From positions 88,317,052 through 88,381,051 of the forward strand of contig OZ024935.1 of assembly GCA_964017235.1 (NCBI GenBank): a DNA stretch of 64,000 nt, read 5' to 3'. The DNA is from Sabellastarte sp. h YS-2021 (lineage: Eukaryota > Annelida > Polychaeta > Sabellida > Sabellidae). The notes under the pieces are model-generated. The model was not told where the DNA came from and did not search any database. It saw only the letters and a program-made list of their open reading frames with translations. The translations under genes were made by a program, and so were the position numbers. The number at the start of each line of letters is the position of its first letter. Position 1 is the stretch's first letter. Below, one piece after another: positions 1-64,000 of this stretch.

Positions 1-2632
1 TTGATTCTACATCAGTATCTGTGTCAGTTCACACTCTCTTCCCTTCCCTTTCCTGGCTCTCTTCCCTCCTCTCTCTTTCCATCCTCTCTCTGTACCTATC
101 TTCCTGCTCTCTCCTCTCTCTGTCAGCCCTCTCCTCTCTCCCTTCTCCTCTCTATATATTCAGCTGTATCTCCTAACTCAAACTGTTGTTGAGTGTCAGT
201 TGGTACTTCAATCTTTCTCCTTCTGCCCATTGGCATGCTGATCAATCAATCAATTGTAACAAAAACTTAAAAATAAAAGTGAAACCTCCCTACCAGTCTA
301 GCCTAGCTCAAAACTTAAGCTAACTTTACAAAAAATAAAAACCTAAAGAAAAGCTGCACACCAGTTGTCTCTCGACAAGTCAAAGTCCAAATATACGCAG
401 ACTGCCTACCGACTCAACTTTTTATACCCACAGATTTTGACGCCGACAGGCCGTAAGACGCAAAAGTATTGCCAGGGAAACCATATCTGTACAGTCTAAA
501 TAGCCGCTTAGTTTTACCTCCTGACCCCCATGTATGGGTCAAACTGGGGTCATAAAATAGCTTTTGCCTTTATTGTTGCCTTTATGCTTTCACAATGTAT
601 TAAAACCTATTACAAAACCATGTGGACAATCTAAATAGCAATACATACTTGTACACATGATTATGTATGAAGTTATCAATACTCGTTACTGAAATGCTTT
701 GTAGCATTTACACAAAATTTACTAAAGTTATCCTTAACACTTAAACAGTGTGAAATACATGTATATACATTCGAATATTACTACAAGCATATTTAGTAGG
801 CTTGGCTTAATGTTTTAATTAGAATAGGACATTTCCTCAAAAACGCATATGCCAGTATTATTTATTAACATATAGATATAATGTATATTTAACATGAATA
901 ATACAATACTAATACTAAATTATATGTACATGTCAGTTTAAATAAATGCATTAAAAGTTCTTGATGTAAAGTTCAGTTTGCTGTTACTTAGTTGATGCAA
1001 CTTTACAATTAGTGTGGGGGCAATGCAAAATACACAGCATGGGACAGACAAGTTTAATAATAAAAATTCAGATTTTGACTAAGGTCATATAACATGAACC
1101 ATAAACAGGGAAGTCGGAGGAGTTCATAACATTTTGTCATCCCTTCACACACAAACAAGCGCGATAAAACACAAATTTTTACACTACCCACTCTCTTCTT
1201 TTTCTTTGCTTTTACCTTTCGCTATACGGTGCAGCTTTGTGCATTCTTAGCTTTACAGCATGCTTATTAAAACCACAAAGCATTTTAAAGTTTCAGGGAC
1301 GCTTCGCTTTTGTTAGCAAAAGCATTCGTCTAGTTCCTTCAGAGTTAAGGTTTGTTTTTTATATTCGAAGTTCTCCTACAATTCTACATACTGTAACAGA
1401 ATTGAATTTACAGTTAGCCTTGCGGTCACTTTGGCTTAATTTTTCCCAGAAAAAAAGAACACTCAAAATTACCATAAGCTAACACTGACTGGCCTCACCA
1501 AATGAAGTGTTACACAGAACCATAGCCATATATAATTATATTTGTCGTGACAGAACCTCAAATCTGACATAATTTCCAATTGCCAAATGGAAGCTGTGTC
1601 AACAGAACTTCCAAATGGAATTTGTGTCAAGATATTTTGACAGAATTTGAAATTCTGTCAACAGAATTTCAAATTCTGTCAAAGTAGTTTAAAAGAACTT
1701 CCAACTGTAACAAGCAGCGTATACAGATGGTTGGCAGCTCACCAGGTTTTGACATTTCTCTTAGATGTGACTATCTGATCTACTGTAACTATATATATGG
1801 TATAAAACAGGTACTTCAACAAACATTGGTGTCATGGAGGAACTTGAAGTATTCAAATTAATATACCATTTTCTCTCATTTTGCCACCAACATATGCATC
1901 TACTCCATTCACCCACCACCACTTTCCAATGTTTGCTGAAGCTGAAAACTATTTCTGTACTTGCAATTCATGGGGTTTATAGAATATTAAGAATAAATGT
2001 TAAATAACTTTAAAGTGACTCTACCACATTTATGTATTTTACTACAGTAACCCCTGCATGTTTTCCAGAAATTCTCCCCTACCATAAAATTCTGCATACA
2101 TTTTAACATTCACATGAAACTAAGGTGAAATAGAGGTTTGAGCTTCCCTTCTGTGTGCAATCAATATTACAAACTGACAAACTGGTAAAGTGTTCCAATG
2201 CTTTTTTGGAAACACAGTTTTTGTTTTCATGTCACAGTTTAAAACTTACAGGTATGAAAACAAGATAAGTGACACAGTGAAAGTTTTTTGAAACATTATT
2301 TGTTTCATCATACTTTTTGTGTACCAAAAATATGTCGACTTTGTGGCTAATTCAAATAAACCAAACATTTGTTGTCTGGCACATGATATTTTAGCAATTA
2401 TTGACCACTGGGCAATGAGCAATGAATTATCTGGTGTTTGCCTTTTACATGTCATGGTTATGTACAATCTAGTCGCTAAGGGCACTCAGAACTTTAATTC
2501 CTTGATAGGTAGAGTGAAGCCACAGGAATTCAAGGTTTGATGGTGTATTAACCGTTTTTCATACTTACTCATTTTGGAAAGTGCTATTTAAGGTTTTGAT
2601 TGTTATTTTATTTTGTAGAATTTATATCAGCA
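1..2632. other. 5' flank, no gene recognised
   Basis: The first ~180 bases are a C/T-rich low-complexity tract (repeats of CTCTC and CCTTCC), which explains the open frame there. The rest is AT-rich unique-looking sequence. A short open frame at 2319-2540 (+) has protein-like composition but lacks a usable acceptor upstream, so I do not call it. The promoter of the plus-strand gene that starts coding at 2633 probably lies here or further upstream, but I see no convincing TATA/initiator pair. Confidence 0.5.
1636..1683. repeat. Perfect 21-bp hairpin, 6-nt loop
   Basis: The left arm 1636-1656 is the exact reverse complement of 1663-1683, with a 6-base loop. The arms are themselves built from a GAATTTGAAATTC-like inner palindrome. 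Just upstream (1575-1630), variants of the words CCAAATGGAA and TTTGTGTCAA recur, so the hairpin sits in a small word-repeat patch. It could be a MITE relic or a transcribed fold; nothing in the sequence decides. Confidence 0.75.
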
Positions 2633-5600
2633 ATGGCAACTTATGACAGAAAATCATCAACAAGTGAAAAACCAGAAAAGCCCACTGAAGGTTGTGTGAT
2701 TTATTTTTCTTTTATTTTAATCTCACTACCTCTATATCATTTATAGTCTGATAGGTACTTACATGGCAGAAAATAAGCATTAGGCACAGTTTATAATAAT
2801 AAGTCATAGCTCTGTGGTGTATACTGTTGGCTAGTAGCTAACTACTGCCAGCTTTTCCACTTGAGGTTTGGCAAGGATGCAAGTTCTGATTGTAGAGGTG
2901 GATCGAAGCACATCTGTTACAATCGTACTATTACTGCCATGAACAAGGGTATGTGAAGGTCAATTGCCTTAATAATTGTATCCACCGGATGCATCCGGTG
3001 GATGCTAATGCTTTTCGCGGGGGTACGCCGCCGCAGTGTGTAGATGATTTCTCGTTACACCTCTGCAGCCAAAAGTATTAGCAGTAGATTCCTCAAATTT
3101 GCAGGATAGGTTCATTGGTACAAAGGCTTGCCTCCAAGTTCTTTTCAGCCTCGTTTCCAAAAAACAAGATGGCCGCCACGGCTGTTTCATTCAAATTTTT
3201 AGGGACTTTTGTTGCCCCAGTATATCAAAGGGCATGCAATGTACACTTTCCAAATTTGCAGGATATGTTCATCATGGTCAAAGCTTCCTTGGGAATTATT
3301 CTGCATATCTGGACAAAAACAAGATGGCCGCCATGGGTGTTTCTTTGACCGTTTTATTACAAAATACAAAAAAGTGCAAATATCTTGAAAACCGTAAGAG
3401 ATAGAGCAATTTCGAGTGAATATTTGGCCCGCAGGGTACTACAGGAGTATTCGGTTGCAATATGAAAAATTTTAAATTTTACAACTTTTGGCGGCCATCG
3501 TGAATTTTTGCGGAAAATGAAAAATGGCAAATATCTCTGAAACTGTCAGAGATAGAGCGATTTCGAGCGAATTTTGGACCCACAGGGTAGCAGAAGAGTA
3601 TTCTGTTGAAACATGAAATTTTCAATTTTAACAACTTTTGGCGGCCATCTTGAATTTTTGCGGAAAATGAAAAATTGCAAATATCTCTGAAACCATAAGA
3701 GATAGAGCGAATTTTTGACCCACAGGGTAGTACAAGAGTATTCTGTTGAAACATGAAAATTTTCAATTTTAACAACTTTTGACCACATCTTGAATTTTTG
3801 CGGAAAATGAAAAATCGCAAATATCTCTGAAACCGTACGAGATAGAGTGATTTCGAGCGAATTTTGGACCCACAGGGTAGTAGATAAGTATTTAGTTCCA
3901 ACACAAAAAAAATTCAATTTTTTCAACTTTTGGCGGCCATCTTAAATTTTTGCGGAAAATGAAAAATCGCCAATATCTCTGAAACCGCGAAAATTTCAAT
4001 TTTACAACTTTTGGCTGCCATCTTGAATTTTTGCTTACAACTTGCTTATTGTTGAAAAATGCTCTTTATCTTTGAAACTATATTAGTTGGCCTTTTCTGG
4101 TGGATACATCTTGCATCTGGCCACAGATGCGTCCTTGGTCTTGTTTTCAAAAATACAGTCATCTGCCTTTTAGTTAGTGTGTAGTAATAAAAACTCTGCA
4201 GACGATGCTTTATCTTTTACTGCGCTACACTATGCAACGTTGGTCTTTGCATGCAGCTTTAGTGTGGATTTGTGATATGTCAAAGCTTTAAGTCCAAATT
4301 CAACCATGCACAAGGTGCAGCTAAAATACAGTGAACAAAGACACTGTCAAACTGCATTGGATAGATCTCCAATAAATAGAATTCCCTTGTTAGCAGATGT
4401 AATTGTCAAATCCTCCAGTTTAAGCCAAAGTATCTTTATTGTTCTTTGACAATCGACTTACCAGGCTTTAGACAGTATTGTTACTGTACTATTTCATTAT
4501 TGTTTCAGGTAATATTTTAAAGTTTACATATGTCCAGGTAAATGCACAAGAAACTTGTGAATGTACCACAGTTATGATCGCAACAAAGAATCAATGTTGT
4601 TTCACTGCTGTATTAACATTTATACTAAAGCGGCCCTTAGTAAGGTGACCAGTGACTGAGATCTCCCAGTCTTATAGGGCTCGTCAGTATTGCTCCAGGT
4701 CATCTGAAACTTTTCTTTGTTGGTAATACATTTAAAGCAGTAAAGCCCCCTTAACTAGTGCCCTGTTTTGTCAGATTTGCTGATTAAGATGTGGTATTAG
4801 ATAGTACCTGATCCAATTGAAATGTTTATTGACATTTGTAATCCTTGGTCAAGTATAGGTGTATTTGGTCCTTAGATATTCAACTTATTACTAGAGTGTT
4901 TATCTATACATAAGACGTTTAACAGTGACATTATTTCATACAACTAATCAGAATCACTGAATTGTAGAAAACAGATAAAACTGTTTGGGCTTATTATCCA
5001 TTAATTAAAGATACTATGAAAAAAGATCAAACTGATCATGGCAGGAAACCTTAAAATGAAACAGTAAGGTTTATAATTTTCACTTCAAATTTTTAACACA
5101 GTTGTTATTTTTCAATTTGTCAGATACAGTGTTTTTTATTATTTTATCAACGTTTTAGCTTCCTGGTGTGAGATGCTTTATTTGCCTGAGAAAAATAAAT
5201 TGAGTTCTAGTTTCTTCATTTTTGTTGTGTTTGATAGAATTAGCCACAATGGATAAAGAAAAAAAGGCACCAAGAAAAATACAGCAACTGGTAGGTTTAT
5301 TTTTTCTCTTGTCCATTTTGCTGGCACATGTAGTTTATGCAAGGGTAGAGGTCTGCAAAAAATTTTGTCTAAAATTCTTCCAAAGTCAGACAAGTTGTTT
5401 GCATGTAACAATTTGTTTGAAAGTAATTGTAAGTATTTCTTTTACTGTATTAGTTTACATTTTTGCAAGACATTAATTTCAGCTTTTTTAACTGATGAGC
5501 TTAATGCTTAGAAGTGTAGGTTGGCACACACCTTAACTTGGCATAAAACTTACTGCAAGATACCACTCGATAGTTGACTGTCATTGCTAACCTTGTGCAT

Positions 5601-8600
5601 TTTGGGGAATTGGCTGTACCAAATAAGGTGGAGGTGATGGGAATTAAAGTGATGATAAACGTAAATTATTTTCAGGCTTTCATGTATGAAGAATCCCACT
5701 TTTGTGCCAAGTTGGAGTACTGATTACATGTAGGAGTTGTAGTATCACTCTTTAAAAGCACTGTCAAATGGTGATTTGTTATTTGATTTACAGCTTGTTG
5801 CCATGCATGTTTGATATATAGAAATTCACATTATTGTACCTATACCAAGAATTTTTTTTTTTTTTTTTCCATAACAATCATTTTATTGGCCCTTTTCCGT
5901 GCATGACCCGGGAGGGCGAGGGCTGCAACCCTCCATCGGGTGTTTTACAAGTGCTTGTCAAAACTTATTTGACATAACTTTACTTATTAACAAGTATGTA
6001 TAAATGCAATTTACTAGAAATTTTATATACAAGAACAGGAAATTAGTCTTTCATTTATCGTGTAAAGCAATTTTTTTTTTTTTTTGTTTTTTTTTTCCAT
6101 CCATTTATTTCAACACCTCTTTTATATCATTTATTACACTACTTAGATAATGATGACATTTTTTTGGAAGACCAAACTTGAAAAGTTCATTGTAGAAGGC
6201 AAGGTTTACTTTAATTTCAGTTTGAAGGTTACACATTTTAAAATCAATGTTATTAAAACTACAATTAATCCATGATTTATATATTGAAAAGGCAGTTATA
6301 ACAATAATTAAGTTGTGTACATAAGTAATGTCTGTAATAATTTGTAAGCCAAAGATGATATGCTTTAATTGTATAGACAATTTTAGCTTCTCTCCAATAA
6401 CACGCCATAAATTATTCAGGCGTTTACAGTAAAATAACAAATGTGAAATACTTTCACTTTCACCACATATTTGACAATTTTTAGAGACGGTTGGATTCCA
6501 TTTACTTATTTTTTCACCACAACTGAGAATGTTCATCAAAATTTTATATTTAAACTCTGCAAATTTAGGAATTTTGTATTTGTCAACTGTTCCCACATAT
6601 GCTCAGTGTATGGTCTTGAATAATTTTCATTAAAAGGGCAGAATAAAATGTTTTTGCTTTCAGACAATTAAGAGCATACATATTATTGCCGATAGCTACA
6701 TCATGCATATATATATTTTCAGTATTTGTATATTTCCAGCTTTTAGTATCAAATTTTTGACTAACTTTCGAAATACTTTCTTAAGAGACATAATCTCTCT
6801 TATCCAATCATTTTTTGTTTGTAATACACTCAGGATAAAGGCTTCATTTAACAATTCTCCATTCTCATTAAGTAAATCTTTTACAAATATCAACCCGCTT
6901 TTGATCCAATGTTTAAAGCATAATGGTGTATTGTTCATTTTGAATAATTCATTTCCCCAAATAATTTGTGTAAGGAATTCATAATTTGATAGTTTTTCCA
7001 GGGGTTTAATATATTTACAAGTGTTGTAGGCACTAATAATTTCCTTAAAGAAAACGGGTAAGCCAGTTAACATTTCAAACTTAGTTATGTCTCTGAAATT
7101 CATTTGAAGTAAAATAGGCAGAGTTATGCCACAATTATTTAAATAATGTACAAATATATTATTTATGATACAACTTGGATCATATAATTTTGTCATCCAA
7201 ACTGCTTTGAGAGCTTTTTCTTTTGCAAATATATCAACCACACCCAAACCACCATATCGTGGATAGCTTGTGGTGACATATCTTTTAATTTTGTCAGTCT
7301 TGCCCCATAGAAAATTAAAAATAAGTTTTTCGAAATTTTTTAATATTGAAAGTGGAGTATGTAAAATAGACATATTCAGAATTATTAGTGGTATAGCTAA
7401 AGAATTTATTAACTTTACTTTGCCAAACAATGACAATTTGACTGATTTCCATTTTAAGAGGATGTTTTCAAATTTCAGTAATTTTGATTTCCAATTTTTA
7501 GTATTACATTCATTTTGGTCATATCCAACATAAATTCCTAAATATTTAATAACTTTATTGTCAAAGGATAAACCATTAAAAAATTTATCACCTGAGCATA
7601 ATGTTCCCAACCACATACCTTCACATTTTGAAATATTTAAGCTTAAACCTGATATTAAAGAAAATTAATCAATTAGTGCTAATGCATTGATAATTGAATG
7701 TTTATCTTTTAAAATCAAAGCTGAGTCATCTGCATACTGAGATAACCGATACTCAACATTACCTATTTTTACTCCTGATATTTCTTTGGAACCTTTAAGT
7801 TTTAAAGAAAGACATTCTACGCACAATATAATAAGTAATGCTGACAGAGGGCAACCTTGACGGATGCCCCTCTCCATTTTAACAGCACCTGAAAACCAAC
7901 CATTGTTTTTCACAACTAAGGAAGGACAACTGTATAAAGTTTTTATCCATGATAAAAAAGACCTGCCAAAGCCAAATTTTTTTATAGCACTCTGCATAAA
8001 TTTCCATTCCACACTGTCAAACGCTTTTTCAAAATCTAGGAATATGAGCGCAGCTGGTTTGTTGAATTTTTGACAATACTCTATTATACTATTTATAAGT
8101 ACCACATTATCACTCATATTTCTATTTTTGATATATCCAGATTGATCTTTACTCACAATTAAATTCATAACCTTTTGTAAACGATTTGCTAACATAAAGG
8201 ACAAAATTTTGTAATCATAATTGCTGAGAGATATTGGTCTATAATTTTTAAGATCAGTATTATCACCTTTTTTGAAGATTAAAGTTACGACAGACTGTCT
8301 CATTGAGCTTGGTAAAATCCCCTTACTTAAAGAATCTGAGATCATGTTTAAATATGGAAACTTTAATTCTGGCCAAAAGGTTTGGTAAAATTCTGGGGTC
8401 AAACCATCCAAACCTGGTGATTTATTACATTTTAATTTATTCACAGCATCTGCAGCCTCTGCTTGAGAAAAGTGATTTTCACAGAATTGCATGTGCTTTT
8501 TTGATACCGTCGGAAAGGTTAAACTATCAAGGTAGCTTTTTATGTGATTTTCATTTGGAATTTTACTTTTATATAATGTCTTATAAAATGTTTGGATTTG

Positions 8601-11600
8601 TGTCAAAATTCCCTTGTTATTACAGGTAAACCCATTTTCTGTCTGTATTTTACGAATAACATTGCTGCCTTGCCTTTGCTGTTCAAGTCCTAGAAATACT
8701 TTTGAATTTATTTCTCCTTCATTTATGGATTTTGCTCTAGCCCTAATGTAATATCCCTTTGCTTTGTTTTCATAATAATGTACCAATTTAGCCTGAATAT
8801 TGTCTCTTTGCATTTCAAGAATAGCCTTTTCCCCTTGGTCATTTCTGCTTTTCATTATTTCATTATCTATGGAATCTAACTCATTTTGTAAACTCTTCAC
8901 TTCAGCTTTTTCTTTCAGTGATTTTTCACTACTGTATGAAATTGAGAATTCTTTGATGTTAATCTTAAGAAGTTCCCAAAGTTCTGAACTATCAAGACTT
9001 GTAGAGTGTTTTGATATTGTTTCCTGTATAATTTGTTTAATGTTCTGTTGATATGGCTCATCATTAATGATATCATTATTTAATTTCCAATATCCAGGTC
9101 CTCTAGTTTGTATATTTAATTTCAAAGTAACAAGCAAAGCTTTATGATCAGTTACATAATTGTCTCTGACTGGTTGCCTAATGATGACATTTTCGATATT
9201 ACCACAACAATCTTTTGACATCAATACATACTGTAACTTTTACATTTTTTGTCATAATATGTAAAACCTTGGTCAGTTTGAATGAACTTTTCTTTTTAAA
9301 TAACCAACAGTCTGTAAGCTTACATTTATTTATCAATTCTTTAAATTGTGTCACACTCTTGTCATTAGATTTGGACAAAGGAAATCTATCTTCAGGAAAT
9401 AAACAAACATTAAAGTCTCCTGCAACTATGACATTATTTAAATTTAGGGCGTACTTTTGAATCCAGAAATACACTGTTTTAAAAAATTCAACACGTTGTA
9501 CTTCAATATTCGGTGCATAAACTGACAGTACACTGAAAATTTCATTTTGGTATTCAAAATTAATCAGTATTAACCTACCAGACTGATCAACTTCACTGCT
9601 GATAACTTTACAGTCAAAATTTTGTTTGAATAAAACTGACACACCTCTACTATGACTGGAATCTGAACAGGAATTATATACACTTCCTTTCCAGCATGAC
9701 TTAATATAAGGTTCTAAATCTTTTGTACAAAAAGTTTCTTGAAGAAATATAATGTCTGCATTTTGGTCTTGTATCCAGAGAAAGAGATTTTGGCACTTTT
9801 TGGGATCATGCAGACCCCGTACATTGCATGTCAGGATATTAAGTTTACTCATATCACAGTGTTAATGATGTTAAAATGCTTGGATTCAAAAGTTTACTCC
9901 ATAATTTAAATTCAAGTCCAATATGGAATATCAACATTCTTAATACAACACTATAGATATGATGTTTGTTATCAATCTGAGAAATTGTATTCTGATTCAG
10001 ATTCACTTCCATCTTGATTTTGGTTTTGGCCTCCATTCTGTGTCTTCCGCATAGATCTCCCCTTTGATGAGCTCTCTTTCACCATTTTGGCACGCAGATC
10101 AGTCAGAAGCTTTCCCATTCTGTTTTTCCCTGGCCAACTGTTCTTTTTCACTCTAAGCACTTGCTCCTTATTCAGCCCAGACGACCAGAACAAATCACCT
10201 TGCACTGCTTCCACCAGTATATTGGAGCCACTTTGGATCAAGGTATCACAGAACTCCGGAGATCCCTTGGCTTTAGCTTCAAGTACTTGTGCCATTTGGT
10301 CTTCTTTTACAAGCTCCCAATTGGGGTTGTATGGTAATGAAGAAGAAAGTCGCTTTGCTTGTAGAGCTTTTTTGGCAGAGAGAATTTCATTTGCAACATC
10401 CGGATGTCCACACTGCACCGCCTTTGAATATTGGTATGCATGTTCCGCAGAGGAAGTACTCACACCAAAAACCTTTATTTGACAGGGGTAAAAGTTACTC
10501 AAGGGATCTTCATATCCTTGAAAAGGCGTCACACACCTGTGCTTTTGCCTTGCTGTGCCAGGACATCCTGTATCTCCAGGTAAATGGCCTGGCTGCTTAC
10601 AAACTACACATGCACTAGGATTCTGGCACTGGTTCCTGAAATGGCCTTCCTGGAAACAATTGTTGCATAAAGGCTTATCCCATCTTTTCTGGCCCCTGTG
10701 GAAAATGACACAGTGTGATGATCCAATGATTGTACGTCTTGGTAAAGGGCTCGCGAAAGGCTCTGTGAAGGCGATTCTGTCACCATTGATTATATCTGTT
10801 AGTTCATTCCTTTCATTTCTAACCTTTCCATATTGGATTGGTCTCTTTAGCTTAATGTTTTTGCTGTCAAGATATGCTATTACATCATTGTTCCCTCTCG
10901 ACAATGGTATGTCTTTAAAAGTAATTTTAATCACATCAGTGTCACTTTGCCCCTGCCCAATTCCTGCTCTGTAAGGATTGTTTGAATGGGTCTGTACAGA
11001 TTGACCTCTGATATTGAGTGTTGTTGTACATAATTTCACCCTTGCTTGGTTGTCTTTCACATAAATTCTCCACACCATTCTAATTCTCTGAATTGCTAGC
11101 AGATCTTTCGGTTGTATAATAGATAATACTGCATCACAAATTTCAAATTCTTTCACTGTCTTAAAATCTATAATGTCTTTTGCATTTATAAACACTGGCT
11201 CCACACTTGGTAAATCCATCCTTTTATTATAGCTAATTTATCTTGCAAGGTTCAGTCATTTATTTTCCAGAAGTAGTAATATTCCTTTAGGAGACACAAA
11301 TTGTTTTGATCACTGATTTTCACAATGGAAAAAGGTCCAGAAGTAGTAATATTCCTTTAGGTGACACAAATTATTTTGATCACTGATTTTCACAATGGAA
11401 AAAGGTCATTAAATTTGCAATTAATTAGCACACAACACAAGTCTGCCCAGGTATTGTCTCTACATGCCTGAGTGAATATTGACAAACCAGGGTTTCACAA
11501 GTTTATTTAAATCTTCACAAGAATTTTATTTTTCAAAGTAGAATTCCATCAAAAGTATTTTATATCCATTATTTTAAATATATCCATATGAATCTATGAC

Positions 11601-14600
11601 TAATTATCTTTCCAATGATACCAAATTCCACAAATTTACACACAGTGTTCACATAGAATAGGTCTAAAACTTGTACACAGAAAAAGATGCTGCTTCTATT
11701 TCTGTGACCATTGACCTCATACCTTGACCTATACCAAGAATGTATAAGGGTCCTGTGTTCAAATGGTGCTAAGTATTGGCATAGAGCAGTAGGTCATGAA
11801 TATTAAATTCCAGTTAAGTTTTAAATCTGAATATTAAGAATATTTTCTATGACTTTATTTGGTAAATAATCCTACATTTACGACAGTTATTGTTGGACTG
11901 TGAATGTTGTCATTCAAAGCATATCACATTTACTTTAGATCCAGTGGCTTCAGTGGAGACACGCTTGCCTAGATGAAGAAATAAGTGAAGCAGAAAAAGA
12001 GGAGAGGCGATTGATGGTACAGTCAACATGTACATATGTGCAACTTTGTGTGAACTTTGCTGATAAACTCCCTTTGTTTTACTGGGACTTAAAGCCTAGT
12101 ACTAAGGTCAACTCAAGAGGTCAAACGGGATTTAAAACCAGGGCATTAGTGGGATGTCCGAAAACTCAGTAATGGGCTCTATTATCCAAACATGGGGAAG
12201 AAGGACTTTATTTTATTTCTTATTCAGAAAAGTTATGTCAGTATAAAAAGGCAGGAAAGTGTACAGCTCTTGGTTCAAAAAATAATCTTGTGATGTCTTA
12301 CATATAATGACAAAAATCTTGCGAGATCGGCTTACCAATATGCCTTTAACTTTTTTAAACCATTTAAGTGATGTAGAAGAGAGGTATTAGCATTTACAAG
12401 GAAAAACAACCAATTCTGATTTGAATTTAAACTTTTAGAATGCTAAAGATAGAAGTGATAATGTAGATTATTTGTAGTTTATTAGATACTTTTTTTAAAA
12501 AAAAATTCTTAAATTAAGGGTATTTCAAGAAATAAGAATGTCAATCTGGTTCATAGAACTCTTTTAGCGGGAAATAGTTTAATGCAAAACAAAATTCTTT
12601 GTGTCTCTGCATTTGTCTTTATCTCTGTAGACACAATAAGACATCCCAGTAAATATATTGTGCTCACTCAAGTGGTTTGTGGACATATAATTTTTGGTGT
12701 GTTTTTTTCGCTGTCCAGCATCACACTTTGTTTCCACTCGTTTAAATTAAGAGTGTTTAATGTATCACAGCCAAACTTTTTATGAAGACTTGGGGGGCTT
12801 GTATGGTCAGATACAAACATTTTGACATTGTCGACGCAAAATTTTCAACACTTCTTTTCTGCTCATTTTGAGGCTTTGTATTTTATCATTCTCCAAGCCA
12901 CATTTGGCGTGGAGACTTGAATTTACCACTTAATATGCTCTTTCACAGCAGTAACAAGTGGGCATGACACATGATAGTAAGTTTCATTCTATGTCATCCT
13001 GTTATTTCTAGTGTTCTAGCTACTTTTAACAGTAGTTCTGTTTCTGGTTTTCACTGTAAACATTGAGCATTCTTGTACATGCTTCACAAAACATGCGATC
13101 TCAAGCCTTAGTTGCTATTATTCTATTTCAACAGGCTGAGAAAGAGGTACTTTATGAGGACATGGAGAATATGTACCTGAGGTTGTACAGCGTTGGCAAG
13201 AAGATTAGACAAATGAATAAAAAGGTGATGAATGAATACAATACAAAACAGTAGAAAAGGTCTTCAAAGGCCCACAATCTATCATTGATATTAATTGTCA
13301 CTTAGGAATTTACAAAAGGTGACTGTGTGCTTCACTTAAAAAAAATCCATTAATTGGACTGGAACTGGAATTCTTTAATTTTTCTTATTTGTATTGGCAG
13401 ATTGTTCCAGAGTTTTTGGTGCACTAAATGAAAAGGATCTGTCACCTGTGGTTTTTTGGAGTAACTTTTTGACAGTGATAAACAAGTAAAGGACCTTGGT
13501 GTCCTTGTGGGGTTATACCGTTTCAGTAGCTCGTACATGTAACTGGTGGGTGGGGGACACTTTCATTTAGACATTTTAAATTTTAAAAACAATTCACTAT
13601 TTCATTGCTAATCAGTGAAGCTATCAGGAAATTAGAGATTTATTTTCTAATTCTGGCTATGTTTCAGAGACGGAAGCTTGAAAGGGATCTATAACCTGGC
13701 AAAAACATGGTCTTGTCAAAGGCGATTCCAATGTCCATAATACTTCAAAATTCTTGTACCAGAGTGAAAGCATTTCTGAACATTTTTCTTCAAACTGGCA
13801 ACACCCTTTGTTGTCTGTCATTTTCAAGAGTGATACAAACTCACTGTAGAATGATTCAATTTTGTTTTTACTAAATTTTATCAAATTTAAATTCCTTATT
13901 AATAAATGATTTACCTGAAGATGAATAAATCATTCTTAAATCTACAAAATAAAATGACCAGTTCAATTTACACTGAAAACTACTGCAACAATGTTCAGTG
14001 TGTTTCTGTTCTGACTTCCGCCTATTTTTGTAATGTGGTGTAATATAAGTTATGTAAAAATTTTAATCGCTCACTCAACACTTGTCTATAATTAATGAAA
14101 TTTATGAAGCAGTTTTTGTGTACTTATTGACATAAATTACTATGTTATTGTTTTTTATAAAGTTGGGTTTTTTCCTTGATAAAATTTTCTTTTATTAGAG
14201 ACTGTTACTGGATAAAATGACAGATAAGGCCCCCTTTTTATTTTAAAACTAGAAAAAAATTATTTACATTTTGTACCAATTCGTTAAATAAATTATTTGC
14301 ATACCTGCCATAAATTAGTTTATTTTTGGTTTTTCCTTTCTTTTTTTGTCATTTCTTTAGCAGTTTCCAGGTCAACATTGCTACTTACACCGAACAATTT
14401 TTTTCAATTTTTTTCTTAGAATTGCAGCTGTCCTGATGAGTCCAACTGTACATGCCAAAAGCAGATCACCAAAAAAAATAAAGCAAAACCATGTGAACCA
14501 GAGACTGACACAACACTAAGGGAATCTACCCCAGTGTGAGTAGATTCCCAAATTGTATAGTCCATTTCAAATGTAACAACAGAACTATAGATTTGGTCCA

Positions 14601-17600
14601 AGCTGAAATTGCAAATCTGTGAATTTACTCATAGTGAAAGTTGGAAAATTTCAGCAATTTATGGGTTTTTAACTTTTTACCCCACAGCCCTTAAGGGCTG
14701 TCGGGGTATTGTTTTCAGCCATGGTGTCCGGATGGGCGCACGTGGGCAGGCGGCGGGAAAAAGTTTGTATGGGCTGTATCTCAGAAACCGTAAGGTGTAG
14801 GAAGTTGATACTTGGTGGGGACGTTGGATAGATACTTGGTTGGGACATTGGTGAGGGGGGTGTAGGTGTGCAACGTCATGGTGTGACCTTGTTTTGACCT
14901 TTGACCTTGCCCTAGTGACCTTGCCCTATAAAATCGTGTGAGGGCTATATCTCGGAAATCATAAGGTGTAGGAAGTTGGTACTTGGTAGGGACATTGGTT
15001 AGGGGGTGTAGGTGTGCAATGTCATGGTGCGACCTTGATTTGACCTTTAACCTTGCCATAGTGGCCTTTACCTATAAAATGTTGTCCGGCTATATCTTGG
15101 AAACCTAGGAAGTTGATACTTGGTAGGGACATGAGTTGGGGTTATATGTGTGTTGTGTCATGGTGTGACCTTCATTTGAACCTTGATCTTGCCCTAGTGA
15201 TCTTGACATGTAAAATCTTGTCCAGGTTATGACTTAGAAACTGTAAGGTGTAGGAAGTTCATACTTAGTGGGGACATTGGCTAGGGGTTGTAGGTGTGCA
15301 ACATCATGGTGTGACCTTGTTTTGACCTTTGACCTTGCTGTAGTGACCTTGACCTATAAAATCTTGTTCGGGCTATATCTCAGAAACTGTAAAGTGCAGG
15401 AAGTTGATACTTGATAGGAACATGGGTTGGGGGTTATAGGTGTGTAGTGTCATGGTGTGACCTTGATTTGACCTTTGATTTTCCTGTTGTAACCTCAGCC
15501 TTTAAAATTTTTTCCAGGCAATGTCTCTGAAACTGTAAACTGTAGGAAGTTGATTGTTTGTAGGGACATTGCTTAGGGGTTGTGGTTGTGCATCATCACT
15601 TTTAGTTTACTGATTAATGCTGTCATCTTGCTATTGAATTGTCTTGTAATACTTTATCTTTACATACATTTCTTTCACTTTCACTAACACAACTGCCTAA
15701 ACGACATTCAAAATTTCATGGTAGCAAATAAGTTAAAACTCAACCCAGACAAAACAGAGTTCATTCTCTCTGGCTCCCAAAAAAATCGTAACCAGCTCCT
15801 CCCTCATTTTCCCAACAATATTCTGGGAAATCAGGTCTCGCCAGCACAAAGTGTCAGGAACCTCGGAGTGGTGTTTGACTCTAATTTCAATTTCTCAAAC
15901 CACGTGTCACAGGTCATTAAGTCCACCAGAGTACAGGCAAGAGACCTCTACAGAATTTGTCCCCTTTTAGACATGAATACATCAGTCCTGCTAGTGAATG
16001 CTTTGGTTAGCAGCAGGCTGGACCACTGCAATTCACTCTTCTTATCCCTCACTGATTTTGAGTTAAGGAGATTGCAGCTAGTCCAAAATTTATGGTGCAG
16101 GATTGTCACCCGTTCCTCTAAATTCTCTCACATTACTCCCCAACTAAAAAAACTCCATTGGCTCCCAGTCAGATACAGGGTACAATTCAAAATTGGTCTT
16201 ATTACATACAAAATTCTCAACCAGGGTCAACCAGTTTACCTAAGAGAATTAATGCACCCCTACTCTTCCTCAAGAAACACAAGGTGAAATACCCCTAAAC
16301 TCAAGTTTCTTCAAACCCCCACCTTCGATCGCAGAGTTCACAAATCTATCAAACACTTTTCTAACTGCTTCAGTCACTATGCCCCTTCCCTTTGCAACTC
16401 CTTCCCTCTCCATGTAAGAAATAGTCCCTCTGTTGCATCTTTTAGGAAACACCTTAAAACTCACCTCTTTAGCTCTAGCTTCCCAACTTAGTCTTTCTTC
16501 CCTCCCGGTCACACCCACAATCCTGGATTACTGACCTTGAATGCCCCTCGACTTCCCTACAATTACGATTTTGTTTAATTAGCGCACTGAGTTCCCCTTC
16601 GTGGGGAAGATATTGCGCTTGCAAAGCAGTAAATTAGATTAGATTAGACTTAGATGTTATTTTCTCTACGTAAACATTATTTGGACACTGCTCTGAAAGT
16701 ATCTCGATCATTGTACTGTTTTACGACTTCTATATCTCATGGTGTTGAAAACTATTTCCCCCAGCTGTGGGGTACAGACATCTGTGATGCTATTTTTTCA
16801 AAAGATTCACCAAAGTGTAAGTAAATTTCTTACTGATAGACAGTGGAATTTGCCCTGGGTGGAAGATGCAATATGTAAGCCATTTACATGAACCTGTTGT
16901 GGATAATCGTACCATAAAGATTGTGTAATTAGACAATAATAAGATTGTGTAATAAGATAATAACATTTCATACCGAAGTCTTGTATTAAATTATTTATTG
17001 TTGATGTCTTATTTTGTATACATACCAAATTGATTCAATTGAGGGATAAGAGTATTTAAAAATATGTACATAAAACATGTCAGTTGGGTGAATACTTTTT
17101 CAGAAGATTGTTTGGGCCAGTTTTTAAATTTTCTATTTTTTTAAATTGTCACTTTGTAATTGAATAAATAGTAAAGTAACTTTTAAACTTAATAAATTGA
17201 CCTCTGAAGTCAGTAATCTACAATTTAACTTGACTGATCAATATTTAATCAATAACTTGACTTCTTAACTTGATTAATCAACTTTCAAACTGAATTAATT
17301 GACTTTTGAATTGATTGAGTTCAGAAGTTTATTGAGTTGAAAAGTTGATCATTGATTAGAAGACTCATGATTCAAAGTTAATTAATCATAATTCACTCTG
17401 CAGATAGTTACTCATCCTGGATTTCCCACACTTGCCCACAAATGACAAATACACCAATGGCTCATAGTAAAACACAGGGTACAGTTCAAAATTTTGTATA
17501 ATCAAAATTCACATACAAAACCACATGGTCACAGAATACCTCCCTGAAAACTCCATTGGTACACCTCATCTAGAAATACTACATGGAATTGGCTAGAATT

Positions 17601-18710
17601 TAAATTTGTTTAAATCCCATCTTACCACAATTAAGTTCACAAAAATCCCACAAGTCATTCAGCTATTATGTACCAATTTTACAAAACTCTCTTCTTCTTC
17701 ATATGAAACGAGTCCCTCAGTCATATCTCTGTGGAAGCATCTTAAGACTTGCATCTTCAACTCGAGTTTGCCACTTGGCAAATTCGCCTTGTTCACACCC
17801 ATGGATTACTGATCTAAGGTGTTACTTGACTATCACATTTTTGTCTATTTTTGTTAGTTAATCACACTGAGTCCCCCCTTAATCCCCAATGCAGTATATT
17901 AGATTTGATTAGAAATAAAATTGTTTTTTTTTTCTGATAGGCAAACTTTACATAGTTACTCTGACAAATTTCTCATTTCTTAAATCATCCCGATTTTTGT
18001 GTTTCAGACCACTCTCTGGTCATAAATCAACCTCTCACAGCTTCCAAGGCAACCAACGATACGTCTCTGTCATGCACACCAAAGAAGAGCCATTTCCCAA
18101 GATGCATCTGTTTAAATTTCACTCCAGCATCTCTCAATGCATGCTGGATGGCAAAGAAAGCCCTTCATCAGCCTGTGCCCTGATCTGCAAAATTTTTGCA
18201 GTCAAATTCAAACGCTATCCTTCAGAATTTGACCATGAAAGACATCCCCTCAGGGATATTCCGACGAAAGTGTTTGACCAAGTGGTAGAATCCATACAGG
18301 AGGGAAACAGGTCCCATTCAAATTACCATAAAGGTGAAATGGCCTTTCTGAGTGCAGAAAATATTGAGGAATTGACAAGCCACCTAGCAACACGACTCGT
18401 GAAACAGCTAGACATAGATACCAGAGTGCCAGATACAATGGTCCCTCATGTGATGACTATAAAGGACAATGAGGTCATTTTGTTTGCAAAAAGTCACCGG
18501 GTTGTGAGTTTGTTCAGCCATAAAGGATGGCTGTGGCTATTTGACTCCCAACGGCATATTGTGAGCAAGGACAAGTCACCCAAGTACTTTGGATCATACT
18601 TATTTTATGCCAAGAAAGAGGAAACGGTCATCAAAAACATGTTTCAGTCTTATGACACTTTTTGTGAGCTGAAGCCCTTCTCTGGGAAGTTTGCAATTTT
18701 TGAAATATGA
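2633..18710 (+). CDS. Six-exon gene, coiled coil + candidate papain-like domain
   Basis: Coding exons: 2633-2690, 5238-5290, 11939-12016, 13135-13224, 14420-14535, 18008-18710 (TGA at the end). Every junction has an AG acceptor and a GT donor (the best is GTGAGT at 14536), and the phases 1,0,0,0,2 join into one open frame of about 365 residues. The first Met is in exon 1, downstream of an acceptor at 2618, so a 5' UTR exon probably exists upstream. Residues ~38-93 (exons 3-4) are rich in E/K/R/L and likely form a coiled coil. Exon 5 holds a CxC-x5-CxC cluster (C95, C97, C103, C105) followed by a Lys-rich run. The last exon supplies residues 133-365. I do not recognise the family by name. Intron 2 is almost wholly occupied by an antisense LINE. 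No signal peptide or membrane segment is seen, so the product is probably nuclear or cytosolic. Confidence 0.72.
2980..4108. mobile_element. Hairpin-headed non-autonomous element with ~150-bp repeats
   Basis: It opens with a perfect 24-bp palindrome at 2980-3003 and closes near 4096-4108 with CTGGTGGATACA, a near reverse complement of TGTATCCACCGG at 2977-2988. This suggests a terminal inverted repeat. Inside, a unit containing GGCGGCCATCTTGAATTTTT and GCGGAAAATGAAAAAT recurs at about 3505, 3655, 3795, 3947 and 4028 (spacings 150, 140, 152, then truncated). The open frames here on both strands are read through these repeats and are not genes. The element lies in intron 1 of the plus-strand gene. 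No transposase is present. Confidence 0.65.
4109..5237. other. Intron 1 sequence, nothing recognised
   Basis: AT-rich intronic sequence between the hairpin-headed element and the exon at 5238. I see no gene or clear repeat in it. Confidence 0.5.
5838..5852. repeat. LINE target-site duplication, left copy
   Basis: ACCTATACCAAGAAT, identical to 11727-11741 on the other side of the LINE. It directly abuts the T run (antisense poly-A) of the element, as expected of target-primed reverse transcription. Confidence 0.9.
5853..6104 (-). other. LINE 3' end with two poly-A tracts
   Basis: Sense strand: the ORF2 stop overlaps an AATAAA (complement at 6104-6109), followed within ~10 nt by an A-rich tract (6071-6096). 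About 200 nt of other sequence follow, then a second AATAAA (complement at 5882-5887) and the terminal 17-nt poly-A (5852-5868) at the target-site duplication. The segment between has a GC-rich patch (5908-5942) able to fold through GAGGG/CCCTC. It may be a long 3' UTR or a 3'-transduced flank. Confidence 0.7.
6105..6596 (-). pseudogene. LINE ORF2 C-terminus (zinc-finger region)
   Basis: C-terminal end of ORF2, 163 codons. It contains CQICGESESISHLLFYC, the C-x2-C-x7-H-x4-C finger typical of the ORF2 C-terminus in Tx1/L1-type elements, followed by an LNNLW motif. It is out of frame with the upstream part (ends 6696): the ~100 nt between read in a third frame, so at least two indels separate them. 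It stops at TAA 6105-6107. Confidence 0.85.
6696..7616 (-). pseudogene. LINE ORF2 middle section
   Basis: 306 codons following the reverse transcriptase. It is in the same frame as the RT segment upstream; the two are parted only by one TAA at 7665-7667 (read as ...LID-stop-FSLISGL...). It contains KYLGIYVGYD and SLFGKVKLINSLAIP, the thumb-side motifs that follow RT in L1/Tx1 ORF2. It ends in a frameshift near 6700. Confidence 0.88.
7665..9224 (-). pseudogene. LINE ORF2 reverse transcriptase
   Basis: 519 codons with the non-LTR reverse transcriptase core: SPGLDGLTPEFYQ, YRPISLSNYDYKI, LIFLDFEKAFDSVEW (catalytic Asp), RGIRQGCPLSALL, and YADD at about residues 497-500 (7725-7736). All three catalytic aspartates are visible, so RT decay came from framing lesions rather than active-site loss. 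It overlaps the endonuclease segment by ~26 nt in another frame. It ends at a premature TAA, after which the same frame stays open. Confidence 0.93.
9199..9852 (-). pseudogene. LINE ORF2 N-terminal APE endonuclease, broken
   Basis: Start of ORF2. It shows the APE/DNase I-like motifs LTCNVRGLHD, IIFLQET (catalytic Glu), SVYAPN and VAGDFNV (catalytic Asp/Asn). After about residue 188 the frame is wrong: the family-like sequence continues in a second frame (QTDQGFTYYDK) and then switches to the frame of the RT segment. The SRxDY-type motif expected just before MSKDCCG is absent, consistent with a ~10-nt deletion near 9220. Both lesions would inactivate the protein. Confidence 0.9.
9972..11219 (-). 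CDS. LINE ORF1: two zinc knuckles plus NADAR domain
   Basis: Intact 415-codon frame. Residues ~45-165 resemble two RRM-like folds (VWRIYVKDNQARVKL; DVIKITFKDIPLSRGNNDVI). CCHC knuckles: C185-x2-C-x4-H-x4-C198 and C204-x2-C-x4-H-x6-C219. Residues ~231-378 match the NADAR (YbiA/RibX-like) domain: GYEDPLSNFYPC, SSAEHAYQYSKA (E259), AKRL, QVLEAKAKGSPEF, LVEAVQGDLFWSSGLN (D342, W345) and WPGKN (363-366). The Glu, Asp and Trp I would expect in the pocket are present. In bacteria, NADAR proteins act on ADP-ribosylated substrates, including removal of ADP-ribose from guanine in DNA. The C-terminus is a Lys/Ser-rich then acidic tail. ORF1 should bind element RNA; the role of the NADAR part here is inference. 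It starts at ATG 11217-11219, right after a short 5' UTR stretch. Confidence 0.9.
   Translation of the reverse strand: MDLPSVEPVFINAKDIIDFKTVKEFEICDAVLSIIQPKDLLAIQRIRMVWRIYVKDNQARVKLCTTTLNIRGQSVQTHSNNPYRAGIGQGQSDTDVIKITFKDIPLSRGNNDVIAYLDSKNIKLKRPIQYGKVRNERNELTDIINGDRIAFTEPFASPLPRRTIIGSSHCVIFHRGQKRWDKPLCNNCFQEGHFRNQCQNPSACVVCKQPGHLPGDTGCPGTARQKHRCVTPFQGYEDPLSNFYPCQIKVFGVSTSSAEHAYQYSKAVQCGHPDVANEILSAKKALQAKRLSSSLPYNPNWELVKEDQMAQVLEAKAKGSPEFCDTLIQSGSNILVEAVQGDLFWSSGLNKEQVLRVKKNSWPGKNRMGKLLTDLRAKMVKESSSKGRSMRKTQNGGQNQNQDGSESESEYNFSD
11267..11406. repeat. 70-bp tandem duplication in LINE 5' UTR
   Basis: Two copies (11267-11336 and 11337-11406) of a 70-bp unit containing AGAAGTAGTAATATTCCTTT, differing at few positions. 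They lie just upstream (sense) of the ORF1 start. Tandem repeats in LINE 5' UTRs often carry promoter activity; that role here is inferred. Confidence 0.85.
11727..11741. repeat. LINE target-site duplication, right copy
   Basis: Exact 15-base match to 5838-5852. It marks the 5' end of the element on the minus strand and shows that the copy is not 5'-truncated. Confidence 0.9.
11742..13345. other. Intronic sequence around exons 3 and 4
   Basis: Apart from the coding exons 11939-12016 and 13135-13224 of the plus-strand gene, I see no other gene, RNA or repeat family here. Confidence 0.5.
13350..13540 (-). pseudogene. LINE fragment (L2/CR1-type C-terminus)
   Basis: The minus frame reads YNPTRTPRS, then ...HLVHQKLWNNLPIQIRKIKEFQ, the L/F-W-N-x-L-P signature that closes ORF2 in L2/CR1-group elements. 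It is 5'-truncated and short. It lies in intron 4 of the plus-strand gene. Confidence 0.7.
14678..14708. repeat. Near-perfect palindrome heading a tandem-repeat element
   Basis: Arms TACCCCACAGCCCTT and AAGGGCTGT-C-GGGGTA meet at a TTAA centre; one extra C breaks perfect symmetry. It marks the left edge of the 146-bp repeat element that follows. Confidence 0.8.
14709..15600 (+). repeat. Five tandem ~146-bp units, TGACCT-rich
   Basis: The phrase GTCATGGTGTGACCTT (with small changes) starts at about 14875, 15021, 15157, 15303 and 15449, giving spacings 146, 136, 146, 146. Each unit also holds a GGCTATATCTCGGAAA-like phrase and AGGAAGTTGATACTTGG. Several units contain TTTGACCTTTGACCTT, i.e. AGGTCA half-sites spaced by one base (DR1). 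Open frames through this array are repeat artefacts. It lies in intron 5 of the plus-strand gene. Confidence 0.85.
15680..16650 (+). pseudogene. L2/CR1-group LINE 3' end
   Basis: Begins within the RT thumb (CLNDIQNFMVANKLKLNPDKTEF). It continues with RNLGVVFD, VSSRLDHCNSL, RIVTRSSKFSHITP and LKKLHWLPVRYR, all hallmark phrases of L2/CR1-group ORF2. A stop at ~16285 is a lesion: the family-like reading continues (NSFPLHVRNSPSVASFRKHLKTHLF) to ~16490. The 3' UTR ends in GCGCACTGAG...TTGCGCTTGCAAAG and a short TTAGA/TTAGATTAGATT tail (~16631-16648) instead of poly-A, typical of this clade. It is 5'-truncated and sits in intron 5. Confidence 0.88.
17165..17395. repeat. AT-rich patch of TTGATTAATCAA-like words
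   Basis: Variants of AACTTGATTAATCAA and TTGACTTTTGAATTGATT recur in both orientations, so the segment can fold on itself. It is possibly a degenerate foldback element, and no coding signal is seen. Confidence 0.4.
17425..17915 (+). pseudogene. Second, more decayed L2/CR1-group 3' end
   Basis: It is colinear with 16130-16650: ACAGGGTACAGTTCAAAATT, then SSYETSPSVISLWKHLKTCIFNSS (compare SPSVASFRKHLKTHLF), then AATCACACTGAGTCCCC and a terminal TTAGATTTGATTAGA. It lies 0.8 kb from the first copy in the same orientation and is more diverged, with several indels. Confidence 0.78.
18008..18710 (+). CDS. Terminal exon, possible papain-like cysteine peptidase domain
   Basis: This exon carries residues 133-365 of the six-exon gene. 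The segment SSACALICKIFA places a Cys (about C188) at the start of a hydrophobic helix. A later segment HKGWLWLFDSQRH gives a His (about H303) and an Asp (about D311) on a strand-like stretch. A Cys at a helix start followed by a distant His and an Asp in W-x-L-F-D-S is the pattern of papain-fold deubiquitinase-type domains. This is inference from order and spacing only. H295 in 'KSHRVV' is an alternative catalytic His. The region between is helical and charged. The exon starts after a TTTCAG acceptor at 18007 and is read in the frame set by exon 5. Confidence 0.6.
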
Positions 18711-20745
18711 CATTTTGTGTTATAGCTAGTGGTGGGATCACCAGCTAAAATGGCAGATCGAGTATCACCTGTTATAAGCGAGTTGAACTCGGGTTAAACT
18801 CGAGTAATTTTCAGGATAAAGTATTTCGTTTGTTAGCCAATAATCTGGGAAAATGTTTTATATAGCCATACATGAGCCAAAACTTTGACCAGGAAATGGC
18901 TTTCGCGATATATTTTCAGTCAACTCGTCCCAGCACTAGTTATAGCTGTGTCAGTAGTAATCACGTGTTATGGCATATTTCCAAGCAAATTATAGTGATC
19001 TATTTTCTAAATTACTTGGAACTATATCCTCCTTACCAGTTCCTTCACATTGAACTTTCCTTATTGTTCTTTGACCTTCATTTTAGTGGCTACAAATTGA
19101 ATGTTGCTCCTCCATTTCACGTGCACTTCTTGTCAGGACCGGTATGGTATTAAATATGTGTTAATCCCTTCTTATGCTGATATAATTTTGTGAGATATTT
19201 GTCTGTTGACATCACAATGTCATAAAAGAAGCTCTTTTGCTAGAATCTTGGGTGATAAAAACAATATAGTGCTTGTAGCATAGCATCCTCAAACATGTTA
19301 TATTCTGTTTATTATCTTAGTTAATAAATACCTAAGTATCTAATGTAACAAGTGCATATTACTGTTTGAAATATATAAACAGTAGTTTTAGGCAGCCCCA
19401 GTAGAATTCTAATAAGCAATAATATGTTTCGTAAGTTACAGAGAGTGTGCAAAACGTTGAAAAACAGATTTTTTACTTTTGTTATATGGTGTTATCAACA
19501 ACACTTACTTACAGAACATATTATTGTAGAAATAAAGTCCGAGGGTGAGTAGTTTATGACCTCTATAAAAGGACAGTACTTCCAGTGGACAATGGATGAG
19601 TGTGGCAGCACGAGTCCATTATGCCGGAAGTTCCGTCCTTTTATAGCGGTCATAAAGTATGAACCTGAGGACTATATTTCTATTATAAAGACTTGTTTCA
19701 TTTATTAAACCATAAGTATTATTATAAATATGATTTTTACACACCTATCTGTCACATTATATTTTGTTTGTATTGTTTGTTTCTCTTTGTTGATGATCGA
19801 TCGTCCATTTATTGCTTCAGATAAATAGACACAAAAATATGCACACTGCACTGTTTTGTGTAGTCTGTGCTCTTCCGGTCTATAATGCTTATTAGATTTC
19901 TACCCCTAAATTATTTTCAAACGACACCTATGTTCTGTTTAATCAAATACATTACAAAAAAGTTGCTAATTCATTGATGTTTCAAGAATGAACAGGAATG
20001 GGTTATCTGTATTGGAGTTGTGTGGGCTGCGTCACCCTCTTACCAGCTAATCCCCTGCTATTTGTATTTATAAAGGATGATACGACCAATATAGACATAT
20101 TCAAATAGACATATTTAGGACTGAGGTAACGTTTATAAAGTTCACAGTGAATCTTTTACAAAAATAAATAGTGTAAGATATGGTGAACCAATTATATACG
20201 GCAAAAGTCCAAGCAGTCATTGTGAATAAACCAAGACATTTATCATTGGCAATATTTTCAACAGTGATTTTCAATCCCTAACCAAAAACAAAAATTCCCA
20301 TAAAATATTCATTTTCTGTTGTTTTACAGTTTTGGCATACAAGTATGATGGATTTTTGGCCATTCAATATTTTAGTTTAAACATTTACCACCACACTTTA
20401 CAAGAAGTACCTTCCAGGAGGTTGGAACTAAATTTCAACTGTTTAGGAAAATATGGCATTTTACCCAAGCTGGTCAGAGTAATTGTATTTAATCCCAGAG
20501 ATTTGTTTGTTTATACAGTAAGCAACAAAACAATAAAATACTACAGAAAATAACTTGTAGATTGATCATCAGTCAAGGAAGTGGCAAAGTGGATGTACTT
20601 AATATGTCAAAAAATTATGTTCATTCAATAAAATTACATGTCTATCTGGGATTGATGGCTTGCAAATAAGGTAGAACCAGAAGTGGTACCATCAAAGAAC
20701 TAGATCTAGTGCATCGGAGAACCCATGCAAATTTGTATCCTCCAA
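18711..20745. other. Downstream of plus-strand gene; no further gene
   Basis: The 3' UTR of the six-exon gene should start here. AATAAA occurs at 19323, a possible poly-A signal, and again inside the foldback element at 19527-19682. Otherwise AT-rich sequence without recognisable features. Confidence 0.4.
19527..19682. mobile_element. 156-bp foldback MITE
   Basis: Arms of 57 bp (19527-19583 and 19626-19682) are near-perfect reverse complements; both carry TATAAAAGGAC and end in ...TTCC/GGAA around a 42-nt loop. No coding capacity. TATAAAAG in each arm resembles a TATA box facing inward. Confidence 0.8.
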
Positions 20746-20754
20746 AAAGACAAC

Positions 20755-21340
20755 TCATCAAAGCCAGTGAACCATCGTTTGGCCTTGAAGGAGGGGCCCA
20801 AGGTCAAATCTCACCACATAAGAAGATTCTTAGCCCATGATTTCCTATAACATGGTTTCACATTGCAAACCTCTAGGACCAATAATATGTGAGTTATAAG
20901 CACTTTTAAGTTTGGAAAGAGAGACCCAAGGTCACATCTGACCACATCAGAAGATTCCCAGCCCATGATTTCCTATAAACTATAAGCACTTTTAAGTTTG
21001 GCTGTCTTGATTCACCTTGAATCAAGGGCCCAAGGTCAAATCGGAACACAGAAGATTCACATTGCAAACCTCTAGGACCAGTGATAAGCAAGTTATAAGC
21101 ACTTTTAAGTTTGTCTGTCCTCATTTGACCTCAAAGGAGGGTCTTAAGGTCAAATATGACCACCCCAGAAGATCCCCAGCCCATGATTTTTTCCTATAAG
21201 TTGGTTTCACATTGCAAACCTCTAAGATCAATAATAAGTGAGTTATGAGCACTTTTAAGTTTGGCTCTCCTCGTTTGACCTTGAAGGAGGGGCCTAAGGT
21301 CAAATCTGACCACATCAAATTCTCAGCTGAGGTCACATAT
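20755..21340 (+). repeat. Diverged copies of the 147-bp satellite (about 4 units)
   Basis: Repeats of TTGACCTTGAAGGAGGGG...AAGGTCAAATCTGACC and AAACCTCTAGGACCAATAATAAG match the main 147-bp array at 46560-48960, but with deletions between units. Confidence 0.85.
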
Positions 21341-23850
21341 ACAACTGAATGACAAAGACTTTTGTCAATTTGTTTCTGATCACTTTGAATCCCCTTATTG
21401 GGTTTAGTTTAATGCCAACTGAATATATTTGCTTGAAAAATGCTCTCACTTGGCTATTAGTAAGGAATGTAATCGAACAGTTACTAACAAGGTTCAATTA
21501 CAAGACATTAATTATCAGATAACTGGACCTTTCAAGCTATCAAAATTTGAGAGAAGGAAGACATAGTTTAAATTTTGTAGAAGTATTTTAATTGGTTAGT
21601 TTGTATTTTGTATAATCAACCAAAGCAAGATTTCACAAATGAAGGCATATTGTATCCACATGTGTGAAGAACAGAGTATAAAGATGATGGTACATGTGTA
21701 TGCTCGGCTTTTCCTTTAAGTACCAAGCAGAAACTGTTTTAAAGATGGCAGCTAAGTTGTGTTTAGGACGGTTGCAGAATCAATGCTTTTTAACACCATT
21801 CACACTTTTCAGAGGGGATACTCCACTGTACATACATCTAAGACTGTAACATAATCTAATACATCTGCTTGTTACCTCCACCAGGTAGTGTTTTTTGTAT
21901 TTGGAATGTGCTTGTCAGTGTTTGTGATAACTCCAATAAACAGATCTCTTTTATTTTTGTGTGGGTTGGACCAGACGAAAGATAGAAGTGATTAAATTTT
22001 GAGTAATTGGTCTACATCTAGACCAAAGTGATTTTAAATTTTAGGAAGATCTGAGATATATTCTGGATAAAAGAAAATCACAAACTTTTAAAGGGTCCAA
22101 TTTTCAATGTATTTCCAGTGGCTTTGGCTTTCCAGTTGACATTACTCCAGACATAAGAGTGGATCTTCATGAAATATTTATGTGCCCAAACGAACAAGTG
22201 ATTAAATTTTGGGAAAGATCTGGATCACATTCTGGATTTTTGGAAATGTTCTCTGGTGGAAGTCGGTGCTCTATGTGTCCCTTCTGGTTTTGATTCTGTC
22301 AAAAAGTTGATCTGTAACATATTGTAGTATAAATCTGAAAGTAGACTTTACCCAACACTTTCTGATACACCGCTACTGATCCAGTAGAGAAATTCCACCA
22401 AGGTTATTGATGCATGCAAAGTCAGAAATCATTAAACCTGAGTCACATTATCAGCCCTTTTGTCTCATACAGTTTGATCAGTCTTGGATGTGTTTTTGGG
22501 GAATAAGGTATGTTTAGAATTGTAGTTGAATTATATTAGAATTATAATAAGTCGAGCTTTTTGTGTCACCAGCATTTATGCTGCGTAGCAAATAGGGATT
22601 GTTTTGTCCTCTTCTTTTGTGGCGTCGTCTGTTATTGTCACATTTTTTTATTCCAGACAGTATCTCAAAATTGGCTTGACAGATTAAATTCAAATTTGTC
22701 ATGCCCTATTGTAAGGTGACCTTACAACTTGCAGTAGTACCATACTTATATCAGGTTTAAGTTTTTTTGTTTCCGGACCATATCTCAAAAATGGGTTGAC
22801 AGATTCAATTGAAATCTGGCATGTGATTGTAACTAGTTTTCAAGGTGTGCCCTATTTTAAGGTGACCTTAAAATCTCATGTATAAAAGAATTATGTTGAG
22901 TTTTTAAGTTTTTTATGTTTCTGTAGAGTACATTTAAAATAACATTGGACAGATTTCATTCAAATTTTGCATGTATATGTAACTGGTTATACCTAAGTGT
23001 CATACATTCCTGTTACTCCAAATAAAAATAGAATTATATTCACTTTAAGTTTGCAAATTTTTCAATAGTATTTCAAATACTGTGCAATTTTAGGCATATT
23101 TTATTTGTGGATGTACCAAACCTTGAACAGAACCTTCATTAAAATATTACCTTAAACTTCCTGACAACTCCAAAGTACCATTGAGTTTAAGGTTGGGACA
23201 ATTCTTTTGATGTATGGAAGATATTTTGATGTCGTAATTGAGATTTTTTATTGATATTCATCATGACATTGTATATACATCTAGACCAAAAAATGATTCT
23301 TGCATAAGTTTACAGTAAATTGCTGATTTCATTTCAAACTTGCGACTTTAAAGTTACATTTGAGATTAATATATCCACCCTGCTGGGCATGGATATTATT
23401 TTGGCTTTCACTCTGAATCATCCTTCAGTGCTGGTCATTTACAGGTACAGTATTTTACGTGTCTCTGCTAAATTTTGGTGTGGAGATTTAATGGCATGAC
23501 AGATGGTATGATGGTATGTGATTGCTTTCTTTGCAATTTCTGCAACAAGTGTTGCCATTTTTTCTGTTTCTTGGTCTTTTAGTTTTGTGAGCATTTAACA
23601 TTATTCCAAACTTTTAGAATATGTTCATTACAAGAGTGAACTCATTGTTATTTGGTTTTAGGCTACATTTCCCAACAGATACTGCCATGGCAACACTTTT
23701 CCTGTTGGTTTTCACTTATATTTTGGTGGGTTCTTTATAAATAAAACTCATGCAAAGATTTTAACCAGTATTTTCAGTATACATTTTTTGCAGGGGGAAC
23801 TAGAAGAGCAGTGGTGCTTTTTTTGGTAACAACTGTTGCCATGGCAACAC
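21341..23850. other. AT-rich sequence with a decayed repeat
   Basis: No gene recognised. At 22570-23000 a phrase (TATCTCAAAA...TTGACAGATT...CAAATTTGTCATG) recurs at about 22664, 22784 and 22930, following a small CAGCATTTATGCTG palindrome at 22571. It looks like another hairpin-plus-repeat element, much decayed. GTTGCCATGGCAACA occurs at ~23676-23692 and 23836-23850. Confidence 0.45.
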
Positions 23851-23855
23851 TTATT

Positions 23856-24185
23856 GTATCCCCGGATGAAAGTCGGGGATACTTAGGATTCAGTACGGTC
23901 ATGCAGCCACCACAGAGATTTCCTTTCGGACGCGATAACTTAAAAAGAATTTTTTGGTTAGACCTTTCAAATTTGGTATGTGGGTATATATGGGCAATGT
24001 CACCAACACTATTGTTTTGTGACCTTGACCTTCAATTTCAAGGTCACTGGTGGCCTCTTAAAGATCAGATTTTGGCTATTTTTTCACATTTTGGCCCAGT
24101 TCTCATATACAGAAAGTAAGATCATCCTATGGCTGGTATATATAATACATATATATGTCCTCTGCAAGCATGCAGAAATTTGACC
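23856..24185 (+). mobile_element. Hairpin-headed element fragment
   Basis: Starts with arms GTATCCCCG (23856-23864) and CGGGGATAC (23874-23882). It is followed by CAAATTTGGTATGTGGGTATA and GTGACCTTGACCTTCAATTTCAAGGTCAC, an inverted pair of TGACCTTGA half-sites. Same layout as the elements at 2980 and 14678, without the tandem array. Confidence 0.55.
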
Positions 24186-24189
24186 TTGA

Positions 24190-25540
24190 AACTCCTCATT
24201 GAAGGCCATCCACTGCCCGCCAAAGTACCTGACCGAGCGCATTTTCAGCCTTTTTGGAGATATTTTCACACTTAATGCTGACTATATTCCAAGGAAACTA
24301 TTGAAAATGGCTTTGGAGGTTGAGTACATGATGGAGTACCAGCATTCTGGCTTACCGGTCGCAGAGGGTTGTTGGTTACAGAGAAAATCTACTGATTCCA
24401 CAGTTATGGACAGGAAGAAGGCAGTTGTTTCATATAAGCCTACCGCTGCTGAGACGTAGTCTAATTCACCCAGTTCTGCCAGCTCCTATGAGTTTTCGCA
24501 GAACTGTGGAGCCACCAGGAACTGGTTACAGAGCATTGCTTAACCTATAATCTGTTAGGCCCTGGTACTGGGCAGGTCCACAGGACTGGCTAACAGACCA
24601 GCAGAAGCCTTTGAAGGGTCCAAGTGGCCATCCTAGACCCAGCAGTTAGTGCCCGAGGAAATTGGTTACAGAAAAATACTTATGCCAGTCATTGGTCTCG
24701 GTGAGATGACTGTCTCAGCCTACCAGACCAGTCAGCCAGCCTACTGTCAGGACCTCCTAGCTGGTCGAAAGTGACTATAGATAAGCAGACTTTCCCAACA
24801 AGATTTGTCCAACTACCTGTCAGCCTTATCTTATCAGAGCCAACACCAACCAGTTACTGGTCCGGTGAGATGCCGAACTCAACTGGACTAGTCAGCGTAC
24901 TGCCAGCAAGAAGTCTGCTATTATAATATCAGTTACTGTGGAGGTTCATCAAGTTTTTCTTATGGGTTCCAGTGAGATATAGTGATCCACCCTCCTAGAC
25001 TGGCCACCCAGCTTGCCTTTTACCCAGCTTGTGACCAGAGTCAGCTGACACCAGGGACCTGAGTTTGCAAACTCAGCCTTCCCCTCAAGATTATAACCCA
25101 TTGGCCGGTTTTCACAACTCAAGCAATGGTAAATTTATCTGTTAATCAGATCAGGGGTCACAGTTCTCATAAATGGCTATTAGTGTTTTCCAGAGTAGGG
25201 TTGTGTGGAAATGACCCAAGGTCACCAATCCCTTTTGGATGGTTTCTTACTATGTGGATCAGTGAATCTGTCATCAGTGTTGTCACTGTTTTTTGGCCCC
25301 AACCTGCCTGATCAAACTTGGGCAAGGAGTTCGAAGACCTCTGCTTGAACCTTATTGCTACCATAGCTACAGACAACACCATGGTGGTTGCCTATTTAAT
25401 GAGGGGGGGAGTAAGTCGGGCCCTATTTGTGCCCTACTGTGGAGAATCCTGACCTGGTGCTCCAGGAAAAAAGCTCAAGCCTGACACATTCACGCTTCAA
25501 CCATGTCCTGTCTGGGGATACACTGCATCGAGACACAATG
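24190..25540 (+). pseudogene. Decayed DIRS-type retrotransposon remnant
   Basis: 24470-24780 repeats the GGTTACAGAGAAT/CTGGTACTGG style of the DIRS leader at 61860-62100, including GTCATTGGTCTCGGTGAGATGAC. 25330-25470 translates as TLIATIATDNTMVVAYLMRGG, then GPICALLWRILTWC, matching the RNase H/connection region of the copy at 63240-63350. Reading frames are short and broken throughout. Homology between the two copies is visible directly in the bases (GTGCCCTACTGTGGAGAATC versus GTGCCCTACTATGGAGAATC). Confidence 0.7.
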
Positions 25541-25599
25541 TCTAGTTCTGTATTGTTTTTGGACTTGTTATTTTGTGGGTACTTGGCAACAGTTTCTCA

Positions 25600-26160
25600 T
25601 GTTTCTTGGGTTTAAAAATCTTTTGTGGATTCTTTGCATTCCAAACCCCTGCATGGATTGGAGCTGACCTTTTTTTTGACAATACCTGGCAACAACCACC
25701 TTTTTTCTGTTTCTTGGACTTATGGGTTCTTTGCATTCCATAACCCTTAATGGATGGGAGCTCACTAATTTTTCGGCAAAACCTGGCAACAAACTCCCTC
25801 TGTTTCTTGGACCTATATATAAATATTTTTATGGGTTCTTTGCATTCCATAACCCTGCACGGATTGGAGCTGACTAGTTTTTGACAAAAACATAGCAACA
25901 CTTTGCTCTGTTTCTTGGATGTATATATAAATATTTGTGGGTCCTTTGCACTCCCTACCCCTGCATGGACTGCAGCTGATTAGTTTTTTGGCAATACCTG
26001 GCAACAAGTGTTGCCACAGCAATTTTTTTTTCTTTTTCTTGGACTTACAAATATTTTTATGGGTTCTGTGCATTCCATGCCCTGCACAGATTGGAGCTGA
26101 TTAGATTTTTGGCTGTACCTGGCAATTGTTGCCATGGCAACACTTTTTTCTGTTTTTAGG
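25600..26160 (-). repeat. Five tandem ~95-120-bp units
   Basis: GGGTTCTTTGCATTCCATAA (or variants) recurs at about 25629, 25725, 25834, 25940 and 26062. Each is followed by GGATTGGAGCTGA and ACCTGGCAACAA. Unit length varies through small indels. Minus-strand open frames with 'GMQRTHK' repeats come from this array and are not genes. Confidence 0.8.
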
Positions 26161-26425
26161 TTGTGGATATAAAAAGTCCTGAAGAAGACCTGTAGGGTGC
26201 CAGTCAGCCAACTATTTATGTCTGACCAGCATAATTTTTGTCCTTTCGAATTTTATCCACTTCAGTCTTTAACCAAAGCTGGGGACAGTACAATTCTTCT
26301 GAATTCTCGTGTCAAGTAATAACTATCCCCAGCTGTATTGTCATAATAACAAAAATTTCATCAGAAATATACTACTGAATTGAAATATAAACCAGTATCA
26401 TATGCTCTACAAAGTAAACAACTAT

Positions 26426-26662
26426 TACACGGTTGGTCACAAAGATAAACGGTCATAGAGATAAACGGTCTTCAGAAATAATCACACTAAAAATGGTTAA
26501 AGGGCTTTACAATAATGTAAAACAACCAAATGTCATGATAAGCATTGTTTACGTTCATTTTGTTATTTAGTTTGGTCGATTTTGTTATTTACAATGTTTA
26601 AATTTGAAAGAATTGAAGACCGTTTATCTTTGTGACAGTTTATCTTTGTGACCACCCGTGTA
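26426..26662. mobile_element. 237-bp MITE with ~50-bp inverted repeats
   Basis: The left arm begins TACACGGTTGGTCACAAAGA and the right arm ends GTGACCACCCGTGTA. The arms include the direct word GATAAACGGTC twice on each side. Flanks CTA/ACTA hint at a short target-site duplication. No coding capacity. Confidence 0.8.
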
Positions 26663-26839
26663 CTACTTTACCATTACTTGAATTATAACTATTGAATTAA
26701 CTGATTAACTGCCCATTGATATAATTAATATGTAATGGGAATAATTTCTTTTGTACAATATACTGACATAACTTGGAGATTTAATGTAAATTTTTGAAAA
26801 GAAAACAAAACCATCATTTCAAGAAGTCAACTTAAAAAA

Positions 26840-27000
26840 TAAGTGACAACTCATTCTGTGTATTTAAAATTTTAAATACTTCAGTAATGTATTTTAAATA
26901 CAAATATTAATACAAATACTTTTTTCTCAATGTATTTGAAAGTATTTCAAAAATTATTTAAATACTCCAAATAAAAATACTTTATGTGTTTGACCCCGAT
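26840..27000. mobile_element. Word-repeat element (GTATTT/AAATAC)
   Basis: Degenerate repeats of GTATTT and its complement AAATAC fill the segment, which ends in TGTTTGACCCCGATCA. It resembles the patch at 36270-36450 built from GAATAC/GTATTC. No gene. Confidence 0.5.
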
Positions 27001-27663
27001 CACTGATTCTAATATATTATAAAGGCGATAATCTACCTTCAAATGGTACAAAATGATACCAGATGCATTAAACAAGCAAAAGTGAGCATATACCTAGGGA
27101 TATCAGTACTGATAATTATTAAATCTGAAGGAAGTGATTCAACTACAATGGTAGATAATGTTACATAAGCTGTAAACAGTTACATTTTGATGGGTAGTGC
27201 ATGCCCTAACCCTAAATAAAAATAATAGTTTGCATGTTTGTGCATGCTCTTAGTGATCTTTCTGCAGATTTCCTATCTCATTTGACCCAATATACCATGC
27301 CAGGACTACATCAGAAACGATTCACTAGGTCAGTGTGAACTAGGCACTGGAACAATACATGAACTACAAATTATTTGTGCTACTGCCATCAAAAACTCAT
27401 TTCTGACCAGTAGTGAAGTTGTATGCATTCCTTTACCTTTTGAAAGTACAGAGTTTCAATATTTTTTAATGTATAAATTAGTAGTCATTTTGACAACAAA
27501 TAGACACTAGCAGCCTTTTACAGGCAAAGTTTTTCTATTTCAAAATGCATGGATGTAATTTATTTGTACATAAGATTTCCTATTTCATGAAAAGGGCAAA
27601 ACATTTAACTGCCCACAAAATAGACACATCAGTTGCCTATTTCACTATTTTACAAATTGAGCA

Positions 27664-27838
27664 ATTCATAGATTTCTGAGTCTGATATGTAAGTCAAAAT
27701 AGAGTAAACCAGGTAACTTAAAGACAATCTGTGAAAAAAGATTGTAACAATTTCATAGATTTCACAGTCTGACATGTAAGTTAAAATAGAGTAAACCAGG
27801 TAACTTTAAGACAATCTGAGAAAAAAAGATTGTAACAA
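27664..27838 (+). repeat. 87-bp tandem duplication
   Basis: Two units starting at about 27664 and 27751 share TCATAGATTTC, AAAATAGAGTAAACCAGGTA and AAAGATTGTAACAA with ~90% identity. The duplication directly abuts the TIR element starting at 27839. Confidence 0.8.
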
Positions 27839-29886
27839 TATCCCCAGACAGGTGATCACTCACGCCACCAGTTTTGACTGGGGATTTTCGATGGAAGTGG
27901 TCTGCTGTACATCATAAATATTAGGAAAAGTTTAACATAATCACCCACTATTACATGAATTTCAGCCATTCAATCTATTTATTTATTTTGCCAAGCAAAA
28001 TGGTGTAAATTTTTTTCCAACAGGAAATTTATATATCCAGACTTATTATTAAGCCACAAGGAAAAAGTGTTGCATAATTTACTTAAAATTGGGATTTATA
28101 AATGTGTGATTATCAACTGAAATAACTTCATGACTACCTGAGCTAATGAAGTCCCCCACTAATGTCAACACAACCACTGCTACTATATAAATGGTATCAG
28201 ATCATGTAATAAAAATACTCAGAAATAATCAATGGTCCAGTCGGTATCCATTTTACAAACTTGCCCCCAAAAGGCTCAGTTAATGTTATGAGCCATAAAA
28301 AAAATCAAACATATCAATAAGGGGTGCCCATTAGGAAAATTGTATATCCAGATTTATAAATTACTGAGCCACAAGAAAAAAGTGTTGTACAATGTACTTA
28401 AAATTTGTGCTTCTAAATGGTTGATTATCGACTGAAATATGTTCAGGACTGCATGAGCTGTATTAAAATTAACTGAGTTAAGTTAAATTGTACCAGACTC
28501 GTTGAAGGCGAATCCCCCTTTTTCATTGTAAGGAGGCCATAATGTCATTAATATTGGGACTTAAAGCTCACCACTCTATAAAAATATCCCATTTGCCTGT
28601 TTTAATATGTGTGAACATAGTTAAAAAACTCAGCGATCAGAGGGATAGAAACATAATTTCTTGAAGCTTAAGATTGCCATAACGTCATTACTATTTAAAT
28701 TTTAAGTTGACAGGCCTTCCTCTGAAAAATTTCAATGTAATTGATAAATTATGGAGTTACATTGAACATATAGTTCTGGTTACAGGGCAAAATATGTGAA
28801 AAATTGTATTCACTCTTGGAGACGGATTTACAGGCCTTATAAACCCACTTTAATATGGCAGTCCTCGGTCATTGGGTACTATCCCAAGTGGCAGGATAAA
28901 GAACCTCAAAGACGTTGATATATGGTCATCCATGAGCCTCTGTCTTTCAGTTGGCAGAATGTCAGTAATTTAACAATTGGGCTGTACTAGTACAATTGGA
29001 TAATTCTATGAGCCACATAGTTCGACGGTTACAGGGCTTAAAAGTAGCAAAAAGTCCATAAATTGGGTCATTGTAGGCATTTTACAAACTTTAAGGTGAC
29101 TTAACGATTAAAACCACAGACCTGAAACTTTCTATGGACAAACATCATGTACAGAAATTATATCTAATACAGTTTGAGACTTCTCAGACTTAACATTTCC
29201 AAATTACAGGGCAAAATATGTGAAAAATGTACAAAGAAAGGTATCTTGGATGGCATATTTATGGGCCTAATACACTGGTGAAATGTGTTTTGAAAGCCTT
29301 GGTATTTGGCACATATAAACAGAACCATAGTAATATACTCTCAGATGAGATTTCAGGTCAATGAGCTACACAGTCTGACAGTTACAGGGCTTAAAATGTC
29401 GATAAAGTCATAAATTGGATCTCTGTTGGTATTTTTTGAGATCTTAAACTTGAAACTGCAGACCTGAAACTGTTCACAAAGATGACACATAGACGTTATC
29501 GCTAATACAGTTTCAAACTTATCAGACTTACCATTTCCAAATTATAGGGTAACATATGTGAAAAATTTACAAAAAGGCCACTCGGGTGGGGTGTTTAGGA
29601 TACTCATACACAGGTTAAATGTCTATTAAAGGCCTAGATTTTTATTAATATATTCGCTGATGATATTTCACCTAGATGAGAGACACAGTTTGAAAGTTAC
29701 AGCGCTTGAAAGTGGCAAAAGTCCATAAATAAGGTCACCTTTGGCCACCCTTAACATGCGTGTAAAATGTGAAAAAAATATATTGATCCATTTTTAAGTT
29801 ATCGCATACACAAGGAAATTTCTAAGGAGGTGGCAGCGGCACGACAGACCTGAATCCAGTATATCCTCAACTTTTGTCTGGGGATA
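27839..29886. mobile_element. 2-kb TIR element with internal ~330-bp repeats
   Basis: ATCCCCAGAC at 27840-27849 matches GTCTGGGGAT at 29876-29885 in reverse, with TA on both outer sides, as in TA-targeting elements. The left end also folds locally (ATCCCCAG...CTGGGGAT, 27840-27895). Inside, phrases such as TTACAGGGCAAAATATGTGA (about 28778, 29206, 29541) and GTTACAGGGCTTAAAA (about 29031, 29381, 29696) recur every ~315-430 bp. No transposase frame. Confidence 0.7.
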
Positions 29887-30259
29887 TAAATACCTCATTA
29901 CTGTCCTGGTGATATTACATCTGTGTCATGAACTTCTCTGAAGAATCTACAACACTTACAGTACTGTTTTGCTGATTATTTTTATCCCATAGAATATTAA
30001 TTTGGCATCAAAACTTGTTCATGTCATTCAATTCGGCCTATTCTGTACATAAGACCTCTGATGCCGTCATTTATCTCCAGCTGTGAAATGTATATATAAT
30101 AAATAAAGGAGGCTGTATTTTTATAAAGATAAATGTACTTAAAATATTAATTCATGAGGCAATATTGAGAAAATAGACAAATGTTTCGACACATGTTCTG
30201 AAGATGTCACACATATTGTTTTGGGAAAATGAATGTTTGACAACAGGTAGTTACTAAAT

Positions 30260-30790
30260 TCAACATCCCAAGCCTTTAGGGCCAACAATAAGTGAGTTGT
30301 AGGTCCTTTAAAGATGGCTGACCTTGAAGGTGGGTCAAACGTCAAATCTGACCTCATGACAAACCTCTAGGACCATTCTTGAAGGAGGGGTGAAAGGTCA
30401 AATCTGACCTCAGCAAAAGATCCGTAGCACTTGATTTCCTATAGGTTGGTTTAACATTCCAAAGCTCTAGGACCAATAATAAGTAAACTTTAGGCCGTTT
30501 ATAGATGATTGACCCTTGTTTGACCTGGAATGAGGGATCAGAGGTCAAATCTGACCAAATCAAAAGATTTGCAGCACATGATCTCTTATAGGTTAGTTTA
30601 ACATCCCAAACCTGTAGGAGCAAGTATGCGAGGTTTAGGCCCTTTAAAGATGGTTGATCCTTATTTGACCTTGAAAGAGGGGTGAAAGGTCAAATGCGAC
30701 AGCATTAAAAAATTTGCAACACATGATTTCCCACAGGTTGGTTTAATATCCCAAACCTGTAGGACCAAAAATAAGCCTAACTTTAAAACT
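30260..30790 (+). repeat. 147-bp satellite, diverged copies
   Basis: About 3.5 units with TTGACCTTGAAAGAGGGGTGAAAGGTCAAAT-like cores and AAACCTGTAGGACCAA, joined to 155-bp-type repeats at 30800. Same order as at 38310-39120. Confidence 0.8.
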
Positions 30791-30799
30791 TTTAAAGAT

Positions 30800-31600
30800 A
30801 TTTGACATTTACTTCTGTTATTTAGCTACAAATGAGAAAATAGCTATTACTCGTTTATATGTGCAATGAAGTTCCAAACTTTGTGCTATCTGGTAGTTCA
30901 GGACAAAGTAGCTGAACAACATAGCTGAAAATACTCTAACTGCAATAGCTTTGGAGTTACAATGGATTTACTCAACAGTAATAATTTCAAAGTAGCTTAT
31001 TTCTCAGCTATACATGTACAACAGGCCTAAAATGTTACTGTGTGACAGCTTATCAAAGACTAGATGAATAACATATTAAAAAGACTAGTCTAACTTTAAT
31101 TCTTTTCACATTTCACATTTACTTCTTTCATTATTTTGCTACAAATAAGAAAATAGTCATTACTCACTTATGACATACAATGGAACCCCAAACTATATGC
31201 CATCTTATAGTCAAGAACAAAGTAGCTGAACAACATATCTTAGGAAAATACTCTAACTGCAATAGTTTTGGGATTACAACAGATTTATTCAACAGTAAAA
31301 ATTTCAAAGTATGACTCAGCTATACAATGTGCAACTGGTGTGAAACTAAATGAATAACATATTGAAAAAATTAGCATATTAACTTTAATACTCTTGAAGA
31401 TATTTACTTCTTTCAGTATTTTGCTACAAGAAAATAGCTATTACTTATGGCATGCAATGGGATCCCAAACTATGTACCGTCTCATAAATATAGCCAAGGA
31501 TGAAGTAGCTGAACATCATATTTGAAGAAAAAACTCTAACTGCAATAGTTTTTGAGTTATGAGTCCTTTACTCAAAGTAGCTAAAATTTCTATTACTTGC
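30800..31600 (+). repeat. 155-bp satellite family, diverged copies
   Basis: Phrases AGTAGCTGAACAACATA, CTCTAACTGCAATAG and GATTTACTCAACAGTA recur with loose ~270-300-bp periodicity, recognisably the monomer of 39120-42540. They are older and more diverged than the main array. Confidence 0.7.
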
Positions 31601-32983
31601 TTATCTTTAGACCTAAGTCTACAAAACCAACACAATTTACAAGGGCGTGAAAATTCATTAGGACAATTGACAAAAAATCTGTCGCTGAGAAATCTGTGTG
31701 ACAACTAATGCACCCCCACATACACCCATTAACACACGTACACACATGATGCGTTTTATAATTTCCCTCCCGGCTAAAGCCTGGCTTGAGTTGAAAATAC
31801 CCAACCCTCATGTTTTTGGTGAGAATTAAGCACTTCTGGGCTGTGGGAATTCTTTTTCTAAATTTGGTATTCTGATATTACTTGATCCTGTATGAGTTAC
31901 AGCTCTGGTACTTATCATTGGACATACTGTCAAGAAATAGGACCTATTTAAAAATGGTCTGGGTCATTCTCTAGGAACTAATAATGGAGCAAATCTTTTT
32001 TTTTTCAAATTTCTAAGTACAAAGATTGTGAACACTTTTCAACTCTACTTGTAAAACATAGAAAATATTGTGGATAACAGAAATTACACTGTATGAATAT
32101 ATTGGCAAATACAATGTGCAAGTATACACAGAATATCACAGACATGTGGTGAAACCATGCTGATTCTCATAGAACCAAAAAAATACTAACAGATACAATA
32201 TCAATGGATTTAGTATAAAGTAATTGTAAAACATAGACAACAATACATCTACCACTTCCCTCTCAAAAAATAGAGAAAATGGATTTGGTACAAAGCTGAG
32301 AAAGGTCAAGATACTGTGTACAGGACTGGAGATTAGTTGAAGGTGTTTCAGCTAATGAGATGGTTGCTGTAAATTTTCTTCAAATGTAATCTTAAATTTG
32401 TTTTAATCCCTTCAGCTAAGACTGACCATTTGTGAAGATGAATTCCATTGACTTTTTAAAAAAAAAAATTCTTTAATTTTTTTACTAAAAAGCACTTATT
32501 TTGTTCACTGACACATTGAATTCAGAGATTCAAGCTTTAACACTGACAATCAGACAAGGGATATAAACCCATTAAGCAGCTTTTTGCCCAGAGATGCCTA
32601 GCTGCTTCTCTCTATCTGTTGAGACTTTGCTCTGTGAATACCTGAAATGATAACTACCCCTTTTAGTCAAAATCTGTTAAGCTGATTTTCTGTTCAAGTA
32701 GAAATTTATACACGATACAAATTTTACTATTTTCACTGAAAGCTACAATATTCTCAAGAATTTCTGGTTATATTTCTCCACTAAGCATAAAAATGGAACA
32801 ACATCTTTCAAATGCAAAAATAGATTGAAATTAAGCCTTACACACATGTGCCTTGATGAGGCCTATCTGCCAAGATGTTTTTATTATTATAGAACGCTTC
32901 ACACACTACTAACTTCACTCACATCCAGAATATATCTAAGCCACTGCCCTACATTTATGAACCTGAAAAAGTACGAAATTTAC
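31601..32983. other. No gene recognised
   Basis: AT-rich unique-looking sequence. If the minus-strand gene continues past its donor at 32984, the next exon would lie in or beyond this stretch, but I could not pick one out. Confidence 0.45.
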
Positions 32984-33292
32984 CGAGTTTCACATTCAGC
33001 TTGTCATGCATGAACCTCAGTTGATAGTTTAGGCGGAGGGCTAACAGAACACTGTTATATCTTGTATCTTTCCACGCGACCACATAATTATTATAACCAC
33101 CATACACAAGTCCAAGAACAAGTCCACTCTCTAAGTCTGTAACTGTTGCACTGTTATTTCCATCAAGAATAAAATGTTGATCTGAGTCTGATGAACAAAT
33201 GACAAAGACTCCATGGTATAAAGCTCCTGCATCACCTTTGAAAGAAGCGTTGACTTCTATAACAACACCCACAGTGACACTACTGCCAAGAC
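32984..33292 (-). CDS. Putative exon of minus-strand gene (E6)
   Basis: Acceptor ...GCACCAG before 33292 and donor GTAAAT after 32984, 309 nt, incoming and outgoing phase 1. It encodes GLGSSVTVGVVIEVNASF... with a hydrophobic strand-rich pattern and LRLNYQLRFMHDKLNVKL at the end. No family recognised. It joins the 33685-34292 exon in frame (…KVTI-G-LGSS…). Confidence 0.55.
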
Positions 33293-33684
33293 CTGGTGCA
33301 ACAGATATACAATGACATACATACAGAGTTAACACCTTATCATGTGTGTTTTCACTTGTGAGATAATAGCAGGCTGACTGTTGACTTGTTTAGACAAACC
33401 AGATAATTTTGTTCAATCTGTAATTCTGTTTTGTAAAGCTCTACAAAATAACAAATTACAATAGTCAAATAGATAAATGATCAGTCAATTTACAGTGATT
33501 ATATATATCATGATATATATCTTATAATACAGTCAGAAATACTTCTTTCCAGGCTAGCCCTACTGTTGCTATATAATCATATGAGTATATGTAGTGGGTT
33601 AGGTACTCACTTTTTTTCTAATATATGAAAGTAGCCTAATTTACTGTTGAAGCTGATATGTAAATACTATGCAAACCAACAAAC

Positions 33685-34292
33685 CTATGGTTACTTTCCT
33701 TCCAAGCATGGCCTCATCTGCACCATCAAAGACATGACAAGTTTGGTACAAAGGAAAGGATAAGTTCTTCTCGCTCTGAATTGGAATAGCTACCATATTG
33801 ACTGTCTTTGTGTCCCATATACAGTTCTTTGCGTAGAAGATGCAAGTATCATTAGCAGAGAACACACTCTCTTGTTTATCATCAGATATCACTCCCAAAG
33901 AAATGTTGCGAAGTATTTTTCCATATCCCTTGCGAATGCCTTCAAGAAGGAAGCTACTGCCACCAGTAATTGCCCAAATAAGGTCACCAAGTTCAAGGAA
34001 ACATCCTACACTTACACATTGGACTTTCAAACATTCCTCATCCAGTTTTGATTTCCTCAGAACTTTCAGTTGCATGCAGTAGTGTCTTGATGGATTACCA
34101 CATGGGCTGTTGAGCCCTGTGGCGAGATCTCTTTGTTCAATGAATTCCAGTTGGTAGATTTGCCAGTGTGGAATGTTGATGAGACAGTGTTGAATTTTTC
34201 TCCAAGCATCATGGGTCTTATTTCTTGTGTGGAGGTAAAGTGTTGGCTCGCTGATGTTTCTTGAGACGCCAATGATGCTTTGAGAGGAGTAC
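33685..34292 (-). CDS. Putative exon of minus-strand gene (E5)
   Basis: 608 nt open throughout, with acceptor TTTTGTTAG and donor ATAG|GTTTGT. It encodes about 202 residues including ISEPTLYLHTRNKTHDAWRK, CMQLKVLRKSKLDEECLKVQC and FLELGDLIWAITGGSSFLLEG. Mixed alpha/beta composition with nine or so Cys. I do not recognise the family. Phases fit the exon at 33292 and need a phase-2 donor upstream. Confidence 0.6.
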
Positions 34293-34398
34293 CTAACAAA
34301 AGAATAGTCAAACAGTGAAAGGACACATTTCACAAATGCTTTGGATTTTAGTGAAATGTTGAGGTAGATTTAGTGCATTGTGTTGTGGAGGCTGACAC

Positions 34399-34641
34399 CC
34401 CTCACCACACTCCTCAGAGTGATTATCACATCCACACACAGCTCGGCTACATTTTAGCATATACTGCACACCTTCCATAGGCTCATGTGAATGAAAAAAG
34501 ATAGGCAACTGCACAACTTTGGGAAAAACCTGTTGACTGAAACAAAGTTTGCAACAATAATTATTGTACTTCAGTTTATACTTATCCATGAGTTCTCCTG
34601 AACTTGATTGTACACCAAATATATCTTCTGTGTGCAAGTAT
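34399..34641 (-). CDS. Putative exon of minus-strand gene (E4)
   Basis: Acceptor CACACAG before 34641. Joined to the 35508-35589 exon it reads ...VVNKIHRYLHTEDIFGVQ... in frame. It contains NYCCKLC and CSRAVCGCDNHSEEC, a Cys-rich stretch that could bind metal. The 3' boundary is uncertain: phase-2 donors GTGTCA (34398) or GTGTGG (34410) are weak, and the frame stays open to 34308. Confidence 0.45.
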
Positions 34642-34689
34642 CTGTGTGCAAGGTGTCACATTTTCTTATTTGAACAAAACTCCAAAATC

Positions 34690-35455
34690 ACCTTCAAGGA
34701 TTTTATATATATTTGTCATGTGGATCTACTTAGGCCTCAGGAAAATGTCCACTTTATGGTAACCTTTATGTCCCAAAGATTAACAGCAACATTAAAGTTA
34801 CTGGTCTGGTGGATAATATTCCAAAACTACAGGATAACTTCCATTCATTTTTGATATTATGTGGGTATACTTAGGTCCCAGAAGAATTTTCACTTTGTGG
34901 TAACCTTAAAGTTCTAAAGATAACATAATTATAGTGCCTTTAAGATTACTGCTCTAATGCTGAATATTGCAAAAATTACCTGATGAATTTCATTTATATT
35001 TGCTATGTGGGTCTACTTAAAGCCCCCGGGAAGGTCTCCACTCAATTGTAATCTTTAAGTCCCATAGACAAGGTTATTATAACAACTTTATTGGTACCAC
35101 AAAGGGATAATATTTCAAAATATTACATCATAGATTTCATTTATATTTAATATGTGGGTATACATAAGCCCCATGAATATATATTATGGTATCTTTAATA
35201 TAATTTAATAAGAGCGATTGGGAAGCACATAATACCTCGGCCAAGTGAAAATCCAGATTATAATTTTTGGTATCCAGACGGTGTTCCACATCACTCAAAT
35301 TTAATAGAATCTAACTTGGACCAAGAAACATCTTGTAATTTTTTTTCAGGAAGATCCAATGAGTAGTATTTGCGTAATACTGCTAACAAACAAACACACT
35401 ATTGGACCAACAGACAAACCATCATGGAAATAATACCTCCGTGGTGGAGGTAATT
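34690..35455 (-). mobile_element. Hairpin-headed element with ~146-bp repeats
   Basis: On the minus strand the head is TACCTCC-ACCAC-GGAGGTA (35434-35452). Downstream, TGTGGGTATACTTAGG-type phrases recur at about 34719, 34860, 35006 and 35153 (spacings 141, 146, 147). A CAAACAAACACAC / GACCAACAGACAAACC stretch sits between head and array. No coding capacity. It lies in the intron between exons E3 and E4 of the proposed minus-strand gene. Confidence 0.75.
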
Positions 35456-35507
35456 ATAGCAACTTTAATTTTCAACACTGACCAGCTGTCATATGTATAT
35501 ATCTCAC

Positions 35508-35589
35508 CTATGGATTTTGTTGACCACTACTTTGTATACTGTATCTAATGTGTCCATCCAGACGGAGTTCATGTGATGCAATGCATTTT
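35508..35589 (-). CDS. Putative exon of minus-strand gene (E3)
   Basis: 82 nt between TTTGTTTCAG and GTGAGA, phase 1 in and phase 2 out. It reads ENALHHMNSVWMDTLDTVYK, then VVVNKIH. Both splice sites are strong, and the frame continues on both sides. Confidence 0.6.
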
Positions 35590-35942
35590 CTGAAACAAAT
35601 TAACTATCATGAAGCTTTTACAGAAAGACAATATAATATTGGCATGTACAACACAACAGTATCAGACTTCATTGTGATGGTTTCACATTAATATGTATCA
35701 GTAGTCAAATGTAAAAGAATAAATGGCAGAAATCAAGTTTTACTAATGTAGACCCATAATAAGACAATCTATAGTTTCATTTCAAAGAGCAAACAAATGA
35801 CTCGGCATAGTATAGGGTGTAATTTTGTTAAAGAAATGTAGCTCTTTAAGATTTACAAACTTTTATGCTACAACTATATGGCAAAAACTACATTTAACAC
35901 TGATTGTAATCAAACTATCATCAAAGAATTCTATACACATAC

Positions 35943-35993
35943 CTAGGGTGTGTGCTTTCCTTGAGCGTTGAGCACTTTCTGCATTGGTTTTAT
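35943..35993 (-). CDS. Putative exon of minus-strand gene (E2)
   Basis: 51 nt between TCTTATTAG and GTATGT, phase 1 in and out. It reads KTNAESAQRSRKAHTL. Its incoming phase matches the phase-1 donor of the ankyrin exon at 49834, 13.8 kb upstream on this strand. Confidence 0.55.
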   Translation of the reverse strand: MKPMQKVLNAQGKHTP

Positions 35994-36269
35994 CTAATAA
36001 GAAGAAAGACCAAAGCTAAAACTATCATCTGCAAACAAATCTTGAGTGTGTTATGTTTAAGGAATAAAAACATTGAAGGTTAAAGGTGACATTAACAAAC
36101 ATCAAAAAGCCTAAAACGTTACAATTGTTGCTTGCTGATATTCTGATATTGATGCACAAGTTCCCAACAGCCAAAGAGTTAAGTTAAAAAGAATGGAGAC
36201 AGGTGAAACTAAAAAAAATATTTGTTTCAAAATATTTAACCAAATTTTGGAACTTACATCACACCTGGG

Positions 36270-36450
36270 GCGAATACTTTGAAAAGTATTCGAATACGAA
36301 TACAAATACTTTCTAAATTCATGAATACGAATACATCATTTACCACAGTATTCGAATATGAATACTTTTCAAAAGTATTCGGATACATTTACAAATACTT
36401 TTGAAATTTATTTGAATACATTTATGGTTACTTCTGAAAAGTATTCAAAA
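36270..36450. mobile_element. Word-repeat patch (GAATAC/GTATTC)
   Basis: Some fifteen degenerate copies of GAATAC or GTATTC in both orientations, with flanks rich in AAAGTATTC. Same style as 26840-27000. Confidence 0.5.
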
Positions 36451-37504
36451 ACATTGATGAATACTATTTACCTTGCTATGTTCCTTACAATGGCTTGTAA
36501 TACGTGTATTTTAAGAGGAGTTTTACACTGTCCCTGTCTTTTTTACATAAGCTTGTGCTTTTAGGGCAAAAAGTGATACAAGGTTTATTATGAGGGTTTA
36601 GGCCTCTCATTATATTGATGAACAATACTGAAAATTAACTCCAAATAGTGTATACTTAAATTAAATTCACAGTTTAATGATAGGGTTTTATTGTCATATA
36701 GGCATGTACATTATAAAATAACTATAAATATTAAAATAAGTTTACAACCTTACAGGATTGTGTATAACTTGGTGATAATGTTTGTCACTGAAGAATTACT
36801 CCCTTACAAATATTAATAAATCTCTATTCAAATGAACATCATGTGTCTATTAAAACAAATGAATCACTAGATTGGAAGTTGTCATTCCAGAAGTTGCTAC
36901 AGTAGTTGTGCAATGTTTACATTTTCTTCTGTATTTCCCAGAAGTGTGATCTGGCATTTCAAAGTAATCAAACACTGCTGCAGCAGACTTTTGCTTAAAG
37001 CTAGCCATCATTCCTTTATGTTTGTAATGTTTCTCATAGAATTATCAAGATAATAAGTCTTCACTTGTCACAATAGCGGCCACATAAACATTAATGAGAC
37101 TTAATCAAATATGACAACTTGACAAGTGACACCCATATTTATACATGTTTTACAATCCCCTTACCTAATCTGGCAATTGTATTACTGTTACCTTTTATGC
37201 CTTTATACCTTGTTAATAATTGCAAACACCATTCAGCAAGTTAATACCTAACTCACCCCTGAGTACTTATTTCTTGCTTTATTACTTGCAAACATGACAC
37301 CTGTACTATTCTTCCATGTGAGGCCTTTCAATTAATTACCTCTCACTGCTGCAGACATCAATGAGAAAATTAATACCTAACTCATCCCTGGGTACTTTTT
37401 TTGGCTATTTTTTAAGTTGATCTTAAAGACAATTGGATTTAAATTTTTAACACCCAGATAACCTGTGACCATAAATTTGGATTTAGCTAACACAAAATAT
37501 AGTA
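36451..37504. other. No gene recognised
   Basis: AT-rich intronic-type sequence. Part repeats the phrase TTAATACCTAACTCA(C/T)CCCTG(A/G)GTACTT at about 37241 and 37371. Confidence 0.45.
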
Positions 37505-37860
37505 ACAACAATGACCATATAATAATAATAATAATAATAATAGTAGGATGAATATAGCGCAAAATTGATACAAATCCTCTAATGTGCTTGAGTCCAAGAA
37601 GGGAGAGTCCAGGGACAGGCATGGGTCGACATCTAAAAAGCGCCCGCCAGGGTATAACTAAGGTGGGGGGTATGCCAGCCTAAACAAGTAGGTCTTTAGC
37701 TGGCTTCTGAAACCATCTATTGTTTGCTGAGATCTGACAGTCTGTGGCAGCTTGTTCCATTCGGTTGGTGCAGCTACTGCAAAGCCACGCCTTCCTATGT
37801 GCTTATTAGGGCGGGTTGAGGAGATAGATAGCCTGTTGCCACGAGTGAGACTGCTATACT
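37505..37860 (-). pseudogene. LINE 3' end with (ATT)n tail
   Basis: The minus frame reads GRRGFAVAAPTEWNKLPQTV, then QTIDGFRSQLKTYLF, the ORF2 C-terminus of a CR1/L2-group element. The 3' UTR (GCGCTATATTCATCCT) runs into an (ATT)n tail at 37519-37543 (AAT on the plus strand). 5'-truncated near 37860. The tail type differs from the TTAGATTAGATT copies at 16645 and 17910, so this is another family. Confidence 0.82.
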
Positions 37861-38309
37861 AAACTAGACAAAAGGTTTTTGTACACAAAAACAAAGCGTC
37901 CCTACAGCTTGTAAGTTTTATATAAAATGCTAAAGAATCAATGTGAAGAGGTAAATGTTATTGGCGAAGAGAAATTCTCCTGAAAGGACCATGTTAGGGT
38001 CACAAGAGTGACCTTAAAACAAACAAGAGGAGAGTGCCCGTGAACGGGCACTGTGTCAGCTGACTGAATGTTTTTGATTTGTGATGGTGATAATGAGAGG
38101 AAAGCATAATTATCAGGGAAAGGGCTGTACAGAAATACAGTAAATGGTAACTGAACAGCATGTTCGAAAGATATTCCGAAGCTGACAGAAAAAAAGGACA
38201 AAAAAGTTGTGCCCTGCAAATGGTATTATGAAATAAAGTAACAAGGTAATTGTTTAAGTGTAAAAAGTAGGTTAAAAATATTTAAAGAAATACTATAAAT
38301 GCAATATCC

Positions 38310-39118
38310 TCGTTCGACCATGAAGAAGGGGTCCAAAGGTCAAATCTGACCATACCAAAAGATTCCCAGCCAAAGAATTTAGGATGGTTTACCATCCCAA
38401 ACCTCTCGGACCAATAATAAGTGAGTCATAGGCACTTTTTAAGTTTGGCTATCCTTGTTTGACCTTGATGGAGGGGTCCAAGGTCAAATCCGCCCACACA
38501 AAAAAATTCCCAGCCCATGATTTCCTGTAGCTTGTTTACCATCCCAAACCTGTAGGACCAATAATAAGCGAGTTCTAAGCAATTGTAAGTTTGGCTATCC
38601 TCAATTGACCTTGAAGGAGGGGTCCCAGGTCAAATCTGACCACACCAAAAGAATCCCAGCCCATGATTTCCTATATGTTGGTTTACCATCCCAAACCTCC
38701 AAGACCAATAATACGCGAGTTATAAGCACTTTAAGTTTGGCTATCTTCGTTTGACCTGGAAGGAGGGGTCTAAGGTGAAATCTGACCACACCAAAAGATT
38801 CCCAGCCCATGATTTTCTATAGGTTGGTTTTCCATTCCAAACCTCTAGGACCAATAATAAGCGAGTTATAAGCACTTTTAAGTTTGGCTATCCTCATTTG
38901 ACCTTGAAGGAGGGTCCAAGGTCAAATCCGACCACACCAAAAAATTCCCAGCTCATGATTTTCTATAGGTTGGTTTTCATTCCAAACCTCTAGGACCAAT
39001 AATAAGCGAGTTATAAGCACTTTTATGTTTGGCTATCCTCATTTGACCTTGAAGGAGGGTTCCAAGGTCATATCGGACCATATTAACAGATTCCCAGCCC
39101 ATGATTTCCTACAGGTTG
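38310..39118 (+). repeat. 147-bp satellite array, 5-6 units
   Basis: Units with TTGACCTTGAAGGAGGGGTC...AAGGTCAAATC and CCCAAACCTCTAGGACCAA. The array passes straight into the 155-bp array at 39119 (…ACAGGTTGG|ATACAATGATTTACTC). Confidence 0.9.
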
Positions 39119-42100
39119 GATACAATGATTTACTCAACAGTGAGAACCTGAAAGAAGCTATTGATCAGCTATGCCATGACATAGAGGTCTGCAATTTCAC
39201 TATGTTATAGCTGACCAAAACGTCTGTGAATAACATATTTAACAAAATACTCTAAATGTAATAGTTTTCAAGTTACTACTGATTTACTCAAGAGTGAGAA
39301 CCTCAAAGTAACTATTACTCAGCTATGCAATGAGCTACATGTCTGAATTTTTGCTCTGTTATAGCTGACCTAAAAGTAGGTGAACAACATATTTAAGCAA
39401 AATACTGTAAATGCAATAGTTTTCAAGTTACAACTGATTTACTCAATAGTGAGAACCTGAAAATAGCTATTGCTCTGCTATGCCATGAGCTATAGGTCTG
39501 TAATTTCACTATGTTATAGCTAACCCAAAAGTAGGTGAACAATATATTTTAACAAAATACTCCAAATGCAATATTTTTCAAGTTATAGCCAATTTACTCA
39601 ACAGTCAGTGCCTGAGAATAGCTATTGCTCAGTTGTGCCATGAGCTACAGGTCTGTAATTATAGCTGACCCAAAAGTAGCTGAATAACATATTTGCACAA
39701 ATTTCTGTAAAGGCAATAGTTTTCCAATTACAACTGATTTACTCAACAGTGAGAACTTCAAAGTAGCTATTACTCAGCTATGCAATGAGCCACAGGTCTG
39801 GAACTTCACCATGTTATAGCTGACCCCAAAATAGGTGAATAACATATTGCAACAAAATACTGTAAATGCAATAGTTTCCAAGTTATAAGTGATTTACTCA
39901 ACAGTGATAACCTAAAAGTAGCTATTACTCAGCTATGCCATGAGCTACAGGTCTGAAATTTTACTATGTTATAGCTGACCCAAAAGTAGCTGAATAACAT
40001 ATTTATACTAAATTCTCTAAATGCAATAGTTTTCAAATTATAAGTGATTTGCTCAACATTGAGAACTTTAAAGTAGCTATTACTGAGCTATGCAATGTGT
40101 CACAGGTCTGGAACTTCACTATGTTATAGCTAACCCCAAAATAGGTGAATAACATATTGAAACAAAATACTCTAAATGCAATAATTTCCAAGTTATAAGC
40201 GATTTACTCAACAGTGATAACCTCAAAGTAGCTATTACTCAGCTATGCCATGAGCTACAGGTCTGAAATTTTACTATGTTATAGCTGACCCAAAAGTAGG
40301 TGAACAACATATTTAAGCAAAATACTGTACATGCAATAGTTTTCAAGTTACAACTGATTTACTCAATAGTGATGACCTAAAAGTAGCTATTACTCAGCTA
40401 TGCCATGAGCTACAGGTCTGAAATTTTACTATTTTATAGCTGACCCAAAAGTAGCTGAATAACATATTTATACTAAATTCTCTAAATGCAATAGTTTTGC
40501 AATTACAACTGATTTAATCAATAGTGAGAACCTCAAAGTAGTCATTACTCAGCTATGCAATGAGCTACAGGTCTGAAATTTTACTATGTTATAGCTGACC
40601 CAAAAGTAGCTGAATAACATATTTATACGAAATTCTCTAAATGCAATAGTTTTCCAATTACAACTGATTTACTCAATAGTGAGAACTTCAAAGTAGCTAT
40701 TACTCAGCTGTGCCATGACCTACAGATCTGAAATTTCACTATGTTATAGCTGGCCCAAAAGTAGCTGAATAACATATTTATACGAAATTTTCTAAATGCA
40801 ATAGTTTTGCAATTACAACTGATTTACTCAATAGTGAGAACCTCAAAGTAGTTATTACTCAGCTATGCAATGAGCTACAGGTCTGAAATTTTACTATGTT
40901 ATAGCTGACCCAAAAGTAGGTGAACAACATATTTAAGCAAAATACTGTAAATGCAATAGTTTTCAAGTTAAAACTGATTTACTCAATAGTGATGACCTAA
41001 AAGTAGCTATTACTCAGCTATGCCATGAGCTACAGGTCTGAAATTTTACTATGTTATAGCTGACCCAAAAGTAGCTGAATAACATATTTATACGAAATAC
41101 TCTAAATGCAATAGTTTTCCAATTACAACTGATTTACTCAATAGTGAGAACTTTAAAGTAGCTATTACTCAGCTATGCCATGACCTACAGATCTGAAATT
41201 TCACTATGTTATAGCTGGCCCAAAAGTAGCTGAATAACATGTTTATACGAAATTCTCTAAATGCAATAGGTTTTAAGTTACAAGTGATTTACTCAATAGT
41301 GAGAACTTCAAAGTAGCTATTACTCAGCTATGCAATGAGCCACAGATCTGAAACTTCACTATGTTATAGCTGATCCCAAAATAGGTGAATAACATATTGA
41401 AACAAAATACTGTAAATGCAATAGTTTCCAAGTTATAAGCGATTTACTCAACAGTGATAACCTAAAAGTAGCTATTACTTAGCTATGCCATGACCTACAG
41501 ATCTGAAATTTCACTATGTTATAGCTGGCCCAAAAGTAGCTGAATAACATATTTATACGAAATTCTCTAAATGCAATAGTTTTGCAATTACAACTGATTT
41601 ACTCAATAGTGAGAACCTCAAAGTAGTTATTACTCAGCTATGCAATGAGCTACAGGTCTGAAATTTTACTATGTTATAGCTGACCCAAAAGTAGGTGAAC
41701 AACATATTTAAGCAAAATACTGTAAATGCAATAGTTTTCAAGTTACAACTGATTTACTCAATAGTGATGACCTAAAAGTAGCTATTACTCAGCTATGCCA
41801 TGAGCTACAGGTCTGAAATTTTACTATGTTATAGCTGACCCAAAAGTAGCTGAATAACATATTTATACGAAATACTCTAAATGCAATAGTTTTCCAATTA
41901 CAACTGATTTACTCAATAGTGAGAACTTTAAAGTAGCTATTACTCAGCTATGCCATGACCTACAGATCTGAAATTTCACTATGTTATAGCTGATCCCAAA
42001 ATAGGTGAATAACATATTGAAACAAAATACTGTAAATGCAATAGTTTCCAAGTTATAAGCGATTTACTCAACAGTGATAACCTAAAAGTAGCTATTACTC

Positions 42101-42545
42101 AGCTATGCCATGAGCTACAGGTCTGAAATTTTACTATGTTATAGCTGACCCAAAAGTAGCTGAATAACATATTTATACGAAATTCTCTAAATGCAATAGT
42201 TTTGAAGTTATAAGCGATTTACTCAACAGTGATAACCTAAAAGTAGCTATTACTCAGCTATGCCATGAGCTACAGGTCTGAAATTTTACTATGTTATAGC
42301 TGACCCAAAAGTAGCTGAATAACATATTTATACGAAATTCTCTAAATGCAATAGTTTTTAAGTTACAAGTGATTTTACTCATGATGGAAGTTACTGAAAA
42401 GCCCAAAAGTAGCTATTACTCACTTAGCTATTGAGACAGGCACCCAACTTACTCACCATATTGTAGCTATGAAAAAAGTAGCTGAATAACATATTTTAAC
42501 AAAATGCTCTAAATGCAACACTTTTCAAGTTATAAATGATTTTGT
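39119..42545 (+). repeat. 155-bp satellite array, about 22 units
   Basis: The phrase TATGTTATAGCTGACCCAAA steps at 155-bp intervals for most of the array (e.g. 39660, 39815, 39970, 40125, 40280, 40435, 40590), with 154 and 145 near the left edge. Each unit holds AATGCAATAGTTTTCAAGTT, GATTTACTCAATAGTGAGAA, GTAGCTATTACTCAGCTATG and GAGCTACAGGTCTG. Some neighbouring units are nearly identical and a ~310-465-bp higher-order pattern is visible, so homogenisation was recent. AT-rich and non-coding. Confidence 0.93.
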
Positions 42546-42892
42546 GCATGATTTCATGAATTTTAATGCATTAAAAATTATTAAAAAAATTTATTAAAAA
42601 AAAAGTAAGACAGATCCAGGTCTCATACTCACACAAGAGAATCTACCTCTGGCCTAGTACATATATGCAAGATATGAGAGAAATCCCTGCAATAGTCACT
42701 GAGAAAATTGTGATTAAGTGTTGAAATTTTCACACTTTTGGTGGGGGTACCCCCCTTGTAATGTCTCTAGCAAACAGACGAACAGACAGATTTGCATGCC
42801 TTGAACAATTTTTCATCCTCGATAGATAAGGTATCTTTTAAAAAAAACAGCACGTCTCTAGGCCTTGTAGTTTTGGAGGAGAAGTTGTTCAC

Positions 42893-42932
42893 GCGGACGC
42901 GTACGCGGACGCGTACGCGTACGCCCACGCCG
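42893..42932. repeat. Alternating ACGCG/CGTACG tract
   Basis: CACGCGGACGCGTACGCGGA and following bases form a purine-pyrimidine alternating, CpG-rich patch in otherwise AT-rich DNA, inside the tail of composite element 1. It could adopt Z-DNA; no function shown. Confidence 0.7.
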
Positions 42933-43179
42933 CAGAGTGACGACATAATGTCAGCTGACTGACAAGTCAGCTGACATAAAAAAGCAATCAGTGCCTGTGA
43001 ACGGGTTCTGTATCAGGTGACAGTGTGTTTTCAGCTGCAAAGTAGAAGTAAAAGCATAAAAGGACACAAAAGTTGTGCCCTGGAAATGGTAATCAGAAGT
43101 AAAGTACAAAGTTAACTGTTACAGTGAAAAAAGTAGGTGAAAAACACATTTAAAGAAGATACTGTAAAATTAATGTAAT

Positions 43180-43990
43180 ATTTTTGAGGTACAAGCGATT
43201 TACTCAACAGTGGAAACTTGAAGTAGCTATTCCTCAGTTATGCAATGAGCTACAGGTCTGAAAAGTAAACTATCTTATAGCTGACAAAGAAAGTAGGTGA
43301 ATAACATATTTAAAGAAAATGCTGTAAATGAAATAGTTTTCAAGTTACACGTGATTTACTCATTACGGAAGCTACTGAAAGGTCACAAAGTAGCTATTAC
43401 TAACTTAGCTATTGGGAAAGATTTCCAAGTTACTCACAATATTGTAGCTATGGATAAAGTAGTCTGCAAAATTCACAATGTTATAGCTGATCCAAAAGTA
43501 GATGAATAACAAATTTACAGAAAAAACTCTAAATGTAATAGTTATCAAAATACAACCGATTTACTCAACAGTGAGAAAACGAAGGTAGCTTTTGCACAGC
43601 TATGCAATGAGCTACAGGTCTGCAATATTACTATGTTGTAGCTCATCCAAAAGTAGGTGAATAACATATTTAAACACAATTCTCTAACAGCAATAGTTTT
43701 CAAGTTACAAGTGATTTATGCAACAGTGAAAACCTGAAAGTAAAGATTGCTCAGCTATGCAACGAGCTACAGGTCTGCAATTTTACTATATTATAGCTCA
43801 CCCAAAAGTAGTTTAATAACATATTTATAAAAAATTCTCTAAATGCAATAGTTTTCAATTTACAAGTAATTTTACTAACTATGGAAGCTACTGAAAAGTC
43901 AGGAAGTAGCTTTTACTCACTTAGCTAAGTAACATACTTTAACAAAATACTGTAAATGCAATACTTTTTTAGTTATAATTGATTTAGTGC
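43180..43990 (+). repeat. 155-bp satellite, about 5 diverged units
   Basis: Same monomer as 39119-42545 (AGCTACAGGTCTG..., AATAACATATTTA, GATTTACTCAACAGTG), but with more substitutions and length changes. Confidence 0.85.
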
Positions 43991-44180
43991 ACGATTTCAT
44001 GAATTTTAATGTCTTAAAAATTATGTTAAAATTCATTAAAAAATAGACCAAGGACGCATTTGATGTATCCAATGGAAAAGGACAACTAACATGGTTTTGA
44101 AGATAAACAGCATTTTTCAATAATAAGCAAGTTATAAGCACTTTTAAGTTTGCCTACCCTCATTTGACCTTGAAGGAGGG

Positions 44181-45201
44181 GCCTGATTAGGCGTACACAG
44201 TTATAAGTAGAGAATTTTTGCTGGACATCTGTTAGCCTTCTCCTGATTGTTGAAGTGTACCACTTCCTCAGATGTCCCTTGGTCAAACTCCTTTATGTTA
44301 TGTGTTAAGCAGCTATTTCACTAGCTCTCAGAATTTCAACTGCTTCATTCAGATTGACTTTTTTACCTTCTCTCTAAACATCCATGCTCTTGTAGCCTTG
44401 TCTTTCGTCCCAAGAACGACACGGTCTCTTAACAAACTGTCAGTCATTGCTTCAAAGTTGCAAGACTTTGAAAGTAGTCTTGGTCTGTTAACCCACTGAT
44501 CCACATTTTCATTGGGTCCTTCATCATATGAACAGAACATATACAATCCGTAAATCTCATTTTGGGTTGGTTTGAAATAACTTTCCAGTGCCTTTCTACA
44601 CTTTGCTGGATCTTTGCAGTTTTCATCTGTTATCTCATGATTTCTTAAGAATCTAAAACAATCTCTACCCATAACAGATCTTAAAGTTGCAACCCTTACA
44701 TTCTTTTATTTCTCCCTTAGTCCAGTGGCAATTTCGTTATTTTGCCATTCAGCTATGAAAAATGTCCAATTACTAAATAAGTCACCTTTCACCTTCACTG
44801 GAGCTGGAAAAGGGATATTAACAAAAGCCATTCAGAATATTTTCAATGTTCTGTGCATTATATGCTGTTATCACTATTTGTATCCTATTATGAGATGTAT
44901 TCCTCTCTAATAGTCACACACCTGAAAACATGTTTATATATTTTTTTAAGAATTGCAAGAGATAGTTACATAGAAGTTATATCTGTTTCTATTGTATTGT
45001 ATAATCACAGACACACATATATAAATGTACTTTTGGTCTTGTTCCCAACATTTAACTACTGCTGTTTGCCTTTATAAAAGGATCCTACAGTTCAAGAGGA
45101 GGTCATTCCCATAAACTGATATACTTGGACTGCATACTGCACTTCATAACTGTCTTAGCCTTTCCCAAAGTCTCTACTTATAACTGTATACCTCTAAACA
45201 G
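44181..45201. mobile_element. 1.02-kb TIR-bounded insertion
   Basis: The ends are inverted repeats of ~29 bp, of which ACAGTTATAAGTAGAGA (left) and TCTCTACTTATAACTGT (right) are exact. It interrupts a 147-bp satellite unit: left flank ...GAGGGGCCT, right flank AGGGCCTAAGG..., i.e. a ~7-8-bp target-site duplication around GGGCCT. That length and the TIRs suggest a hAT-like non-autonomous element. Its interior carries a Gypsy gag fragment on the minus strand. No transposase frame. Confidence 0.72.
44280..44820 (-). pseudogene. Ty3/Gypsy-type gag fragment
   Basis: From ~44820 downward the minus strand reads PFPAPVKVKGDLFSNWTFFI, then EWQNNEIATGL, then (after a frame break at ~44708) VATLRSVMGRDCFRFLRN, ESYFKPTQNEIYGLYMFCS, CNFEAMTDSLLRDRVVLGTKDK and VNLNEAVEILRASE. 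This is the order of a Gypsy-group retrotransposon gag (K02A2.6-like). At least one frameshift and truncation before the zinc knuckle and protease; no pol is present. It sits inside the TIR insertion 44181-45201. Confidence 0.8.
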
Positions 45202-45410
45202 GGCCTAAGGCCAAATCTAACCACATCAGAAGATTCCTAACAGATGAACAGACCGATATGCATGCCTTGAACAATTTATCATCCTCAATAGACAAGGTAT
45301 CTTTTAAATGTAAAAGCATGTCTCTGGGCCTTGTACTTTTGGAGTTGTTCATGAGGATGTGGATGCATACCAGACAATGCAGAGTGATACCATGTCAGCT
45401 GACATAGAAA

Positions 45411-46555
45411 CAAAGAAACCATAATTTTTTTTGTGCATTACTGATCATCAGAGCTGCTCAGATGGACCACTTAATAACCAATAATAAGATTTCATAAACT
45501 CAATCATGGGTAAAACCCATGTATGTACACTGCATGACTGAAGTGCTGGAAATTGGAGAATCTGACTTCATCAGTAGACTGCTAGACATTGACAAACAAA
45601 TGCACTTTCTTTTTTATTTTAAATTATATTTGATTTGATTTTTTTAACATAATTTCCAGCACATTTTTCAGCAAATATTTGAGAACATTATGAAAAATAC
45701 TTATAATGCAATCAAACTGTTGTGTCTATATTGTACATATATATGCCTGTGGCAAGGCTAATAAGAGTGCACAAGTTGTTTTTATAAAGTGGGAAGAAAT
45801 GTTACCTGTCCCAGACTTCGTATATTTCAATCTATTCCACTTGTGTACATTGCTGGCTTTAAAAAGGAAGCAATTATAATATTGTAGGTCATTGCTTTCA
45901 TTAACAAAAAATGTGTCCAGTGTATAAATTAACAAATTATGTGAAACCTATATTATCTGTATATAATGTCAGTAACACAGGATATTATTTTTATAATGTA
46001 CTGTGGCATATTACAGGAAATAAAGTGAATACTATGCAATGTATATTATTATATGGACTTGTGAAATATTATTTGTATTCATCTTGGGCACATCGATCAC
46101 CAATATACCATCGGACAATGATATAAACTGGTCTGATATTCAAGAGCTGATTAAATTGGGGAACAATCAGTGCATCTTAACAAGGCTACATGGTGTTTTC
46201 ATCCTTGAAGTTTACAACAGTGTCTTTCTCCCAGTGGCAATTCTCATTTAGTGAGTGTTAAAAAAAGGGTTGAATCTACTATTAAGGTGGCATGAACCTG
46301 TATATTTTTACAAAACCAGGTTCCAAAGTAAATACACTTGTGAGAGATATGAAGGCCAACTGTGAAACATTTCAAAAACATAAAAAAACAACTTCCATGT
46401 GATTGTAAGATGAGTTAGTAGAATAACATGTGTACCTTGTCTTTAGTCATTTACACAGAAGATATGACTTGTTACACCTGAATTTATAACACAACTTATC
46501 TGTAGGTAAGTAATATAGGATATTAGCAGTATTAATTTTAGGAAAGCCAAAAGAT
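45411..46555. other. No gene recognised
   Basis: Between composite element 2 and the large 147-bp array. Short plus-strand open frames at 45911-46251 have no supporting splice sites or recognisable motif. Confidence 0.45.
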
Positions 46556-48965
46556 TTCCTATAGGTTGGTTTCACACCCAAAACCTCTACAACCAATAAT
46601 AAGCGAGTTATAAGCACTTCTAAGTTTGGCTATCACCGTTTGACCTTGAGGGAAAGGCCCAAGGTCAAATCCCTCCAAACCAGAAGATTCCCAGTCCATG
46701 ATTTCCTACATGTTGGTTTACCATCCCAAACCTCTAGGGCCAATAATAAGCGAGTTATAAGCACTTCTAAGTTTGGCTATCCTCGTTTGACCTTGAGGGA
46801 AATGCCCAAGGTCAAATCCCTCCACACCAGAAGATTCCCAGTCCATGATTTCCTACATGTTCGTTTACCATCCCAAACCTCTAGGATCAATAATAAGCAA
46901 GTTATAAGCACTTCTAAGTTTGGCTATGCTCGTTTGACCTTGAAGGAGAGGCCCAAGGTCAAATCCGACCACACCAGAAGTTTCCCAGCCCATGAATTCC
47001 TACATGTTCGTTTACCATCCCAAACCTCTAGGACCAATAATAAGCAAGTTATAAACACTTCTAAGTTTGGCTATGCTCATTTGACCTTGAACGAGGGGCC
47101 CAAGGTCAAATCTGACCACACCAGAAGATTCCCAGCACATGACTTCCTACATGTTGGTATACCATCCCAAAACTCTAGGAGCAATAATAAGCGAGTTATA
47201 AGCACTTTTAAGTTTGGCTATCCTCGTTTGACCTTGAACGAGGGGCCCAAGGTCAAATCCAACCACACCAGAAGATTCCCAGCACATGATTTCCTATATG
47301 TTGGTTTACCATCCCAAACCTCTAGGACCAATAATAAGCGAGTTATAAGCACTTTTATGTTTGGCTATGCTCGTTTGACCTTGAAGAAGAGGCCCAAGGT
47401 CAAATCTGACCACACCAAAAGATTCCCAGCCCACGATTTTCTATATGTTGGTTTACCATTCCAAACCTGTATGACAAATAATAAGCAAGTTATAAGCACT
47501 TTTAAGTTTGGCTATGCTCATTTGACCTTGAAGGAGAGGCCCAAGGTCAAATCCAACAACACCAAAAGATTCCCAGCCCTCGATTTCCTATATGTGGGTA
47601 TACCATCCCAAACCTCTAGGACCAATAATAAGTGAGTTATAAGCACTTTTAGGTTTGGCTATCCTCGTTTGACCTTGAACGAGGGGCCCAAGGTCAAATC
47701 TGACCACACCAGAAGATTCCCAGCACTTGATTTCCTATATGTTGGTATACCATCCCAAACCTCTAGGACCAATAATAAGCGAGTTATAAGCACTTTTATG
47801 TTTGGCTATGCTCGTTTGACCTTGAAGAAGAGGCCCAAGGTCAAATCCCACCACACCAAAAGATTCCCAGCACATGATTTCCTACATGTTGGTTTACCAT
47901 CCCAAACCTCTAGGACCAATAATAAGCGAGTTATAAGCACTTTCAGGTTTGGCTATCCTCGTTTGACCTTGAACGAGGGGCCCAAGGTCAAATCTGACCA
48001 CACCAGAAGATTCCCAGCACATGATTTCCTATATGTTGGTATACCATCCCAAACCTCTAGGACCAATAATAAGTGAGTTGTAAGCACTTTTATGTTTGGC
48101 TATGCTTGTTTGACCGTGAAGAAGAGGCCCAAGGTCAAATCCCACCACACCAGAAGATTCCCAGCACATGATTTCCTACATGTTGGTTTACCATCCCAAA
48201 CCTCTAGGACCAATAATAAGCGAGTTATAAGCACTTTTATGTTTGGCTATGCTCATTTGACCTTGAAGAAGAGGTACAAGGTCAAATCTGACCACACCAA
48301 AAGATTCCCAGCACATGATTTCCTATATATTGGTATACCATCCCAAAACTCTAGGACCAATAATAAGCGAGTTATAAGCACTTTTAAGTTTGGTTAGCCT
48401 TGTTTGACCTTGAACGAGGGGCCCAAGGTCAAATCCGACCACACCAGAAGATTCCCAGCCCATGATTTCCTATATGTTGGTTTACCATCCCAAACCTCTA
48501 GGACCAATAATAAGTGAGTTATAAGCACTTTTATGTTTGGCTAGCCTCGTTTTACCTTGAACGAGGGGCCCAAGGTCAAATCCGACCACACCAGAAGATT
48601 CCCAGCCCATGATTTCCTATATGTTGGTTTACCATCCCAAACCTCTAGGACCAATAATAAGCGAGTTATAAGCACTTTTATGTTTGGCTATGCTCGTTTG
48701 ACCTTGAAGAAGAGGCCCAAGGTCAAATTTGACCACACCAAAAGATTCCCAGCTCATGATTTCCTATATGTTGGTTTACCATCCCAAACCTCTAGGACCA
48801 ACAATAAGCGAGTTATAAGCACTTTTAGGTTTGGCTATGCTCATTTGACCTTGAACGAGGGGCCCAAGGTCAAATCTGACCGCACCAGAAGATTCCCAGC
48901 ACATGATTTCCTAAATGTTGGTATACCATCCCAAACCTGTAGGAGCAGTAATTAGCGAGTTCAAG
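46556..48965 (+). repeat. Main 147-bp satellite array, about 16 units
   Basis: The unit is exactly 147 bp (49 codons) and shows almost no indels over 2.4 kb, so one frame (position mod 3 = 2 from 46640) stays open for long runs, reading ...PKVKSDHTRRFPAHDFLYVG... per unit. This is a by-product of length, not a gene: stops interrupt it and no start or splice context exists. Each unit contains TTTGACCTTG and CAAGGTCAAA, a perfect 10-bp inverted repeat around ~11 bases, giving everted AGGTCA half-sites. The TTCAAGGTCA arm matches the extended half-site bound by ERR/SF-1-type nuclear receptors. NEG-type and KKR-type units partly alternate. Confidence 0.93.
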
Positions 48966-48969
48966 GCTT

Positions 48970-49372
48970 AATCTTAGCAAATTTTTTATGAACCGATAAT
49001 CAATCGCCTGTCAATCGGTCAATTATGGCCCAATTGATCCCAATATCGATTGGCGCGTAGATTCTTCTGTCAGGAATGTGCATACCAAATTTGGTTGACC
49101 CACACCTGGTACTTTCTGAGGAAATCTAGCGAAAAGGAAGTAAATTTTTTTTAAATTTTTGATAATGTGACCTTGATAAAGGTCAAAGGTCAAATTTATG
49201 CCTGTCAAAAAATTTCCCCACGCCTATAGAAGACAACTGCCACATATCATTTGGATAGGCCTAATAACAAGGGAGATATTCAAGGGAGACGATAATGCGG
49301 CGGCGACGGCGGCTGACTGAAAACCAGGGGTGAAACCAATAAGCGTCCCCTTTTTCAAGGGACGCTTAATTA
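48970..49372 (-). mobile_element. Hairpin-headed element, minus orientation
   Basis: The head on the minus strand is TAAGCGTCCC...GGGACGCTTA (arms 49340-49349 and 49359-49368). Then come CCGCCGTCGCCGCCGC and ATATCTCCCTTGTTATTAGG, then TTTGACCTTTGACCTTTATC (a DR1 of AGGTCA) at 49178-49197. It abuts the end of the 147-bp array. No coding capacity. Confidence 0.6.
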
Positions 49373-49833
49373 AGAACCTTTGACTCCAAATCTGCCTCTT
49401 GAAAAAGTGCTTCAGAATATTGGTAAAAATCTTTCCCATATATTAATTCTTAAATTGTAATTGTCCCCCTTTAACATGACCCCCCCCCCCCCCTACTTCA
49501 AGTCCTCTTGTACAAAGACCAAAAGCTTTGGTGTATCTTAAATAGGTGTGTTCTGTTAGGTAAGGTTAAGGCATCTTAATCCGGTAAGATTGTAATTCAT
49601 GGTACCACATTTAAAAACCCCAAATTGTAATTCATGATATCTCTAATTAACAGTTAACAGGCATTAGCCTTGTATTTTAGACTAAATATTGAATCATAAT
49701 GAAAGTTATACACACCAAAGGAAAATACTAACACAAAAGAGCTGTCACTATGACAGTAAGCAGTTAGGTTAGACACCCTAACAGGCTACAAAGGTTTTTT
49801 TCTTATATGAGTTACTTATGATATTAGTCTCAC
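49373..49833. other. Intronic flank with a poly-C run
   Basis: Contains C14 at 49480-49493 and nothing else of note. It would be the start of the large intron downstream of the ankyrin exon. Confidence 0.5.
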
Positions 49834-52430
49834 CTGATATAATCACAGCAGAAGTTGTCATCATGGCTGCCACTTCATAGTTACCTTTGTCTAAGGCCAT
49901 TTTGAACAGTACATCTTTGTCAGCCAAATGCTTGCTTTGCAATTGTACACTTCCACTGAACAAGATGCCTAATACATCTGGAAGGTTTCTCTCTAGACCA
50001 GTTCTGAGCACAGCATGTCTTATGTCATTTATATGATTTGGATCAATTGCACTTTCTCTGACTAGTTCAGCTACTCTGCAAACTGCTTCTTCATCACACA
50101 TGGTAAAAAAGCTGAACTGAACTTTCTGCAAACACCTAGGAGTTTCAGCACAAAGTTCTGTAAAATCCCCTGCCAAATTTGCAATGGAAAACTTGAATAG
50201 TACATCAAAATACTCATGAATTTTTTGGCCTAATACATAAGATTCAAGAGCAGAAAGCATACCTTTTTCCAATGAAAGCCATGCATCAATGATAATACCT
50301 GGTAGTAGATCATTTATCTGTACTCCTAACTTCAGCAATTGCCCAGTAATCTGAACATTACCGGCTATCACAGACAATTCTATTGGTGCATAACGTTTAA
50401 CGTCTTTGTGATTAATGTCAATGCCACATGAACAGAGAAAGCCAATGAGCTCCAATGACTGCGGAGAAGTATTTTCCAAACACCATGCCAAAGCATTACG
50501 TCCATGACTGTCAACACAGTTAATATTCACACCACCTCGCAAAAGCTTTTGACAAGTAACTTTATTGCAATTTACAACTGCAGAGTAAAATTCTCTCTCA
50601 CCTGAATTGCTGAGAGGTACCCTGTTTGATTTCTTCAGAAATTTCAAAATGTCATGATGTTCTGACTCTTCTGCAATTTGCCAGATATCCCGGCCTCTTT
50701 TGTCTCTGATGAGTGTATTTGCGTGTTTTCTCATCAGTAGTTCAACCATATGCAGATGACCCATCTCAGCTGCACACATCAATGATGTTACTCCTGCATC
50801 ATCCTGAGCATCCACATCCGCATGGTGCTTCAGCAACCAGTTGACATATACAAGATTCAAATTCTTAACTGAATGTAACAGAGGTGTCAGACCATTTTGA
50901 TCTCTGGTGTTCACATCAGCTCCATGATGAAGCAGTTTTGCCAGGCTACTCACAGGCAAAAGGCCTTGGTCACAGATGTTGATAAGTTCTTTGTGATAAT
51001 AGCTCTTTTCTTGAGTGGAATCAAGAACATTCCCATTATTCCAGCACTGGTCATGTACTACTCTGTCACAGTCATTGAGGTAAGTATATACATCAAAGGA
51101 ACCAAAGGTAAATGCTATGTCTGAAACAGTTTTCCCACTGAATGTTGCAAAACTAATACTGGCTCCACTTTGAATGAGCATTTTTACAATTGGTAAGAAA
51201 CCAGAATGGGCAGCTATTGTAAGAGGTGCTAGACCATTTGTAGATTTAACATCTATATGCGCACCAAAATCAAGCAAGGCCAACACACATTTTTCTTCCC
51301 CAACAGCAGCTTTAGACAATGGCGTACTACCACTTTCATCCCTGATGTTAATCAATGCACCTTGATCCAACAGATAGCGGACAATTTCGACAAACCTTTT
51401 CTCAACTGCAATATGCAAGGCAGATGATCCATTTTCAGATCTCATATTTAGAAGAATGCCATTTTCAACAAGGATCTTCACTATATCTAAATGACCTTCA
51501 ATTACTGTACAGTGAAGAGGACTTCGTCCAAAACAATTTCTAGCATTAATTAAGGCTCCATTATCTATTAACCATTTCAGAATTTGGCCTTTGCCAGTGA
51601 TAGCAGCATGATGAAGTGGTGTATCCCCATGGATATCTGCTTCATGGATAATAGCCCTGTGTGATAGGAGAACTCTTGCTGCAGATAAATGACCATGCCT
51701 ACAAGCGATTATCAAAGGGGTTACATTGGAATTTCCAGAGTCTTTAAAATGAACAATAGAGTCTCCATATAATGACAGCATTGATTCAACTGCAAAGACA
51801 TTACCACTTGCACATTCACTGATCATTATAGTGCCCAAGGTATGATCAATATCTTTGTCTTTTATATTTTCTTCGATTAAGCAGCCAATATTTGTGCAGT
51901 CATTGACAAACGCCCAATCTTTGGCGGATAACCCATCTCTATTAACAGGTGTTACATCACAATCCATTTTAAGCAAACAAGCAACTATATCCACAAATTG
52001 ATGTTTGACAGCAAGAATCAAGGCAGTATCCCCTTCTTTTGTTGGAGCATTTATGTTTGCTCCCAGTTCTAAACATGTCCGGACTTTATCTATCTGGTTA
52101 CTTACTACACTTCTGTGCAAAATGTTTTGACCATCTCTATTCAAGCCATCAATATCCAAACCATAGCCAAACAGAATGTCAACCACACTCAGCTTCTTGG
52201 CATCCACAGCATAATCTAAAGCAGTAACACCATGACAGTTAGTTCTGTGTGCCGTTGTGTTATCTTTCTGTAAAATCTGGCAAACTTTGTCCACTTCCCC
52301 CTTGTAAGAGGCAACCATAAGTTCAGTCACACCAAGCAAAAAGTCACCATGACAATCTTCACTGACAGGAAGAATGATTCCGGGCAGTGGGAACTGAGAC
52401 ACATTCAAATTGTTTTCCACCATAATGTTA
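49834..52430 (-). CDS. Ankyrin-repeat protein, large exon
   Basis: A single long exon: acceptor CTTGCAG before 52430, ATG at 52421-52423, strong donor GTGAGA after 49834 (phase 1). Reading past the donor only adds a short tail ending at 49778. It encodes ~863 residues from the first Met with about 19 ankyrin repeats, e.g. GDTPLHHAAITGKGQILKWL, GRSPLHCTVIEGHLDIVKIL, GSSALHIAVEKRFVEIVRYL, GVTSLMCAAEMGHLHMVELL. The last ~150 residues are helical without clear repeats. No signal peptide or membrane segment. Ankyrin stacks act as protein-binding scaffolds; the partner is unknown. The frame is open between the acceptor and the ATG (only two codons), so translation might begin in an upstream exon beyond 52430. 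Confidence 0.9.
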
Positions 52431-52832
52431 CTGCAAGATAAACACTATTTCAAATCCTACATGGTATTCAAGAGTACTGAGAATCAGATCATAAAACTTC
52501 GAAAATCATGAGTATGTGAGAAGCAGTATAAGAGCTACTATACAGTAAGTATAAAACAACTTTCACCAAGTGCAGAGATAATCAAAACTGGGTCTGAGTT
52601 TGTACCAGAATCGGGCCGTAGAAGTACAGAACTACTTTGTACTTCCTTTTTATTTTATATAAATATGTTTAACTTATCTAACCTCAACAAAGAGTGTTCA
52701 ATTGCAGAGACTAAAATGATTTGTGTTTCTTGAGACTTGAGAAGCATTAAAAATTTCCTTTGGTGTCAATTTAATTATATTTCATTGGAATGATTTCTTA
52801 ATTGAATTTGTGCCTATTGTTTCAACATTCTA

Positions 52833-52916
52833 TTGATGTTGATTTGTTTCACTTGGGTGGGTGAAGTACACATTAGGGAATACATCAAATCATAAAGTGA
52901 AACAAATCAACATCAA
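52833..52916. repeat. Perfect 22-bp inverted repeat, 40-nt loop
   Basis: 52833-52854 is the exact reverse complement of 52895-52916; the arm contains TTGATTTGTTTCACTT. Single copy with intact arms; may be a MITE relic or a transcribed stem-loop. Confidence 0.75.
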
Positions 52917-53049
52917 AGTACATGTAATCTCTAAACATAGTGAGGCTAAACATAGGAAGCCACAAATACTGGGCCATTTTATGGGCGAGCCTGATTATAT
53001 ATTTTAAAGTTAACAAAGAATTATAAAATTACATTTTTAAATTACACTA

Positions 53050-53248
53050 ATTACCGTATTTTTCCAAAATATGGCCCGGGCGTTAATTATTTTCAAATGG
53101 CATCAGACCAGGCTTTAAATTGAACCAGGCGTTCTTTTGAAATACAAAAACAGTGTTATAAATTGTAAACAGTGTGCTTGGTACCAGGCCTTAAATTGAA
53201 CCAGGCGTTTATTTGAACCTGGGCGTTATTTTGGAAATTTACGGTAAT
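53050..53248. mobile_element. 199-bp MITE
   Basis: Terminal inverted repeats ATTACCGTATTTTTCCAAAA and the reverse-complement right end ...TTTTGGAAATTTACGGTAAT (two mismatches). Inside, TTAAATTGAACCAGGCGTT occurs twice (about 53115 and 53193). No coding capacity. Confidence 0.85.
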
Positions 53249-54698
53249 AGGAAAATGTTATTAAATCAAACAAGTTAATTTGATGAATTTATTCAAACAC
53301 TACACTGATGCATAAAATTGACAAAAATTTATAAAATTCACATTGCACATAAAATTGGGTTATATGGGTAAATGTCTATTTAAGAACTTGACATTAAACA
53401 TTTGAAAATTATGGTTAAATTAATCAGTTTGTTCACAAACATTTAAACATGTAAAGTATCACTCCCAAAACACCTTATAAGAGTCTTACAACAATGCCTA
53501 ATTAATCCTGTTAGCTGAGGTGAAAGAAATCAAGTTTAAAAAAATGCTAGAACAAAAGGTAAAACTAAGACTAATCCAGTTACCAAGTCACACATAGTCA
53601 AACAAATCAACTTAAAAGGAATATTGAAACAAAAGATATCACAATCTAATCCAGTTGCCTAATCACTCCCCACAAGTGAAACAAATCAAGTTGAAAGCAG
53701 TGGTTGAACAATGGACACCTTGTGACCTAATGACCCTAGCTCCCATTGTCAAAATAACTGAGACTGAGTCTTGGAACAATAAAGGAATTAAGACTAATCT
53801 TATCAAAGCATAATGAGGTAAAGGAAAGAAGCAATATTTAAGTAGAAAAATAAGTAAATAATATTTTTTAATTAAAAAAATACTGGTGCAAATTATAAGT
53901 TGGCCTAATAGATGTTACCAAATCTTTAGATAAGAGCAACAAGTCTTAAATAATATTTCACAAACATATACTTTATATTTGAAATTTTAATGTTTAAATT
54001 AACTAGCACGGTTGTATTCAATTTCATGATTAAAACCACCAATCGAATATGATATAACAATTAAACTAGCTGGTTAATATTAAATTTTATCTTTAAAAGT
54101 ATTCCTGAGTTTACTCATCGTAAGTTGGGCTATTATGTTCTAGCCCACCCCAAGATGGCCTAAGCCTATCCTTAGATAGGCTACCCAATTTAGAATCCTA
54201 AGTTGGACAAAATATAGCCCATCTTAAGACGGACTGACTCCTAATTGCGTTCCAACACAGATATCTACAATACCCTGTACATTAAGTGATCCAAATATCA
54301 TGTACCACACATGGACAACTCTGTCTTGTGTCACCTCATCTGTGGCAATAAGTTCAATACCATTGTGCGTTGAAATGAAGCTGTTGTTAAGCAAAACGAG
54401 AATATTTTGTCAGGTAGCTCTGCCACTTTCCAATACTTTCGTTTGGAAAACCACAAACATTCCAGCTACAACTCGTGGTTATACGGGAAAAGGATAACAC
54501 TAAAATAGAGAAATGTCCCGACGCAAATCTTTGCATTAATATCCCGGATATCTTATGAAAGAATTACTAGCAGGTCTCCTCACTCCCCCATTATGGATTC
54601 AGACGATGATCTGGTTGTGTAACACACATCATATTAAGAATTGTAGTTTATACACACTAAGAAGGTGTCAAAATGTCATATTAAGCTAATATAAATAA

Positions 54699-57131
54699 CC
54701 CAGATAGCAAGACGCTAGTGGGCCACCGTTGGCTATGGGTGGCAAAATATAGCTTGTGGGCCACCACTGAGCCACTGGTGGCCCACTGACTGCATTTTTT
54801 TTCAAAATTTTAAAGCATTATAAACAACTTCAAAAGCAACCTCAAATACTGTTTTCTGACATATTATTTAACAATATTCAATGTTAAAAACACATTATTT
54901 CAAAATATAAATACATTGCGTGGCCCACTGTTGGCCCACCAACTACCAGAGTCAGTGGCTGTAGCTCAGGTACCAGCCTACACCCACTGGTGTAAAATAC
55001 TGGGAAAAATTAGATAAAATGTGTGTTTTCTTTCACTTAACATAAGTTAATGTCATTTTTTAACAAACTTATTCTGTATTCCTTCATTTTGCTCAGTCAG
55101 TCTTTTCTCCACTTTATTACTTTATATATTACTTGCTTATATATTTGCCACAGGTGGTCCATCAATGGTCCACCCACTGCATAAGTAGTACATGATCCAT
55201 GATGGGCAGCCAGTGGGCCACTGGTGGCACATATATATATATTTTTAGTGAAGGTTAAAGAAAGATATTTTCATTTTTTTCCTTTTGATATAAATTTGTT
55301 TTTTGATGCAACCTAAATCTATCGCAGAATTTGTTTTTGTCTGACACATGCAACTATCATCTGTAAGAGCTATACTTAGTTGGTGGACCAATGGTGGTCC
55401 TCTGGTGGCTACACCTCAAGCTCTGCTGAACGGCATTTGTTTTGACAGATCTTGAAGAGAGGCTGTCTTGGCTTAAATTCATTTGTTTCAAGTGAATTAC
55501 TTTCCAAAAGTAGCTGTTCTGAATTTTATTACATAAAAAAATTGTAAGATTTGCCACTGGTGGTCCATCAGTGGTCCACCTTCTGCCTGCATGCTACACA
55601 TACTGTTGGCCCACCGGTGGCCCACAGACGGCAAAGTAATTGGATACTTTATGTATGTGTGTGTATATCACCAAGACACCAACATTTTTAAATAACAGAT
55701 GTCACATCTCTGCCTTAATATATATTTCTTTTCTTCCCATTCTTGGGCCACAAATTTCTTCCAAGATTTACCACTGGCAGCCCACCAACTATATCAGTGG
55801 TATATAAGCTATGATTGATGGGCCACTGATGGGAATTTTCTAATTTCCACCCCGATTTTAGATCTAATCAATAAAATCATCTGATAATTACACAGAAAAG
55901 TTAACAGAAGTGAAAGTTTCCCCTGTGAACAAACCATAAAACATGTACAGGAGAAAAATATATTAAATCAAAACCGTATTAATTGGGGTTGAGGTGTAGC
56001 CACCACTGGACGACCCTTGGTCCACAAGCTGCAATATGTATGTGTCCGATAAAATACAAAGTTTCTTAAGTTGAAAGGAATAATTACCCATGAAATATAT
56101 TCCAATCAGTGGCCGAATTACCCATGCCAACGCTGGCCCAGTGAAGGCTTGCCAACCAAAACTCAGGCTGCCAAAGTTGGGCCAACGGTGGGCCAATGGT
56201 GGCTTTTTATTCAAGATGGCGGCGAGCAATAATAGGGGATATTGAGACACTTAGTAAAAAATTATTTATTATGGTATGTCTAAAAATCATATTTCAGTGG
56301 GCCCACAATTTTTAGCTAACTATTTAACAATTTTAGACATAAAAATAACATTCTCATTAGAAATTCACAGTAAGAAAAGTTGTTTCTGAACATTATAATT
56401 TTATTGTTTTTACTATGGAACATGTCATCCTAAGATACTGTTCCACCATTGTTTATGTTTGGTCATGTGACTTATTAGGGATTCCCTTAACTAAAATCCA
56501 CCCACAATCTGTCAATTATTTGCTTTCTGTTAAACAATGGCCACATAACTTCATGCTGCAATCTGATTGGCTGATGCTATATTATAGTGGTAGTAAAATT
56601 TTACCAGTGGCTTGCCAATGTCAGACCGACACATCCACCGGCCTAAAAGCCAGTGGGCCACTGATGGGCCACTAGTAAACCTTATTGTTGGCTGCCAACA
56701 GTGGACCACTGTCTATCAGCTGGTCATGCCACCAGAGAACCACCACTGATGGCACTCAACAGTGGGCCACTGATGGGCCACCAGTAAACCTTATTGTTGG
56801 CTGCCAACAGTGGGCCACTGTCTATCAGCTGGTCACGCCACCAGAGAACCACCTTTGATGGCACCCAACAGTGGGCCACTGGTGGACCACCAGTCAACCT
56901 TGTCGGCTACTGAAGGTGGGCCACTGGTGGGCCAATAGAAAAGCTTATCATTGGCTGCCGACAGTGGGCCACTGAAGGACCATCAGAAAACCTTATTGTC
57001 GGCTACCAACGGTGGACCACTGCCTATCAGCCGGTCACGCCAACGGCTGGCCACCGCCTGCAGCCAACGTCGGTCCGACAGCTATGCCGCCAGTGGGCCA
57101 GCGGTGGCCCTACAGAGTCTTGCTATCTGGG
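54699..57131. mobile_element. 2.4-kb TIR element built of GTGGGCCAC words
   Basis: Exact 15-bp terminal inverted repeats: CCCAGATAGCAAGAC (54699-54713) and GTCTTGCTATCTGGG (57117-57131). Both flanks and much of the interior are degenerate repeats of GTGGGCCA(C)/TGGCCCAC. At 56660-57050 a ~110-bp unit (GGGCCACTGATGGGCCACCA, ACCTTATTGTTGGCTGCCAA) is tandem. A distinct AT-rich core at about 56212-56365 starts CAAGATGGCGGCGAGCAATA. No transposase. Confidence 0.82.
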
Positions 57132-57297
57132 AAGTAAAGCACCGTTTGCACAACATGTATACCCTAGCATAGAAACATGATGGATAAATATGCTAATTCT
57201 GTAAAGGTTGCATTATAAACAAAACAAAATTTTGTTTTAATCTGTATTACCATTTTTCTTGTAACTATTTATAAGTTTGGAAAAAATAATTTAACCA

Positions 57298-58070
57298 CCC
57301 AATAAATATTAGAAACATTTTAAAATGGTTTAAACGTTTACAAAACGTTTTCAAAACCTACTTAAACCCTATCTTATGATTTTCTAAACATTTTCAAGTA
57401 AACATTATGCTGTAATGTTTAAAAACAGTTCATATTAAACGTTTACAAAATAACTCAAGAAAATAGGTTTGACTGGAAACGTGTTTTAAACATTTATAGC
57501 TGAAGAAATGAAAGGTTATGCTGGAAATGCTTTTTAAACATTCGTCATGAAATGGTTGCTAAACAGTACACATAAAATGCTTAAACAACATTGTTTGATC
57601 AAATGTTTTAAAACCATTCTATCAAAAACGTTTTTAAATCCCTATTTGGGAATGCTTATTAAACCTTCTCCTTCAAACATGTCTAAACAAAGATGGTCGT
57701 GAGCAATAATAGGGGATTTTAGTGGACTTTGTAAAAATTTGGCCCAACATGCAATCCCTAAAAATAAGAATTGAATGGGGACAGAATTTTTAAGCCACTA
57801 TCTTACAATTTTTAGATGTAAAAATAATATTTTCATTAGTGAGCAACCTGAAAAAGATATTGAAACTGACCTCTGACCCCATTATTATTCAGACATTAGT
57901 ATGTTCATTCGTAATGTTTTTCTAACATTTGTCATTAAACGTTTAATAAATGGTATACATAAAATGTTTTAAAACCATTCTATTATAAATTGTTTTTCAT
58001 ACCCATCATTTTTAAACCTTTGCAAAACGTTTCCTATCAAACGTTTGCAAAACCCAAAAATGTTTACTGG
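57298..58070. mobile_element. Word-repeat element (AAACGTTT words)
   Basis: Bounded by CCCAATAAATATT (left) and the reverse complement of CCCAGTAAACATTTTT (right, ~58055-58070). It is filled with TTTAAACGTTT/AAACATTTT variants in both orientations. Its core, 57690-57842, is homologous to 56212-56365 of the neighbouring element (GAGCAATAATAGGGGAT ... AATTTTTA ... TTTTAGA-GTAAAAATAA ... TTCATTAG). Confidence 0.7.
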
Positions 58071-58254
58071 GCAAGGATTTCTACATGACAAGCCTAGAAA
58101 TGCTTAATAATATGTATTTCTCCTTTTGGTGAATACATGTACAGCCACAGCCAACTTCCAAGCTGCTTTGTCTTTGGCAAGTCTTTTAGCTTCACCCCAG
58201 GTCAGCCCTATTCCTTTTAGTCTCACCTCTATCCCAGGAAGCATGATCATATGA

Positions 58255-58990
58255 TCGAGGCCTATGTGGGCTATAGGTGGGCGAATAGCAATATGGGTCC
58301 TATAAAGGATATATATGGGGTAAACGGCCCAAGGGAGCCCATATTGGTCCCATTTATATAAACATAAGTAATGTTCCCTAAATAGTACAAAATGATGAAA
58401 AAATAGGTTTAATATTACATTTATTTGACATTGTGTTGATCTGGACTTGGTAAAGGGTGGTAAACGAAAGATTTATTATCACAATGTTTAATATGGGTCC
58501 CATAATGGACTTTTCTGGGTAATTTACTGGTATAAGGGTCCCAGATAGGCCCCATATATAAATCCTAGATGAAAAAAATGTAAATGTATATAACAAGTGT
58601 TCTTCATTAATCTTTATAAATCCAAAAATACTAAAGGTCCTATTTGAGAAAAACAACTCACCACAAATGCGTTTTAAATAAAAGTGTACACCCACACTGG
58701 ATGCGTAAAGATCAAAAATAGGTATAATATGCCCACAAGGGACCCTCATTATTATCACATACAATAGCCATTTTATAACTCTGTAAATGTATTAACAAGT
58801 TTTTTTTAATGTTTTTTTTAAATTGAATTAGTTATATATCTCATTAAGTAATAAGTTTAATCAGTTTGCATTCCACAAATGTTTTTTTTTCACAAATAAT
58901 GTGCATATGGGACCCATAAAGGTCATTCATGGGCACATATTCATAAGGCACCTTCATCTGTAACATATTAAATATCATTTACGAAACCCA
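58255..58990. mobile_element. Word-repeat element (ATGGGTCCCAT words)
   Basis: ATATGGGTCCTATAAAGG, ATATGGGTCCCATAATGG and ATATGGGACCCATAAAGG recur at ~58289, 58490 and 58905, with further GGTCCCAT/ATGGGACC variants between. Termini not resolved. No gene; the 58378-58764 minus frame is incidental. Confidence 0.6.
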
Positions 58991-59635
58991 ACTAAAATCT
59001 AGTAATAAGTGTAATAGGCACTAATGGATGTGTCAGGCCGATAATCATTGATGAAGGTCCATTTCTACAGCATATTGCCCGTAAAAATTACATTATTACT
59101 ATTATTATTAGCTGAATTTTATATATAGTTGTCTGTGATATTTTTTGTGTCATTAGAGTTTTCGTGCTATAATGATTACATCAACTGTACTTAGGGTTAA
59201 GGCTCTAAATTACTCATATATTATCCTTTTGTTGAAAAATACATTTAAAAGTAATTTAGAATTAATATATAAAGGATAATTTCAAACAAGACTTGTTTTA
59301 TAAATGACAGATATTTATTTTTCTTTACCAAACAAAAAAAGTTTTTCAATGTGAACCAACGTTGTATTTTTAGCATATATTATATAGATATTATGCATTT
59401 AAACAGTTTAAGGGAAAATTGATCTGCAACATTACCAAAATTCATAGTTAATGTTTTAATAGCATGAAAACCCCATGGATCACCATAATGGGACGTTGTG
59501 CTAGTCAAAAAATGTGACGTCAGAACCCAGTCAATAATACTCATTATTGGACCGCGGACCGGCAATCAATAAAATACTGTGTTTTCAAAGACTCGATTTT
59601 ATTGCGTTAATACATCCTATCCAATGGACAATTGC
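58991..59635. other. No gene recognised
   Basis: AT-rich sequence with a short ATT run (59094-59110). Confidence 0.5.
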
Positions 59636-59639
59636 TAAT

Positions 59640-61150
59640 CCGGTCGGCGCAGACCGGCCCGCCAAACGCCAGAAAAAGACGTCCTGTGTTGCCACCGGCT
59701 GGCCGGTCCGTAGTACTGTGCACTCCCCAGATGGCGCCTCGTACTTCCTTCCTGTCTAGACAACCTGACGTCATAGCATCTTTTTCGTTTGGCGCGTGTA
59801 CTGTGCAGACGTGTTTTCAACATCTCCAGAGTTTTAAAAGGAAAAGTGTGCATTATGACGGATTTTCGACCTTATTTGGGAATATTTTAGTGTAGAAATG
59901 TTATCTGCATATCAAGCACGGATATACCTTAAGAAATCTGCTGGAAACGCTCCCTAGCTGACTCAATTTAGTGTTGATGATAGGGCAGTAATCGACGAGA
60001 AATATGAAGGCAGCCATTTTTTTCTAGTTTCCTCCCATTCAACCATGGTGTTGTTAGGGGCAGATTGACAATATTAAGGAAATAATGGATATACTACTTA
60101 CAGGTATTTTTATCCGTGTTCGTTTGTTGAATGTACCCTCTGTAATTTCCCAGTTCATCACCATAGAAACGTCTTTTCTAGTACTACGAATAGAAATCAC
60201 GGAAAACTTCAATCTACGTAGTTTTGAACACTGCAAATAGAAGGAAATCCCCAAGAGGTGCATTCTTCAGAGCGCACTGGTACCGACTTCTCTGCTGTAA
60301 AGCATCAGTCACACCAGCCTAGCTCGAGTATTTAGTGTTTTTTCATCAGAAGTAAGAGATGAATTCGTCAGATTTCTTCAGAGCACACTGGTCCAGACAT
60401 CTTTGCTGTAAAGCATTAGTCGACCGGCAAGCTCATGTTCACCCCACCTCACCTAGTATTTACATAGAAGGAACTTCATCTTGAATCACTCTCAGTCCCT
60501 CCCTTGTGGACCCGGCAATTATGTCGGTAGTAAGGGAGGTGGATGGCCAGGAAACTGGTTTGAGTGTACAGCCGGCTGAAAAGAAGAATCGACTTCAGAC
60601 CGGCCAGGACTTCATCTACAGAGCGCACTGGCCCAGGCTTCTCTGCTTTTAAAGCATCAGCCGGCCGGCCAGCACAAAAGAACGCGACCTCTGACGTCAT
60701 ATCCAGTCAGCCAATCGCGTGCCTTCACGAAGCTGGTCACGTGTTCTCACCGACCAGTCACGAAGTTTATCACGTGATTTACCGAACAAGAAGGTCGGAA
60801 GTGAGTTCTTCAGAACTCACGTCTACTGTGACTACAGTCCCTGCTTTGCAGACCCGGCCTGGTTGTCGGTAGTGGGGTTTTGTGCACTGTAAAGTTCATC
60901 CCCAGTCAGCCAATCACGTGTCCTTCCGAACAATCACGAAGCAGGTCACGTGTTTTCACCGACCAGGAAGGTCGGAAGTGCATTCTTCAGAACTCACGTC
61001 TTCTGTGATTGCAGTCCCTGCCTTGCAGACCCGGCTTCATTGGCGGTAGTGGGGTTTGTGGATGAGCAGAATACTGCGCATTGCATGTTTAAGTATCACA
61101 AAAGAACGTCACAACTGACGAGCTCCAATCAGCCAATCACGTGACACACC
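59640..61150. promoter_or_regulatory. GC-richer stretch with CRE, CCAAT and E-box clusters
   Basis: Against the AT-rich background this region has many CpGs. TGACGTCA occurs at ~59767 and 60693. CAGCCAATC(A/G)CGTG, a CCAAT box fused to a CACGTG E-box, occurs three times (60708, 60906, 61130), with three more CACGTG sites nearby. Part is a tandem duplication of ~176 bp (60788 and 60964: GAAGGTCGGAAGTG...CTTCAGAACTCACGTCT). It may be the 5' control region of the DIRS element downstream or an unrelated promoter. Confidence 0.45.
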
Positions 61151-61309
61151 GAACACCAAGTGTTTCTAAATATAGTTCACAAGGGGTTTCCCAGTAACTG
61201 TCAAATCTACAAATAAGACGTGCGATTTGAGAAATACTTTAATTAATGGAGGAAACCTACAGCCAACTGAATTCAACACAAAATATAGTTGTGAAATTGC
61301 TTTAGCAAT

Positions 61310-61800
61310 TGGTTACAGAGTGTACCGACCACTACCGTGCTACACAGCCTTGTACACTTGCTTCAACAACCGGGTACAGAGTGTACCGGCTGGTTCCTGC
61401 TACACAGCCTTGTACACTTGCTTCCACAAGCTGAATTCAACACACAAGATAGTTGTAAAATTGATTTAGCAACTGTTTTTTATTACTGGTTACAACTGGT
61501 TACAGAGTGTACCGGCTGGTACTGGCTACACAGCCTTGTACACTTGCCTCAACAAATGGTTACAGAATGTACTGGCTGGTACTGGCTACACAGCCTTGTA
61601 CACTTGCCTCAACAACTGGTTACAATGTATACCGGCTGGTACTGGCTACACAGCCTAGTACACTTGCTTCAACAACTGGTTACAGAGTGTACCGGCTGTT
61701 TATTGGCTACACAGCCTAGTACACTTGCTTCAACCTACGGGTTACAAGTCTACTAACAGGGGGCTGGCTACACAGTCCTTACTGACTAGTGCTTCGAGCC
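61310..61800 (+). repeat. 60-bp tandem array ahead of the DIRS element
   Basis: About seven units of GTACCGGCTGGTACTGGCTA...CACAGCCTTGTACACTTGCC with exact 60-bp period in the middle. 60 is a multiple of three, hence the long open frames here in several phases; they are not genes. Confidence 0.88.
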
Positions 61801-64000
61801 AACTGGTTACAAAAAAAAAAAAAATATATATATAGACCAGTAGCTGTCAAATTGATTGGTGACCCCAGCCTGCCAGTTTTTTGCCGGTTACAGAGAATTG
61901 CTGGTTACAGTTAAGTACCGGGTATGGATTCCTGGTACCGGACAGAGTTGCTTAAGGTTAAGTTGGTTACAGAGAATTCTTAGACCGGTCAGTGGTCTTG
62001 GTGATGTGACATGACAGTGTCCCAACCTACTGCCAGGCAACCTTCCCTTATCACATCTCTCAACAACCTGTTATCGGTGCTGGACTTGACTGGAGAGATA
62101 ATAAATTTTATCATCATATCCGGCTAGGGGTCAGACATCTCACAAATGACAATTGCTCTGTAAATGCTACACCTTGCAGGCTGCTGGCCCGGGGCGAAGA
62201 GTCTATTAATGTGAAAAGTTGTGTCAGCCCCACCGGACCACAATAAGAGCAGGGGGAATGTTAACCGGGATCATTGTCACCAGACCGGACCAGTGTCCGG
62301 AGGGACAGGAAATGTTTGTCAGAATACCAAATGTCCCAAATGTGGCACACTATCTGCCTATAGGATCCAGACTAAGCCCTTTTTGGGAACGTAGGAAGCC
62401 TTGGGGCTGGACCCTAGGTAGTACAACTGTTGAAGGAGGGATACCTATGTCCATATACCTATACAAGAACAATCCAGGAAATGACTGAGATTTCACATCC
62501 AAGGTCGGGCATACCAGTTCAAGGCCCTGCCATTCGGTTTGTCCACAGCAGGTGAAATTGATGGCCATACACAAGGATTTAAGAAGCCACCAGTACCTAG
62601 ACGACTGGTTGGTGAGAGCCAGATCCCACCAGGCTTGTCTCCAACATATACAGGAACTAGTAAATAATGTGTCAGCAACTGGGTTGGCTGATGAACTTAG
62701 AGAAATCAGAGCTGGAGCCCAAACAAGACTTTGATTTTGTAGGCTACCAGTTTGTCCTCGGGTCTGATCGGTTCCGACCGACTCTGGACTGGTGACAGAG
62801 CCTTCAAGAGACTGTTAAAACTGCTATCCCTACCGGCTTGACCGGTCCGGGAATTCATGTCCTTGATAGCTTACTAACGTCTACAGAAAAGCATGTTAAT
62901 CTAGGCAGACTTCATATGAGACCCATACAGTGGCATCTCAAAAACAACTGGAGGGTACCAGAATCACTGGAAAAGGTGATACAAGTCCCCAGGTCCCTGC
63001 ACCCCCATTTACAATGGTGGCTGAAGGAAGACGATGCACTTACAGGCCAACCTTTACACCCAATAAAACATGCTCTGCAAATATTTACAGACGCATCAAT
63101 AGAAGGGTGGGGCGCTCACTTAGATGAGCACTTTGCAAGAGCAACCTGGTCCCCTCCGGGAAGCAAGTTATATATAAACTATCTAAAACTTTAAGCAGTT
63201 TTTCTGACTTTAAGAGTGCTAAGACTTTTGCTCAAACAAGATAGTACTTGTAGCAACTGACAACACCACAGTAGTGTCATACATAAAGGAAGGAGGAATA
63301 TGGTTGGGCCCACTTTGTGCCCTACTATGGAGAATCTTGACCTGGTGTACCAGGAAACAAGTGACTCTAAAGCACGACACATTCCAGGCCGGCCTAATGT
63401 GGTAGCAGACAGGCTGTCCAGGCTAGGCCAGACCATCCAAACAGTGGTTTCTCCTTCCAGAGGTCTTCCACTCTATACAGTAGGTGGCACCGGCCCAAGA
63501 TAGACTTATTTGCCACGAGGTTCAACAACAAGTCGCCTGTTTTGTGTCACCAGTACCAGATCCCCTGGCCACAGCAGTGGATGTGTTCAGTTGGCCATGG
63601 TAGGATCTAAAAGGATACACCTTCTCACCATCAGCCATATTGGGCAAAGTGGTGGAGAAGTTGCAAGACTCCCCATGTAAGAGAATCATTCTGATTGCTC
63701 CGGGGTGGCCAACATGCCTTGGTTTTGGGATCTAGTGGCCATGTCCAGCCATATCCCGCTGAGCCTGCCCAATCTGCCCAGCCTGTTCACAGCCATTCGA
63801 TCAGATCTCTCACAGAAATCTGACAATCTTAATCTCCATGCAGGGCTCCTAGAGCCTCAGCAATCGAGGAGCAGGACTTGTCTGAGGCAGTGGCAGCAAG
63901 AATTGAGGCTCCTCAAAGGGGGGTCAATCAGATCGGTCTATGAGGCAAATGGGTCATTTTTTACCAAGTGATGTATCATTCATCAGGTGGATTTCGGACA
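61801..64000 (+). mobile_element. Decayed DIRS-type (YR) retrotransposon, cut by window end
   Basis: The leader (61860-62200) is followed by RT: YQFKALPFGLSTA at ~62515-62550, then HQYLDDWLVRARSHQ (YLDD at 62594-62605) and FDFVGYQF at ~62732. RNase H is at 62838-63194 (ALQIFTDASIEGWGAHL). The connection region reads ARHIPGRPNVVADRLSRLGQ (63380-63440) and IILIAPGWPNMPWFWDLV (63690-63740). Order and motifs are those of DIRS-group elements; the tyrosine recombinase would lie beyond 64000. Frameshifts and stops break the frame at least five times, so it is inactive. Confidence 0.85.
62838..63194 (+). pseudogene. DIRS RNase H segment
   Basis: Longest surviving frame of the DIRS copy, 118 codons: LHMRPIQWHLKNNW, then VPRSLHPHLQWWL, FTDASIEGWGAHLDE (RNase H Asp) and SKLYINYLKL. 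A stop replaces the residue after YLKL, and the reading resumes (AVFLTLRVLR) at ~63196 in the same frame. Confidence 0.85.

Follow-up and report, generated by a model that had tools for sequence, protein, structure and literature searches.

Why should the RNA-binding protein of a retrotransposon carry a fold known from ADP-ribose chemistry, and what could this fold do for the element? The question is raised by an open reading frame at 9972..11219 of the window (the whole stretch of 64,000 nucleotides that was analysed), which an earlier sequence-only reading had described as a LINE ORF1 with two CCHC zinc knuckles (185-219) fused to a NADAR domain. These coordinates are correct and the frame lies on the minus strand; frame 1 of the plus strand is full of stops over the same positions. 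As ORF1 is a single uninterrupted open frame and the same fusion occurs at many places of the genome, it is neither a product of chance nor of an assembly join. All features are collected in Table 1.

Table 1. Features of the LINE element, its ORF1 and ORF2 and the NADAR pocket, in window coordinates.
Feature	Position	Strand	Basis
Whole LINE element, about 5.9 kb	5852..11726	-	between TSDs, poly-A
TSD copy, element's 5' side, 15 bp (last T may be tail)	11727..11741	.	exact repeat
TSD copy, element's 3' side	5838..5852	.	exact repeat
Poly-A tail (17 T on + strand)	5852..5868	-	sequence
70-bp unit, twice in tandem, 5' UTR	11266..11407	-	97% alike
ORF1, 415 aa + stop	9972..11219	-	open reading frame
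RRM fold 1 (residues about 6-80)	10980..11204	-	predicted
RRM fold 2 (residues about 95-175)	10695..10937	-	predicted
Two CCHC zinc knuckles (residues 184-219)	10563..10670	-	Pfam, family profile, copy alignment
NADAR domain (residues 230-382)	10074..10532	-	Pfam and PDB matches
E259 = P. nicotianae E43 (distal ribose)	10443..10445	-	alignment to 8bau; role PMC11543638
K266 = K50 (pyrophosphate and adenine contact)	10422..10424	-	alignment to 8bau; role PMC11543638
E337 = E125 (glutamate marking YbiA family)	10209..10211	-	alignment to 8bau; PMC11543638
D342 = D130	10194..10196	-	alignment to 8bau; PMC11543638
W345 = W133	10185..10187	-	alignment to 8bau; PMC11543638
Acidic C-terminal tail, predicted mostly disordered, ends SESESEYNFSD	9975..10073	-	pLDDT <50 from residue 388
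ORF2 endonuclease part	9199..9852	-	Exo_endo_phos 1.7e-13
ORF2 end of endonuclease and reverse transcriptase (YADD), other frame	7665..9224	-	RVT_1 1.7e-29; LINE-1 ORF2p 1.8e-61
ORF2 piece after RT core	6696..7616	-	open frame; matches ORF2 of L014
ORF2 zinc-binding C-terminal piece	6105..6596	-	zf-RVT 1.2e-8

The element around ORF1 is an L1-group non-LTR retrotransposon: an AP-like endonuclease, a reverse transcriptase (RT) and a zf-RVT part follow ORF1 on the same strand, enclosed by a 3' poly-A tail and target site duplications (TSD), which bears out the earlier assignment as a LINE ORF1. The A tail and the flanking exact repeat point to an insertion of about 5.9 kb with ORF1, ORF2 and a 5' UTR. 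The repeat comprises 15 bp (14 plus one T that possibly belongs to the tail), and more than 11 bp were shared in 0 of 500 random comparisons of 1.2-kb stretches of the window. Among solved structures, the RT is closer to human LINE-1 ORF2p (1.8e-61) than to R2 (8.7e-17). ORF2 is broken, with endonuclease and RT in different frames, a stop inside the RT frame and a disrupted stretch at 6696-6596. The tandem 70-bp unit in the 5' UTR is possibly a promoter unit. The name Tx1 for this element rests on the sequence-only reading and on PMC12477816; the class reached here is the L1 group. Elsewhere in the window we observed a diverged tandem array at 15106-15592 (period 146 bp, 3.3 copies), a 189-aa frame at 15718-16287 (+) that by eye resembles the C-terminal portion of an RT from a different LINE and has no Pfam match up to E 0.1, and a 237-aa frame at 17997-18710 (+) with sub-threshold Pfam matches only (Lig_C 0.016, Peptidase_C5 0.062).

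The structure model of ORF1 predicts two RRM folds within residues about 6-175, which the sequence-only reading had missed. The two knuckles behind them are as it described: the first (C185-C188-H193-C198) has the canonical spacing CX2CX4HX4C and the second (C204-C207-H212-C219) a longer last gap, CX2CX4HX6C. In the window copy knuckle 1 reaches 17.9 bits in Pfam, under the cut-off of 20.8; all eight zinc ligands are retained in 21 of 21 copies (the window and 20 fetched, mostly unbroken ones), and the ORF1 family profile matches solved nucleocapsid knuckles. The NADAR domain was also recovered, with PF08719 (Pfam NADAR) on residues 238-379 (E 2.8e-24, 86.6 bits against a cut-off of 35.1) and PDB matches to YbiA (2b3w, 4.3e-9) and 8bau (6.9e-6), so that the fold is YbiA-like; the lack of a significant NADAR profile match, which the earlier reading had named as a point that would speak against it, does not apply. 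In the alignment of relatives the C-terminal tail is the least conserved part of ORF1. Many ORF1s of the window's kind, here called type I, end in an acidic-aromatic motif (ESEYNFSD, ESDYYFSD, ESDYYYED, SESDYEY; 9975-10010 (-) in the window), which is perhaps a short linear motif, despite the poorly conserved tail that precedes it.

For numbering of the pocket, ORF1 was aligned to 8bau, the enzyme from P. nicotianae. All five residues of the ADP-ribose pocket and catalysis (E43, K50, E125, D130 and W133) are present in the window ORF1, and in the P. nicotianae crystal all of them are described to touch ADP-ribose, D130 via water (PMC11543638). Mutants of the E. coli C7 NADAR reported in the same paper indicate that the counterparts of K50 and E125 (D171 there) are needed for efficient hydrolysis; exchange of the E43 counterpart to Q matters and its exchange to A causes only a minor loss in vitro (PMC11543638). 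With E337, the last strand holds a glutamate and not D or H, which places the domain in the YbiA family and not in the DarT1-linked BC4488 family, whose marking aspartate is absent from the window ORF1. We are sure of the NADAR fold, of its fusion to ORF1 and of the pocket residues being in place; judged from its sequence, the domain is likely to be enzymatically competent. Since YbiA has activity on riboflavin intermediates too, the substrate cannot be read from the pocket.

Of the 26 matches from a protein database search, 22 were aligned together with the query, leaving out P0021 and P0022 (broken ends) and the GDSL fusions P0026 and P0027. The pocket is covered by 22 of the 23 rows, with E43 kept in 21, K50 in 18, E125 in 20, D130 in 16 (E in 5, N in 1) and W133 in 22. 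Some relatives carry H, Q, R or F in place of K50, a gap apparently displaces E125 of P0020, and in P0017, whose frame is otherwise open, the two catalytic glutamates are replaced by Q and D. A profile search of proteins yielded 32 matches, six of them not among the first 26 (P0030, P0049, P0050, P0051, P0052 and P0053): P0049, P0050 and P0052 are short pieces with no NADAR listed, P0051 is a short NADAR protein and P0053 is an ORF1 of a second type described below. No full-length ORF1 without NADAR was present among these 32 matches, and no ORF1 relative was found in viral contigs.

A first look at the genome from which the window comes (1.786 Gb, 647 contigs) gave 2705 candidates for the NADAR family, and all of the best 150, which were scored, lie above the Pfam cut-off (150/150). 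ORF1 has 2355 candidates, of which the best 101 were scored and show 42-100% identity, the 100% being the window itself. Residues from within the first 60 to at least 380 are spanned by 63 of these 101 places. Two start within the first 60 and stop before the NADAR, the other half of each being listed nearby; a few more end early within the NADAR (e.g. 1-241, 4-256, 1-267) with no other half listed, so NADAR loss in some copies is possible. Twenty of the 101 were fetched and mostly unbroken ones were chosen, so that the residue counts lean towards intact copies: together with the window, E43 is kept in 21/21, K50 in 19/21, E125 in 20/21, D130 in 14/21 (E in 6, Q in 1) and W133 in 21/21. In L048, E125 is deleted and the frame is otherwise open. 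The sequence-only reading had made its claim depend on conservation of the pocket Glu, Asp and Trp in relatives; the glutamates and the tryptophan are indeed kept by most, and at the aspartate position most have D or E.

Nineteen other NADAR places, mostly long frames picked from the best 150 of 2705, were fetched with their flanks (L009-L027). In 15 of the 19 an open frame in the same stretch matches a LINE endonuclease or RT, and 16 yield ORF1 frames (2 truncated) that align as one family, type II, from which L023 (a standalone NADAR), L025 and L026 were left out. Instead of RRM-RRM-CCHC, type II has a coiled coil and a domain pair, and its frames are 26-33% identical to the window ORF1. Pfam reported NADAR alone above the cut-off on six type II loci (E 1.2e-44 to 1.3e-42) and no LINE-1 ORF1 family. 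A profile of 11 type II N-terminal parts matches human LINE-1 ORF1p over coiled coil, RRM and CTD (2ykp, E 1.2e-9, positions 53-211; 2yko, 1.3e-9), followed by the ORF1p 2ldy (3.1e-4) and by generic coiled coils from 0.001. Thus, NADAR sits behind a LINE-1-type ORF1p too. The ORF2 of the type II element L018 has LINE-1 ORF2p as its best match (2.8e-72), and the five pocket residues are invariant in 17 of 17 type II rows (16 frames and P0053). The same accessory enzyme is present on two different ORF1 chassis.

Mean pairwise identity is highest in NADAR, both in 19 database rows (0.46, against 0.39 for the N-terminal, 0.43 for the middle and 0.40 for the knuckle part) and in type II (0.46, against 0.23, 0.34 and 0.39 for the other parts). 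In 16 distinct type I copies of the window's genome the mean column conservation of NADAR is 0.66 versus 0.66 and 0.67 for the RRMs, with 19% versus 14-15% invariant columns. The earlier reading had proposed dN/dS across the NADAR part, and the outcome is divided. Between type I subfamilies (pairs with 58-97% identity) pS is 0.68-0.87 and NADAR pN is low, 0.12-0.30, with similar values for the RRMs. For L037/L039, the pair that is best measured, dS is 1.76 and dN 0.15. When six young pairs were pooled, NADAR showed 6 synonymous changes and 15 non-synonymous ones (omega 0.68) and the two RRMs 10 and 6 (Fisher p 0.05); these counts are small and partly dependent, as three of the six pairs, from the window's family, share rows. 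Clear purifying selection on NADAR is therefore not visible in young, near-identical copies, which decay after insertion may explain. We read the data as long-term constraint along active lineages followed by decay after insertion; selection on NADAR may also be relaxed or changing.

To take a look at the origin of the LINE NADARs, a tree of 69 domains was reconstructed (14 from phage/plasmid records, ten near-copies dropped, midpoint root). One group (97/93) holds type II, the standalone copies, one prokaryote/phage NADAR set and 8bau; another (100/97), beside the YbiA set, holds type I, the GDSL fusions and further short NADAR proteins. Types I and II lie on different sides of the starred branches, with prokaryote/phage NADARs on both sides. 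Identity to phage NADARs is 45% for type II (L020, with one from a Vibrio phage) and up to 36% for type I among the 15 listed of 582 phage records. Separate captures by type I and type II are the favoured reading of these sequences. As an AU test did not reject a single clade of types I and II, with 17 prokaryote/phage rows outside it (p 0.179; with 4 rows outside it in a first, smaller set p 0.229), we do not claim two or more captures. One clade of type II and the standalone copies is borderline (p 0.048).

Two further NADAR contexts were observed. P0026 and P0027, from other sources, join two enzyme domains, a GDSL/SGNH hydrolase and NADAR, with CCHC knuckles; they are apart in the first tree (one clade not rejected, p 0.436) and paired beside type I in the second. 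A standalone 161-aa NADAR gene (Pfam E 1.3e-49) is present in dispersed copies (L001-L008, e.g. L001:1462-1947, L023, L049 and L050), with pocket residues kept in 2/2 copies checked, and a short frame of this type (167-179 aa) is found in the first 38 of the best 150 scored NADAR places. The standalone copies share kilobases of flank (about 78-99.7% alike) and a 166-bp tandem array downstream. One copy has two further ORFs in its vicinity (within about 8 kb), one IAP-like with BIR+RING and one for a dUTPase. The standalone copies are perhaps parts of a virus-like element, to which these two ORFs may belong.

What might the domain do in ORF1? As in other ORF1 proteins, the RRMs and knuckles would coat the RNA of the element itself, and NADAR would be a working N-glycosidase that takes ADP-ribose off guanine in element RNA, in cDNA or at the target site. 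In this way ORF1p could deliver the hydrolase to RNA and cDNA of the element and protect both, as a counter-defence against guanine-specific ADP-ribosyltransferases from the host or its parasites; NADAR antitoxins and the NADARs of animal nidoviruses would be parallels. We tentatively prefer this explanation and give it somewhat less than an even chance, with substrate and opponent uncertain. NADARs from bacteria, phage and an oomycete are reported to hydrolyse guanine-linked ADP-ribose on DNA (PMC11543638, PMC11125620), and among the families compared in PMC11833690 NADAR is the only one described to remove it from RNA. The sequence-only reading had suggested an eraser against PARP-type ADP-ribosylation. 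The genuine NADAR fold with its pocket agrees with an eraser; the PARP part does not fit, since the NADARs assayed in two reports are inactive on phosphate-end ADP-ribose (PMC11833690) and on uracil-ADP-ribose made by PARP10 (PMC13036486). A guanine-specific transferase is thus the better opponent, and animal enzymes placing ADP-ribose on guanine in DNA are described from butterflies and six clams (PMC11209040).

Alternatively, the substrate of NADAR could be small and soluble (free ADP-ribose derivatives, products of RNA end-healing or a riboflavin intermediate), and the domain would blunt an NAD-derived alarm signal or clean up after RNA repair. E. coli YbiA and plant NADARs are reported to cut riboflavin intermediates (PMC11543638), soluble substrates have been proposed for the NADARs of phages in a survey of viral NAD systems (PMC9503650), and the authors of the Ectocarpus study suggest processing of RNA intermediates by retrotransposon NADARs (PMC12477816). 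However, the LINE NADARs are fused to nucleic-acid-binding parts of two ORF1 types, which favours a nucleic-acid substrate, and the same survey argues that the NADARs of animal RNA viruses target mainly macromolecular marks (PMC9503650). We consider a soluble substrate unlikely.

The pocket might also read and not erase, binding ADP-ribose without efficient hydrolysis and docking the RNP at ADP-ribosylated sites, e.g. nicked or repairing DNA. This would agree with the retained pyrophosphate and ribose pocket residues and with K50, which is tied to efficient hydrolysis (PMC11543638), and D130 varying more than E43 and W133. It appears rather improbable to us, as E125 is kept in 20/21 type I and 17/17 type II rows, and the NADARs assayed in print are hydrolases that leave PARP10-uracil and phosphate-end marks untouched (PMC11833690, PMC13036486). 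Binding of nucleotide termini, which the earlier reading had offered as a second use of the fold, found no support in this analysis. A passive passenger or a structural or oligomerisation module, no longer selected for enzymatic function, would be in line with an omega of about 0.7 in young copies, the C-terminal position, the missing catalytic residues of P0017 and L048 and the few listed matches that end early inside NADAR, but is improbable given the low pN at near-saturated synonymous sites between subfamilies, the lack of variation at all five pocket positions in 17 type II rows and the 63/101 scored places that run from the N-terminus to the end of NADAR.

Returning to the counter-defence explanation, a functional domain would mean that a retrotransposon supplies its own means of erasing a mark on nucleic acid; guanine ADP-ribosylation, which has been investigated chiefly as a toxin reaction, would then become a candidate layer of animal defence. 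A bolder form, which we regard as doubtful, would be that LINEs of the window's genome took up competent guanine-ADP-ribose hydrolases at least twice, on two different RNA-binding ORF1s, and kept and amplified them through many subfamilies, with a third such hydrolase on a virus-like element of this genome. If it were true, guanine ADP-ribosylation of nucleic acid would be a real and undescribed animal defence against mobile elements, to which ORF1 proteins carry the antidote. The physiological role of animal NADARs is called unclear in PMC11125620, and, given the many LINE-borne NADARs found here, database entries for 'animal NADARs' may in part be proteins of transposons.

Compared to known systems, human LINE-1 ORF1p (2ykp), which is not known to have a NADAR, is homologous to the type II ORF1s, and the matched stretch ends before the NADAR starts here; it consists of coiled coil, RRM and CTD, whereas the window ORF1 is built as RRM-RRM-CCHC. 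The esterase of non-LTR retrotransposons is said to be a precedent for an enzyme within ORF1p. Whether the present fusion had been described was left open by the sequence-only reading, and one passage of PMC12477816 does report it: a Repbase query there pointed to a YbiA-family NADAR in the ORF1 of several Tx1 LINE families from Crassostrea gigas, as in the ORF1 of the window. The main-text account contains no analysis of ORF1 architecture, active site, copy number or selection that we could find; these families are likened here by description (PMC12477816). The same source describes Gypsy elements of Ectocarpus, also retrotransposons with a YbiA-family NADAR, for which RNA processing is guessed (PMC12477816). 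Judged by titles and the starts of abstracts among the matches listed, no other report of a LINE ORF1-NADAR was found in the open-licence literature, and the word NADAR is absent from the main text of two papers on bivalve transposable elements (PMC8905726, PMC10294476). The type of fusion is thus already known; NADAR on a LINE-1-type ORF1p, the conservation of the pocket and the abundance are new here as far as accounts in the open-licence literature go, and the C. gigas families may have this ORF1 type as well. With the DarT1-NADAR antitoxins and the NADARs of E. coli, phage and Phytophthora the LINE domain shares fold and pocket, and hydrolysis of guanine-linked ADP-ribose is the expected chemistry (PMC11543638, PMC11125620); DarT1-linked NADARs have a catalytic D, whereas the window has the E of the YbiA family and a fusion to RNA-binding parts. 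Structural matches were also obtained to the NADARs of gill-associated virus and yellow head virus. Like the LINEs described here, animal nidoviruses are parasitic RNA genomes of aquatic animals with a NADAR beside replication proteins, but there it is part of RNA virus polyproteins with another replication machinery (PMC9503650).
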